Positions 1-64,000 of a stretch of DNA of 64,000 bases are shown piece after piece. Under the pieces are notes generated by a model. It did no database searches. It was not told where the DNA came from and saw only the letters and a list, made by a program, of their open reading frames with translations. How positions within the stretch are numbered: position 1 is the first letter of the stretch; each line of letters begins with the position of its first letter. Source of the DNA: Alicyclobacillus pomorum DSM 14955 (GTDB lineage: Bacteria > Bacillota > Bacilli > Alicyclobacillales > Alicyclobacillaceae); assembly GCF_000472905.1 (NCBI RefSeq), contig NZ_AXAR01000015.1:17607-81606 (forward strand), given 5' to 3'. The translations under genes were made by a program, and so were the position numbers.

Positions 1-116
1 GCTTCCATGATGGCTTGGGTTAGGACTTTCAGTCCCTCCCGAAGAAAATCGACATCCCCATCCAATCCGATCTTGCGAATCAGCTCCAAAAGTGCGATCT
101 TATCCATAGAAGCCAT
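1..116 (-). CDS. IS256-family transposase, N-terminus only (truncated by window edge)
   Basis: Only the first 38 codons are visible. They begin MASMDKIALLELIRKIG and continue with a helical stretch that reads like the N-terminus of IS256-type (Mutator-like, DDE) transposases. A strong ribosome site, AGGAGG, sits 7 bases before the ATG at 116, so the start is well supported. The DDE catalytic residues lie beyond the left edge. The gene belongs to the element whose end I place near 199 to 224. A further IS256-type remnant is found at about 20.8 kb. Confidence 0.7.
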   Translation of the reverse strand, partial: MASMDKIALLELIRKIGLDGDVDFLREGLKVLTQAIME

Positions 117-224
117 CGATGTGCCTCCTTCTACTAATTGCTCGTCACTTTTAGTAGATTGCACTCGATGGCTTTTTCGTCAACATGAAGCCTCAGAATT
201 TACACCACCACTTGAGACTTTAAC
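1..224 (-). mobile_element. IS256-family insertion sequence, one end only
   Basis: The left edge cuts an IS256-family element after its first 38 codons. On the minus strand, the stretch 224 to 199 has the AAAGTC and GTGTAAA elements typical of IS256-family ends and lies about 85 bp before the transposase start, so it is the likely terminal inverted repeat. The other end lies outside the window, so the IR match cannot be checked here. Confidence 0.65.
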
Positions 225-480
225 ACCCGCCGTTTCTATATCCCCCACCTTCGCAATATGGTTCCACATGATTACTCGAATTAGGAGCGGAAACATGGAC
301 AACCATATACTAAATTCACGGTTGAATACGACCAAAGGACAGGAGAAACAAAGATCGACACCAGCAAAATGGAACTCCAACTGGCAATAGAAATGCTTAA
401 CACAGCGTCAAACGTGTTATTAGAGCGGAACCTAAAATCAATGCTTAAATGGCCTACCAGCCACCTAGCAATGTTGTCAG
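225..480. other. short spacer between IS256 end and group II intron
   Basis: No convincing gene. This would be the 3-prime exon side of the group II intron. A 66-codon open frame on the minus strand across 180 to 380 has no ribosome site and overlaps the IS end. Confidence 0.5.
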
Positions 481-516
481 GTAGGTCAGGAGCCTTGCGG
501 CTCCCTTCCCCCTTAA
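481..516 (-). ncRNA. group II intron domain VI hairpin
   Basis: A GGAGCC/GGCTCC hairpin with a short GCAA loop directly follows domain V on the minus strand, with purine-rich strand asymmetry that fits the branch-point domain. The branch adenosine cannot be fixed by eye. Confidence 0.6.
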
Positions 517-550
517 GAACCGGACTTGAGACTTTCGCCTCATCCGGCTC
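517..550 (-). ncRNA. group II intron domain V
   Basis: The minus strand reads GAGCCGGATG, then a CGAAAG internal region, then TCCGGTTC. This is the 34-nucleotide catalytic hairpin that is the most conserved part of group II introns. It lies about 25 bp past the stop codon of the intron-encoded protein, the normal position. Confidence 0.9.
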
Positions 551-574
551 AAGCCATCCTGCAGTATCCGTAGC

Positions 575-2009
575 CTAGTTATGAGCGGCCTTGGGTTCAC
601 CCTTCCAGACAACTCTTCCATTGATGAAGGCTTCCCTCTCACAGAGAAACCGTTCCGGCCTGTCAGGCATGGTATCGTGTCCGTGTTTCTTGTAGTGCTG
701 TTCACGACACCAACGATGGGTGACGAACACGTTGTTAACCGTAGTGTGGCCACCAAGACGAAGGGGAATTATATGATGAAAACAGATCGCCCATCCACGA
801 AGCAGCGGATTAAGTGTTCGTATGATAGTTTCCGCTTTGGCCGTTTTGTTCGAGGCTAGTAGCTCTTTCACTTTCCGAAGGATGGATACCTGACTCTCCT
901 TGGAAGGCTTGATGAGCATTTTTCCGTTGTATTTCCGAACGTTGAATCCGAGAAAATCAAATCCCTCTTCAATGTGAGTGATTTTGGTTTTCTCTAGGCT
1001 TAGTTCGACTCCAACGTGTTCCTGTAGCCACTTGGCTACCACCGGGACGAACTGCTCAGCTTGCTCCTTTGTTCTGCAGGAGATAACAAAGTCGTCCGCG
1101 TAGACCACAATATTGATTCCGGGGTTCTTTCTCTGGGGACCGAACCCCATTTGGAATGCCCGTTCCCTCAGTCCCTCTGCCGTGGAGTGCGATATTGGCG
1201 AGAAGAGGCGAAATAATCCCGCCCTGCGGTGTTCCCTGGATGCTGGGGACTCTTCCTCGCTTAGGTTCAATGACGGGGGCTTTTAAGGTTCTTCTGATGA
1301 ATGTGCGGTCTTCCGGTGCTAACTTTATCAGCAGTTTCTCGTGATGTACATTATCGAAGAACCCCTTAATGTCACCCTCAATGACCCATTGCGGTGCACG
1401 CTTTGTTGCTAGAACCATAAAGAGTTGTTCGATGGCGTCCCAAGTCGAACGACTTGGACGAAATCCGTATGAATTGGGTGCAAACTGGGTGTCCCATTCC
1501 GGTTCCATGGCCATTTTGTGTATCGCCTGACACACGCGGTCGTGGATAGTGGGGATACCGAGTGGCCTTTGTTTGCCATTCTTTTTCTTGATGTATACCC
1601 GGCGAACTGGAAGGGGCTTTCTCTGGAGATTCACCAGCGTGAGCAATTCATAACGGGCTTCTGGCGTCGTGTAGATTCTTCCATCGACCCCTGGGGTTCT
1701 TCGTCCGTTGTTTTCCTGCGTAACGCTACGAATGGCCAGCATTTTCGCGTGTTGACTATTGCGGATGAGCCACTTGTAATGGCGGATAGCTTTGCGGTTT
1801 CCGTGTTCGACTGCGTTTGCTAGTTGGCGCTGCAACCGATAGACGTGGCGCTCGATTTCATTCCAGTCTGTCCATTCGCTGAGGACGTTTTCGTTCGATG
1901 CGGAGTCTTGGGCTTCAAGCCATGCTCGCATGACCTCATCTTCAATGGGTTCCTGAGACATCTTGCGTTTTGAGCCTGTTGCCTCGCTAGATGCGGCTAA
2001 TCTGTTCAT
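575..2009 (-). pseudogene. ltrA: group II intron reverse transcriptase/maturase, frameshifted
   Basis: The likely start is the ATG at 2009, with GGAGAG upstream. The first frame gives the RT N-terminus and the palm/finger blocks (TPGVDG, PLGIPTIHDRV, SYGFRPSR, GDIKGFFDNV, GTPQGGIISPLLANI). Near position 1179 one base appears to be inserted, and the protein continues in another frame with the catalytic YADD, the rest of the RT domain and domain X (GFDFLGF, LNPLLRGW). After LRGWA the sequence jumps straight into an HNH-like nuclease motif (FHHIIPLRLGG, then HRWCREQH), so the part between maturase and nuclease seems deleted. The retained YADD shows it decayed recently. A single base error in the assembly would explain the frameshift but not the missing segment. 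Confidence 0.85.
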
Positions 2010-2530
2010 AACAGGCTCTCCTCTCCTCTCATCTATCTGCCGAGTGACTTCTAGCTGGATGACCATGGGCAAGTCAGCACGCTTTCGCGTCAGGACATGA
2101 AGTTTGGCACCTTGTACCGTCCCTATCCATCCCATTACAGGATGGCGTTCGCTTTTTACCCGTTCCCATACCTCCTGGGGATTCACCGCTCTTACGATTG
2201 GTTTACTAGTTGTGCAGACCCCATGAGGATTACCATGTTCCATTGGTAACCCCTTAGTGAGATGTTTAGGTATCCTGAATCCTGCGGTAGCGTTATGGAA
2301 TTGTGAATCAGTGATGGTTCAGCACTGACTCCAGCTACGTGCCATTTTGGCTCAAGCGTGTCAGGGTGTTTCGCTTGTTACATTTGACGCAGTTTATAAA
2401 GGATTCACTCTCGTTTACCATGTATCTCTAGCCTAGCTCCACGCCGGATACACCCTTCCAGCTATGGCTACATTGTCTCACTCACTCCGTGAGTTCCGTC
2501 ACCAGTTCCCACGTCGTGATAGGCTCGCAC

Positions 2531-2990
2531 TCACAATCCTGAGTGGGTGGGCTTACACCACATGATTACCAACAGCTTGCATGTCACACGAACCAATAAT
2601 GCCCCGTACGCTCTATTCCTACGATGACATCGTCCATGCCGTGGACCTGCTGCAACTTCCGCATGCTACGTTCCCGGTGTTCTAACCCGTCCCGGGGTGT
2701 TTGAGAACATGATTACACGGTTGGTGAGTACAACACCTCTAAAATTCGTAGCCTGTGCTGCGTGGGTTTCCTGCCGTGTCTGCCTTGAATTGGATTGTTC
2801 CCGGAATCTTAACACCAGCATAAGAAACCTCACCCCTATGCAAAGCCTGGCTGAGCCATTGCCAAATAGTGTTTCCATACCTCCTGATGACAGCTCTTCC
2901 GCTTCCGCCAACACGGATAACGAAGGAAGAGCATGTACTACAGCTATAGGAGGTGCCGAATTCATCTCACGACCTGAAAGAGTTTAATCC
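2531..2990. other. region without a clear gene, 5-prime exon side of the intron
   Basis: A 28-codon ATG frame on the plus strand (2599 to 2685) and two overlapping frames of about 100 codons at 2666 to 2987 were read. None has a ribosome site or recognisable sequence. The stretch is probably remnant DNA of mobile elements. Confidence 0.4.
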
Positions 2991-3105
2991 ATGCAATGCA
3001 TGACTATTTGTGTGAGAGAGGCCTCACCATCTATCCCGAAAAACTTTCAGACGTAGACACTTTCCGAATCAAGCTTTTTGGAAATTGCTCGAAAGGTACC
3101 TTCTG
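2991..3105 (+). pseudogene. remnant of 2-aminoethylphosphonate aminotransferase C-terminus
   Basis: Reading codons from about 2991 gives HAMHDYLCERGLTIYPEKL, then a segment ending in TFRIKLFGN and a stop at 3105. This matches the C-terminal part of the intact phnW at 14488 to 15609 (HVMHDYFYERGFTIYPGKL, then TFRIANIGD). There is no start codon or upstream domain. The fragment is followed by an ATP-grasp gene, exactly as the intact phnW is. It is therefore the leftover 3-prime end of a duplicated phosphonate operon. Confidence 0.8.
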
Positions 3106-3149
3106 AGAATAGGTATCTTTTGCGAAACTTAAGAAAAGGAAGATGGTCG

Positions 3150-3899
3150 ATGAAAACGTTTTTCTGGTCCGGAAAATGGACAAAATTTCAGTTGATGAGA
3201 AGCTTTAAAGAACTGAGGGAACACTTACCGCAGACCCGAAGACTGACGAAAAAAGCCTTTACGGATCTGCTGGTCAAATACAGAGATATTGTTGTGAAAC
3301 CCGATTTCGGAAGTCGTGGGGAGGGAGTATGTCGAATCTCTGAAGTAGGACAAGATTTGTATGTCATCCACATGGACAATATCCAGACAACTGTAACAGG
3401 GAAGGAAAAGGCGTATGAATCTGTGAGAAGCATGGGGAAAATGAGCAGCCACATCGTTCAGCGTCGGATTCCTCTGGCAACCATTGATGGCAGGCCGTTC
3501 GACCTCCGTGTCATTGTGCAGCGCAAAAAATTATCGGATGCGTGGAAAGTAACCGGGAAAGTTGCGAAAGTGGCAGGCGAAGGCTATATCGTCACGAATA
3601 TCGAAAAGAGTAAAGGCTCCGTCCTCCCCCTGAAAACCGCACTCGAACGGTCATCACTCAAACACTGTTCCCGCCGAGCTCTAGTATCAGATATAAACAA
3701 AGTCTCCTTACTGTCAGCCGAGAGGCTTGGTAACACTGAACTATATTCGGATCAACGCGTTTTTGGAATGGATCTAGGATTGGATCAGGACGGCCATGTA
3801 TGGGTGATTGAAGTGAACCTTGCGCCCCTGTTCTCCCACTTTCGTTACCTGAAGGACAAGACGATGTATCGTCGAATCATGGAATATGACAGGGGATAG
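3150..3899 (+). CDS. YheC/YheD-like ATP-grasp protein (short form)
   Basis: The protein has 249 residues from the ATG at 3150; an earlier in-frame ATG at 3078 lies inside the aminotransferase remnant and is not supported by the alignment. It is a close paralogue of the ATP-grasp gene at 13726: both share KWTK at the N-terminus, the lysine/glycine loop VKPDFGSRGEGV, the core RPFDLRVIVQR, WKVTGKVAKVAG, and the metal-binding end FGMDLGLD with VWVIEVN and DKTMYRRI. ATP-grasp enzymes make an acyl phosphate and join a carboxylate to an amine or thiol. YheC and YheD of Bacillus are coat-associated. The substrate is unknown. Its position behind the aminotransferase remnant suggests it was part of a second phosphonate operon. 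It is intact, so it may still work. Confidence 0.8.
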   Translation: MKTFFWSGKWTKFQLMRSFKELREHLPQTRRLTKKAFTDLLVKYRDIVVKPDFGSRGEGVCRISEVGQDLYVIHMDNIQTTVTGKEKAYESVRSMGKMSSHIVQRRIPLATIDGRPFDLRVIVQRKKLSDAWKVTGKVAKVAGEGYIVTNIEKSKGSVLPLKTALERSSLKHCSRRALVSDINKVSLLSAERLGNTELYSDQRVFGMDLGLDQDGHVWVIEVNLAPLFSHFRYLKDKTMYRRIMEYDRG

Positions 3900-4130
3900 A
3901 CATGAAGAGAATCAGTGAATAGCTCTATTCACACATGAGAAACCTTTTCGATAAACCGGCGTGCAAGGCCGTTTCCAACTACTAGTGTTCAAGAGGAAAT
4001 CCGCTCTACTCGTTGATTCTGAGCCTTGTTCAGTCTAGACTTCATAGTAACGCCTCCTTGTATATTAAGAGCAGCTATCAACTTGGTTTACATAAATCCA
4101 GGTTGTGGTTGCTCTTTTTAGATTTCTGGA
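3900..4130. other. intergenic stretch before the IS110 leader
   Basis: No gene seen. The left border of the IS110 element lies somewhere in or just after this stretch. IS110 elements lack clear long terminal repeats, so the border cannot be fixed from one copy. Confidence 0.4.
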
Positions 4131-4159
4131 GAGCGTAACCCCAGCAACACAGCCGAGAC

Positions 4160-4500
4160 CCATTAGAAGTCCATCCACCGTGACTATCAAGTCACGTCAC
4201 AGGGTGTTTACGACCTTGGGCTGACCTTGGGAAAATAGCCTTAGGTGTTTACCAAGGGGATGTTCCAATGCCTCCCGTTGCCCCTCGTTATAGGGTGTCT
4301 TCCGAGCGTAGAGTGTTCCCCTGGCCCCATGGAATAGACCTACACGCTGACTGTTTCCCGGTCAGTCATCCCTCCTGCCAGCAGAGGGAGGCTCGTGCAC
4401 CGATGACGCCCGGTGTATTCCAATAGCTCGCAAGGCTGTCGTTCATGGGTTTCCCAGGGTCATCCCAAGGCCATAGACATCTGCATTCCAACCAAAGGAG
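4160..4500 (+). ncRNA. candidate IS110 bridge RNA region
   Basis: Known IS110-group elements transcribe a bridge RNA, with target- and donor-binding loops, from the leader upstream of the recombinase. This leader has no open frame and contains several possible hairpins, such as CTGACTG/CAGTCAG near 4350, CCCTCC/GGGAGG near 4370 to 4395 and ACCG/CGGT near 4400. The start and end of the RNA and the loop guides are not resolved. The call rests on position and family knowledge. Confidence 0.4.
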
Positions 4501-4510
4501 GTGATTTTAC

Positions 4511-5758
4511 ATGTCCTCTCCATTGTTTGTCGGAATTGATGTAGGCAGCGAGTCCAACGTGGTTTGCTGTTTAACGAGGGACGATGAGAAGCGACCTGTT
4601 AGCCGATTCACTGTTACCAACAATCGTCCCGGCATTCTGGAGTTTCAGGATCGCATTACTAAGTTGGCTCAGCAGCTCCAGTCTGAAGAGATTCTTTTCG
4701 GTCTCGAACATACCGGCTGTTACTCAACTCATGCCGCAATGTATCTGCAACGTCACTTGGACTTCGGCGTTCCGCGTAAGGTGTACGTCTTCAATCCCAG
4801 TCTCATCCGGGAGTTTAAGAAGTCCCATTATCTGAGCGCCCCCAAGAACGACCGAGTGGATGCCTGGTTCATCGCAGCCAAACTTCGGACAGGCCTTCTC
4901 CCGCATCCGTTTATCTGGAGCGAACCGCTTATGGCGCTGCAACGCCTGACACGTGCTCGCTATCATCTGATGCAGGATCTGACTCGGGAAAGCAATTTCC
5001 TCATGACGAACCTGTTTCTCAAGTTCAGTGATTACTCCCTCACTGGACCCTTTCGTAGAAACAAGCTCTCTGCCACTTCGCTGGCCGTCATAGAGGAATT
5101 CGAATCCGTCGAGGAACTCGCTGAGATGCCCCTTGAGCGTCTTATTGACTTCCTTGTCGAGCATGGAAAGAATCGCTTCGACAATCCCGAGGTAGTCGCT
5201 CAGGCTTTGCAGAAGGCCGCTCGCTCTTCGTACCGGTTGCCGCAGTCCATGTCGGACTCGGTGAATCTTGCAATGGCTTCCAGCATTCGCATGATTCGAA
5301 CGGCACAAGAGCAACTCAAGGCGCTGCGTAAAGGCATTGAGGATCACTTGGCAACGATCCCACAAACGCTTGATTCCATTCCCGGTATCGGTCCCATTTT
5401 CGCTTCTGGCATTGTGGCTGAACTAGACGTTAGCCAGTTCAGGAGCCACGCGGAAGCAGCAAAGTACACCGGGCTCGCTTGGACTGTTAACCAATCCGGG
5501 AAATTCACAGCAAACCGAACTCGACTCATTCTTTCTGGCAACCGCTATCTGAAGTACTACATGGTTGAAGCGGCCAACAGCGTCCGGGTGCACGACCCTG
5601 TTTTTGCCGAGTACTACGCCAAGAAGAAAGCGGAGCCCAAAGAATTTGCCGAGGGACGTGCCCTTGCGCTTACAGCCCGGAAACTGATGCGGGTGGTCTT
5701 CTATCTGCTAAAGACCAACCGACTCTACACTCCGGAGGTGATCCGACAAGAGGCATAA
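4511..5758 (+). CDS. IS110-family transposase (DEDD recombinase)
   Basis: The protein has 415 residues. A strong AAAGGAGGTG site precedes the ATG at 4511. The N-terminal RuvC-like domain starts with GIDVGSE (first catalytic Asp), has the Glu in FGLEHTG and the two Asp of NDRVDAW. The C-terminal Tnp domain has SIPGIGPIFASGI, the helix-hairpin-helix-like segment, and NQSGKF, which holds the proposed catalytic Ser. Length and motif order are normal and no frame break is seen, so the element is probably active. Such enzymes recombine DNA under guidance of a bridge RNA encoded in the element. Confidence 0.92.
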   Translation: MSSPLFVGIDVGSESNVVCCLTRDDEKRPVSRFTVTNNRPGILEFQDRITKLAQQLQSEEILFGLEHTGCYSTHAAMYLQRHLDFGVPRKVYVFNPSLIREFKKSHYLSAPKNDRVDAWFIAAKLRTGLLPHPFIWSEPLMALQRLTRARYHLMQDLTRESNFLMTNLFLKFSDYSLTGPFRRNKLSATSLAVIEEFESVEELAEMPLERLIDFLVEHGKNRFDNPEVVAQALQKAARSSYRLPQSMSDSVNLAMASSIRMIRTAQEQLKALRKGIEDHLATIPQTLDSIPGIGPIFASGIVAELDVSQFRSHAEAAKYTGLAWTVNQSGKFTANRTRLILSGNRYLKYYMVEAANSVRVHDPVFAEYYAKKKAEPKEFAEGRALALTARKLMRVVFYLLKTNRLYTPEVIRQEA

Positions 5759-5800
5759 CAGAAACGTGCTCGACACCAGGGCCACCAGTTCCTAGCTACA

Positions 5801-6425
5801 AAGGAAAAATGTGAAAAACCGGGTAGGGTGGGCTTAGTTGAGCATTGCCAAATTCGGCACCGCCTCCAAAAAAGCAGTGATTCAAAAGATATTATGTTGC
5901 CTTATGGTCTTGACATCGTACCGCTGCTCTACATCCGTTTAAGGGCTTTTGACCCGGCACACCCCCATCGTATCGAGGCGTTTATATTTGTACAAACTCT
6001 ATTTCTTAACGTCTACAGGAATGTTCCCCCCCTCTTTCACATTCATCAAGCGAGAGGAAATTACATTCAAATGCACTTGCATGGGAAGTTGTTTTTCATC
6101 GGAAACCAACTATATCGCCAACCAGAGCGTTACGGACACAAGCCCGTGACCCTATTCTGGCACTGATAGGATGGATTTGACTATGTGATCTTAGTCGGAT
6201 TTGTATTCGGAGGTGCAATCTAGGTGGAAAACCAGCGTACATAGTTGTCCACCTAGATTCAATCGGTCCCACAGATCAGCATGTATCATAGTCTAGAATT
6301 GGAATGGACGACTGTCTTATTTCATTTGCTAGATAGGTACAAGCCGTTGTTTTTGAACTGTGGTGGCATATATTAAAATTACCCATCGATGAACCACCAA
6401 AGCCATCATCGTGCATTCATCTCCC
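5801..6425. other. region without a clear gene
   Basis: A 112-codon frame at 5828 to 6166 has no ribosome site and low-complexity composition, so I do not call it. Near 6333 the words ATAGGTACAAGCCG resemble the spacer of the repeats that follow, so a worn copy of the repeat unit may start here. A CATATATTA box, which fits the sigma-K -10 pattern CATANNNTA, lies at 6367. Confidence 0.4.
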
Positions 6426-6459
6426 AATAAAACGCCCCCGTACCTAGGGGCGTTTTATT
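6426..6459 (+). terminator. repeat-unit terminator hairpin 1
   Basis: AATAAAACGCCCC and AGGGGCGTTTTATT form a stem followed by T-rich sequence. The A/T flanks make it usable on both strands. Confidence 0.7.
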
Positions 6460-6527
6460 GTTTGCCTAATAGGTGTACGAGCCGTGTATTTCTATGATAC
6501 AAGCCGTCTCACGACTGAATCTCCCGC

Positions 6528-6536
6528 CATACCCTA
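6528..6536 (+). promoter_or_regulatory. sigma-K-like -10 box of repeat unit 1
   Basis: CATACCCTA matches the mother-cell sigma-K -10 pattern CATANNNTA, with an AC dinucleotide about 15 bp upstream. It lies 33 bp before the peptide start at 6570. Confidence 0.5.
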
Positions 6537-6569
6537 TATTAACTTTAGTTTATAAGGAGGTGACTCAGA

Positions 6570-6659
6570 ATGTCCTTTCGCGTTCGTCGAGCTGAAATTG
6601 CGTTTCTCGTGATTTTCGTCCTGTTCTTCGTTCTTTTCACCCCATTTGGCGAGTTTTAA
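6570..6659 (+). CDS. tiny membrane peptide, YjcZ-like (repeat unit 1)
   Basis: The peptide has 29 residues, beginning MSFRVRRAEIAFLVIF and continuing with a Phe/Leu/Val-rich helix that ends TPFGEF. An AAGGAGGTGAC site lies 9 bp upstream of the ATG. A short basic head and one membrane helix resemble the small hydrophobic spore peptides of the YjcZ type, though the glycine-rich head of those at 33 to 45 kb is missing. The sigma-K-like box upstream suggests late mother-cell expression. The paralogue at 6816 shares the RRAEIAFLVIFVLFF core, which argues for selection on the protein. Confidence 0.7.
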   Translation: MSFRVRRAEIAFLVIFVLFFVLFTPFGEF

Positions 6660-6669
6660 GTACAAGCCC

Positions 6670-6702
6670 GATAAAACGTCCCTCTGTACGGGGACGTTTT
6701 AT
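6670..6702 (+). terminator. repeat-unit terminator hairpin 2
   Basis: ATAAAACGTCCC pairs with GGGGACGTTTTAT just after the stop codon of the first peptide, followed by TGTTTGT. Confidence 0.75.
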
Positions 6703-6773
6703 TGTTTGTCTAATAGGGGCGTACAAGCCGTGTATTTCTATGATACAAGCCGTCTCACGACTGAATCTCCCGC

Positions 6774-6782
6774 CATACCCTA
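6774..6782 (+). promoter_or_regulatory. sigma-K-like -10 box of repeat unit 2
   Basis: CATACCCTA in the same context as at 6528, 33 bp before the peptide start at 6816. Confidence 0.5.
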
Positions 6783-6815
6783 TATTAACTTCGGCTTATA
6801 AGGAGGTGACTCTGA

Positions 6816-6902
6816 ATGTCAGATGGGTTCCGACTGCGTCGAGCTGAAATTGCGTTTCTCGTGATTTTTGTACTGTTCTTCATTCTTTTCCCGTTCTGTT
6901 GA
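6816..6902 (+). CDS. tiny membrane peptide, YjcZ-like (repeat unit 2)
   Basis: The peptide has 28 residues, beginning MSDGFRLRRAEIAFLVIF, with one membrane helix and the ending FPFC. A strong AGGAGGTGAC site precedes the ATG. It is a tandem paralogue of the peptide at 6570: the helix is nearly identical, while head and tail differ. Function unknown; a spore membrane or coat role is inferred from the promoter-like box and similarity to YjcZ-type peptides. Confidence 0.7.
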   Translation: MSDGFRLRRAEIAFLVIFVLFFILFPFC

Positions 6903-6916
6903 TAGGTACAAGCCCA

Positions 6917-6950
6917 ATAAAACGTCCCCGTGCATAGGGGGCGTTTTATT
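6917..6950 (+). terminator. repeat-unit terminator hairpin 3
   Basis: AATAAAACGTCCCC pairs with GGGGGCGTTTTATT, 14 bp after the second peptide gene. Confidence 0.75.
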
Positions 6951-7020
6951 GTTTGTCTAATAAGGGCGTACAAGCCGTGCATTTCTATGATACAAGCCGT
7001 CTCACGACTGAATTTCACGC

Positions 7021-7029
7021 CATACCCTA
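7021..7029 (+). promoter_or_regulatory. sigma-K-like -10 box of repeat unit 3
   Basis: CATACCCTA in the third repeat copy. No peptide gene follows. The next genes are the small frame at 7152 and the ATP-grasp gene at 7283, which this promoter would therefore serve. Confidence 0.45.
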
Positions 7030-7151
7030 AATTAACTTTGGTTTAAAGAGTTGATGGTGATAACCCCTGCATAGTGAGCAATCCATGATGGGGCAATGGG
7101 TAGAAACACGAACGAAGCAGACACGACGGAGAAAGGAGGAGGGATATTTCT

Positions 7152-7349
7152 ATGCCAAGGAAGTCCGTAAAAAAGCCGTCTGCATTCAATGCACTGAAGC
7201 AACATCTTGCGGGTAAAGGAAATGTTTTTGGGATTCTCGATATGTTAAAAAAGTCAATTCCGAGCAGGAGAGGAATGATGGTATGCCGTCGAATGGGGAT
7301 CCGTCCAAATTGGAGCTTCACCGGTTGTATTCCAAGCATCCTCATCTGA
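7152..7349 (+). CDS. small basic hypothetical protein overlapping the ATP-grasp start
   Basis: A 65-residue frame has a very good ribosome site (AAAGGAGGAGG) before its ATG. The first 40 residues are lysine-rich (MPRKSVKKPSAFNALKQHL). It overlaps the next gene by 67 bp in another frame, which would couple their translation. It could also be the N-terminal part of an ATP-grasp protein separated by a frameshift; the short-form paralogues, however, do not need such an extension. I recognise no family. Confidence 0.45.
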   Translation: MPRKSVKKPSAFNALKQHLAGKGNVFGILDMLKKSIPSRRGMMVCRRMGIRPNWSFTGCIPSILI

Positions 7350-8050
7350 GCAAGCATTTGCCGCCGACATCGAGTTTAAGTTCGAGTTCTCTGAAGCAAT
7401 ACTTGGACGATTATCGAGCGGTGTACATCAAGGGGAGCAATCAGCATACCGGGGCGGGCATTATAAAGGCAGTGAAAATGAAACATGGTTATCGCTTCGT
7501 GAAAGTGCGAGGTAAAGCGGTTGATGTGCAATCGTTCAAGGATCTATATGATAAGATCAAGGATGGAAGACCCCGTCGGTCCATCGTTGTCCAAAAAGCA
7601 ATCGATTTGGCCAGCATTAACGGGAGGCCTTTCTCCATTCGTCTCATGCTGATGAAGGACGGAAAAGAAAAATGGCAATACGCGGGAATGCTGGCGAAAG
7701 TAGCGGGAAAAGGTAGCGTCATCACCAATGTTCGGCGCGGCGGAGGTTATGCCGCGACAGTCGATGATGCTTTGGCCCAATCTTTAGGCTACGGCCGAAA
7801 ACGGATCGAGAAAGTGAAACGGAAGCTGATCAGCATTGGTTTTGAGATTGTTCGTCATGCAACGAAAAACGGTTACCGAACTCATGAAAGTGGAATAGAT
7901 TTATGCGTGGACAAAAAGGGATATATATGGATTATTGAAGTAAACCTTTTATATCCTTCGTACGGACTGTTTAATCGGCTCCAAGATAAAACATTCTACC
8001 GCAGGATTAAAAGTTTGGCAGCCGCTTACAGAAAGCATTCAAACAGCTAA
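7283..8050 (+). CDS. YheC/YheD-like ATP-grasp protein (short form)
   Basis: The protein has 255 residues. It shows the family plan: an N-terminal basic helix and LPPT turn, VYIKGSNQHTGAGI in the place of the first ATP loop (a Ser-Asn where others have a Pro), VVQKAIDLA, GRPFSIRLMLM, KVAGKGSVITNV, and the metal-binding GIDLCVDKKG with IWIIEVN and DKTFYRRI. The core is complete, so an active ATP-dependent ligase is likely, but the altered loop may change nucleotide binding. It follows the third copy of the promoter repeat that also precedes the two tiny membrane peptides. Start choice is uncertain because of the overlapping frame at 7152. Confidence 0.75.
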   Translation: MPSNGDPSKLELHRLYSKHPHLSKHLPPTSSLSSSSLKQYLDDYRAVYIKGSNQHTGAGIIKAVKMKHGYRFVKVRGKAVDVQSFKDLYDKIKDGRPRRSIVVQKAIDLASINGRPFSIRLMLMKDGKEKWQYAGMLAKVAGKGSVITNVRRGGGYAATVDDALAQSLGYGRKRIEKVKRKLISIGFEIVRHATKNGYRTHESGIDLCVDKKGYIWIIEVNLLYPSYGLFNRLQDKTFYRRIKSLAAAYRKHSNS

Positions 8051-8725
8051 CGGAACGATATTGAGGAACGGCAAATAATTTTGCACTTTCTGCAGTTGAA
8101 AAAAAGATAAAGATCGCTTCTCATCGGAATTTAAGATAATGGCGGTCTTTCGTACGAGCATTGGCTGGTATCTTTCAAGTCCGAGAGTTTTCCCTGGTAG
8201 GGCATTGACGCGGATTCTCTAGGTCCATACCGTGTTCGCTTAAAAAGATTTGTAAATGTTTGACCAATAGCACTGGATACGGAGCGGATCCAGGACCAAA
8301 TGGGGTTCTTAGCTGTGCAGGTTGACGCAACTCCAATTCTGAAAGCCCGCTTAAAAAAGGGCGAATACCTAGGTATCTTCAGCTCGAACTTGGCCGGCAA
8401 TTGGTGCACCCGAGATGGCTATCTTCTCTAGTCTGATAACCTCAATTACATTATCATCCTCTTAATATTACTGATACCCTTGGTATCTGGGTGGGACAAA
8501 TGTATCGTGGCGGTATCTGTCCAACGGCATTTGTACAAAATTTTCACATGAAACCAGGTGTTCTTTACCCTACCACCGTGATACCGCGGTCCCGCTTTGG
8601 TACAGTACCTTCATACATGCGGACGGAGCGGCCTCCTGAGCGACCGTTTTGGTTCTCTACGCCGTGTGTGCTGCCTCCAAATCGCACTCCATCGAATTCG
8701 GCGGGACCGCAGACTACCAACACAC
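8051..8725. other. region without a clear gene
   Basis: Open frames on both strands (for example 8131 to 8409 minus and 8491 to 8745 plus) lack ribosome sites and family features. A CCTAGGTATC-like word pair recurs near 8370 and 8480 but I see no clear function. Confidence 0.4.
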
Positions 8726-8824
8726 TCAAACCCGCTTGCGAATAAAACTGAACACGAAAAACATCAACAGAATGAAGACAACCAGAAATACGACAATGCA
8801 GCGTACGATGAAGGACATATCCAT
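8726..8824 (-). CDS. tiny membrane peptide, possibly spore-associated
   Basis: The peptide has 32 residues: MDMSFIVRC, a long Val/Phe/Leu helix, and the basic tail IRKRV. A strong AAGGAGGGG site lies 9 bp upstream of the ATG at 8824. A single membrane helix with little else is typical of YjcZ-like sporulation peptides and of the two peptides at 6570 and 6816, although the basic residues are here at the C-terminus. Nothing else in the stretch is convincing. Confidence 0.5.
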   Translation of the reverse strand: MDMSFIVRCIVVFLVVFILLMFFVFSFIRKRV

Positions 8825-9541
8825 CGGCGGTGACCCCTCCTTGGGTGCTCGCGTTATCGTTCACATCATCGGGTACTACCTACTATTCATAACAATGAAC
8901 GAGCTGTGCAGCTCATTTCTCAGAACTTTATTTAGCGTATGGAGGGAAATTCATCGTGAGACGGCTTGCACGGAGAGTCCACGACATCGTGGGTTGCATT
9001 GACAAGTCAGGCGTTCGTGAACTGAGCGGAGTCAGTCATCTTCTGGCCGAGTCTGCGTATCAGTTTCGCAAATTCCTGTGGTGTTAGTGATTGCTGCGGA
9101 GTCGTCATTCCGCGCTACGTCGCTGCCATGAGTATGGTGGCAGCACTCGTAATCGGTTCACCCACTCCCACGACGACATCACCAATCGTGACGATGGTAG
9201 TCTATAGATGACATTGTCGACTGGCCAGCTTATGTTCCATGGTAATGACCACTGTTCTTTCCTCCCGTATACTTTGTCTCCGCGCCCTCTACCGGCTCTC
9301 TGTTCGGCCCAGATCACGTACTGTCTCCAAGGCGCACTCAGAACAACTTAACTGAGCAGGTTTGTTTATGGGATTTCATAGAGCAGGATTTGAATTCTCT
9401 GATGGCCTTCTGAATCGTCGTCTGAACCCGCTCATACATGTCCAGCAGCTGCTGTAACTCCCACTTGTCCTCATCAAGTCCGATGATTACCAACGCTGCG
9501 ACTGGCCAGCTCAAAGAGCTCGATTGCCCTCCTGAGACCTC
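8825..9541. other. mostly non-coding stretch before kamA
   Basis: Apart from a possible small minus-strand gene at 9338 to 9514, no supported gene. Several frames of 70 to 117 codons lack ribosome sites. Confidence 0.4.
9338..9514 (-). CDS. possible small hypothetical protein
   Basis: A frame of about 58 residues begins at a TTG near 9514 with an AGGAGGGC site upstream. It has a plausible amphipathic part (LQQLLDMYERVQTTIQKAI) and a basic Cys-containing tail. No family recognised, and the non-standard start makes it uncertain. Confidence 0.25.
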   Translation of the reverse strand: MSWPVAALVIIGLDEDKWELQQLLDMYERVQTTIQKAIREFKSCSMKSHKQTCSVKLF

Positions 9542-9607
9542 AATGTAGGTGGTTGGCCGTATCAATCCCACCGCATACCGAATTAAATACGGTATCGGCT
9601 ACAAAAC
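9542..9607 (+). repeat. 66-bp leader shared with the ATP-grasp operon at 19 kb (copy 1)
   Basis: It aligns without gaps to 19034 to 19099 with 58 of 66 bases identical. It contains an imperfect dyad, CCGcATACCG and CGGTATCGG, around an AATTAAATA centre. It ends 16 bp before the kamA start. It may be an operator, promoter region or 5-prime RNA element. Confidence 0.8.
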
Positions 9608-9623
9608 GGGAGGTGTCCGTGTT

Positions 9624-10793
9624 ATGCCTGCAAAATATCTTACGAACTTAGATAAAATCCCCAATTTAACCGAAGGCGAAAAGGAAACATTGAAACACGT
9701 CACTGAAAAGTACGTTTTTCGTGTTAATGACTATTATTTAAGCCTGATTGACTGGTCGGATCCTGATGATCCATTGCGGAGACTAGTGATACCAGACTCG
9801 AGTGAACTTCTCGAATACGGTCGTTGGGATGCTTCTGATGAAGACACAAACTACGTTGTCAAGGGTTGCCAGCATAAATACAAAACTACAGCCCTGTTGA
9901 TCGTCTCAGAGGTATGTGGGGCATACTGTCGATTTTGTTTTAGAAAACGATTGTTTCGCTCAGACGTTAAAGAAGCGATGTCTGACGTTCGAGAAGGTCT
10001 TGATTACATCGAACGAACCCCTGAAATTAACAATGTCCTACTCACAGGTGGCGACCCATTAGCGTTAGCAACCAACAAGCTTCGTATGATTATTGAAAGG
10101 CTAAGGTCAATCGAACATGTCAAGATTATACGAATCGGTTCCAAAATGCTTGTATTCAATCCCATGAGAATCTACGAAGACCAAGAGCTTCTCGATTTGA
10201 TTCGCCAAAATTCTACAGAAGAGAAGCGAATCTACATTATGGCCCACGTTAACCATCCAAGAGAAATAACTAAGGAAGCCAGAAAGTGTTTCAAAGCCCT
10301 ACACGATGCAGGGGCTATCGTTGTCAATCAAACACCTGTGCTGAAAGGCATCAATGATGACCCAGCCGTACTTGGTGAATTGCTTGATCAACTGTCTTGG
10401 GCTGGGGTTACACCGTATTACTTCTTTGTTAACAGACCCGTTGCCGGAAACAGCGGATTTGTGCTCACACTTGAAGAAGTGTATCGAATCGTTGAGCAAG
10501 CAAAATCAAGAACTTCAGGTCTAGGTAAGCGTGTCAAGCTTTGTATGAGCCATACTTCCGGAAAAATCGAGATTCTTGCGGTTGACAATGGAAAGGCTTA
10601 TCTGAAGTATCATCAGTCGAGAAACGAGGAGTATGGAGAATTTTTGATTTTGGACTGTCCAAAAGGTGCCACATGGTTTGATGATTTGCCAGGTAACGAA
10701 CAGTATTGGACGAAGCCTGTTAAGAAAGCGGAAGATGTCATATCCGTCAACAAGATGCCAGATATTCCACAGAAGAATAATAGATTAGGCTAA
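9624..10793 (+). CDS. KamA-family radical SAM 2,3-aminomutase, altered substrate site
   Basis: The protein has 389 residues from the ATG at 9624, which has GGGAGGTG upstream. It has the radical SAM cluster motif CGAYCRFCF (Cys 98, 102, 105), TGGDPL for SAM binding, and the lysine that would bind PLP (Lys 314). The family moves an amino group from C2 to C3 of an amino acid. In the clostridial lysine enzyme, two Asp (Asp293 and Asp330) bind the substrate side chain; here the aligned positions appear to be Arg 271 (in PYYFFVNRP) and Ser 309. The glutamate enzyme also lacks the two Asp. So this is probably not a lysine aminomutase, and an acidic substrate such as glutamate is possible. An ATP-grasp gene follows 45 bp downstream, suggesting that the beta-amino acid is then ligated. 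Confidence 0.85.
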   Translation: MPAKYLTNLDKIPNLTEGEKETLKHVTEKYVFRVNDYYLSLIDWSDPDDPLRRLVIPDSSELLEYGRWDASDEDTNYVVKGCQHKYKTTALLIVSEVCGAYCRFCFRKRLFRSDVKEAMSDVREGLDYIERTPEINNVLLTGGDPLALATNKLRMIIERLRSIEHVKIIRIGSKMLVFNPMRIYEDQELLDLIRQNSTEEKRIYIMAHVNHPREITKEARKCFKALHDAGAIVVNQTPVLKGINDDPAVLGELLDQLSWAGVTPYYFFVNRPVAGNSGFVLTLEEVYRIVEQAKSRTSGLGKRVKLCMSHTSGKIEILAVDNGKAYLKYHQSRNEEYGEFLILDCPKGATWFDDLPGNEQYWTKPVKKAEDVISVNKMPDIPQKNNRLG

Positions 10794-10838
10794 AACCGCT
10801 ATTGTCATTCGACCCAAATACAATGAGGGGTGCTTATA

Positions 10839-12086
10839 GTGGATAAAAAAGGTGTAAATTCTAGATCACGTAAGCCAATTGTCGGTGTACTCGTAGCCAA
10901 TACAATGACCCGGCTATTAAATGCACAAAATCGTCGCTTTTGGTCTTACATCCGATTTGCGATGCTTGTCAAAGCAAATAAGGAAGCAAAGGATACCGTC
11001 TACATTTTTTCACCAGAAGATGTAAATTTATCTCGTGAAAGAGTAAGAGGGACGTATTTCAATACAGCAAAAAGGAGATGGGAAAAGAAAGATTTTCCGC
11101 TCCCAGATGTATTATATGTTCGAGGTGGTGTGAGGCACGGGGCTTCGTTTAGAAATATTCTGAAAGAATTCCGGAGAATGGGCATCAAAAGAATTAACCC
11201 TATATACGCATTCGATAAATGGGATCTTTATCAAAAATTAAGTCAAGACGAAAACGTACGCCCATTTTTACCCTATACCGAGCGTCTTGAAAATATAGAT
11301 GACTTAAAAAACGTACTCCAAAATCGAAATGAAATCTATATAAAGGGGTGTCGTGGAAGTCGCGGAAAGACGGTTATGCGAGTTGTTAAACTACCCCAAG
11401 GCGGTTATGAGTACAGCTATTTTGGAGAGAAATTGGTTCGTAAAGAAGTGAATAATATAGAAGATCTATTGCTTGCTGTAAGAACATTTTTGGGGTCCCG
11501 AAGAATTATTGTTCAGCAGGCGATTGATTTATTAAGAGCAGATCAAGATAGTATTGTAGACTTTCGTGCTGAGGTGCAGAGAAACAAAAAAGGTGAAATA
11601 GAAATTGTCGGAATTCCCATTCGCGTTGGACAACGCCATTCCCCCATTACTATTCATTCTTCCGCATTTAAATTTGACGATTATTTAGGTAAATTATTGC
11701 CTCAGTATTCGTCAAGTCAGCTCGATGGACTGAAAGATAAAATAAGGAATTTTTTAGTATCTGTATATTCAAGTGTTGAAAAAGCGTATGGGAAGTTTGG
11801 TGAAATTGGTATAGACTTCGGTTTGGATAGAGACGGAGCTATATGGTTGATCGAATGTAACGCTAAATCTGCAAAAGTTTCGATAAGAAAAGCCTATGGT
11901 ACAGAAACGCTACGAAAAACTTATTTAAATCCTTTACAATATGCAAAGATATTGGCACGAAAATCGAGTCCATCTCGCGTTCGCACTAGAAAGTATGCCA
12001 AGAAACGAACACTTGACAGGCGAACTATAGGTAAAGTGGCCGCGTACAAGACAAATCAATATTCGAGGAAGACTGCTAGGCAGTAA
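10839..12086 (+). CDS. YheC/YheD-family ATP-grasp protein, full length
   Basis: The protein has 415 residues from the GTG at 10839, with GAGGGG 8 bp upstream. Unlike the five short paralogues, it keeps the N-terminal YheC/D domain (GVLVANTMTRLL, VLYVRGGVRHG) before the ATP-grasp part (IYIKGCRGSRGKTVMRV, IVQQAIDLL, DFRAEVQRN, GIDFGLDRDG with IWLIECN). The C-terminal 50 residues are strongly basic. Bacillus YheC and YheD are spore-coat-associated ATP-grasp proteins. The gene lies 45 bp after kamA on the same strand, probably one operon. It is visibly richer in A and T than the core genes, a sign of transfer. Confidence 0.85.
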   Translation: MDKKGVNSRSRKPIVGVLVANTMTRLLNAQNRRFWSYIRFAMLVKANKEAKDTVYIFSPEDVNLSRERVRGTYFNTAKRRWEKKDFPLPDVLYVRGGVRHGASFRNILKEFRRMGIKRINPIYAFDKWDLYQKLSQDENVRPFLPYTERLENIDDLKNVLQNRNEIYIKGCRGSRGKTVMRVVKLPQGGYEYSYFGEKLVRKEVNNIEDLLLAVRTFLGSRRIIVQQAIDLLRADQDSIVDFRAEVQRNKKGEIEIVGIPIRVGQRHSPITIHSSAFKFDDYLGKLLPQYSSSQLDGLKDKIRNFLVSVYSSVEKAYGKFGEIGIDFGLDRDGAIWLIECNAKSAKVSIRKAYGTETLRKTYLNPLQYAKILARKSSPSRVRTRKYAKKRTLDRRTIGKVAAYKTNQYSRKTARQ

Positions 12087-12656
12087 CTGTACTTGCCTTT
12101 TTTACAGATTTCTCGATATAGGACAGCATCGGCACAAGGAATGGTGATTGTCAATAGCCAATGTATTTTTGCCAAAAGTGGTCAGTTAATACCCTTAATG
12201 AGGGCCTTATCGTGCTCTTCGCAGATTTTGGTGATGGCCTTTTCCGTATTATATTTTTCTCTGGATCTATGCTCGATGTACACCTTTGTGGAATATTTGG
12301 ATCAGCATGGGGATTTGGCGAAATCCCTTTGCGGTCCGGAATTTTTCTCAGCCTCGAGGAGGCCTGCCACAGCCCATCGCAGTACCTACGTACCATTCTG
12401 CCAGCGCTTCGGCTGGCCATCCGACTTTTGCATTGTCCCAGATTTGCAGTGCAGGGACATTCGTCGTCATGAGCTTCAAAGATATTGGGCTTGCAGGGAT
12501 ATTTCTGTGTCGCCTTCGGATACTTTTAATGGGACTTCTGGCGCGTGTACGTAGTGTCCAATCAACTCATGATCTTCGTGCCGCAAACGCCTTCCACGTG
12601 CTTACCGGACCCCCACTGTTCAGCTTCAATAACCACAAGCTTTTTTCGATACTTTT
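12087..12656 (-). pseudogene. degenerate phage-type gene downstream of phoH-like gene
   Basis: Read on the minus strand, pieces of a common phage protein family appear in different frames: KLVVIEAEQWGSGKH near 12620 and KYPCKPNIFEAHDDE near 12490 (phage homologues read VxAxQW and YPCKPDIFEATY). Stops and frame changes lie between, so the gene is broken. The rest down to 12087 gives no readable gene. Together with the PhoH-like gene upstream it looks like a prophage scrap. Confidence 0.5.
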
Positions 12657-13418
12657 CTAAATCTCCTCCAAACTTGTCCAGATTTCGTCCGCGTGGCGGC
12701 TAATTTCGCCGCGGTAGTCGTTAATAAGAGTACATGTAACTGCCCACGGCTTCTTGCTCATGTGATACGCGAAGGCTTGAAAAACGTTGTAGTCCAAGCG
12801 TTTACTACGCCAATGCTTCTTGTTGTCTTGTTGCCCGGAGTGGCCGATGATGACCACTCTGCAATTTGATGTGTGGACTCGCGTAATACAGAGTAGCATG
12901 TCTTCGATTTCACGTGCGTTCTGAGCCTCGTCAATGATAACGAATGCATCCTCAATGTTAGTTCCGCGCATAGCCCGGTCAGTTATGAGTTCGATGTGCC
13001 CGTTATTCCTTAACTGAATGTACTGGTATTCCGAAATCCCCAGCTCCGTCAAAGAATCGAGGAATGGTTGATACAGGCCACGTTCTTTCTCTTCCGGGGT
13101 CGCATTTCCCGGCAGAAATCCTTCCTTGAGGAAGCGGTCATCGACATAGCGAACATATATAAGCTTCTGACATTCGTTCTTAGACAAACCCTCTAACCCA
13201 ACCATTACTGCGATTGTCGTTTTGCCTGTCCCAGATTTTGCATCACAGAAAGTAACTGGGGTGGCTCGCATGGACTTCGCGTAAGCCCGTTGGTGCTCGT
13301 CCATTACCGAATACAGGTTAGTCTCAATCTTAAGCATACTCAACGGATCTGTGCATGCTTGCTGCTGTTGCCTTTTCCCCATCAGGCTCATCCTCTCGTA
13401 TGCGCTACATTCGGCCAT
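12657..13418 (-). CDS. PhoH-like ATPase, phage type
   Basis: The frame has 253 residues; a start at a later Met (for example MLKIETNLYSVM) is equally possible. Walker A is AKSGTGKTTIA and Walker B is AFVIIDEAQN, both standard for the PhoH family, with a Ser/Thr-rich sensor region (VVIIGHSGQQ). Phage PhoH-like proteins are small P-loop ATPases or helicase-like proteins of unclear role. It is followed by remnants of a typical phage gene, so I regard both as left over from a prophage. The protein itself appears intact. No link to the neighbouring phosphonate genes is seen. Confidence 0.75.
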   Translation of the reverse strand: MAECSAYERMSLMGKRQQQQACTDPLSMLKIETNLYSVMDEHQRAYAKSMRATPVTFCDAKSGTGKTTIAVMVGLEGLSKNECQKLIYVRYVDDRFLKEGFLPGNATPEEKERGLYQPFLDSLTELGISEYQYIQLRNNGHIELITDRAMRGTNIEDAFVIIDEAQNAREIEDMLLCITRVHTSNCRVVIIGHSGQQDNKKHWRSKRLDYNVFQAFAYHMSKKPWAVTCTLINDYRGEISRHADEIWTSLEEI

Positions 13419-13725
13419 GACTGTAACTTTTCTCCCAGTAACCTACACCTCTTGTAATCAGTCTGGCGTTCATTCAATATTGTTGTTCGCAGTGTACCTA
13501 TTCTTTGAAGGTACTGTCTGTAAACCAAGATATTAAACATCGGGTCAGACATGCTATATTCACCTCCCAAACTTGCTGTATCTGCTGCTACGGTTCAAAA
13601 ATGGAGCCAGGACAACGAGGTTTTTGAAATGTTTCCGTATATTCGTAATTGCACCGACGCAGGATTATTGGATGAACCTACGTGTACCACAGATTCGTCA
13701 CGATTAGATAGAAGAGATATGTTTT
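13419..13725. other. intergenic stretch between phoH-like gene and phosphonate operon
   Basis: Open frames here (13388 to 13570 minus, 13551 to 13784 plus) have no ribosome site or family sequence. It is the downstream end of the phosphonate operon; I see no strong terminator hairpin. Confidence 0.35.
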
Positions 13726-14484
13726 TTATCGAATTGCTAACCCTTTATGTTTCAAAATTCGACGATACATTGTCCGGTCCTTGAGTTTACGGAAATGGGA
13801 AAGCATTGGTTTTAAATTCGCTTCAATGATCCAAACGCGACCTTCCTGATCTAGTCCCATATCAAATCCAAAAATACGTTGGTTTGAATATAATTTTCTT
13901 TTACTCAGTATCCTGGCTGATAGTAAAGCAACCGTCTCTATTTCAGATAGTAAGGACCGCCGGGAATGCAGTTTTATTGAAGAACTTTGAATGGCGGTTT
14001 TCACCGGAAGCACAGTACCTCCGCTTCTTGTAATGTTAGTGACGACGTAACCTTTACCTGCCACTTTGGCAACTTTACCGGTCACTTTCCATGAATCGGA
14101 TTTTCCTCTGCGCTGCACGATAACCCGTATATCAAAAGGATGGTCGTTGACTTTAGCCAGATGAACCCGGCGTTGAACGATGTAGCTGCGAGACTCGATC
14201 TTCCCGTTTAAATAATCGAATACCTCTTTCTTCCCGTGTACAAATGTTCTTATCTTCTCACAGTGTATTAGGTATTCGTCATGGCCTACCGAAGATAGTC
14301 GAAACACCCCTGCCCCGCGACTGCCGTAGACAGGTTTAAGGATTACATCACCATATTGGTTCATACACTTCCATAAAGCTTTTTGCGTGAACAATCGCGT
14401 TTTCGGTATATGAGGCCTTAGCCCTTCAGATCCACTCATGAACGTGTACTTTGTCCATTTGCTGCGCATGTACGACGTACTCAT
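13726..14484 (-). CDS. YheC/YheD-like ATP-grasp protein, fourth gene of the phosphonate operon
   Basis: The protein has 252 residues with a GAAGGGTG site before the ATG. ATP-grasp signatures are ILKPVYGSRGAGV, IVQRRVHLA, HPFDIRVIVQRRG, KVTGKVAKVAGKGYVVTNI and the metal site FGFDMGLDQEG with VWIIEANLKP (Glu near 221). It starts 4 bp after the phnW stop, so it is translated with the aminoethylphosphonate genes. That makes a ligase that attaches aminoethylphosphonate, or a product of it, to a carboxylate the simplest reading. The close paralogue at 3150 follows a phnW remnant, confirming the link. The acceptor is unknown; a spore polymer or peptide is inferred from the YheC/D family only. Confidence 0.85.
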   Translation of the reverse strand: MSTSYMRSKWTKYTFMSGSEGLRPHIPKTRLFTQKALWKCMNQYGDVILKPVYGSRGAGVFRLSSVGHDEYLIHCEKIRTFVHGKKEVFDYLNGKIESRSYIVQRRVHLAKVNDHPFDIRVIVQRRGKSDSWKVTGKVAKVAGKGYVVTNITRSGGTVLPVKTAIQSSSIKLHSRRSLLSEIETVALLSARILSKRKLYSNQRIFGFDMGLDQEGRVWIIEANLKPMLSHFRKLKDRTMYRRILKHKGLAIR

Positions 14485-14487
14485 CGA

Positions 14488-15609
14488 TCACCCTTCTTTC
14501 ACAAGGAAGTCTATACTCCAAAGGTACTTTCCAAGCACCTCCAAAAACTCTTCAATATCTTTGCAAGTAATATCTCCGATATTCGCGATTCGGAAAGTTG
14601 GTAACTCCTCAAGTTTACCTGGGTAGATCGTGAAGCCTCTCTCGTAAAAATAGTCGTGCATGACATGAAAATCGTAGCCGTCGCACTTCGGCTCAACGAT
14701 GGAAGTAACGAGCTTGGAATGATGTTCCACAGGCACGATATGTTTTAATCCCAATCGCTGAATACCGCTAATCAAACCTTCCCATGATTTTACATATCTT
14801 GCATATCTCCCTTCTATACCCTCCTGCTTTAATTCCACTATCGCTTGCTGGAGTGCGTAAAAGGTCTGTACGGGCGGGGTGAACCTCATTTGTCGAGTTT
14901 CCGAAAAATACTTATATTGAGCATACAGATTGAGATAGTAGTTCTTTGGTTTCTGTTCACCCAAGCTTTCCAATCTCCGTTTATTTGCGATGACAAAGGA
15001 GATCCCAGGCAATCCTTGAAGGTTTTTATTGGAGCTTGCCGCCAAGTAACTTATATTCATTTCCTTCGTCCGGATGGGAATGGCCGCGAATGAACTGATA
15101 GCGTCCACAATCAGATCAATCTGATACCTTCTGCATGTCTCCCCGATGGATTCAATGTCGTTCAACAGGCCGGTCGTCGTCTCATGATGAACTACAGCGA
15201 GATAGGATATTTTGCTGTGGAATTTCTTAATGAAAGTTTCCAACTCTTCACAGTCTATTGGAGTTTGCGGCGAGCTTGTGAATTCATAAAAATTCAGCCC
15301 ATACACGTTCGCAATTTCACACATGCGCTTCCCGTAAGCTCCATTATTGATGATAATCACAGCATCTTTACCCACTACAGAGCTTAATATGGACTCCACC
15401 GCTGCTGTGCCTGAACCGCCGAACATGACGGTGGCGTAATGTTCCGGTTCGGCAACCAAACGGGTCAGCTCTTCGGCGATGTGTTCCATCAGACGCCCAA
15501 ATTCCTTTTCACGTGGGCAAATATCTGGGACCACTTGAGCGAATTTCACGCAATCCGTAGTAGTCGCAGGACCGGGTGTAAGTAATATGTTTCTTTTTAC
15601 GGTTCGCAT
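14488..15609 (-). CDS. phnW: 2-aminoethylphosphonate:pyruvate aminotransferase
   Basis: The protein has 373 residues. The N-terminus LLTPGPATTT, the DAISSFAAIPI segment with its PLP-contacting Asp, and SSNKNLQG with the PLP lysine (Lys 195) are those of PhnW. The enzyme interconverts phosphonoacetaldehyde and 2-aminoethylphosphonate with alanine/pyruvate. Here it should act in synthesis, because it follows PEP mutase and phosphonopyruvate decarboxylase in one operon (it overlaps the decarboxylase by 13 bp), and no phosphonatase or C-P lyase gene is present in the window. Length is normal. Confidence 0.93.
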   Translation of the reverse strand: MRTVKRNILLTPGPATTTDCVKFAQVVPDICPREKEFGRLMEHIAEELTRLVAEPEHYATVMFGGSGTAAVESILSSVVGKDAVIIINNGAYGKRMCEIANVYGLNFYEFTSSPQTPIDCEELETFIKKFHSKISYLAVVHHETTTGLLNDIESIGETCRRYQIDLIVDAISSFAAIPIRTKEMNISYLAASSNKNLQGLPGISFVIANKRRLESLGEQKPKNYYLNLYAQYKYFSETRQMRFTPPVQTFYALQQAIVELKQEGIEGRYARYVKSWEGLISGIQRLGLKHIVPVEHHSKLVTSIVEPKCDGYDFHVMHDYFYERGFTIYPGKLEELPTFRIANIGDITCKDIEEFLEVLGKYLWSIDFLVKEG

Positions 15610-16769
15610 CCTTGTTCTTCTCCTTTAGTCCTAAGAGAGTTGTTCCCTATAAACAGTTGTAACCGCTCCTTGACTTCATGAGGTTTCATTTTCGGACGAC
15701 CGAGCTGTGTGCTGGAACCTTTCACAATGTTCATATGAAGAAAGGTCAATCCACCTGTTTTTTTCCATTCATTGATGTGATGTTCTAACTCGTTAACAGA
15801 GTGAATATAAATCGATTTCTCATACCCGCAGGATGCGGCAATTTCAACGAAATTTACATTATGGGAGACCGTACTCTGTCCTCCCGTCGAATCGTGAGCC
15901 TGATTATCCAGAAGAATATGAAGCATGTTAGGCGGGCTGTAGTACCCATTTGTTGCCAAACTCCCCATGCGCATTAAGAGAGAGCCGTCCCCGTCGATAA
16001 CGACGACATCCAGATGGTCTTTGCTTAGTGCCAAGCCGAGTCCGAGAGAGCTGACGCACCCTAAGGAACCGACCATATATAAATTATTGCAGGTATCTTC
16101 AATCTCGTATAATTCCCGCCCCGTTTTTCCCGTGGTGGCGAGCTGCACCGTTTTACCATCTTTTAACCTATTAATGACCGCCAACACGTCATTTCGGTTG
16201 GGTAGCTGATCCGCTGTATTTTTCAGGATTTTGACTCGGTTCCGATGAGAGGAGAGTTCTTGCTTTTGCAGGTCTTCCGTTTCGAACGTCCCGTGTCTGA
16301 CCACGAAGAAAAAAGGCTGGTTGCAATCAATATACCGGCTTGCCTCCAGCAGCTGCCGCTTCGCTTCCTCCAACTCATAAGACAAATACATCCATCTGAC
16401 CTGCATCAATTCCAGCAGTTGCGTTGTAATTCGCCCCATCAGTTCATGCTGCGGTTCATCGGGAACGCCCGGTTCCCCCCGAAGGCTGACGAACCCGAGA
16501 ACGGGAAGCCGGAACGGATAATTGAGAGACACTAAAGGGGAGACGGCGTTTGCCAGTCCAGAATTTTGCATTAAGGCAACCGGCTTTTTCCCTCCTAAAT
16601 AAGCACCCGCGGCAATGGCGACCGCGTCTCCTTCGTTCACTGCCGCAACGTAGTCGCGCTCATTGATGGCATAGTTGATCAAATCTTTCAAATAGGAGCA
16701 CGGAACCCCTGTGTAAAATGTGAACCCCAATTTTTGCAGTTCTCTTCCGAATGTTTTCGTATTTAACAC
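15597..16769 (-). CDS. phosphonopyruvate decarboxylase
   Basis: The protein has 390 residues and depends on thiamine diphosphate. The N-terminal half has the catalytic Glu context (VNEGDAVAIAAGAYLGG) and the C-terminal half the TPP/Mg motif GDGSLLM (260 to 266), ending near the Asn of LLDNQAHDS. It removes CO2 from phosphonopyruvate to give phosphonoacetaldehyde, the step that makes PEP mutation irreversible. It lies between the PEP mutase gene (21 bp upstream) and phnW (overlapping). Sulfopyruvate decarboxylase is a relative, but the context settles the call. Confidence 0.92.
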   Translation of the reverse strand: MLNTKTFGRELQKLGFTFYTGVPCSYLKDLINYAINERDYVAAVNEGDAVAIAAGAYLGGKKPVALMQNSGLANAVSPLVSLNYPFRLPVLGFVSLRGEPGVPDEPQHELMGRITTQLLELMQVRWMYLSYELEEAKRQLLEASRYIDCNQPFFFVVRHGTFETEDLQKQELSSHRNRVKILKNTADQLPNRNDVLAVINRLKDGKTVQLATTGKTGRELYEIEDTCNNLYMVGSLGCVSSLGLGLALSKDHLDVVVIDGDGSLLMRMGSLATNGYYSPPNMLHILLDNQAHDSTGGQSTVSHNVNFVEIAASCGYEKSIYIHSVNELEHHINEWKKTGGLTFLHMNIVKGSSTQLGRPKMKPHEVKERLQLFIGNNSLRTKGEEQGCEP

Positions 16770-16790
16770 AACTGATCACCCTTACTTTGA

Positions 16791-17666
16791 TTACTTTGAA
16801 GGAAGATACTTTTTTTCCGCCTCTTGAAGCTCATCGACTCTTTGTAGCCGGAAAATTTCTTCAAGGGAGGCCACCCTGCCTTCTACGTTGATAAGGCTTT
16901 CATCCTGGAAAATTTGCTTGGATATCTTTTGAATCGCATCAATAGATGCCCGCAAATTATGGTTTGCCCAGATTGCAACACTTACCCCTAATTCCATAAA
17001 ACGGTTGGTCGGAGTCGTATGATATTTTGTAGGCACAATAACCACCGGCAGTCTTCCGTTCCATTCTTTCATAAAAGCTTCAATTTCAGTGACGTCTGAT
17101 TTGTTGCTGTGTATAAGAACGGCGTCCGTGCCTGCTTGCCGATAAGCCTCCGCACGTCGCAGCGCCTCCTTCAAGCCCAAGCCCGCTATAAAAGCTTCCA
17201 CTCTCGTCACGACCACAAAATCTTCGTCATGTTGCGTGTCCTTCATCGCTTTAATCTTGCCGCAAAATTCATCGATATCGGCGAGCGGTTGGGATTTGCT
17301 ATTAATGAACGAGTTCGTTTTCGGAAACAGCTTATCTTCGATGCATGCGCCCGCGATATTGCGTTGCTCCAATTTTTTAACGAGCCGTCTTGCATTATTG
17401 AAATTGCCGTATCCAGTATCTCCGTCCAGTAAAATTGGAATGGATGTGGCGTCGCTCATAAATTCCAAAACGTCCAGCACCTGAGTCCAGGAAGCCTCAT
17501 TGTTGTCTCTGACCCCCAGGCTCGCGGAAATAGATAAACCGCTGGCCCAAATCCCTTTAAAACCTGCTTCCTCCACAATTGTTGCCGACAGCCCGTTATG
17601 GGCTTCCATTAAAAACTCCAGATGTTGCGAGTGGATTAAAGTTTTTAACTGAGATGTCTTTTTCAT
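16791..17666 (-). CDS. pepM: phosphoenolpyruvate mutase
   Basis: The protein has 291 residues from the ATG at 17666, which has a perfect AGGAGG site 7 bp upstream; a longer in-frame extension to 17813 has no such site. The diagnostic EDK-x5-NS motif is present as [11 protein letters not shown] (110 to 120), together with DGDTGYG for the metal. The motif separates PEP mutases from isocitrate lyase-type relatives. The enzyme makes the C-P bond by rearranging PEP to phosphonopyruvate. It is the first gene of a four-gene operon with the decarboxylase, phnW and an ATP-grasp gene. Confidence 0.95.
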
Positions 17667-18131
17667 TGAAATACCTCCTGTAGCACCAAATCGTCGACTT
17701 GAATTCGCGTCAAGATGGTGTTGGCTTAGAAACCTATAATATTTAATGTTTATCCGGGAAATATGGTCTTCGGTCGAGAAACCTGACCTTCTTCCGTATA
17801 CGGATTTGTACACCTTATGTGAGAGTGTTACAGAGGAGACAGGCTTATCTACTGATTAATTCGTGGATTTTCTTTGCTATAAAAATAACGCCTAGACAAC
17901 GCTTAGGCGCTCGTGACGGGCAAAATTACAAAAAGGGTTATTTGCCCAGACAAACAAGATGTAATAATACCCTTGTTTTTGTCTCGAAGAAGACTGCGAA
18001 GGTCGAAGCTTTGCATAGACCGGAACCCAACGATGGCAACCGTTGAGAGCTTCAATATCATTTCCAATTAGGAATGCTTCGATTTAGAAGGGAGGGGAAA
18101 ATAGATAATCTAGTGAAAAGACGGCATATTT
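17667..18131. other. upstream region of the phosphonate operon
   Basis: No gene seen. It holds a perfect 10-bp palindrome CCGTATACGG at 17794 to 17803 and a CATTAAATA box on the minus strand (about 17736 to 17744) that is one base off the sigma-K -10 pattern. A hairpin with the arms CGCCTAG/CTTAGGCG lies at 17889 to 17909. Confidence 0.35.
17794..17803. promoter_or_regulatory. palindrome upstream of pepM, possible operator
   Basis: CCGTATACGG is self-complementary and lies about 130 bp upstream of the pepM start. There is no other support for regulator binding. Confidence 0.2.
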
Positions 18132-18668
18132 TTATTTCTTAAGGGGAATTACAGATACCTTATCACCAATCAGCAATTTTTGTGGTTTCTGACTAAATAT
18201 GATACCTTTCGGTGTTTTCTTGAGTATCCAAATCACATCGAACCTGTCATTCGGCCAGTGATTCGGGACTTGATTGATATTAATGGGTTTAAACTCTTTC
18301 GTCAAAAACGGAATCTTATGGTGATGCCAGCAGATGAGAACCGTTTTCCCACTGTACTCTGGGTTTGTCCTAATAAACTTTACCATCTTTTGAATTTCAT
18401 CTTTCGAATTGAAATAGGTTGTTAGAATGGGTAGATTTAAAAACTTCGATAGTGGGGTAATGGTTTCGATGACTCTTATACTTTGTCTATCTGGCCCGAT
18501 ACTGGGGGCATATAATACGTCGATTTTTTTGAATTTTAAGGGTATCAGCGTTGCTAACTTACCCGCCCGTTCATATCCTTTTGGCATTTGTAGATTCCTA
18601 TTATTTTTGTTTTGTGATTTTTCTCCATGACGGATGATAATGATTCGCGAGGGTTCCATGGTGGCCAA
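18132..18668 (-). CDS. histidine phosphatase superfamily protein (phosphoglycerate-mutase-like)
   Basis: The protein has 178 residues. The start is probably the TTG at 18668, which has GGAGGAG 8 bp upstream; the Met three codons later is less well placed. The N-terminus IIIIRHGEKSQ carries the catalytic His, Arg and Glu of the superfamily, and CWHHHKIP holds the second His. Such enzymes remove phosphate from small molecules or proteins. It reads in the same direction as the phosphonate operon and lies 465 bp upstream of it, so it may be separate. The substrate cannot be inferred; a role on a phosphorylated intermediate of this locus is only possible. Confidence 0.7.
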   Translation of the reverse strand: MATMEPSRIIIIRHGEKSQNKNNRNLQMPKGYERAGKLATLIPLKFKKIDVLYAPSIGPDRQSIRVIETITPLSKFLNLPILTTYFNSKDEIQKMVKFIRTNPEYSGKTVLICWHHHKIPFLTKEFKPININQVPNHWPNDRFDVIWILKKTPKGIIFSQKPQKLLIGDKVSVIPLKK

Positions 18669-19033
18669 TTCGTAGTCTCCTCCATCCCAGTAAGCAGTGA
18701 TGTGTCATCATATTCAATGTGGAGGAAAAAGGAAAAGACTTATGCCGGACAAACGAGTTTAATTCAGAAGGTCGCCAACGGCTAAGCTTAAAGCTTCCAC
18801 TTGTCGCTAATTTGTTTACACCACAGCCGGAGCGCTCACCCTCTCCTTCCCTAGCCCTACATAGTACCTTCCACCGTGAACCAAGACGACAGGGATCAAT
18901 ATGGATTTGGATTAGTGGTCATCACCATTCGGAATGCGTTCAAACGCCATACATGACCTGTTCCTGTGTTTCTAACCAAATAACATGGTAGCTTGTAGAC
19001 ATTCACCGCAGGCGTTTTTTGTTTGATATTAAA
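18669..19033. other. divergent intergenic region
   Basis: It lies between the phosphatase gene (minus) and the ATP-grasp leader (plus). A 90-codon plus-strand frame at 18719 has no ribosome site. Nothing else recognised. Confidence 0.35.
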
Positions 19034-19099
19034 AATGTAGGTGGTTGTCCATTTCAACCACACCGCATTCCGAATTAACTACGGTATCGGCGACAAAAC
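19034..19099 (+). repeat. 66-bp leader shared with kamA (copy 2)
   Basis: Ungapped alignment with 9542 to 9607 shows 58 identical bases. The right half of the dyad (CGGTATCGG) is unchanged, the left half reads CCGcATTCCG. It precedes a micro-ORF at 19128 and the two-gene ATP-grasp operon. Confidence 0.8.
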
Positions 19100-19127
19100 G
19101 TACGCAAAACGTGGAGGTATCACTGTT

Positions 19128-19193
19128 ATGTCAAATTACATTACTGAATCGTCAACCGCAAAGCAGATGCCTTTGGTACTAAAGTGGAGCTGA
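19128..19193 (+). CDS. micro-ORF in the ATP-grasp leader
   Basis: A 21-residue frame (MSNYITESSTAKQMPLVLKW plus Ser) has a good GTGGAGGT site upstream and stops 4 bp before the next start at 19198. It occupies the place that the kamA start has behind the other copy of the leader. It could be a leader peptide that couples translation, a remnant of a lost gene, or a small substrate peptide for the ATP-grasp enzymes. No family recognised. Confidence 0.35.
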   Translation: MSNYITESSTAKQMPLVLKWS

Positions 19194-19197
19194 GTTT

Positions 19198-19938
19198 ATG
19201 AAGCATACCGTCATCCGCAGCAAAATGAAAAAGGGAAAACCTCTCATGGATGATCCGATGATTTCGGTTTATGTACCGGAAACACACTGGTTTCATGTTA
19301 CAAGCCTCCAAAGCATGCTCCGCACGTATTCTACCGTGTATATCAAACCAGATAAAGGTAGAAGAGGAAACGGAGTAATTCGGGTAAAAAAGCTGAACGA
19401 TTCGGAAAGTGAGATTTCGTATAGACAGACATCTCAAAGGTGCTCTACGAAAAAACTAATTGTGGAACTCAAAAAGATACTGCATCCCAAAAAGGAGTAC
19501 ATCATTCAGCAGGGTATTGATTTGGCAACCTATCACCATCGTCCATTTGATGTACGTGTTGTACTACAAAAGCCTTTGAACCGGTGGCATCTTACCTGGA
19601 TCAGTGCAAAAGTCGCACCCCGAAAAACTTCCGTTGTCACCAATGTGTCAAAAGGAGCAAAGGACGTGAAAATAATCAAGACGTTACAAGGATTAGATCA
19701 ACCTTTGAACGTGTTTGAGGTTCAGCGGGAATTAATAGACATCTCATATCAAATGGCTCAAATATTGGGCTCTCATTTTCCCTTTAATATCGTCGGTTTA
19801 GATATGGGTATCGATAAGCATGGTAAAATATGGTTTATCGAAGCGAATACCAAACCGGATTTCAAAGGTTTGAGAAAACTGGATCGAAATCAGTATCGAA
19901 GATATCTAGAAGCAAAAAGATTGATCGGCAAAAGGTGA
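19198..19938 (+). CDS. YheC/YheD-like ATP-grasp protein (short form)
   Basis: The protein has 246 residues. It follows the family plan: VPETHWF near the N-terminus, VYIKPDKGRRGNGVIRV as ATP loop, IIQQGIDLA, RPFDVRVVLQK, KVAPRKTSVVTNV and GLDMGIDKHG with IWFIEANTKP. The tail is shorter than in the paralogue at 13726, and the DKTMYRR signature is changed to DRNQYRRY. It forms an operon with the next ATP-grasp gene (4 bp apart) and sits behind the leader shared with kamA. A ligase for an amino or carboxyl group is likely; the substrate is unknown. Confidence 0.8.
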   Translation: MKHTVIRSKMKKGKPLMDDPMISVYVPETHWFHVTSLQSMLRTYSTVYIKPDKGRRGNGVIRVKKLNDSESEISYRQTSQRCSTKKLIVELKKILHPKKEYIIQQGIDLATYHHRPFDVRVVLQKPLNRWHLTWISAKVAPRKTSVVTNVSKGAKDVKIIKTLQGLDQPLNVFEVQRELIDISYQMAQILGSHFPFNIVGLDMGIDKHGKIWFIEANTKPDFKGLRKLDRNQYRRYLEAKRLIGKR

Positions 19939-19942
19939 TCTT

Positions 19943-20692
19943 ATGTCAATTAAGAAACACCAGGTTAAAAGCAAGTTAGCGGTTGCTTACCAGCTCATGC
20001 ACACACCTGAGGTTGAAGGCCATATTCCTGAAACGGAACTGCTATACGAAAATTCGTTCAAACGCATGATGAAAAAACATGGTAAGGCCTACATCAAGCC
20101 CGATCGGGGAAGAAAATCCAGGGGAGTAATGCAGGTAGAAAGGTTAAAGGATAACCGATTCAAAATAAGGCAAGGATCCGACATGGAATATGTAGATTCA
20201 CATGAGCTATGGACAAAAATCAAGGACCTGACAAGAGACAGGAGGTATCTCATTCAACAGGCTATAGACAGTGTGACGAAGGATCGGAGGCACTTTGATC
20301 TTCGTTGCCATGTACTGAGAATCAACGGTAAATGGAAGATTGGCGGTATTTGTGGAAGGTTGGGGAAACGGGGTAGTGTTGTGACAACATCTCATGCCGG
20401 CGGTACCCCAACGCTCATCAAAACACTCTTTACCCGACATTTAAGGTATTCCCGAAGAGAAACATCGGATATGATTCAGAAAGTAGAGAAATGTGTCGTC
20501 AAAACCGTTAACAATGTAAGTCGAATGTATCCAAATCTTAAAGAGTACGCCGTAGACATAGGAATTGACCCCAAGAAGCGGATATGGATTTACGAGGTGA
20601 ATATTGAACCGCTAATTAGGGGCAATTTTAAATTGTTACCTGATAAAACTCTGTATCGAAGAATTCGATACATGAGGAAGACTGCAAAGTAA
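19943..20692 (+). CDS. YheC/YheD-like ATP-grasp protein (short form)
   Basis: The protein has 249 residues with AAGGTGATC before the ATG. It has IPETELL, AYIKPDRGRKSRGVMQV, LIQQAIDSV, HFDLRCHVLR, and the metal-binding end AVDIGIDPKK with IWIYEVNIEP and DKTLYRRI. KRGSVVTTSHAGG replaces the usual VTNI segment. It is the second gene of a pair of tandem ATP-grasp genes; two different ATP-grasp proteins may act in sequence or as a heterodimer. Only short-form family members with the same order of motifs help here, so the substrate is open. Confidence 0.8.
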   Translation: MSIKKHQVKSKLAVAYQLMHTPEVEGHIPETELLYENSFKRMMKKHGKAYIKPDRGRKSRGVMQVERLKDNRFKIRQGSDMEYVDSHELWTKIKDLTRDRRYLIQQAIDSVTKDRRHFDLRCHVLRINGKWKIGGICGRLGKRGSVVTTSHAGGTPTLIKTLFTRHLRYSRRETSDMIQKVEKCVVKTVNNVSRMYPNLKEYAVDIGIDPKKRIWIYEVNIEPLIRGNFKLLPDKTLYRRIRYMRKTAK

Positions 20693-20817
20693 ATATCTCA
20701 ACGAACAGGTTTGTAACGCTAGCTCTAGGTTGTGTAAACTCCCAATCTCCGATAGGCAGTAGAAGATTGGGAGGGGACAGAGAATCGCTTTGGTTTCAAA
20801 GGAGTAGGTGCGGCAGT

Positions 20818-20960
20818 TCATAAGAGATAACAACCTCAAATCCATGGATGACGTACTGGCAGTCCTGAGAGTTGGTGCGCGCTAGCACTATGCAAGAGAT
20901 GCTGGACGCGGAGTCTGAGGCAGAGCTTGGCTATGCCAAAATAGAAGTTCTTCCGGTAAA
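20818..20960 (+). pseudogene. remnant of IS256-family transposase
   Basis: Two frames carry pieces of an IS256-type transposase N-terminal region: NNLKSMDDVLAVLR near 20830 and, after a frame change, MQEMLDAESEAELGYAK near 20890 to 20940. The second matches the family pattern LQEMLEAE then LGY. No catalytic part remains. Confidence 0.65.
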
Positions 20961-22646
20961 TTAAAGCTTGTTTTCCCCTGTTTTCTGCATCGCCTCCGCT
21001 TGCAATTGACGCCAGAGGATTTTACCACTTCCAGACATCGGTAAGCTGTCAACAAATTCAACAATTCGTGGATACTTGTACGCGGCCATCTGCGACTTCG
21101 CCCAGTCAATGATGTCCCTTTCCGTCAAAGCACCACGTCTGTCCGGGTGTAACACGACGAGGGCCTTGACCGTTTGGCCGCGTCGTTCGTCAGGTACGCC
21201 GATGACGCATACCTGCTCGATGTCTGGGTGCTTGTAAAGTATGGACTCCACCTCGGTGGGCCACACTTTGAAGCCTGCTACGTTAATCATGCGTTTGGCG
21301 CGATCGACAATGAAAAAGTAGCCGTCTTCGTCGTAATATCCGACGTCCCCTGTCCGAAAGAACACTTCTCCCTCAATATCGACAAACGCCTTTGCATCTT
21401 CATCCGGTCGGTTCCAATATCCCTTGAACACCTGCGGACCGCGAACAACAATCTCGCCCTCTTCCCGCACACCAAGTTCAGCCAAGGTCTCTGGATGTAC
21501 AACGCGTGCGTCGACGTCAAACGTAGGAATTCCCGCGCATTGCGCCTTCGCCCGATGGTCTGGGTTCACGTGTGATGTCGACATGGTTTCGGTTAATCCA
21601 TATCCTTCGATGTAATCAATGCCCAGGATGTCTCTGCACTTTTCAGCAATGGCAGCCGGAACCGACGCACCACCGCCACCGATGTAACAAAGAGAGGACA
21701 AGGCGTAGTGACGAAGATTGGGAGTGTTTAAGAAATCAATCAACATCGTAGAAATGCACTTCCAGTGCGAACACTGATAGCGTTGTATCATTGCAGCCGC
21801 CACTTCTCGATCCCATCGCGTCATAAGGACAATGGTCGCACCACAAAAAATCGGTGCGTTCATCGAGTGCTCCATCCCCGTGACATGGAACAACGGCAAG
21901 GCACTCAAGACCACTGAATCGGTCGTCAAGCCCGACCAAAGTGCACCGCCTACGATGTTAGCCTGAGTTGTGCTGTGCGTGTGGATGCAGCCTTTCGCAA
22001 TCCCGGTTGTGCCCGACGTGTACGGCAGCACCGCGATGTCGTTCGCCCCGGCATGACTTGGCCCTGGAGTGTACCCAGACGCTAAGGCGTCCGTCCAAGC
22101 CGTAACCATCTCCGCTATGTCAGGTGGTATCGGTGCAGCCGCCCTGGCGACCACATTTGGAAGGGACCATGATCCGTCTTGCAGGGCATAATCGCTGTAT
22201 GCCGCCACCACCACATGACGCAGGTGATGAAAGAGAGGTTGCACGTACTGTAGCAGCTCTTGGCCGGCTACGATGACTGTCGCGCCGCTATCACGCAGGT
22301 AAAGATCAAGTTCTGCAGTGAGGGTCATCGGATTCATAGGCACGACCACTGCGTCAATGCGCAGGATGGCGTAATACGCAATGATATATTGGGGTGAGTT
22401 CTGGAGGTACAGTGCAACGCGCTGGCCTGCCTTCACCCCCAACGCCACTTGCAAGTATCCCGCGAACGCCTCCACTTGGTGCCACAGAAATGCGTACGAA
22501 ATTGTTCTTCCGTAATAGTAAATCGCTGTCTTATCAGGGTAACGACGCGCCGTCACGGCTAAATTATCGTGGACCGGGGTAACAGGCAACGTGAGAGAGT
22601 GCGGCAGTCCTTTCGGCCAGAATTGCAAGTGGCTCGTTATCTTCAT
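20961..22646 (-). CDS. AMP-forming acyl-CoA ligase (long-chain fatty acid type)
   Basis: The protein has 561 residues of the adenylate-forming family. Motifs are YTSGTTGIAKG (P-loop), GYGLTET, FRTGDVGYYDEDGYFFIVDRAKRMINVAGFKVWP and the C-terminal lysine in SGSGKILWR. It should activate a fatty or aromatic acid as an acyl-AMP and pass it to CoA. It has a weak ribosome site. The neighbours are ATP-grasp genes and an acetate-transporter gene, neither of which fixes the substrate. The GC content is higher than in the preceding ATP-grasp genes. Confidence 0.85.
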   Translation of the reverse strand: MKITSHLQFWPKGLPHSLTLPVTPVHDNLAVTARRYPDKTAIYYYGRTISYAFLWHQVEAFAGYLQVALGVKAGQRVALYLQNSPQYIIAYYAILRIDAVVVPMNPMTLTAELDLYLRDSGATVIVAGQELLQYVQPLFHHLRHVVVAAYSDYALQDGSWSLPNVVARAAAPIPPDIAEMVTAWTDALASGYTPGPSHAGANDIAVLPYTSGTTGIAKGCIHTHSTTQANIVGGALWSGLTTDSVVLSALPLFHVTGMEHSMNAPIFCGATIVLMTRWDREVAAAMIQRYQCSHWKCISTMLIDFLNTPNLRHYALSSLCYIGGGGASVPAAIAEKCRDILGIDYIEGYGLTETMSTSHVNPDHRAKAQCAGIPTFDVDARVVHPETLAELGVREEGEIVVRGPQVFKGYWNRPDEDAKAFVDIEGEVFFRTGDVGYYDEDGYFFIVDRAKRMINVAGFKVWPTEVESILYKHPDIEQVCVIGVPDERRGQTVKALVVLHPDRRGALTERDIIDWAKSQMAAYKYPRIVEFVDSLPMSGSGKILWRQLQAEAMQKTGENKL

Positions 22647-23070
22647 TTGTATTCATACCAACCTTTGCCACTCTTGCCTCCCCACTGTGATCCCGTTGGA
22701 GCAGACCCAACAACAGTGATACTACGACTTTCTCTCCTCATGCTTTCGCCCTCCCACTTCGATGTATGAAGGCAAGCCCATGCCCCTGTGCAAAGCGATG
22801 GTCGCTTCGTGAAGGCGTCAAAATCTGTCGGTTTCACGTTCGACATTATGTTTATAATAAAATATTATGATAACTTTCCGAGGCCAACCATGTCAAATCT
22901 ATCTGAAAACACCTTCTTGACAGCGCTTACATTCCACATGTATGATTCGACTTATCAGATGATTCAGAACAGATGTCCGGAGGGTTACAGCGTTTCCTCT
23001 CGTGTTGCTCTGCACCGTATGTTCGCGCTGCAATCTTGCGCACTGTTCACACGTGAAAAGGAGAATGAGT
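22647..23070. other. intergenic region upstream of acetate-transporter gene
   Basis: Contains an AT-rich stretch at 22850 to 22875 that could hold a promoter. A 96-codon plus frame at 22788 has no family sequence. Confidence 0.35.
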
Positions 23071-23661
23071 ATGAGTGAGAAGAGCAAGTTCCCTGATCCC
23101 GGCATCTTAGGACTATCCGCGTTTGTCGTCTCGCAGGCTTTATTGAACATTCCCAATACCCATCTTGTTCCGGCTTTGGCCACTCCCCTGTTTGTCACGG
23201 TCACTCTTGTTTTTGGCGGCGGTATTCAGCTTCTATGTGCCCTATTCGAGTACTTGCGCGGCAACCAGTTTAGCATGATTATTTTTGGAACCTTCGGCGC
23301 CTTCTTTATATCACTGAGTCTATTCGTCCTATGGGAGTTAAACGGAACGCTGAAGTTCGGTAACGCTGCCGCTCCAGCACTGGGAACATTCCTTCTCGTG
23401 TGGACCATCATAGCGCTGGTCTATACCGTCGCCGTCTTCCGTGAGGACAAAACGCTTGGTTGGATGTTCGTCTTTGTTGATCTGGCTTTTATAGGCGGTA
23501 CGCTGTCAAACCTAGTTGGCTTGAACAGTGCGTTTGGGGGTTGGGCGGGGATTATCTCCTGCGTCATTGGTTTGTACCAGATTTGGTGCGGCTTAATGGC
23601 AATCACCAACAAGAGTCCCGTTGAGGTTGTGGAAGCAACACGAGTTGTCGCGGCGGAGTAA
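23071..23661 (+). CDS. acetate uptake transporter, GPR1/FUN34/YaaH family
   Basis: The protein has 196 residues from the ATG at 23071, which has AAAAGGAG upstream. Six hydrophobic segments and the N-terminal FPDPGILGLSAF, a variant of the family NPAPLGL signature, identify the family. These proteins take up acetate (and succinate) with protons. The gene lies between two acyl/acetyl-CoA ligase genes, one of which (25058) is an acetyl-CoA synthetase, so a role in acetate use is likely. The Asp in place of the usual Asn in the signature is unusual. Confidence 0.85.
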   Translation: MSEKSKFPDPGILGLSAFVVSQALLNIPNTHLVPALATPLFVTVTLVFGGGIQLLCALFEYLRGNQFSMIIFGTFGAFFISLSLFVLWELNGTLKFGNAAAPALGTFLLVWTIIALVYTVAVFREDKTLGWMFVFVDLAFIGGTLSNLVGLNSAFGGWAGIISCVIGLYQIWCGLMAITNKSPVEVVEATRVVAAE

Positions 23662-23779
23662 GACCTAGCAATGCTGACCCATGGATTGATGTGCGAAGGG
23701 CAAACAGCGAAGCGGACACCTTGTCAAGAAACAGGCCGTGTTTGAGGCGGATATGGGGAATGTCAATACTCCATCTAGC

Positions 23780-23815
23780 GCAATAAGGGGAGGCCTTTCG
23801 GCTACCCCTTATTGC
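23780..23815 (+). terminator. hairpin after the acetate-transporter gene
   Basis: GCAATAAGGGG pairs with CCCCTTATTGC around the loop AGGCCTTTCGGCTA. The T run is weak. It may serve the converging ypuA gene as well. Confidence 0.55.
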
Positions 23816-23874
23816 ATTACGACACCCTTTTGCAATGACCTTGTGCGCTTCATTACGCAAATCACCCGTTGCTA

Positions 23875-24747
23875 TTACCCAAACAACTGTTTAAAGAGCC
23901 CAGCAATCGCAAGGATGATGTCGTGGAAAAATTGAACAATCGCATTTGCTTGTTTAGGGTGATTGTGAATAAATTGATTCAAACTGTCTCGGACATTGAG
24001 TGCTTCTTTGGAAACCGCGTCCCAGTTGATATGCAATCCGTTAATCTTTTTTAACAAATCGACCAAAGAATTGATTTGGCTGTCATTCAATTGAATGCCC
24101 ATTTGGTTTGCAACTTCTGAAATCAAATTCCGATATTGATCGTCGGTTTGCGGATGCTCTTGCGACAGCTTGGTTTTCAACTCGTTCACGAAAGCTGCCG
24201 CCTTATCTGGGTTGCCAATTTGCTGCCCGAGTTGTGCCGTTTGTACGACTTCTTGGTTTGCTACGTCCTTTCGGGTGGGATCCAGTTGATGACCAGTCGC
24301 CACTTCAAATGCTTTGGTAATCCCCGCAAGCGCGGCAGTCCCCGAGACAGGGAAAGGCGCTTCCACCGTCACATCGGCATCTTTGACACCTGCTGTGAGA
24401 AGGGCGTTTGAATACATGCTTGCACTTACCCATGTAATGTTCTTTGTCGACACGCGAATCCCGTAACCCGGCGATTGAAACACAATCAAACTAGACGAAA
24501 TGGCTCGGGTACCAATGAGCGCATCGGAAACAATTCCGTGTAACGCCTGCTCTTCGTCCGCATGGGTTACAGTGATAACTTTATCTGAGCTGGTTTTGGA
24601 AAAATCCGATTCGATTTGTTGTCTTTGAGCGCTCGTGAGATCGTTCCCCAATGTGATGATTCGATCCCCGGCCGCAACATCAGCAAAAACAGGATGAGGA
24701 AACAAAAGACTAGCTAAAACACCAATAGCAACGACTTGTTTTTTCAT
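23875..24747 (-). CDS. ypuA: secreted DUF1002 protein, YpuA-like
   Basis: The protein has 290 residues with a signal peptide (MKKQVVAIGVLASLLF, cleavage after VFA). The body has the DUF1002 pattern: LGNDLTSAQRQQI, a TVTHADE segment, SSSLIVFQSPGYGIRV and DADVTVEAPFPVSGTAALAGI. YpuA of Bacillus subtilis is an exported protein of unknown function linked to the cell envelope. The C-terminal 100 residues are helical and may bind the surface. A GTGGAGC site supports the start. Confidence 0.88.
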   Translation of the reverse strand: MKKQVVAIGVLASLLFPHPVFADVAAGDRIITLGNDLTSAQRQQIESDFSKTSSDKVITVTHADEEQALHGIVSDALIGTRAISSSLIVFQSPGYGIRVSTKNITWVSASMYSNALLTAGVKDADVTVEAPFPVSGTAALAGITKAFEVATGHQLDPTRKDVANQEVVQTAQLGQQIGNPDKAAAFVNELKTKLSQEHPQTDDQYRNLISEVANQMGIQLNDSQINSLVDLLKKINGLHINWDAVSKEALNVRDSLNQFIHNHPKQANAIVQFFHDIILAIAGLFKQLFG

Positions 24748-25057
24748 GTTGCTCCACTCTCATTTCGTGTTCCCGCTCACGCTCTGACGGGTCAATCCAA
24801 TGTTACAAAGAAACCGCGTTTTCTCCAACTGACACAAGGTGATGAAATCCTGAGAATGAGCGAGTATTCGTGAGAAAAGCCTTAAGTACGCTGGAGTTCA
24901 ACAAGTACAATTCCAAAAACGTTCGTTATTGGAACGTAATGAAGCCATTACGTCGACTCCGGAAGAAACACAATCCAATGATGTATGATTCGAGATCTCC
25001 TCCGAGGACTTGCCCGCAATGCTCCATAAGGGGCATTGCGCTGCAAGGTACTCACTC
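24748..25057. other. intergenic region
   Basis: No gene seen between ypuA and the end of the acetyl-CoA synthetase gene (both minus). A 63-codon plus-strand frame at 24870 lacks a ribosome site. Confidence 0.35.
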
Positions 25058-26770
25058 TTAATCCTCAAGGGTGGATAAATCTCCAGCGGGTAAACCTAGT
25101 TCCCAAGCTTTTAAAACGCGGCGCATAATCTTTCCCGAACGAGTTTTTGGAAGTTTTTCTTTATATTCTATAAGACGTGGTGCAGCATGGGCGGCTAATC
25201 TTTGTTTCACAAATTGCGATATTTCATTGGTTAGTTCTTCACTCGGTTCGTATCCGGCGCGAAGCGTGATAAAAGCTTTCACAATTTCGCCACGAACGGG
25301 ATCAGGAACTCCGATGACTCCTGCTTCTGCCACCGCAGGATGTTCAACAAGTTTGCTTTCCACTTCGAAAGGACCTACGCGTTCACCTGAAGTATTAATG
25401 ACGTCATCAACGCGTCCCTCGAACCAAAAATAGCCGTCCTCATCCTGATAAGCAGAATCGCCCGAAATAAACCAGCCATTGAGAAAATAAGACTGGTACT
25501 TTTCTTCGTTCCCCCAAACTTTGCGCATCATCGACGGCCAGCCGGGCTTAATCGCCAGATTTCCCATCCGGCTAGGAGGCAAAACATTTCCTTCATCATC
25601 AACGATAGCCATCTCCACGCCAGGCAGAGGCTTACCCATTGAACCAGGGCGAATCGACATATTTCGGTAGTTCGCACAGATGGTAGAACCCGTTTCTGTC
25701 ATCCACCAGTTATCATGAATGCGATGCCCCAAGACGTCTAATCCCCAATGAATCACTTCGGGGTTTAACGGTTCACCGGCAGACAGAATATGACGCAGAG
25801 AACTTAAATCAAACTTCCTGGGAAGGTCATTTCCTTGAGCCATCAACATTCGAAAAGCTGTAGGCGCACTGAACCAAACATTGACCTTGTATTTTTCCAA
25901 TGTCGCGTACCAGTCTTCAGGTTTAAAACGCCCACCGCGGCAAACCAATGTGACTCCGTGGAGCAAAGGAGCCAAGATGCCAGCGGATGTTCCGGTTACC
26001 CAACCCGGGTCAGCTGTACACCAATACACATCCCCCGGACGTAGATCGTAAACATATTTACCAGCAATATACATTTGAACCATCGCATAATGCACATGGA
26101 GGATACCTTTCGGTTTGCCAGTGGAACCGGATGTATAAAACAAGGCCATGCCTTCTTCTTTATCCATCCACTCGATGGTATAGGCATCAGACTCGCTTAA
26201 CATCCTATTGTAGGAAACCTCTTTCGTAGAGCCGGAAGTTTCCCCCAATACGATGATATACTTTAATTCTGCAATTTCAGAATCTAGAATGCGCTTTCGA
26301 AGTTCGTCTGTAGTAACAATGGCCGCGGCTCCACTGTCTAGAAGACGGTCTTTTAGTGCCTCTTCCATAAAGGCTTCAAAAAGAGGACCAACAATGGCAC
26401 CGATACGAAGAATACCTAACATAGCGACAATGAGTTCAGGGCTTCTCGGCATGAAAAGAAAGACGCGATCTCCTTTTTGGATTCCTAATTTTTTTAAACC
26501 AGTTGCAAATCGACAAGAAAGCTCTTGTAACTGCTTGTATGTGTAGCTTTCATCACGGTTTCCATCAGTAAAATATAACGCAATTTGCTCCCCACGCCCC
26601 TCATCGACATGACGGTCAATTGCTTCATAAACAATGTTTACTTTACCTGTAGAGCTCCACGTAAAGCATTTTTCAATTTCCTTCCAATCAAAAGTTGATT
26701 TTGTTTCTTCGTAACTTCTTAAATTTGCACTTTCATCCAGTGGGAAGATGATTTCGAATGTTGTCTGCAT
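25058..26770 (-). CDS. acsA: acetyl-CoA synthetase (acetate-CoA ligase, AMP-forming)
   Basis: The protein has 570 residues, close to the Bacillus AcsA size. Motifs include FYTSGSTGKPKGI, DPGWVTG, WWMTETG, FISGDSAYQDEDGYFWFEGRVDDVINTSGERVGP and the catalytic lysine in TRSGKIMRR near the C-terminus, which in relatives is controlled by acetylation. It makes acetyl-CoA from acetate. AGGGAGAGGG lies before the ATG. The acetate-transporter gene about 1.4 kb downstream fits a shared role. A propionyl-CoA or other short-chain ligase cannot be ruled out. Confidence 0.85.
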   Translation of the reverse strand: MQTTFEIIFPLDESANLRSYEETKSTFDWKEIEKCFTWSSTGKVNIVYEAIDRHVDEGRGEQIALYFTDGNRDESYTYKQLQELSCRFATGLKKLGIQKGDRVFLFMPRSPELIVAMLGILRIGAIVGPLFEAFMEEALKDRLLDSGAAAIVTTDELRKRILDSEIAELKYIIVLGETSGSTKEVSYNRMLSESDAYTIEWMDKEEGMALFYTSGSTGKPKGILHVHYAMVQMYIAGKYVYDLRPGDVYWCTADPGWVTGTSAGILAPLLHGVTLVCRGGRFKPEDWYATLEKYKVNVWFSAPTAFRMLMAQGNDLPRKFDLSSLRHILSAGEPLNPEVIHWGLDVLGHRIHDNWWMTETGSTICANYRNMSIRPGSMGKPLPGVEMAIVDDEGNVLPPSRMGNLAIKPGWPSMMRKVWGNEEKYQSYFLNGWFISGDSAYQDEDGYFWFEGRVDDVINTSGERVGPFEVESKLVEHPAVAEAGVIGVPDPVRGEIVKAFITLRAGYEPSEELTNEISQFVKQRLAAHAAPRLIEYKEKLPKTRSGKIMRRVLKAWELGLPAGDLSTLED

Positions 26771-27150
26771 AAGAATTCCCTCTCCCTGTAACAGCGTCTA
26801 CTTATCAAACCATTGTTATATAACAGCATTATGAGGTTTGTCTGTATTTTTTGCAAGTTTAAGCATCGGGAAACTCACTCGGATGGCACAACGATTGCCA
26901 ACCATCGGATCCCATGCCGATTTCGTCGATACCGAGTTTACATCCACCCTTCACAAAACACACAATATTGCGAAATATATATACGAAATGGATTGCTCAC
27001 TTGTTTCCCCGACAAATTGTAACACGCGTGCGGCTAAGTGCATGATATGAAGCTCATTGCCCAAACGCTTTCTGCGTAACGAGCATAGTACTGGATTGTC
27101 CACTTGAATCCTGTGCGGTGGCCAATCAAAAGCTGCGAGAAGGTGTAGTG
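26771..27150. other. intergenic region upstream of acsA
   Basis: No supported gene; several 60 to 85 codon frames on both strands lack ribosome sites. Confidence 0.35.
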
Positions 27151-27357
27151 ATGCATGAAAACAATGTAAACAAGATGAAGCCCTGGACAACCATCGCAAC
27201 ACCCTGGGGATGGGGAATCAAACACCGAAAGGAGAAATACTATTCGAAAATTATCATCGGCCCTCATGAAATCGACTTAACATCGCTAGGGTTTCAATGC
27301 GAAATTTACAGTGACGGAATAAAATTTATCCCGTTAAAACCAGAAGAACAAATTTGA
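27151..27357 (+). CDS. small hypothetical protein
   Basis: The protein has 68 residues from the ATG at 27151 (AGAAGGTG upstream); an in-frame start 11 codons earlier is possible. It has a Trp/Gly-rich segment (TPWGWGIKH) and a mixed beta-like C-terminus (IIIGPHEIDLTSLGF). I do not recognise the family. The AT-rich composition and the clean stop before the next region make it a fair candidate gene. Confidence 0.45.
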   Translation: MHENNVNKMKPWTTIATPWGWGIKHRKEKYYSKIIIGPHEIDLTSLGFQCEIYSDGIKFIPLKPEEQI

Positions 27358-27635
27358 TGCAAGTCATGAAAGGCGGTTACTGATGAAGGTGCCCCCCGCT
27401 GACAATATGGATCCATCCTCTTTGTCAGTGACCGCCGTTTCCGCTTCCAGTGTGTACGTTCATGACATATTCAATTGCGTCCTTTCGCGATTCAAAGCAA
27501 GTCCGCTGTGGCTTGGGATGCACACTTGTGGATCTGCGATTGGACTTCTTCGCGATGACTTGAAAGCATACCATGAAAACGCTATGTTTGATGTATTACA
27601 AAAATACTCATCATCGATCCCGTGTTTGCGAGAGG

Positions 27636-28529
27636 ATGAGTCGATTGCACGAGATCATTGGACAAGCATGGGAACACCTCGGGAAATACGGAACTGCAGT
27701 TGCGTTGCTGTGCATCTGTATACTGATTTTGTTCATTGTGATGATGTCCATCGTCCGGCATAAACGTGGTGACGAAATCGAACTTGATTTCAAAATAACG
27801 AAGGTGACTTTAAAACCGAACTCAGAGATTCGACGCCTGGAAACTGCATTACAGAAACTTACTACCGAGTATGAAACGGTGAGCAGGGACTCTCGTCACA
27901 AAGTGGCTGTACTGAATTTCCTCGACCAAGTTGGACAGAACGCACAAATGGTACTCCAAACAGTTTTATCTGGTGCATCCGAAAATTCAACGGAACAAGA
28001 GATGCGTAACTATTTCGATCAAGCATTGTCATTTATACTGCATATCATTGAGTACTCCGTGAGAGATGGTAAGAGCGGCCTTTCGCGCATTGCCATATTT
28101 GTACCAGACGACAGCAACGAAAATCTCGTGATGTTAAAAGGGTTGGGATACTCTCCTCAGGGTCAATCAAATTTGACTCTCCCAATGGAAAGTTCATTTG
28201 CTGGGGGGGCATTTAGGAACAAAGAGGTTTATCACACAGGAGACATACTGTCACTCACCGGTGGATTTGTAAAACTCGACCAGCAGCGGCACAGCTATCA
28301 TTCACTTGTATGTGTACCCATCATGTGGCTGGGAAATCCTTTGGGTGTTCTGAATGTAGATTGCGCTGAAAAGGATGCGTTTTCCGCTGATGACGCAGAT
28401 GTCATCAAATTTTTCGCCAACCAGCTTGCTTTACTTCTGTTTGCTCGTAACATAGAATTCGAAATAAATAAGGTGAAATCGACGTCTGCAGCGACCGATG
28501 TGAAAGGAGCCGGGTCAAGTGGCACGTAA
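27636..28529 (+). CDS. membrane-anchored GAF-domain protein
   Basis: The protein has 297 residues from the ATG at 27636; an in-frame ATG 21 codons earlier exists. An N-terminal membrane helix (VALLCICILILFIVMMSIV) is followed by a short coiled-coil region and a GAF domain (ARFP-type core with HSLVCVPIMWLGNPLGVLNVDC). GAF domains bind small ligands or sense redox state. It has no attached kinase, cyclase or HTH domain, so it likely signals through a partner. The next gene overlaps its end by 11 bp and could be that partner. Confidence 0.7.
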   Translation: MSRLHEIIGQAWEHLGKYGTAVALLCICILILFIVMMSIVRHKRGDEIELDFKITKVTLKPNSEIRRLETALQKLTTEYETVSRDSRHKVAVLNFLDQVGQNAQMVLQTVLSGASENSTEQEMRNYFDQALSFILHIIEYSVRDGKSGLSRIAIFVPDDSNENLVMLKGLGYSPQGQSNLTLPMESSFAGGAFRNKEVYHTGDILSLTGGFVKLDQQRHSYHSLVCVPIMWLGNPLGVLNVDCAEKDAFSADDADVIKFFANQLALLLFARNIEFEINKVKSTSAATDVKGAGSSGT

Positions 28530-28710
28530 TACGACCAAGCAACGACGCCAAAATCATTCTCCGTCTCCCATGAATCAATACTACGCTGGGCAAATTACTG
28601 CTCAGGAATATGTAGAAATCATTTCCCGTTCTTTGACAGCTGACAATACCCGCAGGGCCTCCGAAAAGAGAGTCAAACGCATACTTAAAGTGTTGGAGCA
28701 TACGGTATAG
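28519..28710 (+). CDS. small basic protein co-transcribed with the GAF protein
   Basis: The protein has 63 residues from the GTG at 28519, with AAAGGAG 9 bp upstream inside the preceding gene. It is basic at both ends with a central Tyr/Glu helix (YYAGQITAQEYVEIISRSL). The overlap suggests coupled translation with the GAF protein. No family recognised. Confidence 0.55.
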   Translation: MARNTTKQRRQNHSPSPMNQYYAGQITAQEYVEIISRSLTADNTRRASEKRVKRILKVLEHTV

Positions 28711-28991
28711 GTCAGAAAACAATTCGCCCCCGCTTCTCCTAAGGTAGCCATCGTCCATAACGCCTCTTTAGATTCGGGTTAAAAAGCCCGTCTGCTTTCG
28801 ACAAAAAACATAGAAATGTTTTCTCGCCCCCTCGTTAGTCCATTCCGACTCGTCATCCCGACGCGCTACACATCCGCCTTCTTTCAGGAATGTGGTGATC
28901 CATTGTTCATCGGCTTCAACCGTAATAACTCGGCGTAAGAACGCACAACATAACGCTGAACAACAAGCCATGTCGTGGGAACGGGAAGCAG
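28711..28991. other. intergenic region
   Basis: No gene seen before the DUF1003 gene. The segment has no obvious hairpin. Confidence 0.35.
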
Positions 28992-29561
28992 ATGAGGAAA
29001 AAATACTTTGTTAAACCTCAAGACGTATTGGGAAGTGATGCAAACGCCCTGGGAAGTTATCAAAGGTTGCAGGGATTTGACATTCCAATGAATGAAGATA
29101 GTGTGAAGCGAATCGACCGATTGGTAAACGAATACGAAAAGCACATTATGGCCCATCTCAATGACGAGTATTTGCGCAAAACGACTTGGGCTGACCGACT
29201 CGCAGACCGAATCGCGCAACTGGGTGGTAGTTGGAAGTTCATCATTGGAATGGCGTTTTTCCTTGCCTTCTGGATGATCTGGAATTCGGTAAATTTCACT
29301 CCTCACTTTGACCCCCCACCGTTCATCCTGCTTAATTTGATTCTTTCTTGTACTGCCGCGTTCCAAGCACCAATCATTATGATGAGTCAAAACCGACAGG
29401 CAGCCCGTGACAAACACGAGGCAGTCATTAGTTTTGCCATCAATTACAAAGCAGAAGCCGAAATTGACGATGTGCAAAGTCATTTGCACCGCATTGATGG
29501 GAAATTGTTTGCGATAGAGTCCATGCTCATGCAACTGACTTCGCAAAAGGACAAGTCGTAG
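28992..29561 (+). CDS. DUF1003 membrane protein
   Basis: The protein has 189 residues. The DUF1003 core is clear: WADRLADRIAQLGGSWKFI, two membrane helices, then PPFILLNLILSC and QAPIIMMSQNRQAARDK. The family is common in bacteria and poorly understood; some members are called cyclic nucleotide-related or magnesium-related without firm proof. A basic N-terminal part and a C-terminal helical region (SHLHRIDGKLFAI) flank the core. It stands alone, upstream of a DNA methylase. Confidence 0.85.
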   Translation: MRKKYFVKPQDVLGSDANALGSYQRLQGFDIPMNEDSVKRIDRLVNEYEKHIMAHLNDEYLRKTTWADRLADRIAQLGGSWKFIIGMAFFLAFWMIWNSVNFTPHFDPPPFILLNLILSCTAAFQAPIIMMSQNRQAARDKHEAVISFAINYKAEAEIDDVQSHLHRIDGKLFAIESMLMQLTSQKDKS

Positions 29562-29693
29562 TTTAGATGATGTGCCGTTTGGTTTTCCTATGCAGATTCA
29601 GCCTTTACGTGATGGCGGAACAATACTTCGGAGAGGAAACTTGGACCATCTTGTCGAACCAATGTCGTAGACCAGAAACTGTGGAGTGACGAC

Positions 29694-30515
29694 ATGAAAC
29701 CCTTCCTGAAATGGGCCGGAAACAAATATCGCATTGTTGACAAAATACGAGGGCTACTTCCACCGGGCCGGCGCCTGATTGAACCATTTGCTGGCGCGGC
29801 AGCAGTGTTTCTGAATACCAATTACGCATATAACATTGTCAACGACTTGAATGTAGACTTGATTAACCTATACCTGGTTTTAAAAGCACACGGTCCAGCA
29901 TTTATTGATGAGTGCAAAAGCCTCTTTGTACCCGACAACAACTCACCTGATGCTTATTACGCGTTGCGACAAGAATTCAATGAAACAAAGGATCGTGTAC
30001 GCAAGTCGGCTTTATTTCTTTATCTGAATCGTCATGGGTACAACGGCCTATGCAGATACAACAGTGAAGGCGGCTTTAATGTACCATTTGGTCGATACAA
30101 AAAGCCGTACTTTCCCTATGAAGAAATGATGTTCTTCTACCACAAAGCCCAGACAGCTGAGTTCTTGGCAGAGGACTTCGAAACAGTGATGCGACGTGCT
30201 GAGCCTGGTGACGTCATCTACTGCGATCCGCCATATGTACCCTTATCGGATACTGCGAACTTTACTAGCTACAGTGCCGGAGGGTTTGGGCCCGAGGAAC
30301 AACTGCGGCTTGCACGTGTAGCCGAAGAGGTATCTGCCAAAGGTATTCCTGTCCTCATATCGAATCACCGAAACTCCTTCACGCTTGAAGCCTATGCGGC
30401 TGCAAACATTGAATCGTTCGATGTACAACGCTTCATCAGTTGCGATGGCGATAATCGGAATAAAGCCACGGAGTTGTTAGCTTTATTCAATGGGAGGCAC
30501 ATTTGTGTAGGATGA
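29694..30515 (+). CDS. Dam-family DNA adenine methyltransferase, orphan
   Basis: The protein has 273 residues of the D12 class. FLKWAGNKYRIVDKI is the SAM-binding start, RLIEPFAGAAAVF follows, and the catalytic motif is DPPYVPLS. FVPFGRY-like NVPFGRYKKP and the SNHRNSFT segment are typical of GATC-specific enzymes. No restriction endonuclease gene is near, so it is a solitary methylase. It could act in gene control, repair or phage defence. GC content fits the surroundings. The recognition sequence GATC is inferred from family. Confidence 0.85.
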   Translation: MKPFLKWAGNKYRIVDKIRGLLPPGRRLIEPFAGAAAVFLNTNYAYNIVNDLNVDLINLYLVLKAHGPAFIDECKSLFVPDNNSPDAYYALRQEFNETKDRVRKSALFLYLNRHGYNGLCRYNSEGGFNVPFGRYKKPYFPYEEMMFFYHKAQTAEFLAEDFETVMRRAEPGDVIYCDPPYVPLSDTANFTSYSAGGFGPEEQLRLARVAEEVSAKGIPVLISNHRNSFTLEAYAAANIESFDVQRFISCDGDNRNKATELLALFNGRHICVG

Positions 30516-30992
30516 AATCAAGCAAGGAACCTTGGCCGATATATTCTGCTCTTACCCGTTACCTTCGCCCCCCATATGCCGTCTCTCACGCAACTCTAAT
30601 GGCTTAATTATAGTTTTCTAACATCAAGGTGTTAAGGTATGTTGGTAACTTGCACATTGCTTTCTCCTCGCAAAACTTGGCGTAACCCTCGAAACAGACC
30701 GGATGATTCGTCCGGTCTGTCCATTTTGTCATCAAATCACCTGTGGAAATTCTCCATGTCGTTTCTCGCTTTGCGACCGTGAAACAGGAAAGTCCATTGC
30801 TGAAGTCTGATGAGGTTGGGATGTACGCGAACTGGGGGCCTGAATGAATCGGAAATGTGAGGAGTGATGGAGCGGAGTGGATTGAAGATTTCAGTCACAA
30901 ATATCCGCATGAATAGGCGAATAGCCAATACGGTTCTTGTGCTCGTGTCATAGGTTAGGCATGAGAAAACACCCATGGAGGAGGAAACAACA
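30516..30992. other. intergenic region with one terminator
   Basis: Contains the terminator at 30694. Apart from it, no gene is supported: a 79-codon minus frame at 30737 has no ribosome site. Confidence 0.4.
30694..30720 (+). terminator. terminator after dam-like gene
   Basis: ACAGACCGGA pairs with TCCGGTCTGT around TGATTCG, followed by CCATTTTGT. It lies 180 bp after the methylase stop. Confidence 0.6.
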
Positions 30993-31280
30993 TTGCATCC
31001 GTTTCGACAGTTACCACCGCAGATGATGCCGGCAGAATATGAGCAACCATACTATGCACAACCGACGTACCCGCAACCGACATACCAACAACCGACATAC
31101 CCACAAACACATCCGCACCCATTTCATTTACATGAACAACGACTCATGGACCATGAACGAAGGTTTGACAGGCATGAACGTAGGCTAGCCAGACTTGAGC
31201 GCAGACTCGAACGACTGGAAGGACTACCACGGCAAGAGCTCGGCAGAGGGATGAATGAGGATTCTCCATCGACGTACTGA
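30993..31280 (+). CDS. Tyr/Pro-rich coiled-coil protein, spore-coat-like
   Basis: The protein has 95 residues. I choose the TTG at 30993: AGGAGG lies 8 bp upstream, and the only in-frame ATG (30975) overlaps that ribosome site. The N-terminal half is low complexity with PTYPQ/PTYQQ repeats, and the C-terminal half is a strongly charged Arg/Glu coiled coil (HERRFDRHERRLARLERRL). Such composition is typical of spore coat or exosporium proteins. No catalytic domain. The next genes toward 35 kb are also spore-type. Confidence 0.6.
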   Translation: MHPFRQLPPQMMPAEYEQPYYAQPTYPQPTYQQPTYPQTHPHPFHLHEQRLMDHERRFDRHERRLARLERRLERLEGLPRQELGRGMNEDSPSTY

Positions 31281-31299
31281 ATTCAAACGCAAAGGAACT

Positions 31300-31324
31300 G
31301 GTAGATGGATGAAATCCGTCTACC
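31300..31324 (+). terminator. hairpin after the Tyr/Pro-rich gene
   Basis: GGTAGA and TCTACC form the base of a hairpin with an inner GGAT/ATCC pairing, followed by ATTTTCC. Confidence 0.5.
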
Positions 31325-31475
31325 ATTTTCCTGTGAAGATCAGAGTCCAGTAAAGGCCTTCTTCTATTGAGTCCACGGAATAAATTTTTGTTACAACGGT
31401 TGTACCTAGGTATTCGCCCTGTCTCATACCACACTCTGCCCATACACTGCGGTATCTGAAAAGGAGGCGGAAAGT

Positions 31476-31724
31476 TTGGGCAAGAAGAAATCTAAGCGGT
31501 ATGTTGTTCTTGACCTTGGAGACAGGATATCAACTGATACATTAAACGATAAAGATTTATCCGGCTTGGTTTTGGAGATACAACGCGATAATCTCCATAA
31601 ACCCTACAGCCGATACTCTGTTCAACGAGTCATTCCAATCGAGGCGGATTTGGCAAAGACAATTGGACTCACCCCCATTACATTACGGCATCGTCCAAAC
31701 ACTGGTGATCTCCATCTCTCATAA
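31476..31724 (+). CDS. small basic hypothetical protein
   Basis: The protein has 82 residues and starts with TTG at 31476, supported by AAGGAGG 8 bp upstream. It is basic at the N-terminus (KKKSKRYVVLDLG) and has a mixed beta-like body with TIGLTPITLRH. I do not recognise it. The convergent DUF421 gene ends about 20 bp after it. Confidence 0.45.
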   Translation: MGKKKSKRYVVLDLGDRISTDTLNDKDLSGLVLEIQRDNLHKPYSRYSVQRVIPIEADLAKTIGLTPITLRHRPNTGDLHLS

Positions 31725-31744
31725 AGTCAGTAAATCCTGAGCAG

Positions 31745-32605
31745 TTACTCCCTCAAAAAGGGGCCGATTTGTGTAATCAGGTTTTTAAGATGAGTCGCTG
31801 CCTCTCCATAGGTCTGCTTGGCTAGTCGATTCTCAGTTTGCAAGGTGAACATCTCGAGATCTGCTTGGATTTTTTTCAAAGTTGCTGCCAATAAAGGTTT
31901 CTCTTTCATTGGCGGCTCCTTTTGCACATCCTTATAGAGATCAACGTACACATTTCCATTTGAGTCCACCTGTGCAATAAATACATCCCTGAAATCTGAT
32001 GCACCCTGCTTCATGATTTCTCCCAGCAACCATTCCCTTGTATAACCGGAATGTTGTAAGGATTTTTCCATAACGTGCCCGTCAATGATGAGTAGTCGGG
32101 ATTCGTTCTCTGAAATGACTGGTATCCCAGCATCTTTGGGAGTCAGCGGTTGTAACTCGGTCTTTTTCATGACACTCAGCGTACCGTTGGTTTCAAGAAT
32201 GGCATACTCTACATCGGACAGTTTGAAGATATCCTTCTGACGTAGCATCATCATCATCTCTTCGATGGATAAGTTTGATTTTTTTAAATTTTCTTCTAAA
32301 ACATTTCCATGCTGAATCACCACACTTGGTCGCCCATCCAGAAAGATACGCCCCTTATATGATTTTCGCTGTATCAGGGACACAATCAAGGAAAGAACGG
32401 TCCAAATCGCCAAGCTGCTAATGGCATGGATACCTTTTATGTTATCAAGCGACCAACTCGCGGCAATGTCCCCGACCGTGATACTGACTATGTAATCGAA
32501 AAAGTTGAGTTGAGCGACCTGCCGTTTGCCCAAGATGCGTGCCAAAATGAACAGCACGATAAAGGAAAAAACGGACTGTACTATCACTTCACTCGTCGTT
32601 GGCAT
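31745..32605 (-). CDS. DUF421 (YetF-type) membrane protein fused to DUF1657
   Basis: The protein has 286 residues with GGGAGGG before the ATG. Residues 1 to about 85 form three membrane helices; the DUF421 body follows (LGKRQVAQLNFFDYIVSITVG, then GRPSVVIQHGNVLEENL and the MMMLRQKDIF segment). The last 50 residues (LKKIQADLEMFTLQTENRL, KQTYGEAATHLKNLI) match DUF1657, which is usually a separate small protein. DUF421 and DUF1657 genes accompany spoVA-type germination operons in some Bacillus, so a role in spore heat resistance or germination is inferred. The fusion supports that the two proteins act together. Confidence 0.8.
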   Translation of the reverse strand: MPTTSEVIVQSVFSFIVLFILARILGKRQVAQLNFFDYIVSITVGDIAASWSLDNIKGIHAISSLAIWTVLSLIVSLIQRKSYKGRIFLDGRPSVVIQHGNVLEENLKKSNLSIEEMMMMLRQKDIFKLSDVEYAILETNGTLSVMKKTELQPLTPKDAGIPVISENESRLLIIDGHVMEKSLQHSGYTREWLLGEIMKQGASDFRDVFIAQVDSNGNVYVDLYKDVQKEPPMKEKPLLAATLKKIQADLEMFTLQTENRLAKQTYGEAATHLKNLITQIGPFLRE

Positions 32606-32668
32606 TCGAATCCCTCCCGATTATGGCGTGTATTAATTACTTTGCCCAGGACTTCGGTTTTTGTGTAG

Positions 32669-32702
32669 AAAACCGTTCTCCTTTCTCTTGGAGAACGGTT
32701 TG
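32669..32702 (-). terminator. terminator between YjcZ-like gene and DUF421 gene
   Basis: AAACCGTTCTCC pairs with GGAGAACGGTTT around TTTCTCTT, between two minus-strand genes. Confidence 0.65.
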
Positions 32703-32799
32703 GTCTCTTTTCGGAGTCCTGTTTGTTCGTTTTCCTGTCGGGTCCTATTTATTATGTACACAAACACCCGCCTACAAGACAGGTGTTTGCACACAGAGA

Positions 32800-32967
32800 T
32801 CAATATCCATAGCCAGCTCCATAACCATCGTACGCGCCATAACCACTGCACGGTGTCGCTGCCGCTGCAGTATAGCCAGCATAACCAGGAACCAACAGTA
32901 AGAACAACACGAAGATAATCAGGAATACGATTGCCCATCGAGTGAACCCACCAAAGTGTCCGTCCAT
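32800..32967 (-). CDS. YjcZ-family sporulation peptide
   Basis: The peptide has 55 residues: MDGHFGGFTRWAIVFLIIF, a LLLVPGYAGY segment, then a Gly/Tyr-rich tail. A GGAGGAGGTG site precedes the ATG at 32967. The FGGxTxWAxVFLIIFVLF core is shared with the peptides at 33372, 45143 and 45311, and to a lesser degree with 34215. YjcZ-type peptides are found in spores of Bacillaceae and lie in membranes or coat; the exact role is not known. This one has an extended C-terminus. Confidence 0.8.
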   Translation of the reverse strand: MDGHFGGFTRWAIVFLIIFVLFLLLVPGYAGYTAAAATPCSGYGAYDGYGAGYGY

Positions 32968-33049
32968 AATTCGTCACACCTCCTCCGTTTCAGTCATGTA
33001 GCCTACGAAACAAACATCAATGAAAGTAGTTTTGAATGCCCCCATTTTT

Positions 33050-33259
33050 TCAATAATAACCGGGGCGGTGGCAGCCTGCGCCTGGACATCCTGGATCAAC
33101 GACGATATTCCTAGTGATGGGTTGGTAGAAGTGCCGTGGAACGTTCACAATGACGTGTCTGTTGATGTTTACAATTGGATGGACATAAGGAACCATCCGG
33201 GGAATGTAACAATCCCGAACACAGTAGCGGGGTGGACACATAATCGGCGGGCAATTCAT
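33050..33259 (-). CDS. CotD-like spore coat protein
   Basis: The protein has 69 residues. The pattern PYVHPIVNINRHVIVNVPRHFY followed by DPGCPGAGC resembles the IPHIHP, NVNH and Cys/Gly end of CotD, an inner coat protein of Bacillus spores. Cys residues at the N- and C-termini (MNCPPIMCPP, CPGAGC) suggest disulfide links. AAGGAGGTG lies 10 bp upstream. It lies between two YjcZ-like genes on the same strand. Confidence 0.65.
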   Translation of the reverse strand: MNCPPIMCPPRYCVRDCYIPRMVPYVHPIVNINRHVIVNVPRHFYQPITRNIVVDPGCPGAGCHRPGYY

Positions 33260-33371
33260 CGCATAGACACCTCCTTGTTTTCTCCAATGAGAAAGGCACA
33301 GTAGCCTTGCTCCAACGCGTTCATGAGTAAACAGGTACTATCGTACAAACCATCTCGCATCCACTGGCGCA

Positions 33372-33479
33372 TCAACACCCTACCGCTGCTCCATAGCCTG
33401 GAACTAACAAGAAGAACAAGACGAAGATAATCAGAAATACGACTGCCCAATGCGTATAGCCACCGAACACCCCGTACAT
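33372..33479 (-). CDS. YjcZ-family sporulation peptide
   Basis: The peptide has 35 residues: MYGVFGGYTHWAVVFLIIFV, then FFLLVPGYGAAVGC. A GGGAGGG site precedes the ATG at 33479. It is very close to the peptide at 45311. Expression in sporulation is inferred from the family and from the neighbouring CotD-like gene. Confidence 0.8.
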   Translation of the reverse strand: MYGVFGGYTHWAVVFLIIFVLFFLLVPGYGAAVGC

Positions 33480-33740
33480 TCCCTTTCCCTCCCCTGTGCT
33501 GAGTGTCAACTTAGAATATTGTTAGGTGATTGTCCTACAAAAAGGTCATATGACTTAGTCCATTCGCCTCTTTTTCCCAACAAGACACCGTGTTCGTGTG
33601 TAGGAGGGATTTTCGAGATATAAGGCAATCGTCGCAAGACCAAAGTTCGCACGGTTCGGGGGCACCGTAGGTACTTGTCTGAACACAACCTTTCCTGCAA
33701 ACATATTGTATTTCCGTCTGGCACTAGGGGAGGTGAGGAA

Positions 33741-33914
33741 GTGGGAAGGATTATTCCGTTTCCAAAGCAGGCTGAGCCATCCGTTACAACAGTCATTGTG
33801 GTGAAGACGACCGCACGGAACGCACTGAAGCAGTCGGGGCCGTCATCCATGAAAGAAGCGAAATGCTGGCGCGCCAAGAATATCCTGAATCATCTAACGG
33901 ACAAACCGAGATGA
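33741..33914 (+). CDS. small basic hypothetical protein
   Basis: The protein has 57 residues from the GTG at 33741, which has GGGGAGGTGAGG just upstream. It starts MGRIIPFPKQAE and is basic at the C-terminus. An earlier in-frame ATG at 33675 lacks a ribosome site. No family recognised. Confidence 0.45.
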   Translation: MGRIIPFPKQAEPSVTTVIVVKTTARNALKQSGPSSMKEAKCWRAKNILNHLTDKPR

Positions 33915-34214
33915 GTCAATGATGTATCGTTACCTACGGCAAGCGGCCGAAACTGTCCATCATTGCAGGTATATCCTGAAATGAAAGTGTTCCAGATATG
34001 AGGAGCCTTGTGAAAACAAGGCCCATGTTTTAGGAATCGCTGTCCTTCTTCCCCGCTCGGGAATGCCCGTCGTGGTTGGATGGTTCTTGGATGAGCTTAC
34101 CCCGAAAACTGAGCATTGCAATGATGGGCCAATACCGTGCCCATCGACTGATTCTGTCTCATACTTTGTATCATGTCGCTGAGAGATGGGGAGTCGCATG
34201 TACCACCAGATGAC
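33915..34214. other. intergenic stretch
   Basis: No gene supported. A frame on the minus strand at 33960 to 34244 has no ribosome site. Confidence 0.3.
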
Positions 34215-34313
34215 ATGTACGGAGGGTTTGGAGGATACACCCATTGGTCTGCCGTGATCTTGATGATCCTTGTTCTATTTATTCTGATTATTCCACATCG
34301 CGGCAGATATTAG
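34215..34313 (+). CDS. YjcZ-family sporulation peptide
   Basis: The peptide has 32 residues: MYGGFGGYTHWSAVILMILV, an ILII helix end and a basic tail HRGRY. It lacks a good ribosome site (GGGGAG lies about 25 bp upstream), so expression may be low or the start may lie elsewhere. Its core is like the other YjcZ-like peptides but the tail differs. Confidence 0.6.
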   Translation: MYGGFGGYTHWSAVILMILVLFILIIPHRGRY

Positions 34314-34393
34314 ACACCTAGCACAACATCACCTGTTTTCTACATCCAGGATATCTATGAAGGCGATAAAATGGACAAAAGGGATGAGGAAGC

Positions 34394-34717
34394 ATGTCAG
34401 TCGTGATGAGGCATCACGCCACGAGGTTAATCGGTCACAGTGTTGTAGCCTACCATGTGAGTGGCACAACGTATCATGGAACCTTGCATTCAGTGGAAGA
34501 TCATGGTATCTATATGATGAATGCAAGAGGGTTTCATCCGGCATCTGCACCAGTGAATACGGCAGCGGTCGAACACGCAATATCAGATACCGATGGAAAA
34601 GCAGATGTGTCGGAAGCTTTCTTTCCGTTCTTTTTCCTGCCTTTTGTAGCTCTTGCTGGTCTAGCAGCTGCTTCTGCTTACCCTCCTTATGGGTACTATT
34701 ATCCTGGCTATTATTGA
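34394..34717 (+). CDS. hypothetical protein with LSm-like head and Tyr/Gly-rich tail
   Basis: The protein has 107 residues. The first 45 (LIGHSVVAYHVSGTTYHGTL, then GIYMMN) look like a small beta-barrel of the LSm/Sm-like type; then a linker, a hydrophobic stretch (FFPFFFLPFVALAGLAAASA) and a Tyr/Gly/Pro end (PPYGYYYPGYY). It follows a YjcZ-like gene on the same strand and has a GGATGAGG site. Similar small spore-type proteins occur in Bacillales; I cannot name this one. A membrane or coat association is likely from the tail. Confidence 0.6.
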   Translation: MSVVMRHHATRLIGHSVVAYHVSGTTYHGTLHSVEDHGIYMMNARGFHPASAPVNTAAVEHAISDTDGKADVSEAFFPFFFLPFVALAGLAAASAYPPYGYYYPGYY

Positions 34718-34743
34718 CTTGTATAAGGACTGTCTAGAACGAA

Positions 34744-34769
34744 GAGAACCGCCTCCAAAGACGGTTCTC
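34744..34769 (+). terminator. terminator after the LSm-like gene
   Basis: GAGAACCG pairs with CGGTTCTC, followed by TTTTCG, about 25 bp after the stop codon. Confidence 0.75.
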
Positions 34770-35013
34770 TTTTCGTCTGGAAATGTTCAATATGTATTTC
34801 TTTGCTGACCAGGCTGGCGTCGGTCAAGGACACGACCAAGCACCCACATCAGGCGTCCTTCGGTTATTGGTCCCCCCATACTACGAGCTCTCTCCATGCA
34901 GTTTCATATCCTATGTAGCTCATCATGTAAATCAGCACAGTTAGGATAAACTAACTATTGCAGTTAGACATATAAAGCGATTATACTTACACGAGAAAAC
35001 ATGATTAAAGTAG

Positions 35014-35292
35014 TCAACTTTCATCTGTATCGAATTCCAAGCCTGTTTGAAGGGAGTACGTTTCAGTGCCACATGCCACGGTACATAGGCCTCTCAGCCA
35101 GCCTTTGTTACGCATTGTTCCAGGGCTTCTCATCATTTTTTTGTTGTTCTCTTCGTGGTGTTTCTCGATTCGGTCAATCTGAGTAATTTGTGCATCGTGG
35201 ATTGTAATGTTCACAGAACCGTACTCCAATCCTTCCAACGCATGAAGGATTTGTTCAATGACCTTGTCTTGGTTCATTTTGTACTGAGCCAC
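35014..35292 (-). CDS. YezD-family (DUF2292) protein with unusual C-terminal extension
   Basis: The protein has 92 residues; the first 52 match the YezD/DUF2292 family (IEQILHALEGLEYGSVNITI, then HDAQITQIDRIEKH). YezD proteins are about 55 residues. The remaining 40 residues are unrelated and less regular, so a frameshift or lost stop codon may have extended it. The start is a GTG at 35292 with GGGGAT upstream. Family members are of unknown function, some near sulfur-metabolism genes. Confidence 0.65.
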   Translation of the reverse strand: MAQYKMNQDKVIEQILHALEGLEYGSVNITIHDAQITQIDRIEKHHEENNKKMMRSPGTMRNKGWLRGLCTVACGTETYSLQTGLEFDTDES

Positions 35293-35688
35293 ACGAATAT
35301 CCCCTTTCGATGGATATTTATGAGATCGCTAAGTAAGCGCGTACTGCCCAGGTCTTTCTGGCCGGCAATGCCTCTTGTGTTCTGTGCTTCCCCCCACATG
35401 TGACGTCCTCTGACCGAATCCCGAGTATGTTTATTTGTTTTATCGAATTGCCGTTACAATGAGTATATATCGCAATTTTATGAAGTCAACCATAAAAACC
35501 GATTACTCCAATGGTTTTTATACAATTTGGATTGATATCTCAAAAGACAAACAAAAAACAGCCGTTGAGCGGCTGTTTGTGTGAAATGGATGCCTTGTGA
35601 TGTGTGATTGAGTGATTCTGGCCATGCCCCTGTGCGTCAAGGCAGTCATGTTTCCGACGAGACACTGCCCGGAATCGTCGTAAACGCT
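35293..35688. other. intergenic region with terminator
   Basis: Holds the terminator at 35556. No gene seen. Confidence 0.4.
35556..35578 (-). terminator. terminator of the M20 amidohydrolase gene
   Basis: On the minus strand AAACAGCCG pairs with CGGCTGTTT and is followed by a T run, about 110 bp after the stop codon of the gene at 35689. Confidence 0.75.
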
Positions 35689-36897
35689 TCACTGCGGCAA
35701 GTCTGGGCCGCTGGTGCGAAACTCTTCCCAAACCTTCTCCAGGAAGCTGGGATCCAGCAACAAATCTGCGCCGGTTTTCGCTAAGGCTTCGGCCATGTGC
35801 AGCATCGCCTCGTGCGCCTCCGGAGAAGCAGCCGCCTCCCGGAACTCGTGTGTATGGCCAGAAGTGCCAAGCGGAGCAATCTTCAGATACGGATGAATCG
35901 TTGGAAGCACCAGACTCACGTTGCCAATGTCTGACGACCCTGTCCCCCCTTTGAGGACAGGAATCTCTACCGGTTCTCCCAGTGCCTCGAGGTACTCCGA
36001 AACACGTGACGCGATGGTGTGGTTATTCTTTCGTTCCGCGTAGATTGGGGAACCGTGTTCCACTTCAACCGTTGTCCCCGTCGCCAAAGCTGCTGCCTGA
36101 GCGCATGCGGTCACGCGGTCGACCAACTCGAAGACTTCTTCCGTAGTCAGTGCTCGAACCAAGAACGAGGCTTCGGTGTAGTCGGGAACGACATTTGGCG
36201 CCGAGCCTCCGTTGACGATAATGCCGTGGATCCGAGCGGTCTCGGGAATGTGCTGACGAAGCCCATCGACCGCAACGTAAAACTGAATCATAGCCGCCAA
36301 AGCATTTCGCCCTTCTTGTGGATTACTTGCCGCATGGGCCGCCTTCCCGTGATACTTAATGACTAGATGTGCTGTCGCAGTGGCGTGGCGCCAAGGAATC
36401 GTGCGGTCCCCGGGATGAAACATCAGTGCTGCATCAATCCCGTCAAAAACCCCTTTTTCCAACTCGATGATCTTTCCACCCCCGTCTTCTTCGCCAGGGG
36501 TTCCAATCACAACGATGCTTCCGCTAGGGTCCGGCAGTGCTCGTCGTAAAGCTGTCGCAGCCGCCAGTCCTCCACTCGCGATAAGATTATGTCCACAGGC
36601 ATGCCCAATGTCCGGAAGTGCGTCATACTCCAATAGAAAGGCAACTGCCGGGCGCGCCTTGGTTCCTCGCCGCGCCACGAACGCCGTCGGCAAGTCGGCG
36701 ACGCCCCTTTCAACCTCAAAACCTTCTTGTACCAGCCAATCGGTCAATCGCTCGCTCGCGTAGTACTCCTGTAACGACAGTTCAGGATGACGATGTAGAT
36801 CAAGACTCAGTTTCACAATGTCGGCGCGAATTTCTTGGATGGCTTCATGGATGCGGTTGTGAACCTGTGTGCGATGCCCCACTACTGACTCCCCCAC
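35689..36897 (-). CDS. M20-family amidohydrolase (AbgB/PM20D2-like)
   Basis: The protein has about 402 residues from the GTG at 36897, preceded by GGGGAGGAG. Family motifs: HRHPELSLQEY near the N-terminus, GHACGHNL with a metal-binding His pair, TPGEEDGGGK with the catalytic Glu pair, and KYHGKAAHAA in the dimerisation domain. The His of GTSGHTHEF completes the site. Relatives cleave N-acyl or p-aminobenzoyl amino acids or dipeptides. The product specificity cannot be told. An MFS exporter gene lies upstream on the same strand. Confidence 0.85.
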   Translation of the reverse strand: MGESVVGHRTQVHNRIHEAIQEIRADIVKLSLDLHRHPELSLQEYYASERLTDWLVQEGFEVERGVADLPTAFVARRGTKARPAVAFLLEYDALPDIGHACGHNLIASGGLAAATALRRALPDPSGSIVVIGTPGEEDGGGKIIELEKGVFDGIDAALMFHPGDRTIPWRHATATAHLVIKYHGKAAHAASNPQEGRNALAAMIQFYVAVDGLRQHIPETARIHGIIVNGGSAPNVVPDYTEASFLVRALTTEEVFELVDRVTACAQAAALATGTTVEVEHGSPIYAERKNNHTIASRVSEYLEALGEPVEIPVLKGGTGSSDIGNVSLVLPTIHPYLKIAPLGTSGHTHEFREAAASPEAHEAMLHMAEALAKTGADLLLDPSFLEKVWEEFRTSGPDLPQ

Positions 36898-36987
36898 TCC
36901 ATACTCCTCCCCTGAACACAACGGAAACTGTCGTTTTCGGAGAATTGACAGACTATACCCACGATTATGGGAGATTATAAAGGAGAC

Positions 36988-38238
36988 CTATCGACTGGTC
37001 AACGAATTCTCTTGTGCCCCGAGGTGCCCTGAGCGGTACACGAGGAGAAAGTAACACAGGATGGCACACATGTCGCAGACGGCAATCACTACGCCCATCG
37101 GCATACTGGTTCGGCTTCCTCCCATCCCGACGAGCGGAGTCGCCACTGCTCCCATGAGCATCTGGACGACGCCAATCAGCGCTGCGGCAGTACCGGCTGA
37201 CCGCCCCTGACTCTGCATCGCGAGTGACGTACTTGTCGTGCCGACAATACCTACGCACGCCACAACCAGGAACAGTGGTGGTAACACCGCAAACAGCCCG
37301 ACTCCGAGCCATATCATGGAAAAAAGGACGACGCTGCTGAGAGCGGCCAACCCCAGCCCAACCACCAGCACCTTTGCCTCACCGATTCGAGTGGAGAACC
37401 GGGCACTCAACTGGCTGGCTAAAATAATCCCAAGTCCATTGACCGCAAAAATCACGCTAAACGTTTGTGGCGACACACCGAATATCTCTTGCAACACGAA
37501 CGGAGATCCGGATATATACCCAAACATGGCCGCGAAAACGAGTGCTTGAGCCAACGAGTATCCGAGAAAAGTACGATGACGAACAAGTTTACTTAAAGTG
37601 ATGAGTGTATTCCGAAGTCCGCCCTTCGACCGCTTATGACTCGGTAAACTCTCCGGCAGACCAAAGACGACCGCTAAGACCATGAGAACTCCAAGCGCGC
37701 CGAGAACAACGAACACACCGTGCCAAGTTGTGACACGGAGTAATTGTCCACCGGCGACCGGCGCGAGGATGGGCGCGGCACCATTGACTAACATCAAACG
37801 CGCAAAGAACGTCGTCAGCTCGCTGCCCGAGAAATAATCCCGTGCGACTGCACGTGCAATGACTATGCCCGCAGATCCCGCCAAGCCCTGGATCAATCGC
37901 AGCGCAATCAATATCCAAATCGACGAGGTCGTGGCGCAGAGAAAGGATGCGGCCGTGTACACAACCAGTCCCGCAATCAAGGGCCTACGGCGACCCAACG
38001 CGTCGCTCAGGGGGCCAGCCAGCAATTGACCCAACGCAAGCCCAACGAGGCAGAACGTCAAACTCAGTTGAGCGAAAGATGTGCTGACATGTAGTTCTCT
38101 CGCGAGCGACGGTAGGGAAGGTAGGTACATGTCAATCGACAGCGGCGCCAGCGCGGTCAGTGATCCGAGTACGACAGCCAGCCACATTCTGTGCTCTGGT
38201 ACATATGAAGTCGCATGATTTGTGTTGGTCAAGTCCAC
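36988..38238 (-). CDS. Bcr/CflA-family multidrug efflux MFS transporter
   Basis: The protein has 416 residues with 12 membrane helices. The N-terminal APLSIDMYLPSLPSLARELHV is the Bcr/CflA signature and GPLSDALGRRRPLIAG is the loop 2-3 MFS motif. LFVARAVARDYFSG-like IVIARAVARDYFSG is also typical. It exports drugs or small molecules with protons. Start GTG at 38238 follows GGGAGG. Only 90 bp separate it from the amidohydrolase gene downstream, so they may be co-transcribed. Confidence 0.88.
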   Translation of the reverse strand: MDLTNTNHATSYVPEHRMWLAVVLGSLTALAPLSIDMYLPSLPSLARELHVSTSFAQLSLTFCLVGLALGQLLAGPLSDALGRRRPLIAGLVVYTAASFLCATTSSIWILIALRLIQGLAGSAGIVIARAVARDYFSGSELTTFFARLMLVNGAAPILAPVAGGQLLRVTTWHGVFVVLGALGVLMVLAVVFGLPESLPSHKRSKGGLRNTLITLSKLVRHRTFLGYSLAQALVFAAMFGYISGSPFVLQEIFGVSPQTFSVIFAVNGLGIILASQLSARFSTRIGEAKVLVVGLGLAALSSVVLFSMIWLGVGLFAVLPPLFLVVACVGIVGTTSTSLAMQSQGRSAGTAAALIGVVQMLMGAVATPLVGMGGSRTSMPMGVVIAVCDMCAILCYFLLVYRSGHLGAQENSLTSR

Positions 38239-38716
38239 ATGCCTCCCACATGTTCAACAAGCCGGAGTTCCGTAAAATTCAACGTCCGGCACCAGCCAAT
38301 TTCTGTTACCCAAGATCATATGGATACATGATAGGGACGCCCACCAGGGATGTCAAACGATGATGTTCCATGTCTTCGTGTTTTGTTTTGCATACCAGGT
38401 CTCGAATGTTCTGGTGGCGATGACTTATGGCGAATCGTTTTCTGCATCGATACCATCTCGGCAAAGCAAAAACGCTCACGGATGTGAGCGTTTTTGCCGG
38501 GTTAGGCTTGTGAGGTCGTAGGTGTGACAATTCAAGGGGGCATTTCGAGAGCGACACCTACACGGGTGTGGATGGACGAGTTGTCGTCCTGTATGGGTTC
38601 AGTGTACCGTTGAGATGTGGAGAAAATGTGGAAAAGATGTGTAAACCATGTGTAGATCTGCACGTGCCACCGCTCGCCCCCCGCTGAACTTGACGTAAGA
38701 AGTGCTTAAGTCTCCC
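38239..38716. other. intergenic region with terminator
   Basis: Contains the bidirectional terminator at 38466. No gene seen. Confidence 0.4.
38466..38497. terminator. bidirectional terminator
   Basis: GCAAAAACGCTCAC pairs with GTGAGCGTTTTTGC around GGAT. The A and T flanks allow use from either strand; it lies after the secreted glucosaminidase gene. Confidence 0.8.
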
Positions 38717-40573
38717 TTATGGATAGCTCATTCCGAATCCAAACGGATACAGGGTGGCGTTCGCATCGGACGCCGCTGGAATGTCGACGGGCAGCTTTCC
38801 TGACGGGTTCACAATACCGAAGACTACGCGGGCCACAGCTTTCAATGACACGGGACTATCGCTGTACGTCGCTAGATAGTCTTTGACTCCGGGCAGGTAC
38901 GCGATATCGTATGGATTTCCGACCGCCACAACGATGACCGGCTTCCCCGTGGCTTCCAGAGCCTGAACGAGCTTCTGTTGTTGCAGATAGGATGCAGCAT
39001 TGTACGTACTCACTACGACGACGTCGTTTTGCTGCGCTTGTTGAACCACGGAATGGATTGTGATGTCGTCCGGCGAACTCCCCGTCGCATAGGCGCTGGT
39101 GATAACCCCATACTGCCCCACGGATCGGGCTAAGGTGTTTGCGGTGTTGACCCCATAACCAGTGACAAGCACCTTCTTCCCGCTGTTGGGTTGCAGGGGA
39201 AGGAGGTGATCATCATCTTTAAGGAGGGTGATGGTCTGGTTGGTGATGGCATCGGCAATTTGCAAGTTTTGCGGAGTCCCAACAATCTTCCCTACTGCGG
39301 ATGTGTCTACGTACGGGTTCTGGAACAATCCCAACTTGTACTTTAGACGCAGGATCCGGTAAACGGACTGGTCAATCCGTTTTTCACTGATCTCACCGGA
39401 TTTCACTGCATTCTCGACGGAGGTAATGGCCAAATTCAGATCTTCCGGCATGAGGAGAAGGTCTGCACCAGCCTGAATGGCTTCTACAGGGACGCGGTCG
39501 TCCCCAAACAACGCTCGAACACCCTGCATCTGCAGCGAATCGGTTTCAATGACGCCGTCGTAACCAAGCTTATCCCGCAGCAATCCGGTCAGAATGGGCT
39601 TTGACAACGTAGCCGGACGACCAGAGTTGTCCAACGCTGGAACAACAATGTGCGCGGACATGATGACGTCGACTCCGCTCTGAATCGCCGCTTTGAACGG
39701 CGGCAAGTCAATATTGTTCAATTGGTCCAACGTGTGTGTAATGATTGGCAGTCCTGTGTGACTGTCCGTATCGGTGTCGCCATGTCCAGGGAAGTGTTTT
39801 GCGGTCGCAGCCACTCCTGCATCCTGATACCCTTGGACAGCAGCACTTCCTAGGAGAGCCACGAGGTCAGGGTTTGATCCGAACGACCGCACACCAATGA
39901 CTGGATTCGCCGGATTCACGTTGACGTCAGTATCCGGCGCGTTGTCCTGATGGATGCCCATGGCACGAAGTTCTGTTCCGGTGATGTGCGCGGCATCATA
40001 CGCATACTCTGGATTGCGAGCGGCACCGAGCGCCATGTTGCCAGGGAACTGTGTGGCAGGCGGGCCGATGCGCGTCACAAGACCTTGCTCCTGGTCAGTG
40101 GGCACGAGCAGTGGAATGGGCAAGCGCTCCGACATCGCTGCACGTTGCAGGCCGTTGGACAAATTCGCGATTTGAGTCGGGTTTGACAAGTTGTCGCTCC
40201 AGCTGAAGTAGATGACACCACCCAGGTGATACTTTTGCACCAGTTGTGCGCCATTATCGACACCAAACTCTTTCTGGTTTGCCGCGACGTCCTGCGGATT
40301 GGTCGTGGAGGCGCTGTCTCCGTACGCGTAAGTGATAAACATCTGGCCAATCTTTTCCACCAATGTCATGTGCCGAATTTTGCTTTCAATCCACCCACGG
40401 TGCGCTGCGTCATCTTTCCATCCAGTCTTGTTCGGATCCTGCCACCTTTGACTGTTGGTACTTGCCTGTGCAACCGCATTCCCCAGCCCCGTCCACAACA
40501 AAGCACCCATGGTAAGGACGCAGAGACCAGCACGCACCCCCGTCGTGGTTGTTGTCGACGAATGCTTTGACAT
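38717..40573 (-). CDS. nagZ: secreted GH3 beta-N-acetylglucosaminidase (NagZ/YbbD-like)
   Basis: The protein has 618 residues with a signal peptide (GLCVLTMGALLWTGLG, cleavage after AVA). The GH3 barrel has KHFPGHGDTDTDSHTGLP, with the Asp-His acid/base pair special to NagZ enzymes, and the nucleophile Asp in VIETDSLQMQGV. A C-terminal alpha/beta domain follows, as in YbbD of Bacillus subtilis (about 640 residues). It removes GlcNAc from muropeptides in cell-wall recycling. AGAGGAG lies before the ATG. Confidence 0.9.
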   Translation of the reverse strand: MSKHSSTTTTTGVRAGLCVLTMGALLWTGLGNAVAQASTNSQRWQDPNKTGWKDDAAHRGWIESKIRHMTLVEKIGQMFITYAYGDSASTTNPQDVAANQKEFGVDNGAQLVQKYHLGGVIYFSWSDNLSNPTQIANLSNGLQRAAMSERLPIPLLVPTDQEQGLVTRIGPPATQFPGNMALGAARNPEYAYDAAHITGTELRAMGIHQDNAPDTDVNVNPANPVIGVRSFGSNPDLVALLGSAAVQGYQDAGVAATAKHFPGHGDTDTDSHTGLPIITHTLDQLNNIDLPPFKAAIQSGVDVIMSAHIVVPALDNSGRPATLSKPILTGLLRDKLGYDGVIETDSLQMQGVRALFGDDRVPVEAIQAGADLLLMPEDLNLAITSVENAVKSGEISEKRIDQSVYRILRLKYKLGLFQNPYVDTSAVGKIVGTPQNLQIADAITNQTITLLKDDDHLLPLQPNSGKKVLVTGYGVNTANTLARSVGQYGVITSAYATGSSPDDITIHSVVQQAQQNDVVVVSTYNAASYLQQQKLVQALEATGKPVIVVAVGNPYDIAYLPGVKDYLATYSDSPVSLKAVARVVFGIVNPSGKLPVDIPAASDANATLYPFGFGMSYP

Positions 40574-40599
40574 ACTTCAAACTCCTCTCTCCTGCTTCG

Positions 40600-40613
40600 T
40601 GAAAGCGCTTGGC
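40600..40613. promoter_or_regulatory. possible CcpA (cre-like) site upstream of nagZ
   Basis: TGAAAGCGCTTGGC resembles the cre consensus TGWAANCGNTNWCA in its first half and is partly palindromic, but the 3-prime end does not match. It lies 27 bp upstream of the nagZ start. Confidence 0.25.
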
Positions 40614-40626
40614 CGGAGGTACAAAA

Positions 40627-40658
40627 AAGGCAGGAGCCGCTATCGCTCAGCCTGCCTT
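40627..40658 (-). terminator. terminator after the acidic small gene
   Basis: On the minus strand AAGGCAGG and CCTGCCTT pair, followed by a TTTTT run. It ends transcription from the gene at 40886. Confidence 0.7.
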
Positions 40659-40885
40659 GCGCCTGCAGCAACACGCTAACACGAATTGAATGAATCGTTC
40701 ATCCTTCATATAGATACGTCAGATCATTCGGTTTTTTCGGTTATCCGATGATGATTTGAAACGGATGTTTCGGGGTGGACAGAAAACGCTACGGCTTTGG
40801 CACGCAGCGCTGAAAGCGTATTTTCAAACACATGAGGGGTTGCGACATGAAGGTGATTGCGCAGCGTTTGACAGCGTCAAGTGGG

Positions 40886-41056
40886 TTAGGGCTCGCTCGG
40901 ATCGTATTCGTCGTACTCTAGTTTGGTGACCTGGGTTGTGTTCCCCTCCGCGACGTCCTCTGGCGTGGCGTCGGCGTTGAGCCCCTCCACACCGTCCAGC
41001 CCGGGTGCGAGACGCTCATTTTGCTGGTCGTCTTTGTGCGTATGTTTCTTTTCCAT
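40886..41056 (-). CDS. small acidic hypothetical protein
   Basis: The protein has 56 residues from the ATG at 41056, with GGGAGGACACC upstream; an open frame extends further 5-prime without support. It starts MEKKHTHKDDQQNE and is rich in Asp and Glu with an EYDEYDPSEP end. Small acidic proteins of this sort are common in sporulating Bacillales; I cannot name the family. Confidence 0.55.
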   Translation of the reverse strand: MEKKHTHKDDQQNERLAPGLDGVEGLNADATPEDVAEGNTTQVTKLEYDEYDPSEP

Positions 41057-41235
41057 GGTGTCCTCCCTACATGCGACTTCTCCGTCAGACATACTGACGA
41101 CACGAGCCTTTTGCGCACTAGTTTGTGGAAAAACCATCCACCATATGCACTTCAAATTCATGTACCATTTACATATGCGCCATCTTGAAACACTGAGACA
41201 CTGCACCTGACGTGACAAGAAATGAAAGGGGACTT

Positions 41236-41853
41236 TTGAAGTTGGGATCCCGATTGATGCATCTCATCGTAGCCGATTACGTAGCAACGGAACTTGGCAT
41301 CTCGGACAGAGGACGTATGCTGTTAGGGGCCATTGCACCGGATGCTGCTTCAGACAAGGCGTCTACCCATTTCAAAGGACAGCTTCATCCGTATGCACTG
41401 AATCGCCCTATCGACTGTCATCGCTTTGTATTAAAGTATCGGAATCGGTTTTCAGACGCATTTTTCATCGGTTACCTGACGCATCTTGTCATGGACGACG
41501 TATGGACAATGAAAACGGACTTTTCGGGGTTTGAAGCGCGAGTCAAACGAAATCCTGAGCTGTATCACATGTATCACGAAGATTTGCGGTTGTGTAATGC
41601 GAAACTCAGTCAAGTGTATCCCTTACACGAAATCCACAAGACGTTGTTGACTGCACAAGACATGCCCGACATCGAAGAAGTGAAAACAAGAGAAGTTCTC
41701 ACGTACAAACAGGAGGCCATCGCTGACTTTGACTATCCGCCTCAGCACCTCACACACCCCCTGCACCTGTTTACGTTCGAAGAAATGATCCATTACGTGG
41801 AGCGTTCCAAGAGCAAGGCGTTGGATTGGAGCCGAGTCGTCTACGACACATGA
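41236..41853 (+). CDS. zinc-dependent phospholipase C-like hydrolase
   Basis: The protein has 205 residues from the TTG at 41236, which has AAGGGG just upstream and gives the usual family start (SRLMHLIVADYV). An earlier GTG at 41212 is possible. Histidines and acidic residues in SRLMH, GAIAPDAAS, DCHRFVLKY and GYLTHLVMDD form the expected zinc site of the PLC/S1-P1 type. It resembles the zinc-dependent phospholipase C family of Firmicutes. The substrate is unproven. Confidence 0.7.
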   Translation: MKLGSRLMHLIVADYVATELGISDRGRMLLGAIAPDAASDKASTHFKGQLHPYALNRPIDCHRFVLKYRNRFSDAFFIGYLTHLVMDDVWTMKTDFSGFEARVKRNPELYHMYHEDLRLCNAKLSQVYPLHEIHKTLLTAQDMPDIEEVKTREVLTYKQEAIADFDYPPQHLTHPLHLFTFEEMIHYVERSKSKALDWSRVVYDT

Positions 41854-41898
41854 ACGGCATTTGCCTCAACCTGGGCAACGGAAATGAATTCGCATGGA

Positions 41899-41928
41899 AG
41901 GGCGCGCGGTTCAGTCTCGCGCGCCCTT
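41899..41928. terminator. bidirectional terminator between PLC-like gene and tex
   Basis: AAGGGCGCGCG pairs with CGCGCGCCCTT, followed by a T-rich tail. It separates two convergent genes. Confidence 0.8.
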
Positions 41929-41951
41929 TTTACGAAACATCCTACATCTCT

Positions 41952-44216
41952 TTAGGATCCGGATACTTTGTTCTGTTCATCCATACCGCGCATCGACAAC
42001 CCGACGCGGCCTTTGTTGACATCAATTTGTATCACGCGGACGCGTACGACATCTCCCACCGACACGACATCCATAGGATGCTTCACAAACCTATCCGCAA
42101 GCTGTGAAATATGCACCAAGCCGTCATTTTTGATACCGATGTCGACAAATGCGCCGAAGTCGACTACGTTTCTCACCGTCCCGGTCAGAACCATCCCCAC
42201 TTCCAGATCCTCTATCTTTAACACGTCTGTGCGTAGGAGAGGAGGTGGAACGTCCTCGCGCGGATCGCGGCCTGGTCTTTCCAACGCGTCCAGAATATCA
42301 CGCAGCGTGGGAGCACCCACTCCAATTTCTTCAGACAATACGGTCAGCGGCACGGACTTGATGCCTTCCACCCATTCTCTCCGCTTCTCCGAATTCGTAA
42401 AAAACGCTCTTGGATCTCCAAACCGTTCAAACAGTCGATGCACCGCGTCGTACGATTCCGGGTGAATGGGTGTAGCGTCTAAGATTTCGTCACCATCCAA
42501 AATTCGCAAAAACCCCACGCATTGTTCCAGCGTCTTGGGCCCGAGTCGGGGGACCTTCGCGAGCGACTTCCGGTTGCGAAAGCGGCCGTTCTTTTCACGA
42601 AACTCGACGATGTTTTTGGCAACCGTCTTGTTTAGACCGGCCACGTAGGATAACAAGCTGGGTGAAGCCGTATTGACGTCCACGCCCACTTGGTTGACGG
42701 CCGACTCAACGACAGCCGCCAGTTTCTCATCGAGCCGCTTCTGCGAGACATCGTGTTGATATTGGCCGACGCCGACCGATTTTGGATCAATCTTGACCAG
42801 CTCCGCCAGAGGATCCTGCACTCTTCGCGCAATGGATATCGCACTCCGCTCCGATACATCCAAGTCCGGAAACTCCTCCCCTGCCAGTGCCGAAGCGGAA
42901 TACACGCTTGCACCGGCCTCGGAAACGATGAGGTATGGGACGGAACGCCCGGTTTGCTCTTTGTACTCTCGGACACAGTCCGCGATGAACGCCTCCGTTT
43001 CTCGCGACGCAGTTCCGTTGCCGATAGCGATGAGGCCAATCCCATATTGCGTTATCAGTTGATGAACCTGCCGTTTGGCGGCATCCCCCTTGTTCTGGGG
43101 AGGCGTTGGATAAATGACCGACACAGACAGCAGCTTGCCTGTATCGTCCACAACAGCCAATTTACAACCCGTGCGATATGCGGGATCCACACCAAGGACA
43201 ACCTTCCCACGGATTGGCGGCTGCATCAACAAGTTCCGCAAGTTTTCACCGAAGATGTTGATGGCCTGCTCTTCCGCTGCCGACGTTAACTCTGCCCGAA
43301 TTTCACGCTCTATGGCTGGTGCAATCAACCGCTTGTACGCGTCCAACATCGTCCGCTCGAGAAGTGTCTCTACAGACGATGGGCTATGAATCGGTCCACC
43401 CTGCTTCCCTGAACGGGGAGATACATGCGTTCGAATCAAATACGCGATGATATCCTCTTGTGGCACCGTGATGGACACTTTGAGGAGCCCCTCCCGCTCA
43501 CCGCGGTTCATCGCAAGGATGCGGTGAGGCATGGTCTTCGTGAGCGGCTCTTCAAAGTCGTAGTACGCTTCGTACACACTCTCCGTCTCCGGGTCCGTTG
43601 CCACACTTCGAATCGAGCCGCGTTTCTGGGTGAAGTGGCGAATCCACTTACGAGTTTCTGCAGCGTCTGCCACCTCTTCGGCGATAATGTCGCAGGCGCC
43701 TTGAATGGCGTCGTCCTCTGATGCAACCCCAAGCTCGTGGTTGATGTACTGTCTTGCCACTTCCAGGGCTTCCGACTCTGCGGCCCTTCGGTGTACCGCA
43801 TCTTTCAGCCAAGAAGCCAAAGGCTCCAGTCCCCGTTCCTTGGCCATCGAGGCGCGCGTTTTTCGTTTCGGGCGATATGGTCGGTAGATGTCGTCGACTT
43901 CTGTTATCGTCTTCGCAGATTGAATGGCTGTAAAAAGTTTTTCCCGAGTCCGTTCATCCTCGAGAACGCCTTGTTCCTGTAAGAGACGTAGAACGTCCGA
44001 CTTACGCTCGTACAAGTGTTTTTCCGATTCGTAGGTTTCGGCAATGCTGCGCAACTGGTTTTCATCCAGTTCCCCCGTCATCTCCTTGCGATAGCGGGCG
44101 ATAAAAGGAATTGTGTTTCCTTCATCCAGCAAGCGGATGGCGGCGTGCACTTGCTCTCGCCGCAATCCGAGTACGAGTGCAATCCTTTCCTCATATTTAG
44201 GGACTTGCAATTCCAT
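41952..44216 (-). CDS. tex: Tex-family RNA-binding transcription accessory protein
   Basis: The protein has 754 residues, the usual size for Tex. It has the N-terminal helical domain, the YqgF-like fold (VVLGVDPAYRTGCKLAVVD near 350), the helix-hairpin-helix region (VNTASPSLLSYVAGL near 500) and a C-terminal S1 domain (GTVRNVVDFGAFVDIGI, HISQLADRFV). Tex binds RNA and nucleic acids and supports transcription and stress survival. It overlaps nothing and stands alone. Confidence 0.95.
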   Translation of the reverse strand: MELQVPKYEERIALVLGLRREQVHAAIRLLDEGNTIPFIARYRKEMTGELDENQLRSIAETYESEKHLYERKSDVLRLLQEQGVLEDERTREKLFTAIQSAKTITEVDDIYRPYRPKRKTRASMAKERGLEPLASWLKDAVHRRAAESEALEVARQYINHELGVASEDDAIQGACDIIAEEVADAAETRKWIRHFTQKRGSIRSVATDPETESVYEAYYDFEEPLTKTMPHRILAMNRGEREGLLKVSITVPQEDIIAYLIRTHVSPRSGKQGGPIHSPSSVETLLERTMLDAYKRLIAPAIEREIRAELTSAAEEQAINIFGENLRNLLMQPPIRGKVVLGVDPAYRTGCKLAVVDDTGKLLSVSVIYPTPPQNKGDAAKRQVHQLITQYGIGLIAIGNGTASRETEAFIADCVREYKEQTGRSVPYLIVSEAGASVYSASALAGEEFPDLDVSERSAISIARRVQDPLAELVKIDPKSVGVGQYQHDVSQKRLDEKLAAVVESAVNQVGVDVNTASPSLLSYVAGLNKTVAKNIVEFREKNGRFRNRKSLAKVPRLGPKTLEQCVGFLRILDGDEILDATPIHPESYDAVHRLFERFGDPRAFFTNSEKRREWVEGIKSVPLTVLSEEIGVGAPTLRDILDALERPGRDPREDVPPPLLRTDVLKIEDLEVGMVLTGTVRNVVDFGAFVDIGIKNDGLVHISQLADRFVKHPMDVVSVGDVVRVRVIQIDVNKGRVGLSMRGMDEQNKVSGS

Positions 44217-44243
44217 GTTGGTGAAAGCTCCTCTCCCCCGGGA

Positions 44244-44924
44244 TTAGACCTCTGCGTTCCACTCGCGCATGAACTGGTCTAGGTAGGTGACCAGAAACGC
44301 ATGCCGCGCTTCAGCAAGCCGTTTCGCAGTCTCCGTATTCATCAGGCTCTTTAATTTGAGCAGCTTTTCATAAAAGTGATTGATAGACGTACTCGGCCCT
44401 GTACGATACTCGACGGCTGTCATCGTATCCCGAACAGGGATGTCCGGGTTGTAAATGGATTGCCCTTTTGCTCCGCCGTATGCGAACGTACGTGCAATCC
44501 CGATGGCCCCAATGGCATCTAGCCGATCCGCATCCTGCACCACCATCGCTTCCTTCGTCTCGAGCGGTGATTGCTGTCCCCCCTTAAACGAGATGGTGGT
44601 AATAATGTTCGCCACCGTGCGCGTGGCTTCATTCGGTATGCCAAGTTCATGTAGATACATCAGCGTCTCACGCATCGCTGCTGCGACATCACTGACCAAT
44701 TTGTCATCCACCAAGTCGTGGACAAGCGCTGCGACTTCGCAGATGAACGCATCTGCGCCTTCGGCGATAGCCAGTTGACGCGCCAGAGCAGCGACCCGTC
44801 TCACGTGATGCCAGTCATGGCCCGTGACATCACCAGCACACTTTTCCTGAACGTACCCGCGAATTTGGTTCAATATCGTATCGCGCCTGTCCATGGTGAG
44901 GTCAACTGTTTTCATATCTGACAT
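44244..44924 (-). CDS. HD-domain phosphohydrolase (YedJ/YpgQ-like)
   Basis: The protein has 226 residues from the ATG at 44924, with GGAG upstream; a longer in-frame extension is unlikely. The HD motif is GHDWHHVRRVAALA and EVAALVHDLVDD, followed by VQDADRLDAIGAIGIARTF, the pattern of the YedJ/YpgQ subfamily. Such enzymes hydrolyse nucleotide or other phosphate esters. The gene is 27 bp upstream of tex. Confidence 0.85.
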   Translation of the reverse strand: MSDMKTVDLTMDRRDTILNQIRGYVQEKCAGDVTGHDWHHVRRVAALARQLAIAEGADAFICEVAALVHDLVDDKLVSDVAAAMRETLMYLHELGIPNEATRTVANIITTISFKGGQQSPLETKEAMVVQDADRLDAIGAIGIARTFAYGGAKGQSIYNPDIPVRDTMTAVEYRTGPSTSINHFYEKLLKLKSLMNTETAKRLAEARHAFLVTYLDQFMREWNAEV

Positions 44925-45097
44925 TTCTTCTCCAATCCCTTCTATGTCGGACAACCTCAGCGTGTGAACAGACACCCTACAGAGGACAAACACGATGACA
45001 TACGACGTTTGAGCAAGTATCACAACGAATGGGTACTCGTACCATGCCCAAATGTGTGCAACCGTGGCAAATGCCCGGACAGTCCACGGGCGGTTTA

Positions 45098-45106
45098 CAT
45101 TCTATA
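45098..45106 (+). promoter_or_regulatory. sigma-K-like -10 box upstream of YjcZ-like gene
   Basis: CATTCTATA is one base off CATANNNTA, about 36 bp upstream of the start at 45143; an AC pair lies about 16 bp further upstream. CATTCTAT also occurs before the next peptide gene at about 45275. Confidence 0.3.
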
Positions 45107-45142
45107 CGACGTGTGAACCTATTCTTCGGAGGAGGGTCCCGA

Positions 45143-45265
45143 ATGTACGATGGAGTCTTTGGTGGCTACACGCGTTGGGCTGTGGTTTTCTTGATTATCT
45201 TCGTGTTGTTCATCTTGTTGGTACCGTACGGTGGTGTCGGTGCAGCCGCTGCTCCTGTATGCTGA
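45143..45265 (+). CDS. YjcZ-family sporulation peptide
   Basis: The peptide has 40 residues: MYDGVFGGYTRWAVVFLIIF, then VLFILLVPYGGVGAAAAPVC. A GGAGGAGGG site precedes the ATG at 45143. It is a tandem paralogue of the peptide at 45311 and of those near 33 kb. A sigma-K-like box lies upstream. A membrane or coat role in the spore is inferred from the family. Confidence 0.85.
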   Translation: MYDGVFGGYTRWAVVFLIIFVLFILLVPYGGVGAAAAPVC

Positions 45266-45310
45266 CGCCAGAAGTCATTCTATCTTGAAAGATGACTGGA
45301 GGTGTCGTCC

Positions 45311-45421
45311 ATGTACTACGGAGCCTTTGGCGGTTACACGCGTTGGGCTGTGGTATTCCTGATCATCTTTGTACTGTTCTTCCTGCTCGTACCCGGATAC
45401 GGAGCAGGTGCTACGTGCTAA
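45311..45421 (+). CDS. YjcZ-family sporulation peptide
   Basis: The peptide has 36 residues: MYYGAFGGYTRWAVVFLIIF, then VLFFLLVPGYGAGATC. A GGAGGTG site lies upstream. It forms a tandem pair with the gene at 45143 and is followed by a terminator at 45429. Confidence 0.85.
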   Translation: MYYGAFGGYTRWAVVFLIIFVLFFLLVPGYGAGATC

Positions 45422-45428
45422 TCCCCGG

Positions 45429-45450
45429 CGGGAGCCCATGGGTGCTCCCG
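45429..45450 (+). terminator. terminator after the YjcZ-like pair
   Basis: CGGGAGC pairs with GCTCCCG around CCATGGGT, followed by a T7 run. Confidence 0.85.
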
Positions 45451-45795
45451 TCATTTTTTTGTTGCCAACCAATCCGACAATCGTTGAATTTCAGAGTTCG
45501 ACAGAATGTGCATGTGCGTGGGACCGAATCCGGGCATGGCACCACCTCCGACGTCAATCCGATGCTGAACTTCCGCAGCCGTCAGTCGTGCCCCGACGTG
45601 TTGGAGGTTCGGCCCGATGCCGCCTTCGAGGTCCGTTCCGTGGCAGCTGATGCAGTTTTTCTCAAACAGTTGAACGGCATCCGAATACTGGCCTGTGCTG
45701 TCTGAATGGACAGAGCCAGATGGTGCACCACAACCGCTCGCGTCCAGAACACACAACGCCACAATGACACAGCACACTGCACGACGTCTCATCAT
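45451..45795 (-). CDS. c-type cytochrome lipoprotein
   Basis: The protein has 114 residues from the ATG at 45795 (AAAGGAATCG upstream). A signal peptide ends with a lipobox-like ASGC, so it is likely a lipoprotein on the outer face of the membrane. The haem motif is CISCH, with a distal Met in GAMPGF. Small cytochromes of this type (like CccB) carry electrons to cytochrome oxidases. It lies convergent to the YjcZ-like pair. Confidence 0.85.
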   Translation of the reverse strand: MMRRRAVCCVIVALCVLDASGCGAPSGSVHSDSTGQYSDAVQLFEKNCISCHGTDLEGGIGPNLQHVGARLTAAEVQHRIDVGGGAMPGFGPTHMHILSNSEIQRLSDWLATKK

Positions 45796-45915
45796 CCGTT
45801 TCGATTCCTTTCTTTGATATGAAAATCGGGCCACGTTCACGAGACCCTTGGCGCCCGCGTGCAAAATTATGTATCCGGCACGGACTTTATAGCAGTCCCG
45901 ATGGGAGGGAATCCT

Positions 45916-46902
45916 TTGCAGCCAAAACTACGTTCTCACCACCGCGTCGGTCTGGCACTGAGCGGAGGCACACTCAAGGCAACCGCTCACATTGGCGTGT
46001 TGAGCGCTTTGCATAAGCTCGGCATCTACCCCGACTGCGTCGCCGGCACCAGCGCCGGGGCGCTTGTTGCAGCCTTATACGCGCACGGGTACACTCCAGA
46101 GGAACTGCTTACTCTCATTCGGCGGTTTCCTGGTCCATCCCTGTTTGACTACGGATTTCCGTTCGCATCATCCATCTACAACGCGTTGTGGTACCGGTTT
46201 ACAAACGCCGCAGACCGCGAAAAGATGCGTGTCCCCGCAGGGTTGATGCGAGGGAAAAAACTTTATCGGTATTTTCAACGGATGTTCAAAGAACGGACTC
46301 CAGACATGCCTTATTACGTGATTGCCACAGACCTGGTCACAGGCCAACCCGTTACGTATTCGAATGATCCACTCGTTCTCGAGAGCGGGCTCGCGGACCC
46401 CATTGTCGACGTAGCGCGATGTGTGAGAGGGAGCTGCGCTTTGCCCGGAATGCTGACGCCCGAGAAAATCGGATCGCGCGTGCTCGTAGATGGTGCGTTT
46501 CGTCACTACGTGCCCGTGGAAACGTTGCGTCAAGCTGGATGCGAAAAGATTATCGCCGTGAACTTGTACAGCTTACAGAAACATTGGCACCCAAAAACGT
46601 TGGTCCATGTCCTGGCACGTTCCTACGACATCCTGCTTCAAGAATCTGTTGAAGCGGACATCAAAGAACCGAACATTGTTGTGATTGAGCCGGATGTCAG
46701 CCACCTCTCCTGGGTGTCTTTCCGAGACATGGTGTCCGGTGTCACGGCAGGCCGGGACGCCGTGCTAAACAACGCCGACCGGATTGTTCGCGTCATTCGT
46801 GACGGTGTCACTAAGCCGGGAGGGCATGCAAACCAAATCAAGGGCGGCATTGTCGTCCGATTCCAAAGCGGCAATAAAAAACCCCCGGACGTCCGGGGGT
46901 AG
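45916..46902 (+). CDS. patatin-like phospholipase
   Basis: The protein has about 328 residues from the TTG at 45916, preceded by GGGAGGG; the in-frame ATG at 45901 overlaps that site. The patatin fold is clear: SGGTLKATAHIGVL (oxyanion hole), GTSAGALVAAL (nucleophile Ser) and DGAFRHYVPV (catalytic Asp in DG). Relatives include YqhO and RssA-type proteins. The reaction is hydrolysis of lipid acyl esters; natural substrate unknown. Confidence 0.85.
   Translation: MQPKLRSHHRVGLALSGGTLKATAHIGVLSALHKLGIYPDCVAGTSAGALVAALYAHGYTPEELLTLIRRFPGPSLFDYGFPFASSIYNALWYRFTNAADREKMRVPAGLMRGKKLYRYFQRMFKERTPDMPYYVIATDLVTGQPVTYSNDPLVLESGLADPIVDVARCVRGSCALPGMLTPEKIGSRVLVDGAFRHYVPVETLRQAGCEKIIAVNLYSLQKHWHPKTLVHVLARSYDILLQESVEADIKEPNIVVIEPDVSHLSWVSFRDMVSGVTAGRDAVLNNADRIVRVIRDGVTKPGGHANQIKGGIVVRFQSGNKKPPDVRG
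46880..46901 (-). terminator. terminator of ndk, overlapping the patatin gene end
   Basis: ACCCCCGGAC and GTCCGGGGGT form a stem; on the minus strand it is followed by TTTTTTATT. It lies 17 bp beyond the ndk stop and covers the last codons of the patatin gene. Confidence 0.8.
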
Positions 46903-46917
46903 GGCCAACGGTACTGC

Positions 46918-47367
46918 TTATTGAAGCCAAACGTCGACAGCCTTCTCGTACGAAACAACACCCTCGCTAAACCAGAGGGAGATCTCGCGAGCTGCGCTTT
47001 CTGCGGAATCCGAGCCGTGGATGATATTCATTCCGATGGTGAGACCATAGTCTCCACGGATGGTGCCAGGTGCAGACTCCGCTGGGTTGGTCTTGCCCAT
47101 CAGGGTTCGTGCAACAGAAATCGCGTTCTCACCTTCGAGAACCATCGCGAAAACCGGAGACGACGTGATGAACGACACCAAGTCCTTAAAGAACGGACGT
47201 TCTTTGTGTTCCGCGTAATGTTGTTCAGCCAGTGATTGCGGAACGTTCATCAACTTTGCACCAACAATCTTCAGTCCCTTCTTCTCAAACCGGGACACAA
47301 TTTCCCCAACCAAACCGCGTTGGACTCCGTCGGGTTTGACCATGACAAACGTCTTTTCGATAGCCAC
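46918..47367 (-). CDS. ndk: nucleoside diphosphate kinase
   Basis: The protein has 149 residues. It has [18 protein letters not shown] near the N-terminus and the active-site His in [12 protein letters not shown]. It moves phosphate from ATP to other nucleoside diphosphates. The start is a GTG at 47367 with GAGGAG upstream. Its place next to hepT-menG-hepS-mtrB matches Bacillus. Confidence 0.96.
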
Positions 47368-47506
47368 TATGTCAGCACACTCCTCAATTCAAGTCGTCTT
47401 CGCTCTGCGTCCGACGCTTGTCCTAGATTCCGAAAGCTATTGTAAAGAATCTTTGGCATGGCTTCAACTTCGATAGGTCATTCCACCAAGGGACTTGGGC
47501 TCTAAG

Positions 47507-48472
47507 TCAGAACGAACGCTGATTGATGAACTCACCAATCACCATCAATTCGTCGTAGACCCTTGTAGGCTGAATCCCCGAGATAGCCTGCACAGCCTTC
47601 TTCATGTACCGCTCTGCAATTTCTCGAGCGTACGCGATGCCATCCGTTTGGCGGACGATAGCCAAAACCCGTTCCACAGCGTCCTCTGTCATTTCGCTGT
47701 GAATCAACGACTCGACTTCCGCTCCAAACTTGGTCCGCTTCACGGTGTAGAGCACGGGCAAAGTGAGATTTCCCTGGAGCAGGTCTCCACCGACGCGCTT
47801 TCCGACGACGCGTTCGTCGCCGACAAAATCCAGGACATCGTCAATAATCTGAAACGCCATGCCCGTGAACCGACCGAAACGTCCCATGGCCCGAACAGCT
47901 GCCCTGTCCGCGCCCCCGACCAACGCCCCAAGCGCGCAACTCATCTCGTGTAACAGTGCCGTCTTGCGCTGAATTCTGCGAAAGTATCGTCGAAACGTCT
48001 GTCTGACGTTATAAAAGTCTTCTATCTGGTCTATTTCACCTTCCACCATCTTGACGATGGCGTTTGACAAACGTGTATGTACCTCTGCATAGGAAACGCT
48101 GCAGAGCAATTGAATTGCCTTGGCAAACAGGTAGTCCCCGACATACATTGCCGGCCTATCTCCGTATTCAGCCCGTACTGTGGGATGTCCACGGCGCATG
48201 GAAGCGTCATCAATGACATCGTCGTGGACCAGAGACGCCATGTGTACCAACTCCATGGCCGCAGCCAAGGTGTATACCTTGTTCCGGTTCTGGCCGCCGT
48301 ACTGTCCGCACACCAATGCGAATAAAGGCCGGATGCGTTTTCCACCGGCCTCCAATAAATGCAGCGAGGAACTGGTTACTGCGGCATTTTTGCTTTGCAC
48401 GGCGTTCGCCAGGATGGCCTCTACCTGCGCCAATTCTGGTTTATAGCGCTGGTAAACGTCAAGAAACTCCAT
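47507..48472 (-). CDS. hepT: heptaprenyl diphosphate synthase component II
   Basis: The protein has 321 residues of the trans-prenyl synthase family. The two Asp-rich motifs are HDDVIDD and DDVLDF. With HepS it builds the side chain of menaquinone-7. A GGAGGACTAA site lies at the end of menG. The hepS-menG-hepT order matches Bacillus. Confidence 0.95.
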   Translation of the reverse strand: MEFLDVYQRYKPELAQVEAILANAVQSKNAAVTSSSLHLLEAGGKRIRPLFALVCGQYGGQNRNKVYTLAAAMELVHMASLVHDDVIDDASMRRGHPTVRAEYGDRPAMYVGDYLFAKAIQLLCSVSYAEVHTRLSNAIVKMVEGEIDQIEDFYNVRQTFRRYFRRIQRKTALLHEMSCALGALVGGADRAAVRAMGRFGRFTGMAFQIIDDVLDFVGDERVVGKRVGGDLLQGNLTLPVLYTVKRTKFGAEVESLIHSEMTEDAVERVLAIVRQTDGIAYAREIAERYMKKAVQAISGIQPTRVYDELMVIGEFINQRSF

Positions 48473-48477
48473 TCTGA

Positions 48478-49203
48478 TTAGTCCTCCACCTTTGTGCCCA
48501 CATGGAGTGCCGCAATTCCTCCGGTCAACGGATAACTTTTCACGTCCCGCAGCCCGGCCTGACGAAACAACGCCTCCAGCCCCTTCCTATCTGGAAAGTT
48601 TCTGAGAGACTCCGGCAACCACGCGTACGGCTCCTTCTCCTTCACCGCCAGAGCTCCAATGCGGGGCAGTATACGGTTAAAGTACAGGTAGTACAGAGCG
48701 CGAAATGGCGGGAATTCGGGCTTGGACAGCTCTAAAGATACGACTCTTCCGCCCGGCTTGACCACGCGATTCATTTCCTTCAACACCGTAAGGATGTCAG
48801 GGACGTTCCGCAACGCAAAGCCAATGGTGGCAACGTCGAAGGAAGAATCGTCGAACGGCAGCGCCATGGCGTCTCCAACCACCAGTTTGATGGGACGTTC
48901 GCTGAGCCCCCGTCGCTGGACCTTTTTTTCAGCAACTTCGAGCATTTCCTCACAGAAATCAATACCCACGACTTCCCCTGTCGGACCGGTACGTTTGGCT
49001 AATGCCAGCGTCCAATCACCCGTACCACAAGCCACATCAAGCGCCTTTCCACCTTCCGCAAGCAACACGTGTTTCATCGCGAAACGGCGCCACAGCTTGT
49101 GTTGATAAAAACTAAGAACAGAGTTCATCAAGTCGTAGCGTTTTGCAATACGCGAAAACACGCGATGGACATGTGCGGCTTTTGTTTCTTGGCTGACCAT
49201 CAT
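48478..49203 (-). CDS. menG: demethylmenaquinone methyltransferase
   Basis: The protein has 241 residues. It has RYDLMNSVLSFYQHKLWR, VACGTGDW (SAM binding) and the VKPGGRVVSLELSKPE segment of the UbiE/MenG family. It methylates demethylmenaquinone in the last step of menaquinone synthesis. The start overlaps the hepS stop (TGATG). Confidence 0.96.
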   Translation of the reverse strand: MMVSQETKAAHVHRVFSRIAKRYDLMNSVLSFYQHKLWRRFAMKHVLLAEGGKALDVACGTGDWTLALAKRTGPTGEVVGIDFCEEMLEVAEKKVQRRGLSERPIKLVVGDAMALPFDDSSFDVATIGFALRNVPDILTVLKEMNRVVKPGGRVVSLELSKPEFPPFRALYYLYFNRILPRIGALAVKEKEPYAWLPESLRNFPDRKGLEALFRQAGLRDVKSYPLTGGIAALHVGTKVED

Positions 49204-49940
49204 CAGCGATTCCCCTCAGCATAGGCCTGCGTTTCAATGTACTTTTGCGTAGGCCGCAAATAATCCATGATAAAAGACGAGATGGGCTCGAGCACGGCGT
49301 TCGCCTGAATGTGCAATATGCCATCCATCGCGTCGGTCAACCAGTCGTACGCCTGGCGCAATGTGAAGTATTTCGGAACCCTGCGCGCCACCATCTCTTT
49401 CTTGACGATATGCGCCCGAACAAGAGATCTGATCTGTGGTGCCCAGGCGCTGCTGTCGCGAAAATAATGATGTGCGAGCGCGAGCAACAGTTCCCCTTCA
49501 ATCACCTCGAGGAGATCCATGTATCCGTTCGGGGAAGGACTCGCGGACACCTTGTAGAGTGTCATTTTCGCCTCGTTGACCTTCATGACCGCCTGGCATA
49601 GCTCCATCAGCAATTCTTCATTTGCAACACCAGCCAGCACACGGTAATATTGTCCGCTACAGTAGTCCCCAGCGAGTACGTGTAGCTGACGCCGCAACCC
49701 GAGCTCGTCTTCCACGCGGTCATGCAATGACAATCCTTGTTGCAATAGCAGCAGGGCCTCCAGTACGTCAATACCAACGCGCGTGGACACCTGTGCCGTC
49801 TGAAGGATGGTCTTTGCCACCTCAAAGTGGAAACGGCTGGTGTGTGGCCCGACGTTTGTCCGGTGAAGCTGGTTGTGATAGGTATGCTGTTTTATTCTTT
49901 GATCTAAGTCATCAAACGTCACAAGCTCCAACGGGACCAC
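49203..49940 (-). CDS. hepS: heptaprenyl diphosphate synthase component I
   Basis: The protein has 245 residues, the regulatory subunit that pairs with HepT. It is all helical, with ARFHFEVAKTIL-like SRFHFEVAKTIL, LLLLQQGLSLHDRVED and GDYCSGQYYRVLAG, as in other HepS proteins. Sequence conservation in this subunit is low, so position matters: mtrB-hepS-menG-hepT-ndk. The start is a GTG with AGGAG upstream. Confidence 0.9.
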   Translation of the reverse strand: MVPLELVTFDDLDQRIKQHTYHNQLHRTNVGPHTSRFHFEVAKTILQTAQVSTRVGIDVLEALLLLQQGLSLHDRVEDELGLRRQLHVLAGDYCSGQYYRVLAGVANEELLMELCQAVMKVNEAKMTLYKVSASPSPNGYMDLLEVIEGELLLALAHHYFRDSSAWAPQIRSLVRAHIVKKEMVARRVPKYFTLRQAYDWLTDAMDGILHIQANAVLEPISSFIMDYLRPTQKYIETQAYAEGNR

Positions 49941-50016
49941 GCGGGCTCAACTCCTACGTCATGTACTACTCGTCTTATTATACCACATGGGTAAGAAAGG
50001 CATTTACAGGAACCCA

Positions 50017-50274
50017 TCATCCCTTACTTGAATCGTTGGGAATGACAGCTTCCGCTGTATTGACAATACCATGTTTCGTCAACAACTGCACCTTTCCCCG
50101 GATTTTCATGGCCGAAGTGTATTCCGTGAACTGAAAGATCATGAGCTCATCTTTATCCAATTTCTCTGCGTGATGAAACCGAGTTTCCGCACCCCGGGTC
50201 AATCCGATGACCTGTACACCGTTTTCAAGTGCGCGAATCACGAGATACTCACCTAACACGGGAGACTCTGACAC
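50017..50274 (-). CDS. mtrB: trp RNA-binding attenuation protein TRAP
   Basis: The protein has 85 residues from the GTG at 50274, with AAAGGAG 9 bp upstream; a longer frame to 50346 is not supported. [20 protein letters not shown] and [20 protein letters not shown], then TSAMKIRGK, are the TRAP signatures. The 11-mer binds GAG/UAG repeats in trp leader RNA when tryptophan is plentiful. In Bacillus it lies between folE and hepS; folE is absent here, replaced by a tRNA gene. Confidence 0.95.
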
Positions 50275-50356
50275 GAAGGACAACTCCTTTCTGCCTACAC
50301 GTTCCAACAAAACGTCCGTGAAAAACGAAAAACCAGCGCTCGACACGCTGGTTCAT

Positions 50357-50433
50357 TGGTCGGAATGCCGGGATTTGAACCCGGGACCTCTACCTCCCCA
50401 AGGTAGCGCGCTACCAGGCTGCGCCACATCCCG
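50357..50433 (-). tRNA. tRNA-Pro (anticodon GGG)
   Basis: On the minus strand CGGGATG at the 5-prime end pairs with CATTCCG (one G-T pair), followed by ACCA with encoded CCA. The anticodon stem CTACC/GGTAG encloses TTGGGGA, giving anticodon GGG. The T arm CCGGG-TTCAAAT-CCCGG is perfect. The D arm has AGCCTGGTAGCG. It lies between hbs and mtrB. Confidence 0.95.
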
Positions 50434-50544
50434 CTGGCGCTTATGCGCATCTGCAATTATACCGAATTCCGCTCCATTGTGCAATCCAAATCGGTGACAA
50501 CAGCTGAGGAGGACGACGAAGCGCCCTCCTCGCCCGCAAAACGC

Positions 50545-50817
50545 TCACTGCAAGCCTTCACGCAGCGCTTTTCCTGCCTTAAAAGCCGGAATTTTACTCG
50601 CCGCAATGTCGATGATTTCGCCGGTTTGTGGGTTACGCCCTTTTCGAGCCGCGCGCTCGCGAATCTCGAAGTTCCCGAAGCCTACCAATTGCACCTTCTC
50701 ACCGCGCGCAAGCGCCTCAGAGATTGCGTTAAACACACCTTCCACCGCGAGCGTGGCGTCTTTTTTGGTCAGGCCAGTCTTTTCTGTCACTGCTTGAATC
50801 AGTTCCGTTTTATTCAC
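50545..50817 (-). CDS. hbs: DNA-binding protein HU
   Basis: The protein has 90 residues, the standard HU length, from the GTG at 50817, with GAGGTG upstream; an in-frame extension to 50832 does not fit HU. It reads [20 protein letters not shown], then [21 protein letters not shown] and the RNPQTGE beta-arm. HU bends and compacts DNA. The place after spoIVA is as in Bacillus. Confidence 0.96.
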
Positions 50818-51027
50818 TATCTCACACCTCACAGAGATTTTGAAACTAGTAACGTTTTAATCCTCTTTCTCCACTTTTATACATCGGAGCTTTCAAAAAA
50901 ATTCAGGCAACCGGCAATCCACTCATTTCAAGCGGGATTCCACAAACGCCTGGACAACCGAGTAAACATCATCCGTGAACGTGGTATACCTTTACCCGGT
51001 AGAACACGGAACCCCACCTCATGCCAA

Positions 51028-51063
51028 AAAACTACGGAGGCAGCGGTGCTGCCTCCGTAGTTT
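51028..51063 (-). terminator. terminator of spoIVA
   Basis: AAACTACGGAGGCAGC pairs with GCTGCCTCCGTAGTTT around a 3-base loop; on the minus strand it is followed by TTTTTT. It lies about 46 bp after the spoIVA stop. Confidence 0.85.
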
Positions 51064-51108
51064 GCGGCTATGAAAATTATTCGTTCTACCAGTGTTGCTG
51101 TCGTCGAA

Positions 51109-52587
51109 TCATAGAATGATGGCAATCAGACCGCCACTGCCTTCGTTGATGATCCGCTGCAACGTCTCCTTCAACTTGTACTGGGCGTTCTCAGGCATCA
51201 TCGCCAACTTTCCGGAAATCCCTTCGCGGACAATGGCTGCCAGCGACTTACCGAAGATGTCGCTCTCCCAGATCTTCAGTGGGTCTTGTTCAAAGTCCTG
51301 CATCAGGTAGCGCACGAGTTCTTCGGACTGCTTTTCCGTGCCTACGATGGGCGCAAATTCCGATTCGACGTCCACTCGGATCATGTGAATGGAAGGAGCC
51401 GTCGCTTTCAGCCGCACGCCAAACCTTGAGCCTTGCTTAATCAGTTCCGGTTCATCGAGCGTCATTTCTTCCAGAGCCGGCGGGGCGATACCATACCCCG
51501 TCATCTTGACCATTTTCAACGCCTCTGCAACCTTGTCGTACTCTTTCTTGGCGTAAACAAAGTCTTTCATCATCCGCAGGAGTTGGTCTCTGCCCTTAAT
51601 CTGAACGCCCACCACCTCGGTGAGTACACGGTCATACAGTTCGTCGGGGGCTGACAGGTCAATGACCGCAACGCCGTGGCCCATGTCCATATGTGAGAGA
51701 CCTGCGTACGATACAAAGTCGTACGTTGAAAAATTCGCTACCACTCGGTCGATGTCGCGGATGCGGCGAATATCCTGGATGGTCTCCTGCACGGAGTCCT
51801 GGAACTGCTGGCGCAGCCAGTGATCCTCGTCGAGGACCATCACCCAGTTCGGTAAGTTCACATTGACTTCCTTTACCGGAAACTCGTATAGTGCTTCGCG
51901 CATGACCGAATGTATTTCATGCACTGTGAGCGTTGCACAGGACAGGCAAATCACAGGTACGTCGTATTTTTCCGAGAGTTCACTGCGAAGGTATTGCGCG
52001 CGTTCGTGCTCTGGGTGAACAGAATTCACAATGATGACAAACGGTTTTCCAAGTTCCTTGAGTTCCTGAACCACGCGTTCTTCCGCTTCAACATATCCCT
52101 CCCGGGGGATTTCCGCGATACTGCCGTCGGTCGTAACCACCACGCCCAGCGTGGAGTGGTCGGCAATTACCTTTCGGGTGCCAATTTCTGCGGCTTCCTG
52201 GAACGGGATTGGATCGTCAAACCACGGCGTGGTCACCATCCGTGGACCACTTTCGTCCTCGTACCCACGCGCACCATCCACTGCGTATCCGACACAGTCG
52301 ACCACGCGAACGTTGACGTCCAGGCCTTCAGCCACGGATACTTCCACCGCCTGGTTGGGGATGAACTTCGGCTCTGTCGTCATAATCGTACGGCCGGCAG
52401 CACTCTGGGGCAATTCGTCCGTCGCACGAACCCGGTCGGACTCGTCTTTGATGTTTGGCAGAACAATGAGTTCCATGAACTTTTTGATAAAGGTAGACTT
52501 GCCAGTGCGCACGGGGCCGACTACGCCGAGATAGATGTCGCCCCCGGTCCGCTCAGCAATGTCTTTGAATACGTCGAACTTTTCCAC
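51109..52587 (-). CDS. spoIVA: stage IV sporulation protein A
   Basis: The protein has 492 residues, the standard length. The N-terminal P-loop GPVRTGKST, switch region and the C-terminal dimerisation region are as in Bacillus SpoIVA, a spore-coat morphogenetic ATPase that polymerises on the forespore and anchors the coat. GGGGGAG precedes the GTG at 52587. Its presence confirms sporulation. A sigma-E-like promoter is seen about 200 bp upstream. Confidence 0.97.
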   Translation of the reverse strand: MEKFDVFKDIAERTGGDIYLGVVGPVRTGKSTFIKKFMELIVLPNIKDESDRVRATDELPQSAAGRTIMTTEPKFIPNQAVEVSVAEGLDVNVRVVDCVGYAVDGARGYEDESGPRMVTTPWFDDPIPFQEAAEIGTRKVIADHSTLGVVVTTDGSIAEIPREGYVEAEERVVQELKELGKPFVIIVNSVHPEHERAQYLRSELSEKYDVPVICLSCATLTVHEIHSVMREALYEFPVKEVNVNLPNWVMVLDEDHWLRQQFQDSVQETIQDIRRIRDIDRVVANFSTYDFVSYAGLSHMDMGHGVAVIDLSAPDELYDRVLTEVVGVQIKGRDQLLRMMKDFVYAKKEYDKVAEALKMVKMTGYGIAPPALEEMTLDEPELIKQGSRFGVRLKATAPSIHMIRVDVESEFAPIVGTEKQSEELVRYLMQDFEQDPLKIWESDIFGKSLAAIVREGISGKLAMMPENAQYKLKETLQRIINEGSGGLIAIIL

Positions 52588-52775
52588 GCTTTCTCCCCCT
52601 CGCTTCGCGGGCCAACACGGTGTCCAGCCGCTGGCCTTTTCGGGTGCAGATTGTCAGGCATACACCCCTGTGCCAGGATTCGCGGGCACCTGGCCCTCAA
52701 TATGACCGGCGTAGATTGCTTCGCCCGTACATCCTCCCCGAGCCACTGACAATCCCCCGAAACTGTCCAAAGAAG

Positions 52776-52862
52776 TAGGACAATACATGTATATGCGCAG
52801 GGGGGCCGCGATATGCTGGAGAGGTATCACCGTCCTAGACACTCCTTATGTATATTGTCCTA
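52776..52862. repeat. inverted repeat in the spoIVA upstream region
   Basis: TAGGACAATACAT at 52776 to 52788 is the near-inverse of ATGTATATTGTCCTA at 52848 to 52862, about 60 bp apart. The arms flank the sigma-E-like promoter, and could be an operator or the traces of a small inserted element. Confidence 0.4.
52788..52816 (-). promoter_or_regulatory. sigma-E-like promoter of spoIVA
   Basis: On the minus strand GCATATC (52816 to 52810) and CATATACA (52795 to 52788) are 14 bp apart. They resemble the sigma-E elements GHATATT and CATACAHT. spoIVA of Bacillus is controlled by sigma-E. The distance to the gene, about 200 bp, is long. Confidence 0.35.
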
Positions 52863-52923
52863 GGAAAACCGATAGAACGAGAGACACGAGAATTTGAATC
52901 CCTCGCTGGCAGCATAAAAAAAG

Positions 52924-52945
52924 ACGGCCCCAAAGAAAGGGCCGT
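52924..52945 (-). terminator. terminator of gcvH
   Basis: ACGGCCC pairs with GGGCCGT; on the minus strand it is followed by a T7 run. It lies directly after the gcvH stop. Confidence 0.8.
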
Positions 52946-52966
52946 TCACAGCAACACGTTTCACAC

Positions 52967-53350
52967 TCAATCTGCGATATGCGCCTCATACCCGGCAGCG
53001 TCGAGCAGGTCATCCAGTTCGGCTGGATTGGACATTTCAACGACAATCATCCATCCGTCTTCATACGGGTTAGAATTCACCTGCTCCGGTGCATCGGTGA
53101 GGGCCTGATTGACAGCGACCACCTTTCCGGACACGGGTGCGAACAGGTCAGACACCGTTTTAACAGACTCTACCGTGCCAAACGTTTGGTTCACCTTCAC
53201 TTCGCTACCCACTTCAGGCAGTTCCACAAAGACGATGTCACCGAGTTCATCCTGCGCAAAGTCTGTAATACCGATGCGCGCTTGTTGACCTTCAACTTTG
53301 ACCCATTCATGCTCCTTCGAATACTTCAGATTGGCTGGTACGTGGCTCAT
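52967..53350 (-). CDS. gcvH: glycine cleavage system H protein
   Basis: The protein has 127 residues from the ATG at 53350 (GGGAGGATC upstream); an in-frame extension is not supported. [13 protein letters not shown] at the N-terminus and the lipoyl Lys in [18 protein letters not shown] are decisive. It carries the aminomethyl group between the P and T proteins, and octanoyl/lipoyl groups in lipoate assembly of Firmicutes. It is not near gcvP or gcvT here. Confidence 0.96.
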
Positions 53351-53547
53351 AGAGATCCTCCCGTGCAACAGGTATGTATTCAAGTGGTGATCCGAAAAGG
53401 GTTATACGTCCGTGCCGAGAAGCGGGTCATCACCCCATGTGCCCGCCTCCTGATGACGTGAACCCACCCGTTGGTATCAGTGTACCAAATAGAGGAACGA
53501 CATACCAGTCATGTTGCCCAGGGTCGCTCCACCGCATCGGTGATGGC

Positions 53548-54582
53548 TCAGGTCCACTTGGGAGAAAACATCTCGCGCGCCACTTCCTCCAGTTCATGGC
53601 CACGCTCTCGACCCATCAGGTCTTCAACCGCCTCCTGTGGGTGCTTGCCGGAAAATAGAACGTCGAATATCGCGCGCGCAATCGGCATCTCCACTTGATG
53701 CTGGGCCGCCAGCTCGACGGTGGCCTGGACCGTTCTCACCCCTTCGACAGCCATCCCTACTTGTTGCAGGGCCTCATCGAGGGACAGTCCCTGACCAAGC
53801 AATCGGCCCGCCCGAAAGTTTCGGCTATGCCGACTCGTACAAGTGACAATCAAGTCTCCTACGCCAGAAAGCCCAGCAAATGTCAACGGTGACGCACCCA
53901 TCTTCATACCCAGGCGTGCGATTTCCGCAAGCCCGCGCGTCATCAGCGCCGCTTTTGCGTTGTCTCCAAAGCCCAGTCCATCCGCCATTCCCACGCCAAG
54001 CGCGATGATGTTTTTGAGCGATCCGCCCAGTTCCGCCCCCACCACGTCAGGATTGGTATACACGCGGAAGTACGAGTTCATAAGCGCGTCTTGCAACAGC
54101 TCAGCGGTGGCTCGTTCGAAAGCCGCAACCACGATGGTCGTCGGCATCTGTGCCACCACCTCTTCAGCATGGCTGGGTCCCGTAATGACAGCGAGTCGTC
54201 GGTCCAAGTCGGAACCAGCAGAGCTCAACACTTCGCTCATGCGGCGTCCAGTTTTGACATCAAACCCCTTTACAGCGTGAGCAATCACTCCGTCGCTCGG
54301 AAGCAACGGACTTGCGGCAGATACGACATCGACCATCGCTGCGGATGGTACGGCAAAAATAACAATGTCGCGTCCAGCTAACGCTTCCTTCAAGTCACTG
54401 CTCGCACAGAGGGCATTCGGGAGTTTGGCGCCTGGCAAGTATTTCTCGTTGGTATGTCGGCTGTTGATTTCGTCACAAAGATCCCGACGCTTTGCCCACA
54501 ACACGGTATCGTGTCCATTGTCGCAAAGCACGGTTGCCAATGCCGTTCCCCAACTGCCTGCGCCTAGTACAACTGCCTTCAT
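53548..54582 (-). CDS. gpsA: glycerol-3-phosphate dehydrogenase (NAD(P)+)
   Basis: The protein has 344 residues from the ATG at 54582 (GGAGGTGCTT upstream). The Rossmann start is VLGAGSWGTALATVL; GPSHAEEV and the catalytic lysine in LKNIIALGVGMADGLG fit GpsA. It makes sn-glycerol 3-phosphate for phospholipids. The plsY gene just upstream uses that product. The order der-plsY-gpsA is common in Firmicutes. Confidence 0.96.
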   Translation of the reverse strand: MKAVVLGAGSWGTALATVLCDNGHDTVLWAKRRDLCDEINSRHTNEKYLPGAKLPNALCASSDLKEALAGRDIVIFAVPSAAMVDVVSAASPLLPSDGVIAHAVKGFDVKTGRRMSEVLSSAGSDLDRRLAVITGPSHAEEVVAQMPTTIVVAAFERATAELLQDALMNSYFRVYTNPDVVGAELGGSLKNIIALGVGMADGLGFGDNAKAALMTRGLAEIARLGMKMGASPLTFAGLSGVGDLIVTCTSRHSRNFRAGRLLGQGLSLDEALQQVGMAVEGVRTVQATVELAAQHQVEMPIARAIFDVLFSGKHPQEAVEDLMGRERGHELEEVAREMFSPKWT

Positions 54583-54606
54583 AAGCACCTCCGAGATCCA
54601 TCGTCC

Positions 54607-55203
54607 CTAAAAACGTTTCGTAAATATGCGGTTCTCCTGGCCTTTTAACAGACGTTCAATATTCTTCCGATGGCGGTAAATAGACATCACAGCAACGACC
54701 GCGGAAAACAGAAGAGCACCAGTACGGTAAGGTTCCAAGAGCACCAGGAACACAGGTGTAAGCACAGCAAAAACCAACGCACCGACAGAAACAATGCGCG
54801 TCAGAATGACAAGCGCAATGGCAATCAAACCAGCTAACAACGCCGGGGTTGGCATGGTCAATAACAGCACGCCAATGGTTGTGGCGACGCCCTTGCCACC
54901 GCGAAAACCAAAGAAGACCGGCCAGTTGTGTCCGACAATCACGGCCAAGCCCGATAGGTACGTCGTCCACGGGCCACCATGTCCTACATTCCAGGCGATG
55001 GCAATCGCCAGCATACCTTTTAAAATATCCAACAACAGAACCAGAACAGCCACACGCGGCCCCAGCACCCGCAACGTGTTGGTCGCACCTGCATTCCCGC
55101 TTCCGTGCTCGCGGATGTCAATGTGCGCTATCCACTTGCCGAACAATGTACTTGGCGAGATGGATCCAATCAAATACGCAAGAATTACGCATACAATCAA
55201 CAC
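54607..55203 (-). CDS. plsY: glycerol-3-phosphate acyltransferase PlsY
   Basis: The protein has 198 residues with five or more membrane helices. The PlsY motifs are YLIGSISPSTLFGK, REHGSGNAGATNTLRVLG and VIVGHNWPVFFGFRGGKGVAT. It transfers an acyl group from acyl phosphate to glycerol 3-phosphate, starting phospholipid synthesis. It is 24 bp upstream of gpsA, so an operon is likely. Confidence 0.95.
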   Translation of the reverse strand: MLIVCVILAYLIGSISPSTLFGKWIAHIDIREHGSGNAGATNTLRVLGPRVAVLVLLLDILKGMLAIAIAWNVGHGGPWTTYLSGLAVIVGHNWPVFFGFRGGKGVATTIGVLLLTMPTPALLAGLIAIALVILTRIVSVGALVFAVLTPVFLVLLEPYRTGALLFSAVVAVMSIYRHRKNIERLLKGQENRIFTKRF

Positions 55204-55247
55204 GATGGCTCCCCCTATACGACACTCTACCTAACCCAGTGCGGCGG

Positions 55248-56567
55248 TCAGGAACGGTTTCGGACGGTCAGTTTGAGCGGCGTACCCTCGAAACCAAACG
55301 CTTGGCGGAGTTGATTTTCCAGGTACCGTTGGTAGGAAAAGTGCATCAACTGACTGTCGTTTACAAAAAATGCAATGGTGGGCGGCTTGACCCCAATCTG
55401 GGTTGCATAATAGATGCGCAACCTTCTTCCCCTGTCTGATGGCGGCGTCACGGACGCCGTCGCTTCCTGCAACACGCTGTTCAGCGTCGACGTGGCAATG
55501 CGCATGGCGTGATTTTCAGCAATTTCTTTTGCGAGCGGTAAAATTTTATGTATCCTCTGTTTTGTCTTGGCAGACACAAACAGGATGGGCGCCCAACGCA
55601 TGAATTGAAATTCGTTGCGAATCTGCTGCTCGAACTGATGCGCTGTCTTGTCATCTTTATCGACGATGTCCCATTTGTTGACGAGGAACGCTACAGCCCT
55701 GCCCGCCTCCAGAGCATATCCAGCGACCCGCTTATCCTGCTCAGCAATGCCCTCGTGACCATCCAGCACGACAAACGCCACGTCCGACCGCTCAATCGCC
55801 CGCAACGCGCGCAACACGCTGTACTTCTCGACGCGCTCGTACACTTTTCCTTTACGGCGCATGCCAGCCGTATCAATCAACACATAACGCTGGCCGTCCA
55901 CCTCCAACGGCGTGTCAATCGCGTCACGGGTTGTACCAGCAACTTCGCTGACCATGACGCGGTTTCCTCCCACCAATGCGTTAAGCAGCGAGGATTTGCC
56001 AACATTGGGCCGACCAATGAGCGCGACGCGAATCACATCTTCGCTGTACTCAGGGTCTTCACCCGCAGGCAACGCGCGAACCACCTCATCCAGCAAGTCG
56101 CCTGTGCCCGAGCCGTGTTCTGCAGAGACGGCGATGGGATCACCAAATCCGAGTTCATAAAACTCATAAGTTGCCTCGTGATGCTTGGGATGATCCAATT
56201 TGTTGACACCAAGGACCACAGGCTTGCCCGACTTGCGCAATAGTTCGGCCACGTCGCGATCCGCCCCAGTGAGTCCGTGCTGTCCATCCACGAGGAAGAT
56301 GATGACGTCCGCCTCGTCAATTGCGACTTCCGCTTGCACCCGTATTAAGTTGGCCACTTCATCCTGTTCGTCGAGCTCAATTCCGCCCGTGTCAATCAGG
56401 TGAAAGTCCTTTCCGTTCCAGTCCGCCTTCGCATAAATCCTATCCCGTGTGACACCTGGCACGTTTTCCACAATAGAAATGCGTTCCCCGACAATTCGGT
56501 TGAACAAAGTGGATTTGCCCACGTTCGCACGTCCGACAATCGCAACCACTGGTAAGGACATAGACAT
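55248..56567 (-). CDS. der: ribosome biogenesis GTPase Der (EngA)
   Basis: The protein has 439 residues with two GTPase domains: [12 protein letters not shown] near residue 12 and [12 protein letters not shown] near residue 185, each with its DTGG/DTAG, NKLD/NKWD motifs. The C-terminal KH-like domain closes the protein. It helps assemble the 50S subunit and is essential. Position 45 bp upstream of plsY. Confidence 0.97.
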
Positions 56568-56643
56568 CTACCATTCCTATCCATACGTATTCGTCATGGA
56601 AAATCGGGGGCAACCTTTGGCACGCCCCCTCTGAAACTGTGCA

Positions 56644-58044
56644 TTACATCGTCGCCGTCGAAACGTCTTCCGGATTTTCCAGCACTCGCAATGTGGCTTC
56701 ATAGCGGCGCCGCGGCGGTAACGATTGAGTATGGCCGAGGACGCCGTACATCAATCCCATGCCTGTCGCCGGTACCACAGTCACAGGAATTTGCAACGCA
56801 TCTCGAACCTGGTCCACCGTCGAATCATCGAGGAAAACGTCAGCGTCGTCTTTGAGCATGATGTCTGGCAACAGCAAAGTGTCCAGCCCTGATACTTTAT
56901 CCTGCAATTGCGCAACGATGTCTGTCCCCGTAATGAGGCCAGCGACAGTCACATTATGGCCATAAAAATCGTTTACAATTGGGAACACGTGCGTCTCCAA
57001 CCCCGCAATGTGACCGAGCCGCTGAATCGACTGTTCTATTGTCTTCCGAGCGGATACGCTGGTAACAATCCCCACATTCCGGCGTGTACCGACGATTCGC
57101 TTCGGCACGCGCGGCCAGATTTCATCCAATTCATCAAGGAAGATACGGATGACACCGACCCCGTTTTCGGTCTGTGCGAATTCATCATAGTGGTCTCCAG
57201 GCGGAACATCTTTGTCCGCAATCACGTAAAACTCATCCGCTGCATGAACAAACGAGACACCAAGTTGCGCCCGAAAACGTTCTTGCCAATAAGCCACCTG
57301 GTTGATGACGCGCTTCGCTTCCTCCGGCGTACAAGGTCTCAGTTTGTGCAGTCCCCGGCGATGTTTCGTCAGTCCTACAGGAACAACGGACAGTGTCCGA
57401 ACTGCTGGGTAAAACTTCACTAGGTCCTGAATCGTCCTGTCCAATTCCGCACCATCGTTCCACTCTGGTACCAGGACAACCTGGGTGTTCATTTCGATGC
57501 CGCCCTTGGCCAGAAACTCAATTTGTCTGAGGATCTCACCAGACCTTTTGTTCGCCAGCATTCGAACGCGCAACTCTGGATTGGTGGTGTGCACAGACAC
57601 GTTGAGTGGCGACATTTTCAGGTCGACGATGCGCTGCAATTCTTCATCCTTCACATTCGTGAGCGTGACGAAGTTCCCATGTAAAAAGGACAGGCGGTAG
57701 TCGTCGTCTCGCACATTCAACGTTTGTCTCATATTGGACGGGATCTGGTCCACAAAGCAGAATACACACTTATTGTGACATAAGTGCACCCGATCCACGG
57801 TCGGGTTTTCCCATTCCACGCCAAGCCCCTCATCGTATCCCTTCTCGACCTCGAAAACCCACACTTCGCCGTTAGACTTCTTGACTTCAAGTTCCATTTC
57901 CTCTGTGGCGAGAGCAAATTGGAGGTCTACGATATCGCGAATGGTTTGTCCATTGATCTTTACCAACTCGTCACCGGGTTCCAGTTCCAGTTCCTCGGCC
58001 AAAGAACCCGGCTGAACTTTATAGATTTTCGGCAATGCAAACAC
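56644..58044 (-). CDS. DUF512 protein: PDZ, radical SAM-like and DUF512 domains
   Basis: The protein has 466 residues. A PDZ-like domain (VQPGSLAEELELEPGDEL) is followed by a radical SAM cluster (HLCHNKCVFCFVDQIP, pattern CxxxCxFC) and the DUF512 domain, ending with DTLLLPDIMLKDDADVFLDD. Family members in Firmicutes and cyanobacteria are of unknown function, usually near der. The conserved position next to der suggests a role in translation or ribosome assembly, but this is inference. Confidence 0.9.
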   Translation of the reverse strand: MFALPKIYKVQPGSLAEELELEPGDELVKINGQTIRDIVDLQFALATEEMELEVKKSNGEVWVFEVEKGYDEGLGVEWENPTVDRVHLCHNKCVFCFVDQIPSNMRQTLNVRDDDYRLSFLHGNFVTLTNVKDEELQRIVDLKMSPLNVSVHTTNPELRVRMLANKRSGEILRQIEFLAKGGIEMNTQVVLVPEWNDGAELDRTIQDLVKFYPAVRTLSVVPVGLTKHRRGLHKLRPCTPEEAKRVINQVAYWQERFRAQLGVSFVHAADEFYVIADKDVPPGDHYDEFAQTENGVGVIRIFLDELDEIWPRVPKRIVGTRRNVGIVTSVSARKTIEQSIQRLGHIAGLETHVFPIVNDFYGHNVTVAGLITGTDIVAQLQDKVSGLDTLLLPDIMLKDDADVFLDDSTVDQVRDALQIPVTVVPATGMGLMYGVLGHTQSLPPRRRYEATLRVLENPEDVSTATM

Positions 58045-58185
58045 CTCTACTTTGTCATATTCGGTGTTGTTTATATCTGTGCCGTGCCAAAAGGCAAAAG
58101 GCGCTGTTTGTCAAAAATGACTCCGTGGCACAGAGTAAGACCTGGCCACGCATTCCTTCATTATGTCCCATCATGGCACATCTCG

Positions 58186-58806
58186 TCAAATGACAGGCTT
58201 ATACCGTGTCTCCCACACTTTTCTAGCGGAGGACACGGTATAGTGTGCCAACTGGCAACAGAACAGCGCGAACCAAAACGCATTGCACGCCCATGGTTGC
58301 AAATCAGCAAGCGAGATGTTCGATAAGAAAGGAGAGAACAACGCTGGTTCGTGCACAGTGGAAGAGGCCAGGTATATCCATATGTACGCCGAAGTGACAG
58401 CGGATCGGGCAGACTGAACGCCACCCGCCAATACCGAACTGAGAACCAACCATAGCCCACCTACCAACAGACTGGTGGGTATCCGGTGCCACTGATGAAA
58501 CGGAAACAGGGCAACAAATTTCATGGTGACCATCGCAATCACCAATCCGGCGCCCAACGTCTGCACACTACGTACGGCAGAGGGGTGAGGTAAAAACAGC
58601 AAGGCAAACCAAGCACATGCGAAAGTGACTGAAACCGGATGCAAGCCGAGGCTCGGGCGAACAAAATAGGTGGCGAGACTCGCGACGTACACGAGAGTTG
58701 CCAGCCGTACGGCACGTTCACCGTCCTGTTGAGATGTATCTTTCTGTCGAGCGGGAGTACATAGAGTCAATACACAACTGACCAATGACAAGTACATCGA
58801 TTCCAT
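58186..58806 (-). CDS. YphA-like membrane protein
   Basis: The protein has 206 residues from the ATG at 58806, with GAGGCG upstream. It has about six hydrophobic segments and no charged catalytic motif. It occupies the position of yphA in Bacillus, between rpsA (ypfD) and the der group. Function unknown. Confidence 0.55.
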   Translation of the reverse strand: MESMYLSLVSCVLTLCTPARQKDTSQQDGERAVRLATLVYVASLATYFVRPSLGLHPVSVTFACAWFALLFLPHPSAVRSVQTLGAGLVIAMVTMKFVALFPFHQWHRIPTSLLVGGLWLVLSSVLAGGVQSARSAVTSAYIWIYLASSTVHEPALFSPFLSNISLADLQPWACNAFWFALFCCQLAHYTVSSARKVWETRYKPVI

Positions 58807-58865
58807 TGACTTCGCCTCAATTTCAAGGTGCCCACCTGGGCCGAGGAACATTCATTCCGAAAACA

Positions 58866-58899
58866 CAAAGACACGCTACATGCTTGTAGCGTGTCTTTG
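58866..58899 (-). terminator. terminator after rpsA
   Basis: CAAAGACACGCTACA pairs with TGTAGCGTGTCTTTG around TGCT, about 25 bp beyond the rpsA stop. Confidence 0.75.
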
Positions 58900-58922
58900 C
58901 TTCTACTGATGTATGAACATCT

Positions 58923-60074
58923 TTACTTCTTGAACAAGTCGCGGAACAGATCTCCGAGTGTGGCTCCTGTGCCCGAAACATCATCGTGAGAAGTGTTGTA
59001 GCGTTGCGGTTCACGCTCTCTCCGTGGCGCCTCCACCGTATCTTTGATGGAGAGGGAAATCCGTTTCCGCTCCGGTTCCACAGACAGAATTTTTACACGA
59101 ACTTCCTGACCTTCTTCCAAGACATCAGACGGCGTTGCCACATGTTGATGAGAAATTTGGGATACGTGGACCAAGCCTTCCAGCCCAGGACGCAATTCAA
59201 CAAACGCACCGAAGTCCACAAGCCGCACGACCTTGCCTGTGACGATGTCTCCTGGTTGAAACTCGTGCGCGTACTGTTCCCACGGACTCGGCGCCGCGTC
59301 TTTGATAGAGAGCGAGATGCGCCCAGCTTCCGGATCCACAGACAGAATCCGAACCATCACCTTGTCCCCAGGCTTGACCACTTCAGCGGGGTCAGTCACG
59401 TGGTGCCAAGCCAACTCGGAAATGTGCACAAGACCGTCAACGCCGCCAACATCGACAAAGGCGCCGAAGTTCGTCAACCGCTGAACAGTACCTTCCACCG
59501 TGCTACCCGGTTGCAGTGCAGCAATCTTCTGCTGCACTTCTTGCTCGTGTTCCTCGTCCAGAACCGCCTTGCGAGACAGAATCAATTTATTGTTCTCTGG
59601 GTCAATTTCCACAACACGGACGCGGATGGTCTTCCCCTTGTACTCGTTCAGATCTTCTACAAACTGACGATCCACAAGCGATGCTGGAATAAATCCGCGC
59701 ACACCGACATCCGTGACCAATCCGCCCTTTACGACATCGTGGACAGTCACGTCAAACGCAGCGTTTTGCTCGAACTTTTCTTGCAGATCTGCCCATGCCT
59801 TGGCAGCACCTGCCGCACGCCGAGACAAAATCACAGCTTCCCCTTCGTCGTCGATTTTCTGGATGACCACTTCAACCTTCTGGCCGACAGACACGACATC
59901 GCTCGGATGTTCAATGCGTAGCGGCGACAATTCGCGAATTGGAATCACCCCGGGGAACTTGTGGCCGATATCCACCAGAACTCTCTTATCCTCGACGTCA
60001 GTGACGGTCCCTTCTACAATGTCACCGACAGATAAATCGGCAGTGTTCAACATCTTTTGCACATCCTCTGACAT
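58923..60074 (-). CDS. rpsA: 30S ribosomal protein S1 homologue, four S1 domains
   Basis: The protein has 383 residues with four S1 repeats (for example DIVEGTVTDVEDKRVLVDIG, GTVQRLTNFGAFVDVGG and GKVVRLVDFGAFVELRP), the four-repeat form known as YpfD in Bacillus. Low-GC Firmicute S1 is shorter than the six-repeat form of E. coli and its role in translation is weaker. The cmk-plsC-rpsA order is kept. Confidence 0.93.
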   Translation of the reverse strand: MSEDVQKMLNTADLSVGDIVEGTVTDVEDKRVLVDIGHKFPGVIPIRELSPLRIEHPSDVVSVGQKVEVVIQKIDDEGEAVILSRRAAGAAKAWADLQEKFEQNAAFDVTVHDVVKGGLVTDVGVRGFIPASLVDRQFVEDLNEYKGKTIRVRVVEIDPENNKLILSRKAVLDEEHEQEVQQKIAALQPGSTVEGTVQRLTNFGAFVDVGGVDGLVHISELAWHHVTDPAEVVKPGDKVMVRILSVDPEAGRISLSIKDAAPSPWEQYAHEFQPGDIVTGKVVRLVDFGAFVELRPGLEGLVHVSQISHQHVATPSDVLEEGQEVRVKILSVEPERKRISLSIKDTVEAPRREREPQRYNTSHDDVSGTGATLGDLFRDLFKK

Positions 60075-60147
60075 GCTAGCGCCCTCCTCATATACTGCAA
60101 AAATTTATCACCAGCCTTCAGACGAACGCGAAGCGGACACAACTTCC

Positions 60148-60444
60148 TCATCGCATGAGGCGTTTGAAGACTTGTAAGCAAATCACCATAGCGACACCAG
60201 CAGTTCCCACCAACGCATATGCCGCCAATCCTTGGACCATTCCCGACTGGTACGCCAATCCGGCCAACATCAGGAAGACGGTCAGGGCAATCGCTCCAAA
60301 CTGAAATCGTCTGGAGATCCTTCGTACCTTCATGGTGTCCATTTTTTCGCCGAGCTTTCGTACCAATGTGGCGTTATACAAATAAATCGCCGCGGCGAAC
60401 GCACATGCAACCACTAGATCTTGGATGAGCAACTGCACACTCAT
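60148..60444 (-). CDS. small membrane protein in the cmk-plsC operon
   Basis: The protein has 98 residues with about three membrane helices (LVVACAFAAAIYLYNATLV, FGAIALTVFLMLAGLAYQ, AYALVGTAGVAMVICLQVF) and basic loops (KVRRISRRFQF). Its ATG overlaps the stop of plsC. No named family. Confidence 0.6.
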   Translation of the reverse strand: MSVQLLIQDLVVACAFAAAIYLYNATLVRKLGEKMDTMKVRRISRRFQFGAIALTVFLMLAGLAYQSGMVQGLAAYALVGTAGVAMVICLQVFKRLMR

Positions 60445-61043
60445 GAAGGATGGCCCTCGTCCAACAACCGTTGAATTCGATTCATCAGTTCCTCCAGAAT
60501 GGTGTCATTGGTATCTTCTGGAGTCGGCGTAAAAGGTTCACCAAACCGCAGTGTGAGTTTGCCTCTGAATTTGTACTGTCCAATCACTGCGACAGGCACA
60601 ATCGGACATTGTGTTTTGCGAGCAATAAACGCGACCCCAGGCAATCCTCTTTGAAGCTTTCCTGTTTTGGACCGATGTCCTTCAGGAAAAACGAGAAGAC
60701 AGCCATTGTGCTCGGGAATCGCTAGTGCGTGGCGAATTGCCTGTCTATCCCCTGCGCCACGCCGCACCGGAAACGCACCAAGATATCGTAGGAGTGCGGC
60801 AAACCACCGATACTTGAACAGTTCATGCTTCGCCATGAAATGAACAAAACGAGGTGTCCCTAGGCCAATCGTTAAGGGATCTAGATTATGTATGTGATTA
60901 CTCCCGAGTACAACCGGCCCCGTCTTCGGTACGTAATGCTGGTTTACAATGCGAAAGCGATACGCAAGTCGGAAATACAACCATACAATGCAACGTGCAA
61001 CGCGATAAAAAGGAGAGCGGTATCGGTCGCGCACGACAATCAT
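60441..61043 (-). CDS. plsC: 1-acyl-sn-glycerol-3-phosphate acyltransferase
   Basis: The protein has 200 residues with the HX4D motif NHIHNLDP and the FPEGHRSKTGKL motif of the PlsC family. It adds the second acyl chain to lysophosphatidate. It starts just before the cmk stop codon, overlapping by 4 bp. Confidence 0.92.
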   Translation of the reverse strand: MIVVRDRYRSPFYRVARCIVWLYFRLAYRFRIVNQHYVPKTGPVVLGSNHIHNLDPLTIGLGTPRFVHFMAKHELFKYRWFAALLRYLGAFPVRRGAGDRQAIRHALAIPEHNGCLLVFPEGHRSKTGKLQRGLPGVAFIARKTQCPIVPVAVIGQYKFRGKLTLRFGEPFTPTPEDTNDTILEELMNRIQRLLDEGHPS

Positions 61044-61714
61044 CTACAAATCCGCTCCACAAGCGCCAGAATTTCTTCGACGACTTGCTGCACAGGTTTC
61101 CCTGTGGAATCGATGCAGTGAGCGTCGTCCGCCGGTTTCAGTGGTGCAACGCTGCGCGACGAGTCGCGGTGATCCCGTTCTTCGATGGAACGTCTCAACT
61201 CATCGACGGATACGTCAAACCCTTTAGCCTGAAACTCTTCAGCCCGGCGACGCGTGCGTTCCTCGAGCGATGCAGTCAAATACACCTTCACATCCGCATG
61301 CGGCAACACGACGGTCCCGACATCTCGACCATCCATCACAACAGAATGATTGCGTGCAAATTCTTGTTGCCACCGCGTTAAAATCGCGCGTACCTTTGGA
61401 TACACGGACAATTGCGACACCAAACTGGATACATCCGGTCTGCGCAGTTCCGCATTGATGCAGATATTGTTGTGGTAAATATCTAGCCCACCCTGACCAT
61501 TGCGTTCGAAACACAGCGGGTGTTTTTCCAGCAGCTGTACCAGAGCTTCTTCGTCTTCTGGCGATACCCCGTAGTTCAAGGCTAGCCAAGCGACTCCTCG
61601 ATACATCGCGCCTGTATCGACGTACAGCAATCCGAGTTGGCGAGCCACTTCTTTTGCAACTGTGCTTTTCCCGGCACCGGCGGGTCCGTCAATGGCAATG
61701 TTGATGTGTGGCAT
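61040..61714 (-). CDS. cmk: cytidylate kinase
   Basis: The protein has 224 residues from the ATG at 61714, with GGAGGGCC upstream; a 77-residue in-frame extension is not part of the family. IAIDGPAGAGKSTVAKEVA is the P-loop, GAMYRGVAWLAL and GRDVGTVVLPHADVKVYLTA are the substrate-binding motifs. It phosphorylates CMP and dCMP. Confidence 0.96.
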   Translation of the reverse strand: MPHINIAIDGPAGAGKSTVAKEVARQLGLLYVDTGAMYRGVAWLALNYGVSPEDEEALVQLLEKHPLCFERNGQGGLDIYHNNICINAELRRPDVSSLVSQLSVYPKVRAILTRWQQEFARNHSVVMDGRDVGTVVLPHADVKVYLTASLEERTRRRAEEFQAKGFDVSVDELRRSIEERDHRDSSRSVAPLKPADDAHCIDSTGKPVQQVVEEILALVERICR

Positions 61715-61889
61715 TTGGGCCCTCCAGCGAAGTACATAGCTCGTTCTAAAAATAAAAAGCAGGCATCCTGCCCGCTTTCGAAACAAGTGTTTGCAACCAA
61801 AGACCAACAGAAGAACCAGCGGGAAAGCGGCGTTGCAACGCGATTTGCAGTTTAATAGTAGCATAGCCATAAGGGCACTGCAAGAACAC

Positions 61890-62399
61890 CTAATGCAGGA
61901 ACTCGGTGGGCGGCAGTTGCCCCGTACCGCCTCCATCCACCTCAATCGTTTGACCGGGCGCGGGAGTCAATAGGTTTGCATTGTCGTGATCCACCGAGAT
62001 AAACACGGTACTGTTCCCTGCGTTCACAATGGTGACGACACTTTTCTCACGCACGGTGACTTCCAACTTCGAAGATGCCATACTACCCACTGTTTGACCA
62101 TCGACCTGAACCTTGACTTGGCTATGATCTCCCTCAGGAGCGGCCAACAGCGAAAGTGTGGCCTGTTCGCTGTTCACGCTGGCAGGAACCACGTCTTGTG
62201 GCACCGCCACAAATCGACCTGCCGTAGCGTCCACTTGCTTCCGGACCGACGGAATAGACGTGACCAACTGAACGACGACTAACATGCACAGAAGGGCACC
62301 GGCGACTGGCAACAGTACATCGTCCACTTTGTTGAACAACTGCCGCCACAGCCGGTCTTTCACTGCTTCCTGAGACTCCTGGACACCTTGTCGAGACAT
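61890..62399 (-). CDS. membrane-anchored hypothetical protein in the ypfB position
   Basis: The protein has 169 residues from the ATG at 62399, with GAGGTGG upstream. One membrane helix near residues 27 to 50 (VLLPVAGALLCMLVVVQLVTS) is followed by an extracellular region rich in Val, Ser and Thr. No recognised domain. It sits between ypfA and cmk, where Bacillus has ypfB. Confidence 0.6.
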   Translation of the reverse strand: MSRQGVQESQEAVKDRLWRQLFNKVDDVLLPVAGALLCMLVVVQLVTSIPSVRKQVDATAGRFVAVPQDVVPASVNSEQATLSLLAAPEGDHSQVKVQVDGQTVGSMASSKLEVTVREKSVVTIVNAGNSTVFISVDHDNANLLTPAPGQTIEVDGGGTGQLPPTEFLH

Positions 62400-62486
62400 A
62401 GCGAAACCACCTCTGTCATAGGGTATGCAAGGACAATCCCTAACATGTCCCAACCACAGCGATGGTTTCATGACGAAAGGCAACGC

Positions 62487-63133
62487 TTACATCAACGCTC
62501 TTTGCCTCGAAAACGTGTACTGGATGACGCGTTGGCGAACAGATTCTTTCATATTTACAAACTGAAATGAACCCACAGCAAATCCATTTTCATTTCTTTC
62601 AGACACTCGAATGACAGTCGACTTCACATCCACTGGAAAGTCCCCGTGTGGAAGTTGTGGAAGTGTAAACTGCATCTCGACCATCAAACCAGGGCGCAAG
62701 ATGACATGACGTGGTAAATACAACGCCATTCCACCGCCACTCATGTCACGGCTATATACTTCCGCGTGTTTTGCAACACCTTCGCTGGTGTAGTCCAGTT
62801 GAACCGACAAGTTTGCAGCCACACGGACGAATTCCCGACGCTGTTCCCGAGTGATTTTCCCAGTTTCCGGTCGAGTGATCTTCCAAACCAAGTTAGGAAT
62901 TCGAATCGCTCTAGGAACGTCGCGGCGTACTTACACCACGCACCGTCGAAACCTTGAAATTCCACCCAGACTTTTGATTTCGGCGCCACTTCGAGGATGC
63001 GGTGGTCTTGATGGTGGAGTGGGACGTCGAAGTACTCCTTCGCATTGTGTTCCACGAGTCGAGAGTGGTAATACTCTTTCGCCGCCTCAGATAACCTGAC
63101 TCGCAGAGATTGTCCAATCCGAATGTTTGCCAC
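62487..63133 (-). pseudogene. ypfA: YpfA-like c-di-GMP-binding PilZ flagellar brake, frameshifted
   Basis: The first frame (from 63133) gives the YcgR/YpfA N-terminal domain (MANIRIGQSLRVRLSEAAK, ILEVAPKSKVWVEFQGFDG). The PilZ domain lies in another frame: VRRDVPRAIRIPNLVWKITR, the c-di-GMP binding REQRREFVRV, and MSGGGMALYLP. The change of frame lies near 62920 to 62940. The protein would brake flagellar motion when c-di-GMP is high. An assembly error or a true loss are both possible; the GTG start at 63133 has GGGGGGAAAGGG upstream. Confidence 0.8.
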
Positions 63134-63212
63134 CGTCCCTTTCCCCCCTAAAGCCCTGAACCCATTATAAAGGAAGGGCGAAATGGGAGGAAGGGTCGGT
63201 CAACACCCCGCA

Positions 63213-64000
63213 CTAGCTCAATTGTTCAATGGACAGCTCTTTCCCCGTGTTCGCATTCATGTACACACAATACGTCTCACGGTTCCCCGTGCCGTAGAAC
63301 GCAACGGCTGGTTGATAATGTTGGTGCTCGTCCAGCACAACCACCTGTCGCTCCATCCCAACTTTGAAATTCGGATTGAGCTTTGCACGCAGGGCAGCGA
63401 CCGAATACTTTCGCGGTGGAACGTTGGTCACTGGATAGTAATAGTAGTTGTTCGCATCGTACCCCACGATGCTTCCTGAATCGAGCGCGACTTTCATCGC
63501 AATGCCCTGACTGATCACCAGTGATGCGTCCGGGCGCTTTGGCGCATACACGAAGTAGCCAATGCCGTCAAACTGATTTGACTGCATCAACTCGACTGCT
63601 GGAAACCCATGCACGGCCAACCAGTGATGAGCTTTGTCTTCCGCAGCCGCAAAATCATAGTCTCCTGTTTTCGGCACATGGCGAATGTTAAAAGACAGTA
63701 CATGCCCACCATCCGCGCTCACCGTTGCCGTCAAAGGGCCGCTTGGTGTGGTTCCAGTGACAATGTACTCCGGTCGATAGGCACCGGATTGCGTCTTTTG
63801 CGCCTTTAACTGCGTGGTGCTTGGCAGATTCAACAGACTTCTGACAGCCTGAGTTGCTGCTGCCTGCGAAACGTCTGGCTGTTTCGCCAAGGCGAAGGAT
63901 TTCCCACGCTGCAAGGACGATGGAGAGTCTTGGGATTCAACAAATGCCGTCGTTGCTGTATCCATGCGCCGAAATCCGTCCACGACCTGATTGTCACGTT
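63213..64000 (-). CDS. ypeB: germination protein YpeB, truncated by window edge
   Basis: The C-terminal about 262 residues are visible. The frame runs on past the right edge (RDNQVVDGFRRMD), so the N-terminal membrane helix and first half lie outside. The visible part has PepSY-type repeats: VTGTTPSGPLTATVSADGG, SQGIAMKVALDSGSIVGYD and NANTGKEL. YpeB partners the cortex-lytic enzyme SleB in spores and is needed for germination. The ypeB-ypfA-ypfB-cmk order is as in Bacillus. Confidence 0.92.
   Translation of the reverse strand, partial: RDNQVVDGFRRMDTATTAFVESQDSPSSLQRGKSFALAKQPDVSQAAATQAVRSLLNLPSTTQLKAQKTQSGAYRPEYIVTGTTPSGPLTATVSADGGHVLSFNIRHVPKTGDYDFAAAEDKAHHWLAVHGFPAVELMQSNQFDGIGYFVYAPKRPDASLVISQGIAMKVALDSGSIVGYDANNYYYYPVTNVPPRKYSVAALRAKLNPNFKVGMERQVVVLDEHQHYQPAVAFYGTGNRETYCVYMNANTGKELSIEQLS

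Follow-up and report, generated by a model that had tools for sequence, protein, structure and literature searches.

Why would an operon for the synthesis of 2-aminoethylphosphonate (AEP) end in a gene for an ATP-grasp ligase? The question is raised by four genes on the minus strand of a 64,000-nucleotide stretch of the Alicyclobacillus pomorum DSM 14955 genome, which was analysed at its full length and is referred to below as the window. The gene pepM (16791..17666) encodes a single-domain phosphoenolpyruvate mutase of 291 aa; it starts with an ATG at position 17666, with AGGAGGT upstream, and its product contains the EDK-x5-NS motif and scores 387 bits against TIGR02320 (NCBIfam equivalog cut-off 320). 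It is followed by ppd (15597..16769), encoding phosphonopyruvate decarboxylase (TIGR03297, 406 bits, equivalog cut-off 313), and by phnW (14488..15609), encoding 2-aminoethylphosphonate aminotransferase, working here in the direction of synthesis (TIGR03301, 385 bits, equivalog cut-off 361). The fourth gene (13726..14484) encodes a 252 aa ATP-grasp protein of the YheC/D type, with a match to PF14398 at an E-value of 2.6e-55 (188 bits, Pfam gathering cut-off 26.8).

A first-pass annotation of this DNA had described an AEP operon with a built-in ATP-grasp gene, and these family assignments bear it out; the PEP mutase motif that it named is present. The spacings it gave (a gap of 21 bp, an overlap of 13 bp and a gap of 3 bp, in the order pepM-ppd-phnW-ATP-grasp) are exact, and no terminator-like site was found at the phnW/ATP-grasp junction. 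With PepM, Ppd and PhnW each above its equivalog cut-off and encoded in a single operon, the product is, to judge from the sequence, almost certainly AEP. Family profile searches found no NTP-transferase domain on the PepM or PhnW of the window, which sets the operon apart from PntC-type loci. A gene for a PhoH-like ATPase (PF02562, 12657-13418) lies on the operon strand between the operon and a pair of KamA-family and ATP-grasp genes described below.

The fourth gene is not an accident of this genome. A first survey, which took in the 80 closest PepM loci and G006, a relative from the same family, found an ATP-grasp gene within 3 kb in 40 of 45 loci scored as having a single-domain PepM, in 35 of them at no more than 300 bp and with the strand shared; gene calling missed the PepM of L044 and scored that of L071 as two-domain, and both of these loci have ATP-grasps. 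Loci with a two-domain PepM were almost always without a stand-alone ATP-grasp. Against selection bias, a second survey covered 399 sampled Bacilli genomes, 34 of which have PepM, and the neighbourhoods of 34 PepM genes, excluding those of the window and G006, were inspected. Comparing operons of this type across databases, as the first-pass annotation had proposed, gave a clear result: a same-strand PF14398 gene lay within 300 bp in 18/20 loci with a single-domain PepM and Ppd. In one of the remaining two the PF14398 gene is on the opposite strand, at a distance of about 1.4 kb, and the last has none. Chance adjacency, expected at roughly 0.4% per locus, is thus ruled out, since the arrangement also recurs across genera. 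Among the other loci of this survey, four with a long PepM (L119, L120, L123, L130) have no PF14398 gene, and six distant PepM-like loci are without an ATP-grasp. Upstream in three more (L122, L135, L144) lies the gene for a long protein that contains YheC/D, the protein that in L051 is a COOH-NH2 ligase-YheC/D fusion, and one locus (L125) has the PhnW fusion. G006 has pepM-ppd-phnW without this fourth gene and, near pepM, only a divergent ATP-grasp gene of a separate lineage (lineage D, see below).

In a tree of 174 PF14398 domains, most ATP-grasps encoded downstream of phnW form one supported clade of 53 sequences, hereafter clade A, all from pepM loci and including two copies from the window (starts 13726 and 3078). 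When the closest sequences of pepM-negative genomes were added, a core of 51 remained, of which 50 are pepM-linked; the lone exception, L178, belongs to a genome in which no pepM was detected. Conversely, G006 has pepM but no clade-A gene. Where a clade-A gene lies 3' of phnW, 45 junctions were measured, and 41 of them fall between -22 and +26 bp. Matches of at least 332 bits to a clade-A profile occur in 19 of the 399 genomes, and 19/19 have pepM (hypergeometric 1e-23), a test that is partly circular as the profile was made from pepM-linked sequences. The absence of such matches from the other genomes of the 399 is not circular. Furthermore, Gorillibacterium timonense encodes PhnW and the ATP-grasp as one protein of about 630 aa, and neither an internal start nor a ribosome site was found at the fusion junction. 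Taken from gene order, phylogeny and fusion, a role of the clade-A ligase in the AEP pathway appears very probable.

Other AEP loci have an NTP-transferase domain fused to PhnW or PepM (L051, L076, L102, L104), and the ATP-grasp largely takes the place that the nucleotidyltransferase has there. One route does not strictly exclude the other, as some Bacillus loci contain a nucleotidyltransferase-PhnW fusion together with a YheC/D domain. Additional amide ligases, COOH-NH2_lig and Mur ligase, are found in some other pepM loci, as in L051, where a COOH-NH2 ligase-YheC/D fusion is followed by a Mur ligase. Six loci (L051:5889-14911, L064, L065, L084, L090 and L104) represent another, Bacillus-type AEP cluster with amide ligases, in which a two-domain PepM is accompanied by an upstream protein (the COOH-NH2 ligase-YheC/D fusion in the case of L051), a Mur ligase, a PhnW fused to an NTP-transferase, and a Nudix protein.

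The linkage could also be explained if the ATP-grasp used a different amine and AEP served a separate purpose, such as decoration of a polysaccharide or teichoic acid, so that the genes shared nothing more than expression during sporulation. Many YheC/D paralogues occur without pepM, hence the family has other substrates, and KamA-type partners could supply amino acids. We nevertheless consider this explanation unlikely, given the PhnW-ATP-grasp fusion, the near restriction of the clade to pepM loci, and a window PepM and PhnW that carry no nucleotidyltransferase domain.

What the clade-A protein may do is suggested by its predicted structure. The AlphaFold model of the 13726-14484 protein (pLDDT 92.6) finds its best PDB matches in ArgX-LysW, TTLL6, LysX and RimK, with Z-scores of 16.5-17, and the ATP/Mg residues K50, R120, D208, E221 and N223 are conserved family-wide. 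Members of the ArgX, LysX, TTLL6 and RimK families join amino acids to protein carboxylates. AEP offers an amine but lacks a carboxylate, and the simplest reaction is therefore formation of an amide between the AEP amine and the carboxylate of an acceptor. AEP is thus probably the amine substrate of the clade-A ligase. In such a pathway PepM, Ppd and PhnW convert PEP to AEP, the ATP-grasp would spend ATP on turning a carboxylate into an acyl phosphate, and the AEP amine would react with the latter to give the amide. Joining by the phosphonate group after its activation, rather than by the amine, is a very improbable alternative: the ATP-grasp superfamily does include enzymes other than carboxylate-amine ligases, among them kinases (PMC4431377), but the nearest folds are mostly carboxylate-amine ligases. 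An amide-linked AEP, as suggested in the first-pass annotation, is the best reading of the pepM-linked clade, the PhnW fusion, the predicted ligase fold and the ATP/Mg residues taken together.

The operon copy is one member of a larger set. Five further PF14398 genes (starts 3078, 7283, 10830, 19198 and 19943), all on the plus strand, are found in the window, and the whole genome has 12 PF14398 matches. The second clade-A gene (3078..3899; 345.9 bits to the clade-A profile), located 10 kb from the operon, is the nearest relative of the operon ATP-grasp by tree path, with 53% identity. The gene at 7283..8050 belongs to lineage D, and its orthologue is divergent beside pepM in G006 and lies within the pepM operon in Cohnella. 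A gene for a KamA-family radical-SAM enzyme (9549..10793, plus strand; TIGR00238, 217 bits, cut-off 199) is directly followed by an ATP-grasp with an N-terminal extension (10830..12086, E 7.7e-69, lineage E by tree), an arrangement also seen in other pepM loci. The two remaining genes were likewise placed by tree. Lineage B (19198..19938, E 2.6e-52) is related to the ATP-grasp that precedes pepM in Paenibacillus and to the one that follows phnW in Cohnella, and lineage C (19943..20692, E 2.9e-48) is common to the pepM loci of Cohnella and Thermoactinomycetaceae.

Several Cohnella loci (L056, L077, L093) contain a single operon of pepM, KamA, ATP-grasp, ppd, (phnW) and three ATP-grasps, and in the tree their four ATP-grasps pair by lineage with the window genes starting at 10830, 19198, 19943 and 7283. 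This lineage-by-lineage match makes the window look like a dispersed form of the Cohnella operon set, plus two clade-A genes. The single built-in ATP-grasp of the first-pass annotation is thus present, but it belongs to a group of as many as six ATP-grasp genes with a KamA-family gene, in genomes that have sporulation genes. Near the ATP-grasp genes, inspection by eye picked out a reverse transcriptase of a broken group II intron type and a transposase of the IS110 type (575-2243 and 4511-5758), and such elements are possible causes of the dispersal. The same genome has a second PF14398 cluster (L037:6005-11473, G000:C8), in which three ATP-grasps, with counterparts in relatives, lie beside a COOH-NH2_lig gene (PF14395) and without pepM.

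The KamA-family enzyme of the window has an arginine at the position of Asp293 of lysine 2,3-aminomutase, as do 11/11 other readable homologues from pepM loci. Asp293 concerns the lysine side chain, and its replacement rules out a lysine 2,3-aminomutase and suggests that the substrate is acidic. KamA is not an obligate partner of the ATP-grasps, as more distant orthologues (L174-L177, 57-62% identity, arginine kept) occur in genomes without detected pepM; no neighbouring ATP-grasp was found there within the flanks covered, which on most sides extend for about 5 kb. The KamA-family enzyme and the remaining YheC/D ligases would probably add or prepare further units.

The presence of several ATP-grasp genes per locus is also what would be expected if successive ligases capped AEP with one or more amino acids, giving a small diffusible phosphonopeptide comparable to the phosphonopeptide antibiotics, and the window does contain PepM and ATP-grasp ligase genes, as antibiotic clusters of this kind do. 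This reading is nonetheless improbable, as families for export or resistance do not recur widely across the loci, and beyond pepM, ppd, phnW and ATP-grasp the commonest neighbour families are found in at most 15 loci. Furthermore, the ligases are of the YheC/D type, a family with spore-coat members, and AEP lacks a carboxylate and could be capped at its amine only.

Under the preferred reading, amide formation between AEP and an acceptor carboxylate, the acceptor would most likely be a polypeptide deposited on the spore as it develops. YheC and YheD of Bacillus subtilis belong to PF14398, the family to which the window protein is assigned by profile match, and we know of no function for YheD. 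Both are members of the sigma-E/SpoIIID regulon (PMC517825), and YheD coats the spore, forming a shell (PMC7911427). Of 29 genomes with pepM that were examined for SpoIVA, 28 have it; the one without it (G330) has a long-PepM locus of the nucleotidyltransferase type without a linked ATP-grasp. A sigma-K-like pattern was found upstream of 12/59 single-type clusters, several of which are close relatives, versus 3.4 expected, and sigma-70 sites were rarer than in shuffles. A search for a sporulation promoter of the window operon gave nothing convincing. Because the promoter evidence is weak, the spore acceptor is the least certain step, and we put the chances of a spore-surface polypeptide at a little under even. 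A small acceptor gene conserved across the clusters was looked for, and none proved general. Small SpoVIF-family proteins are encoded directly 3' of the ATP-grasp in two loci (L143:5159-5419 and L146:6781-7047), and proteins resembling them are found in L052 and L145.

The explanation as a whole, AEP joined by an amide to a carboxylate that most likely belongs to a spore-coat polypeptide, we regard as evenly balanced between right and wrong. More tentative still is the speculation that a polypeptide on the surface of spores is decorated by spore formers with AEP in amide linkage, which several YheC/D ligases and an unusual aminomutase build and extend. If true, this would be a new phosphonate-based modification of proteins or peptides and a new kind of amide modification, would give the YheC/D family its first substrate, and would add a source of environmental phosphonate. 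A clade of the YheD family that is fixed to AEP biosynthesis offers a concrete substrate to test, and the link suggests that a stable compound of carbon and phosphorus is present on the spores of many bacteria of the soil. No paper that connects AEP with YheC/D or with the coats of bacterial spores was found in the searchable literature, which is incomplete on amidoligases and phosphonate branch points.

Among known systems, YheC and YheD of B. subtilis resemble the window protein in family (PF14398), in their occurrence in spore formers and, for YheD, in a shell on the spore (PMC7911427), whereas the window protein belongs to a distinct clade tied to AEP biosynthesis. The clusters for phosphonoalamide and rhizocticin likewise combine PepM with ATP-grasp amide ligases, and such ligases are already known from phosphonopeptide pathways (PMC11867202). 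In the phosphonoalamide pathway it is a phosphonate amino acid whose carboxylate the ligases activate (PMC11867202), whereas AEP, the predicted pre-ligation product of the window, has none; the window's ligases are moreover of the YheC/D type, and no exporter recurs widely in the pepM loci surveyed. PntC-type AEP loci share pepM, ppd and often phnW, with an NTP-transferase domain on PepM or PhnW where the window has the ATP-grasp instead. Finally, the TTL/TTLL, RimK and LysX/ArgX ligases share the predicted fold and the ATP/Mg motifs with the window protein, though their substrates may differ, and the latter aligns from about residue 58-91 of the RimK, LysX and ArgX chains and thus lacks their N-terminal part.
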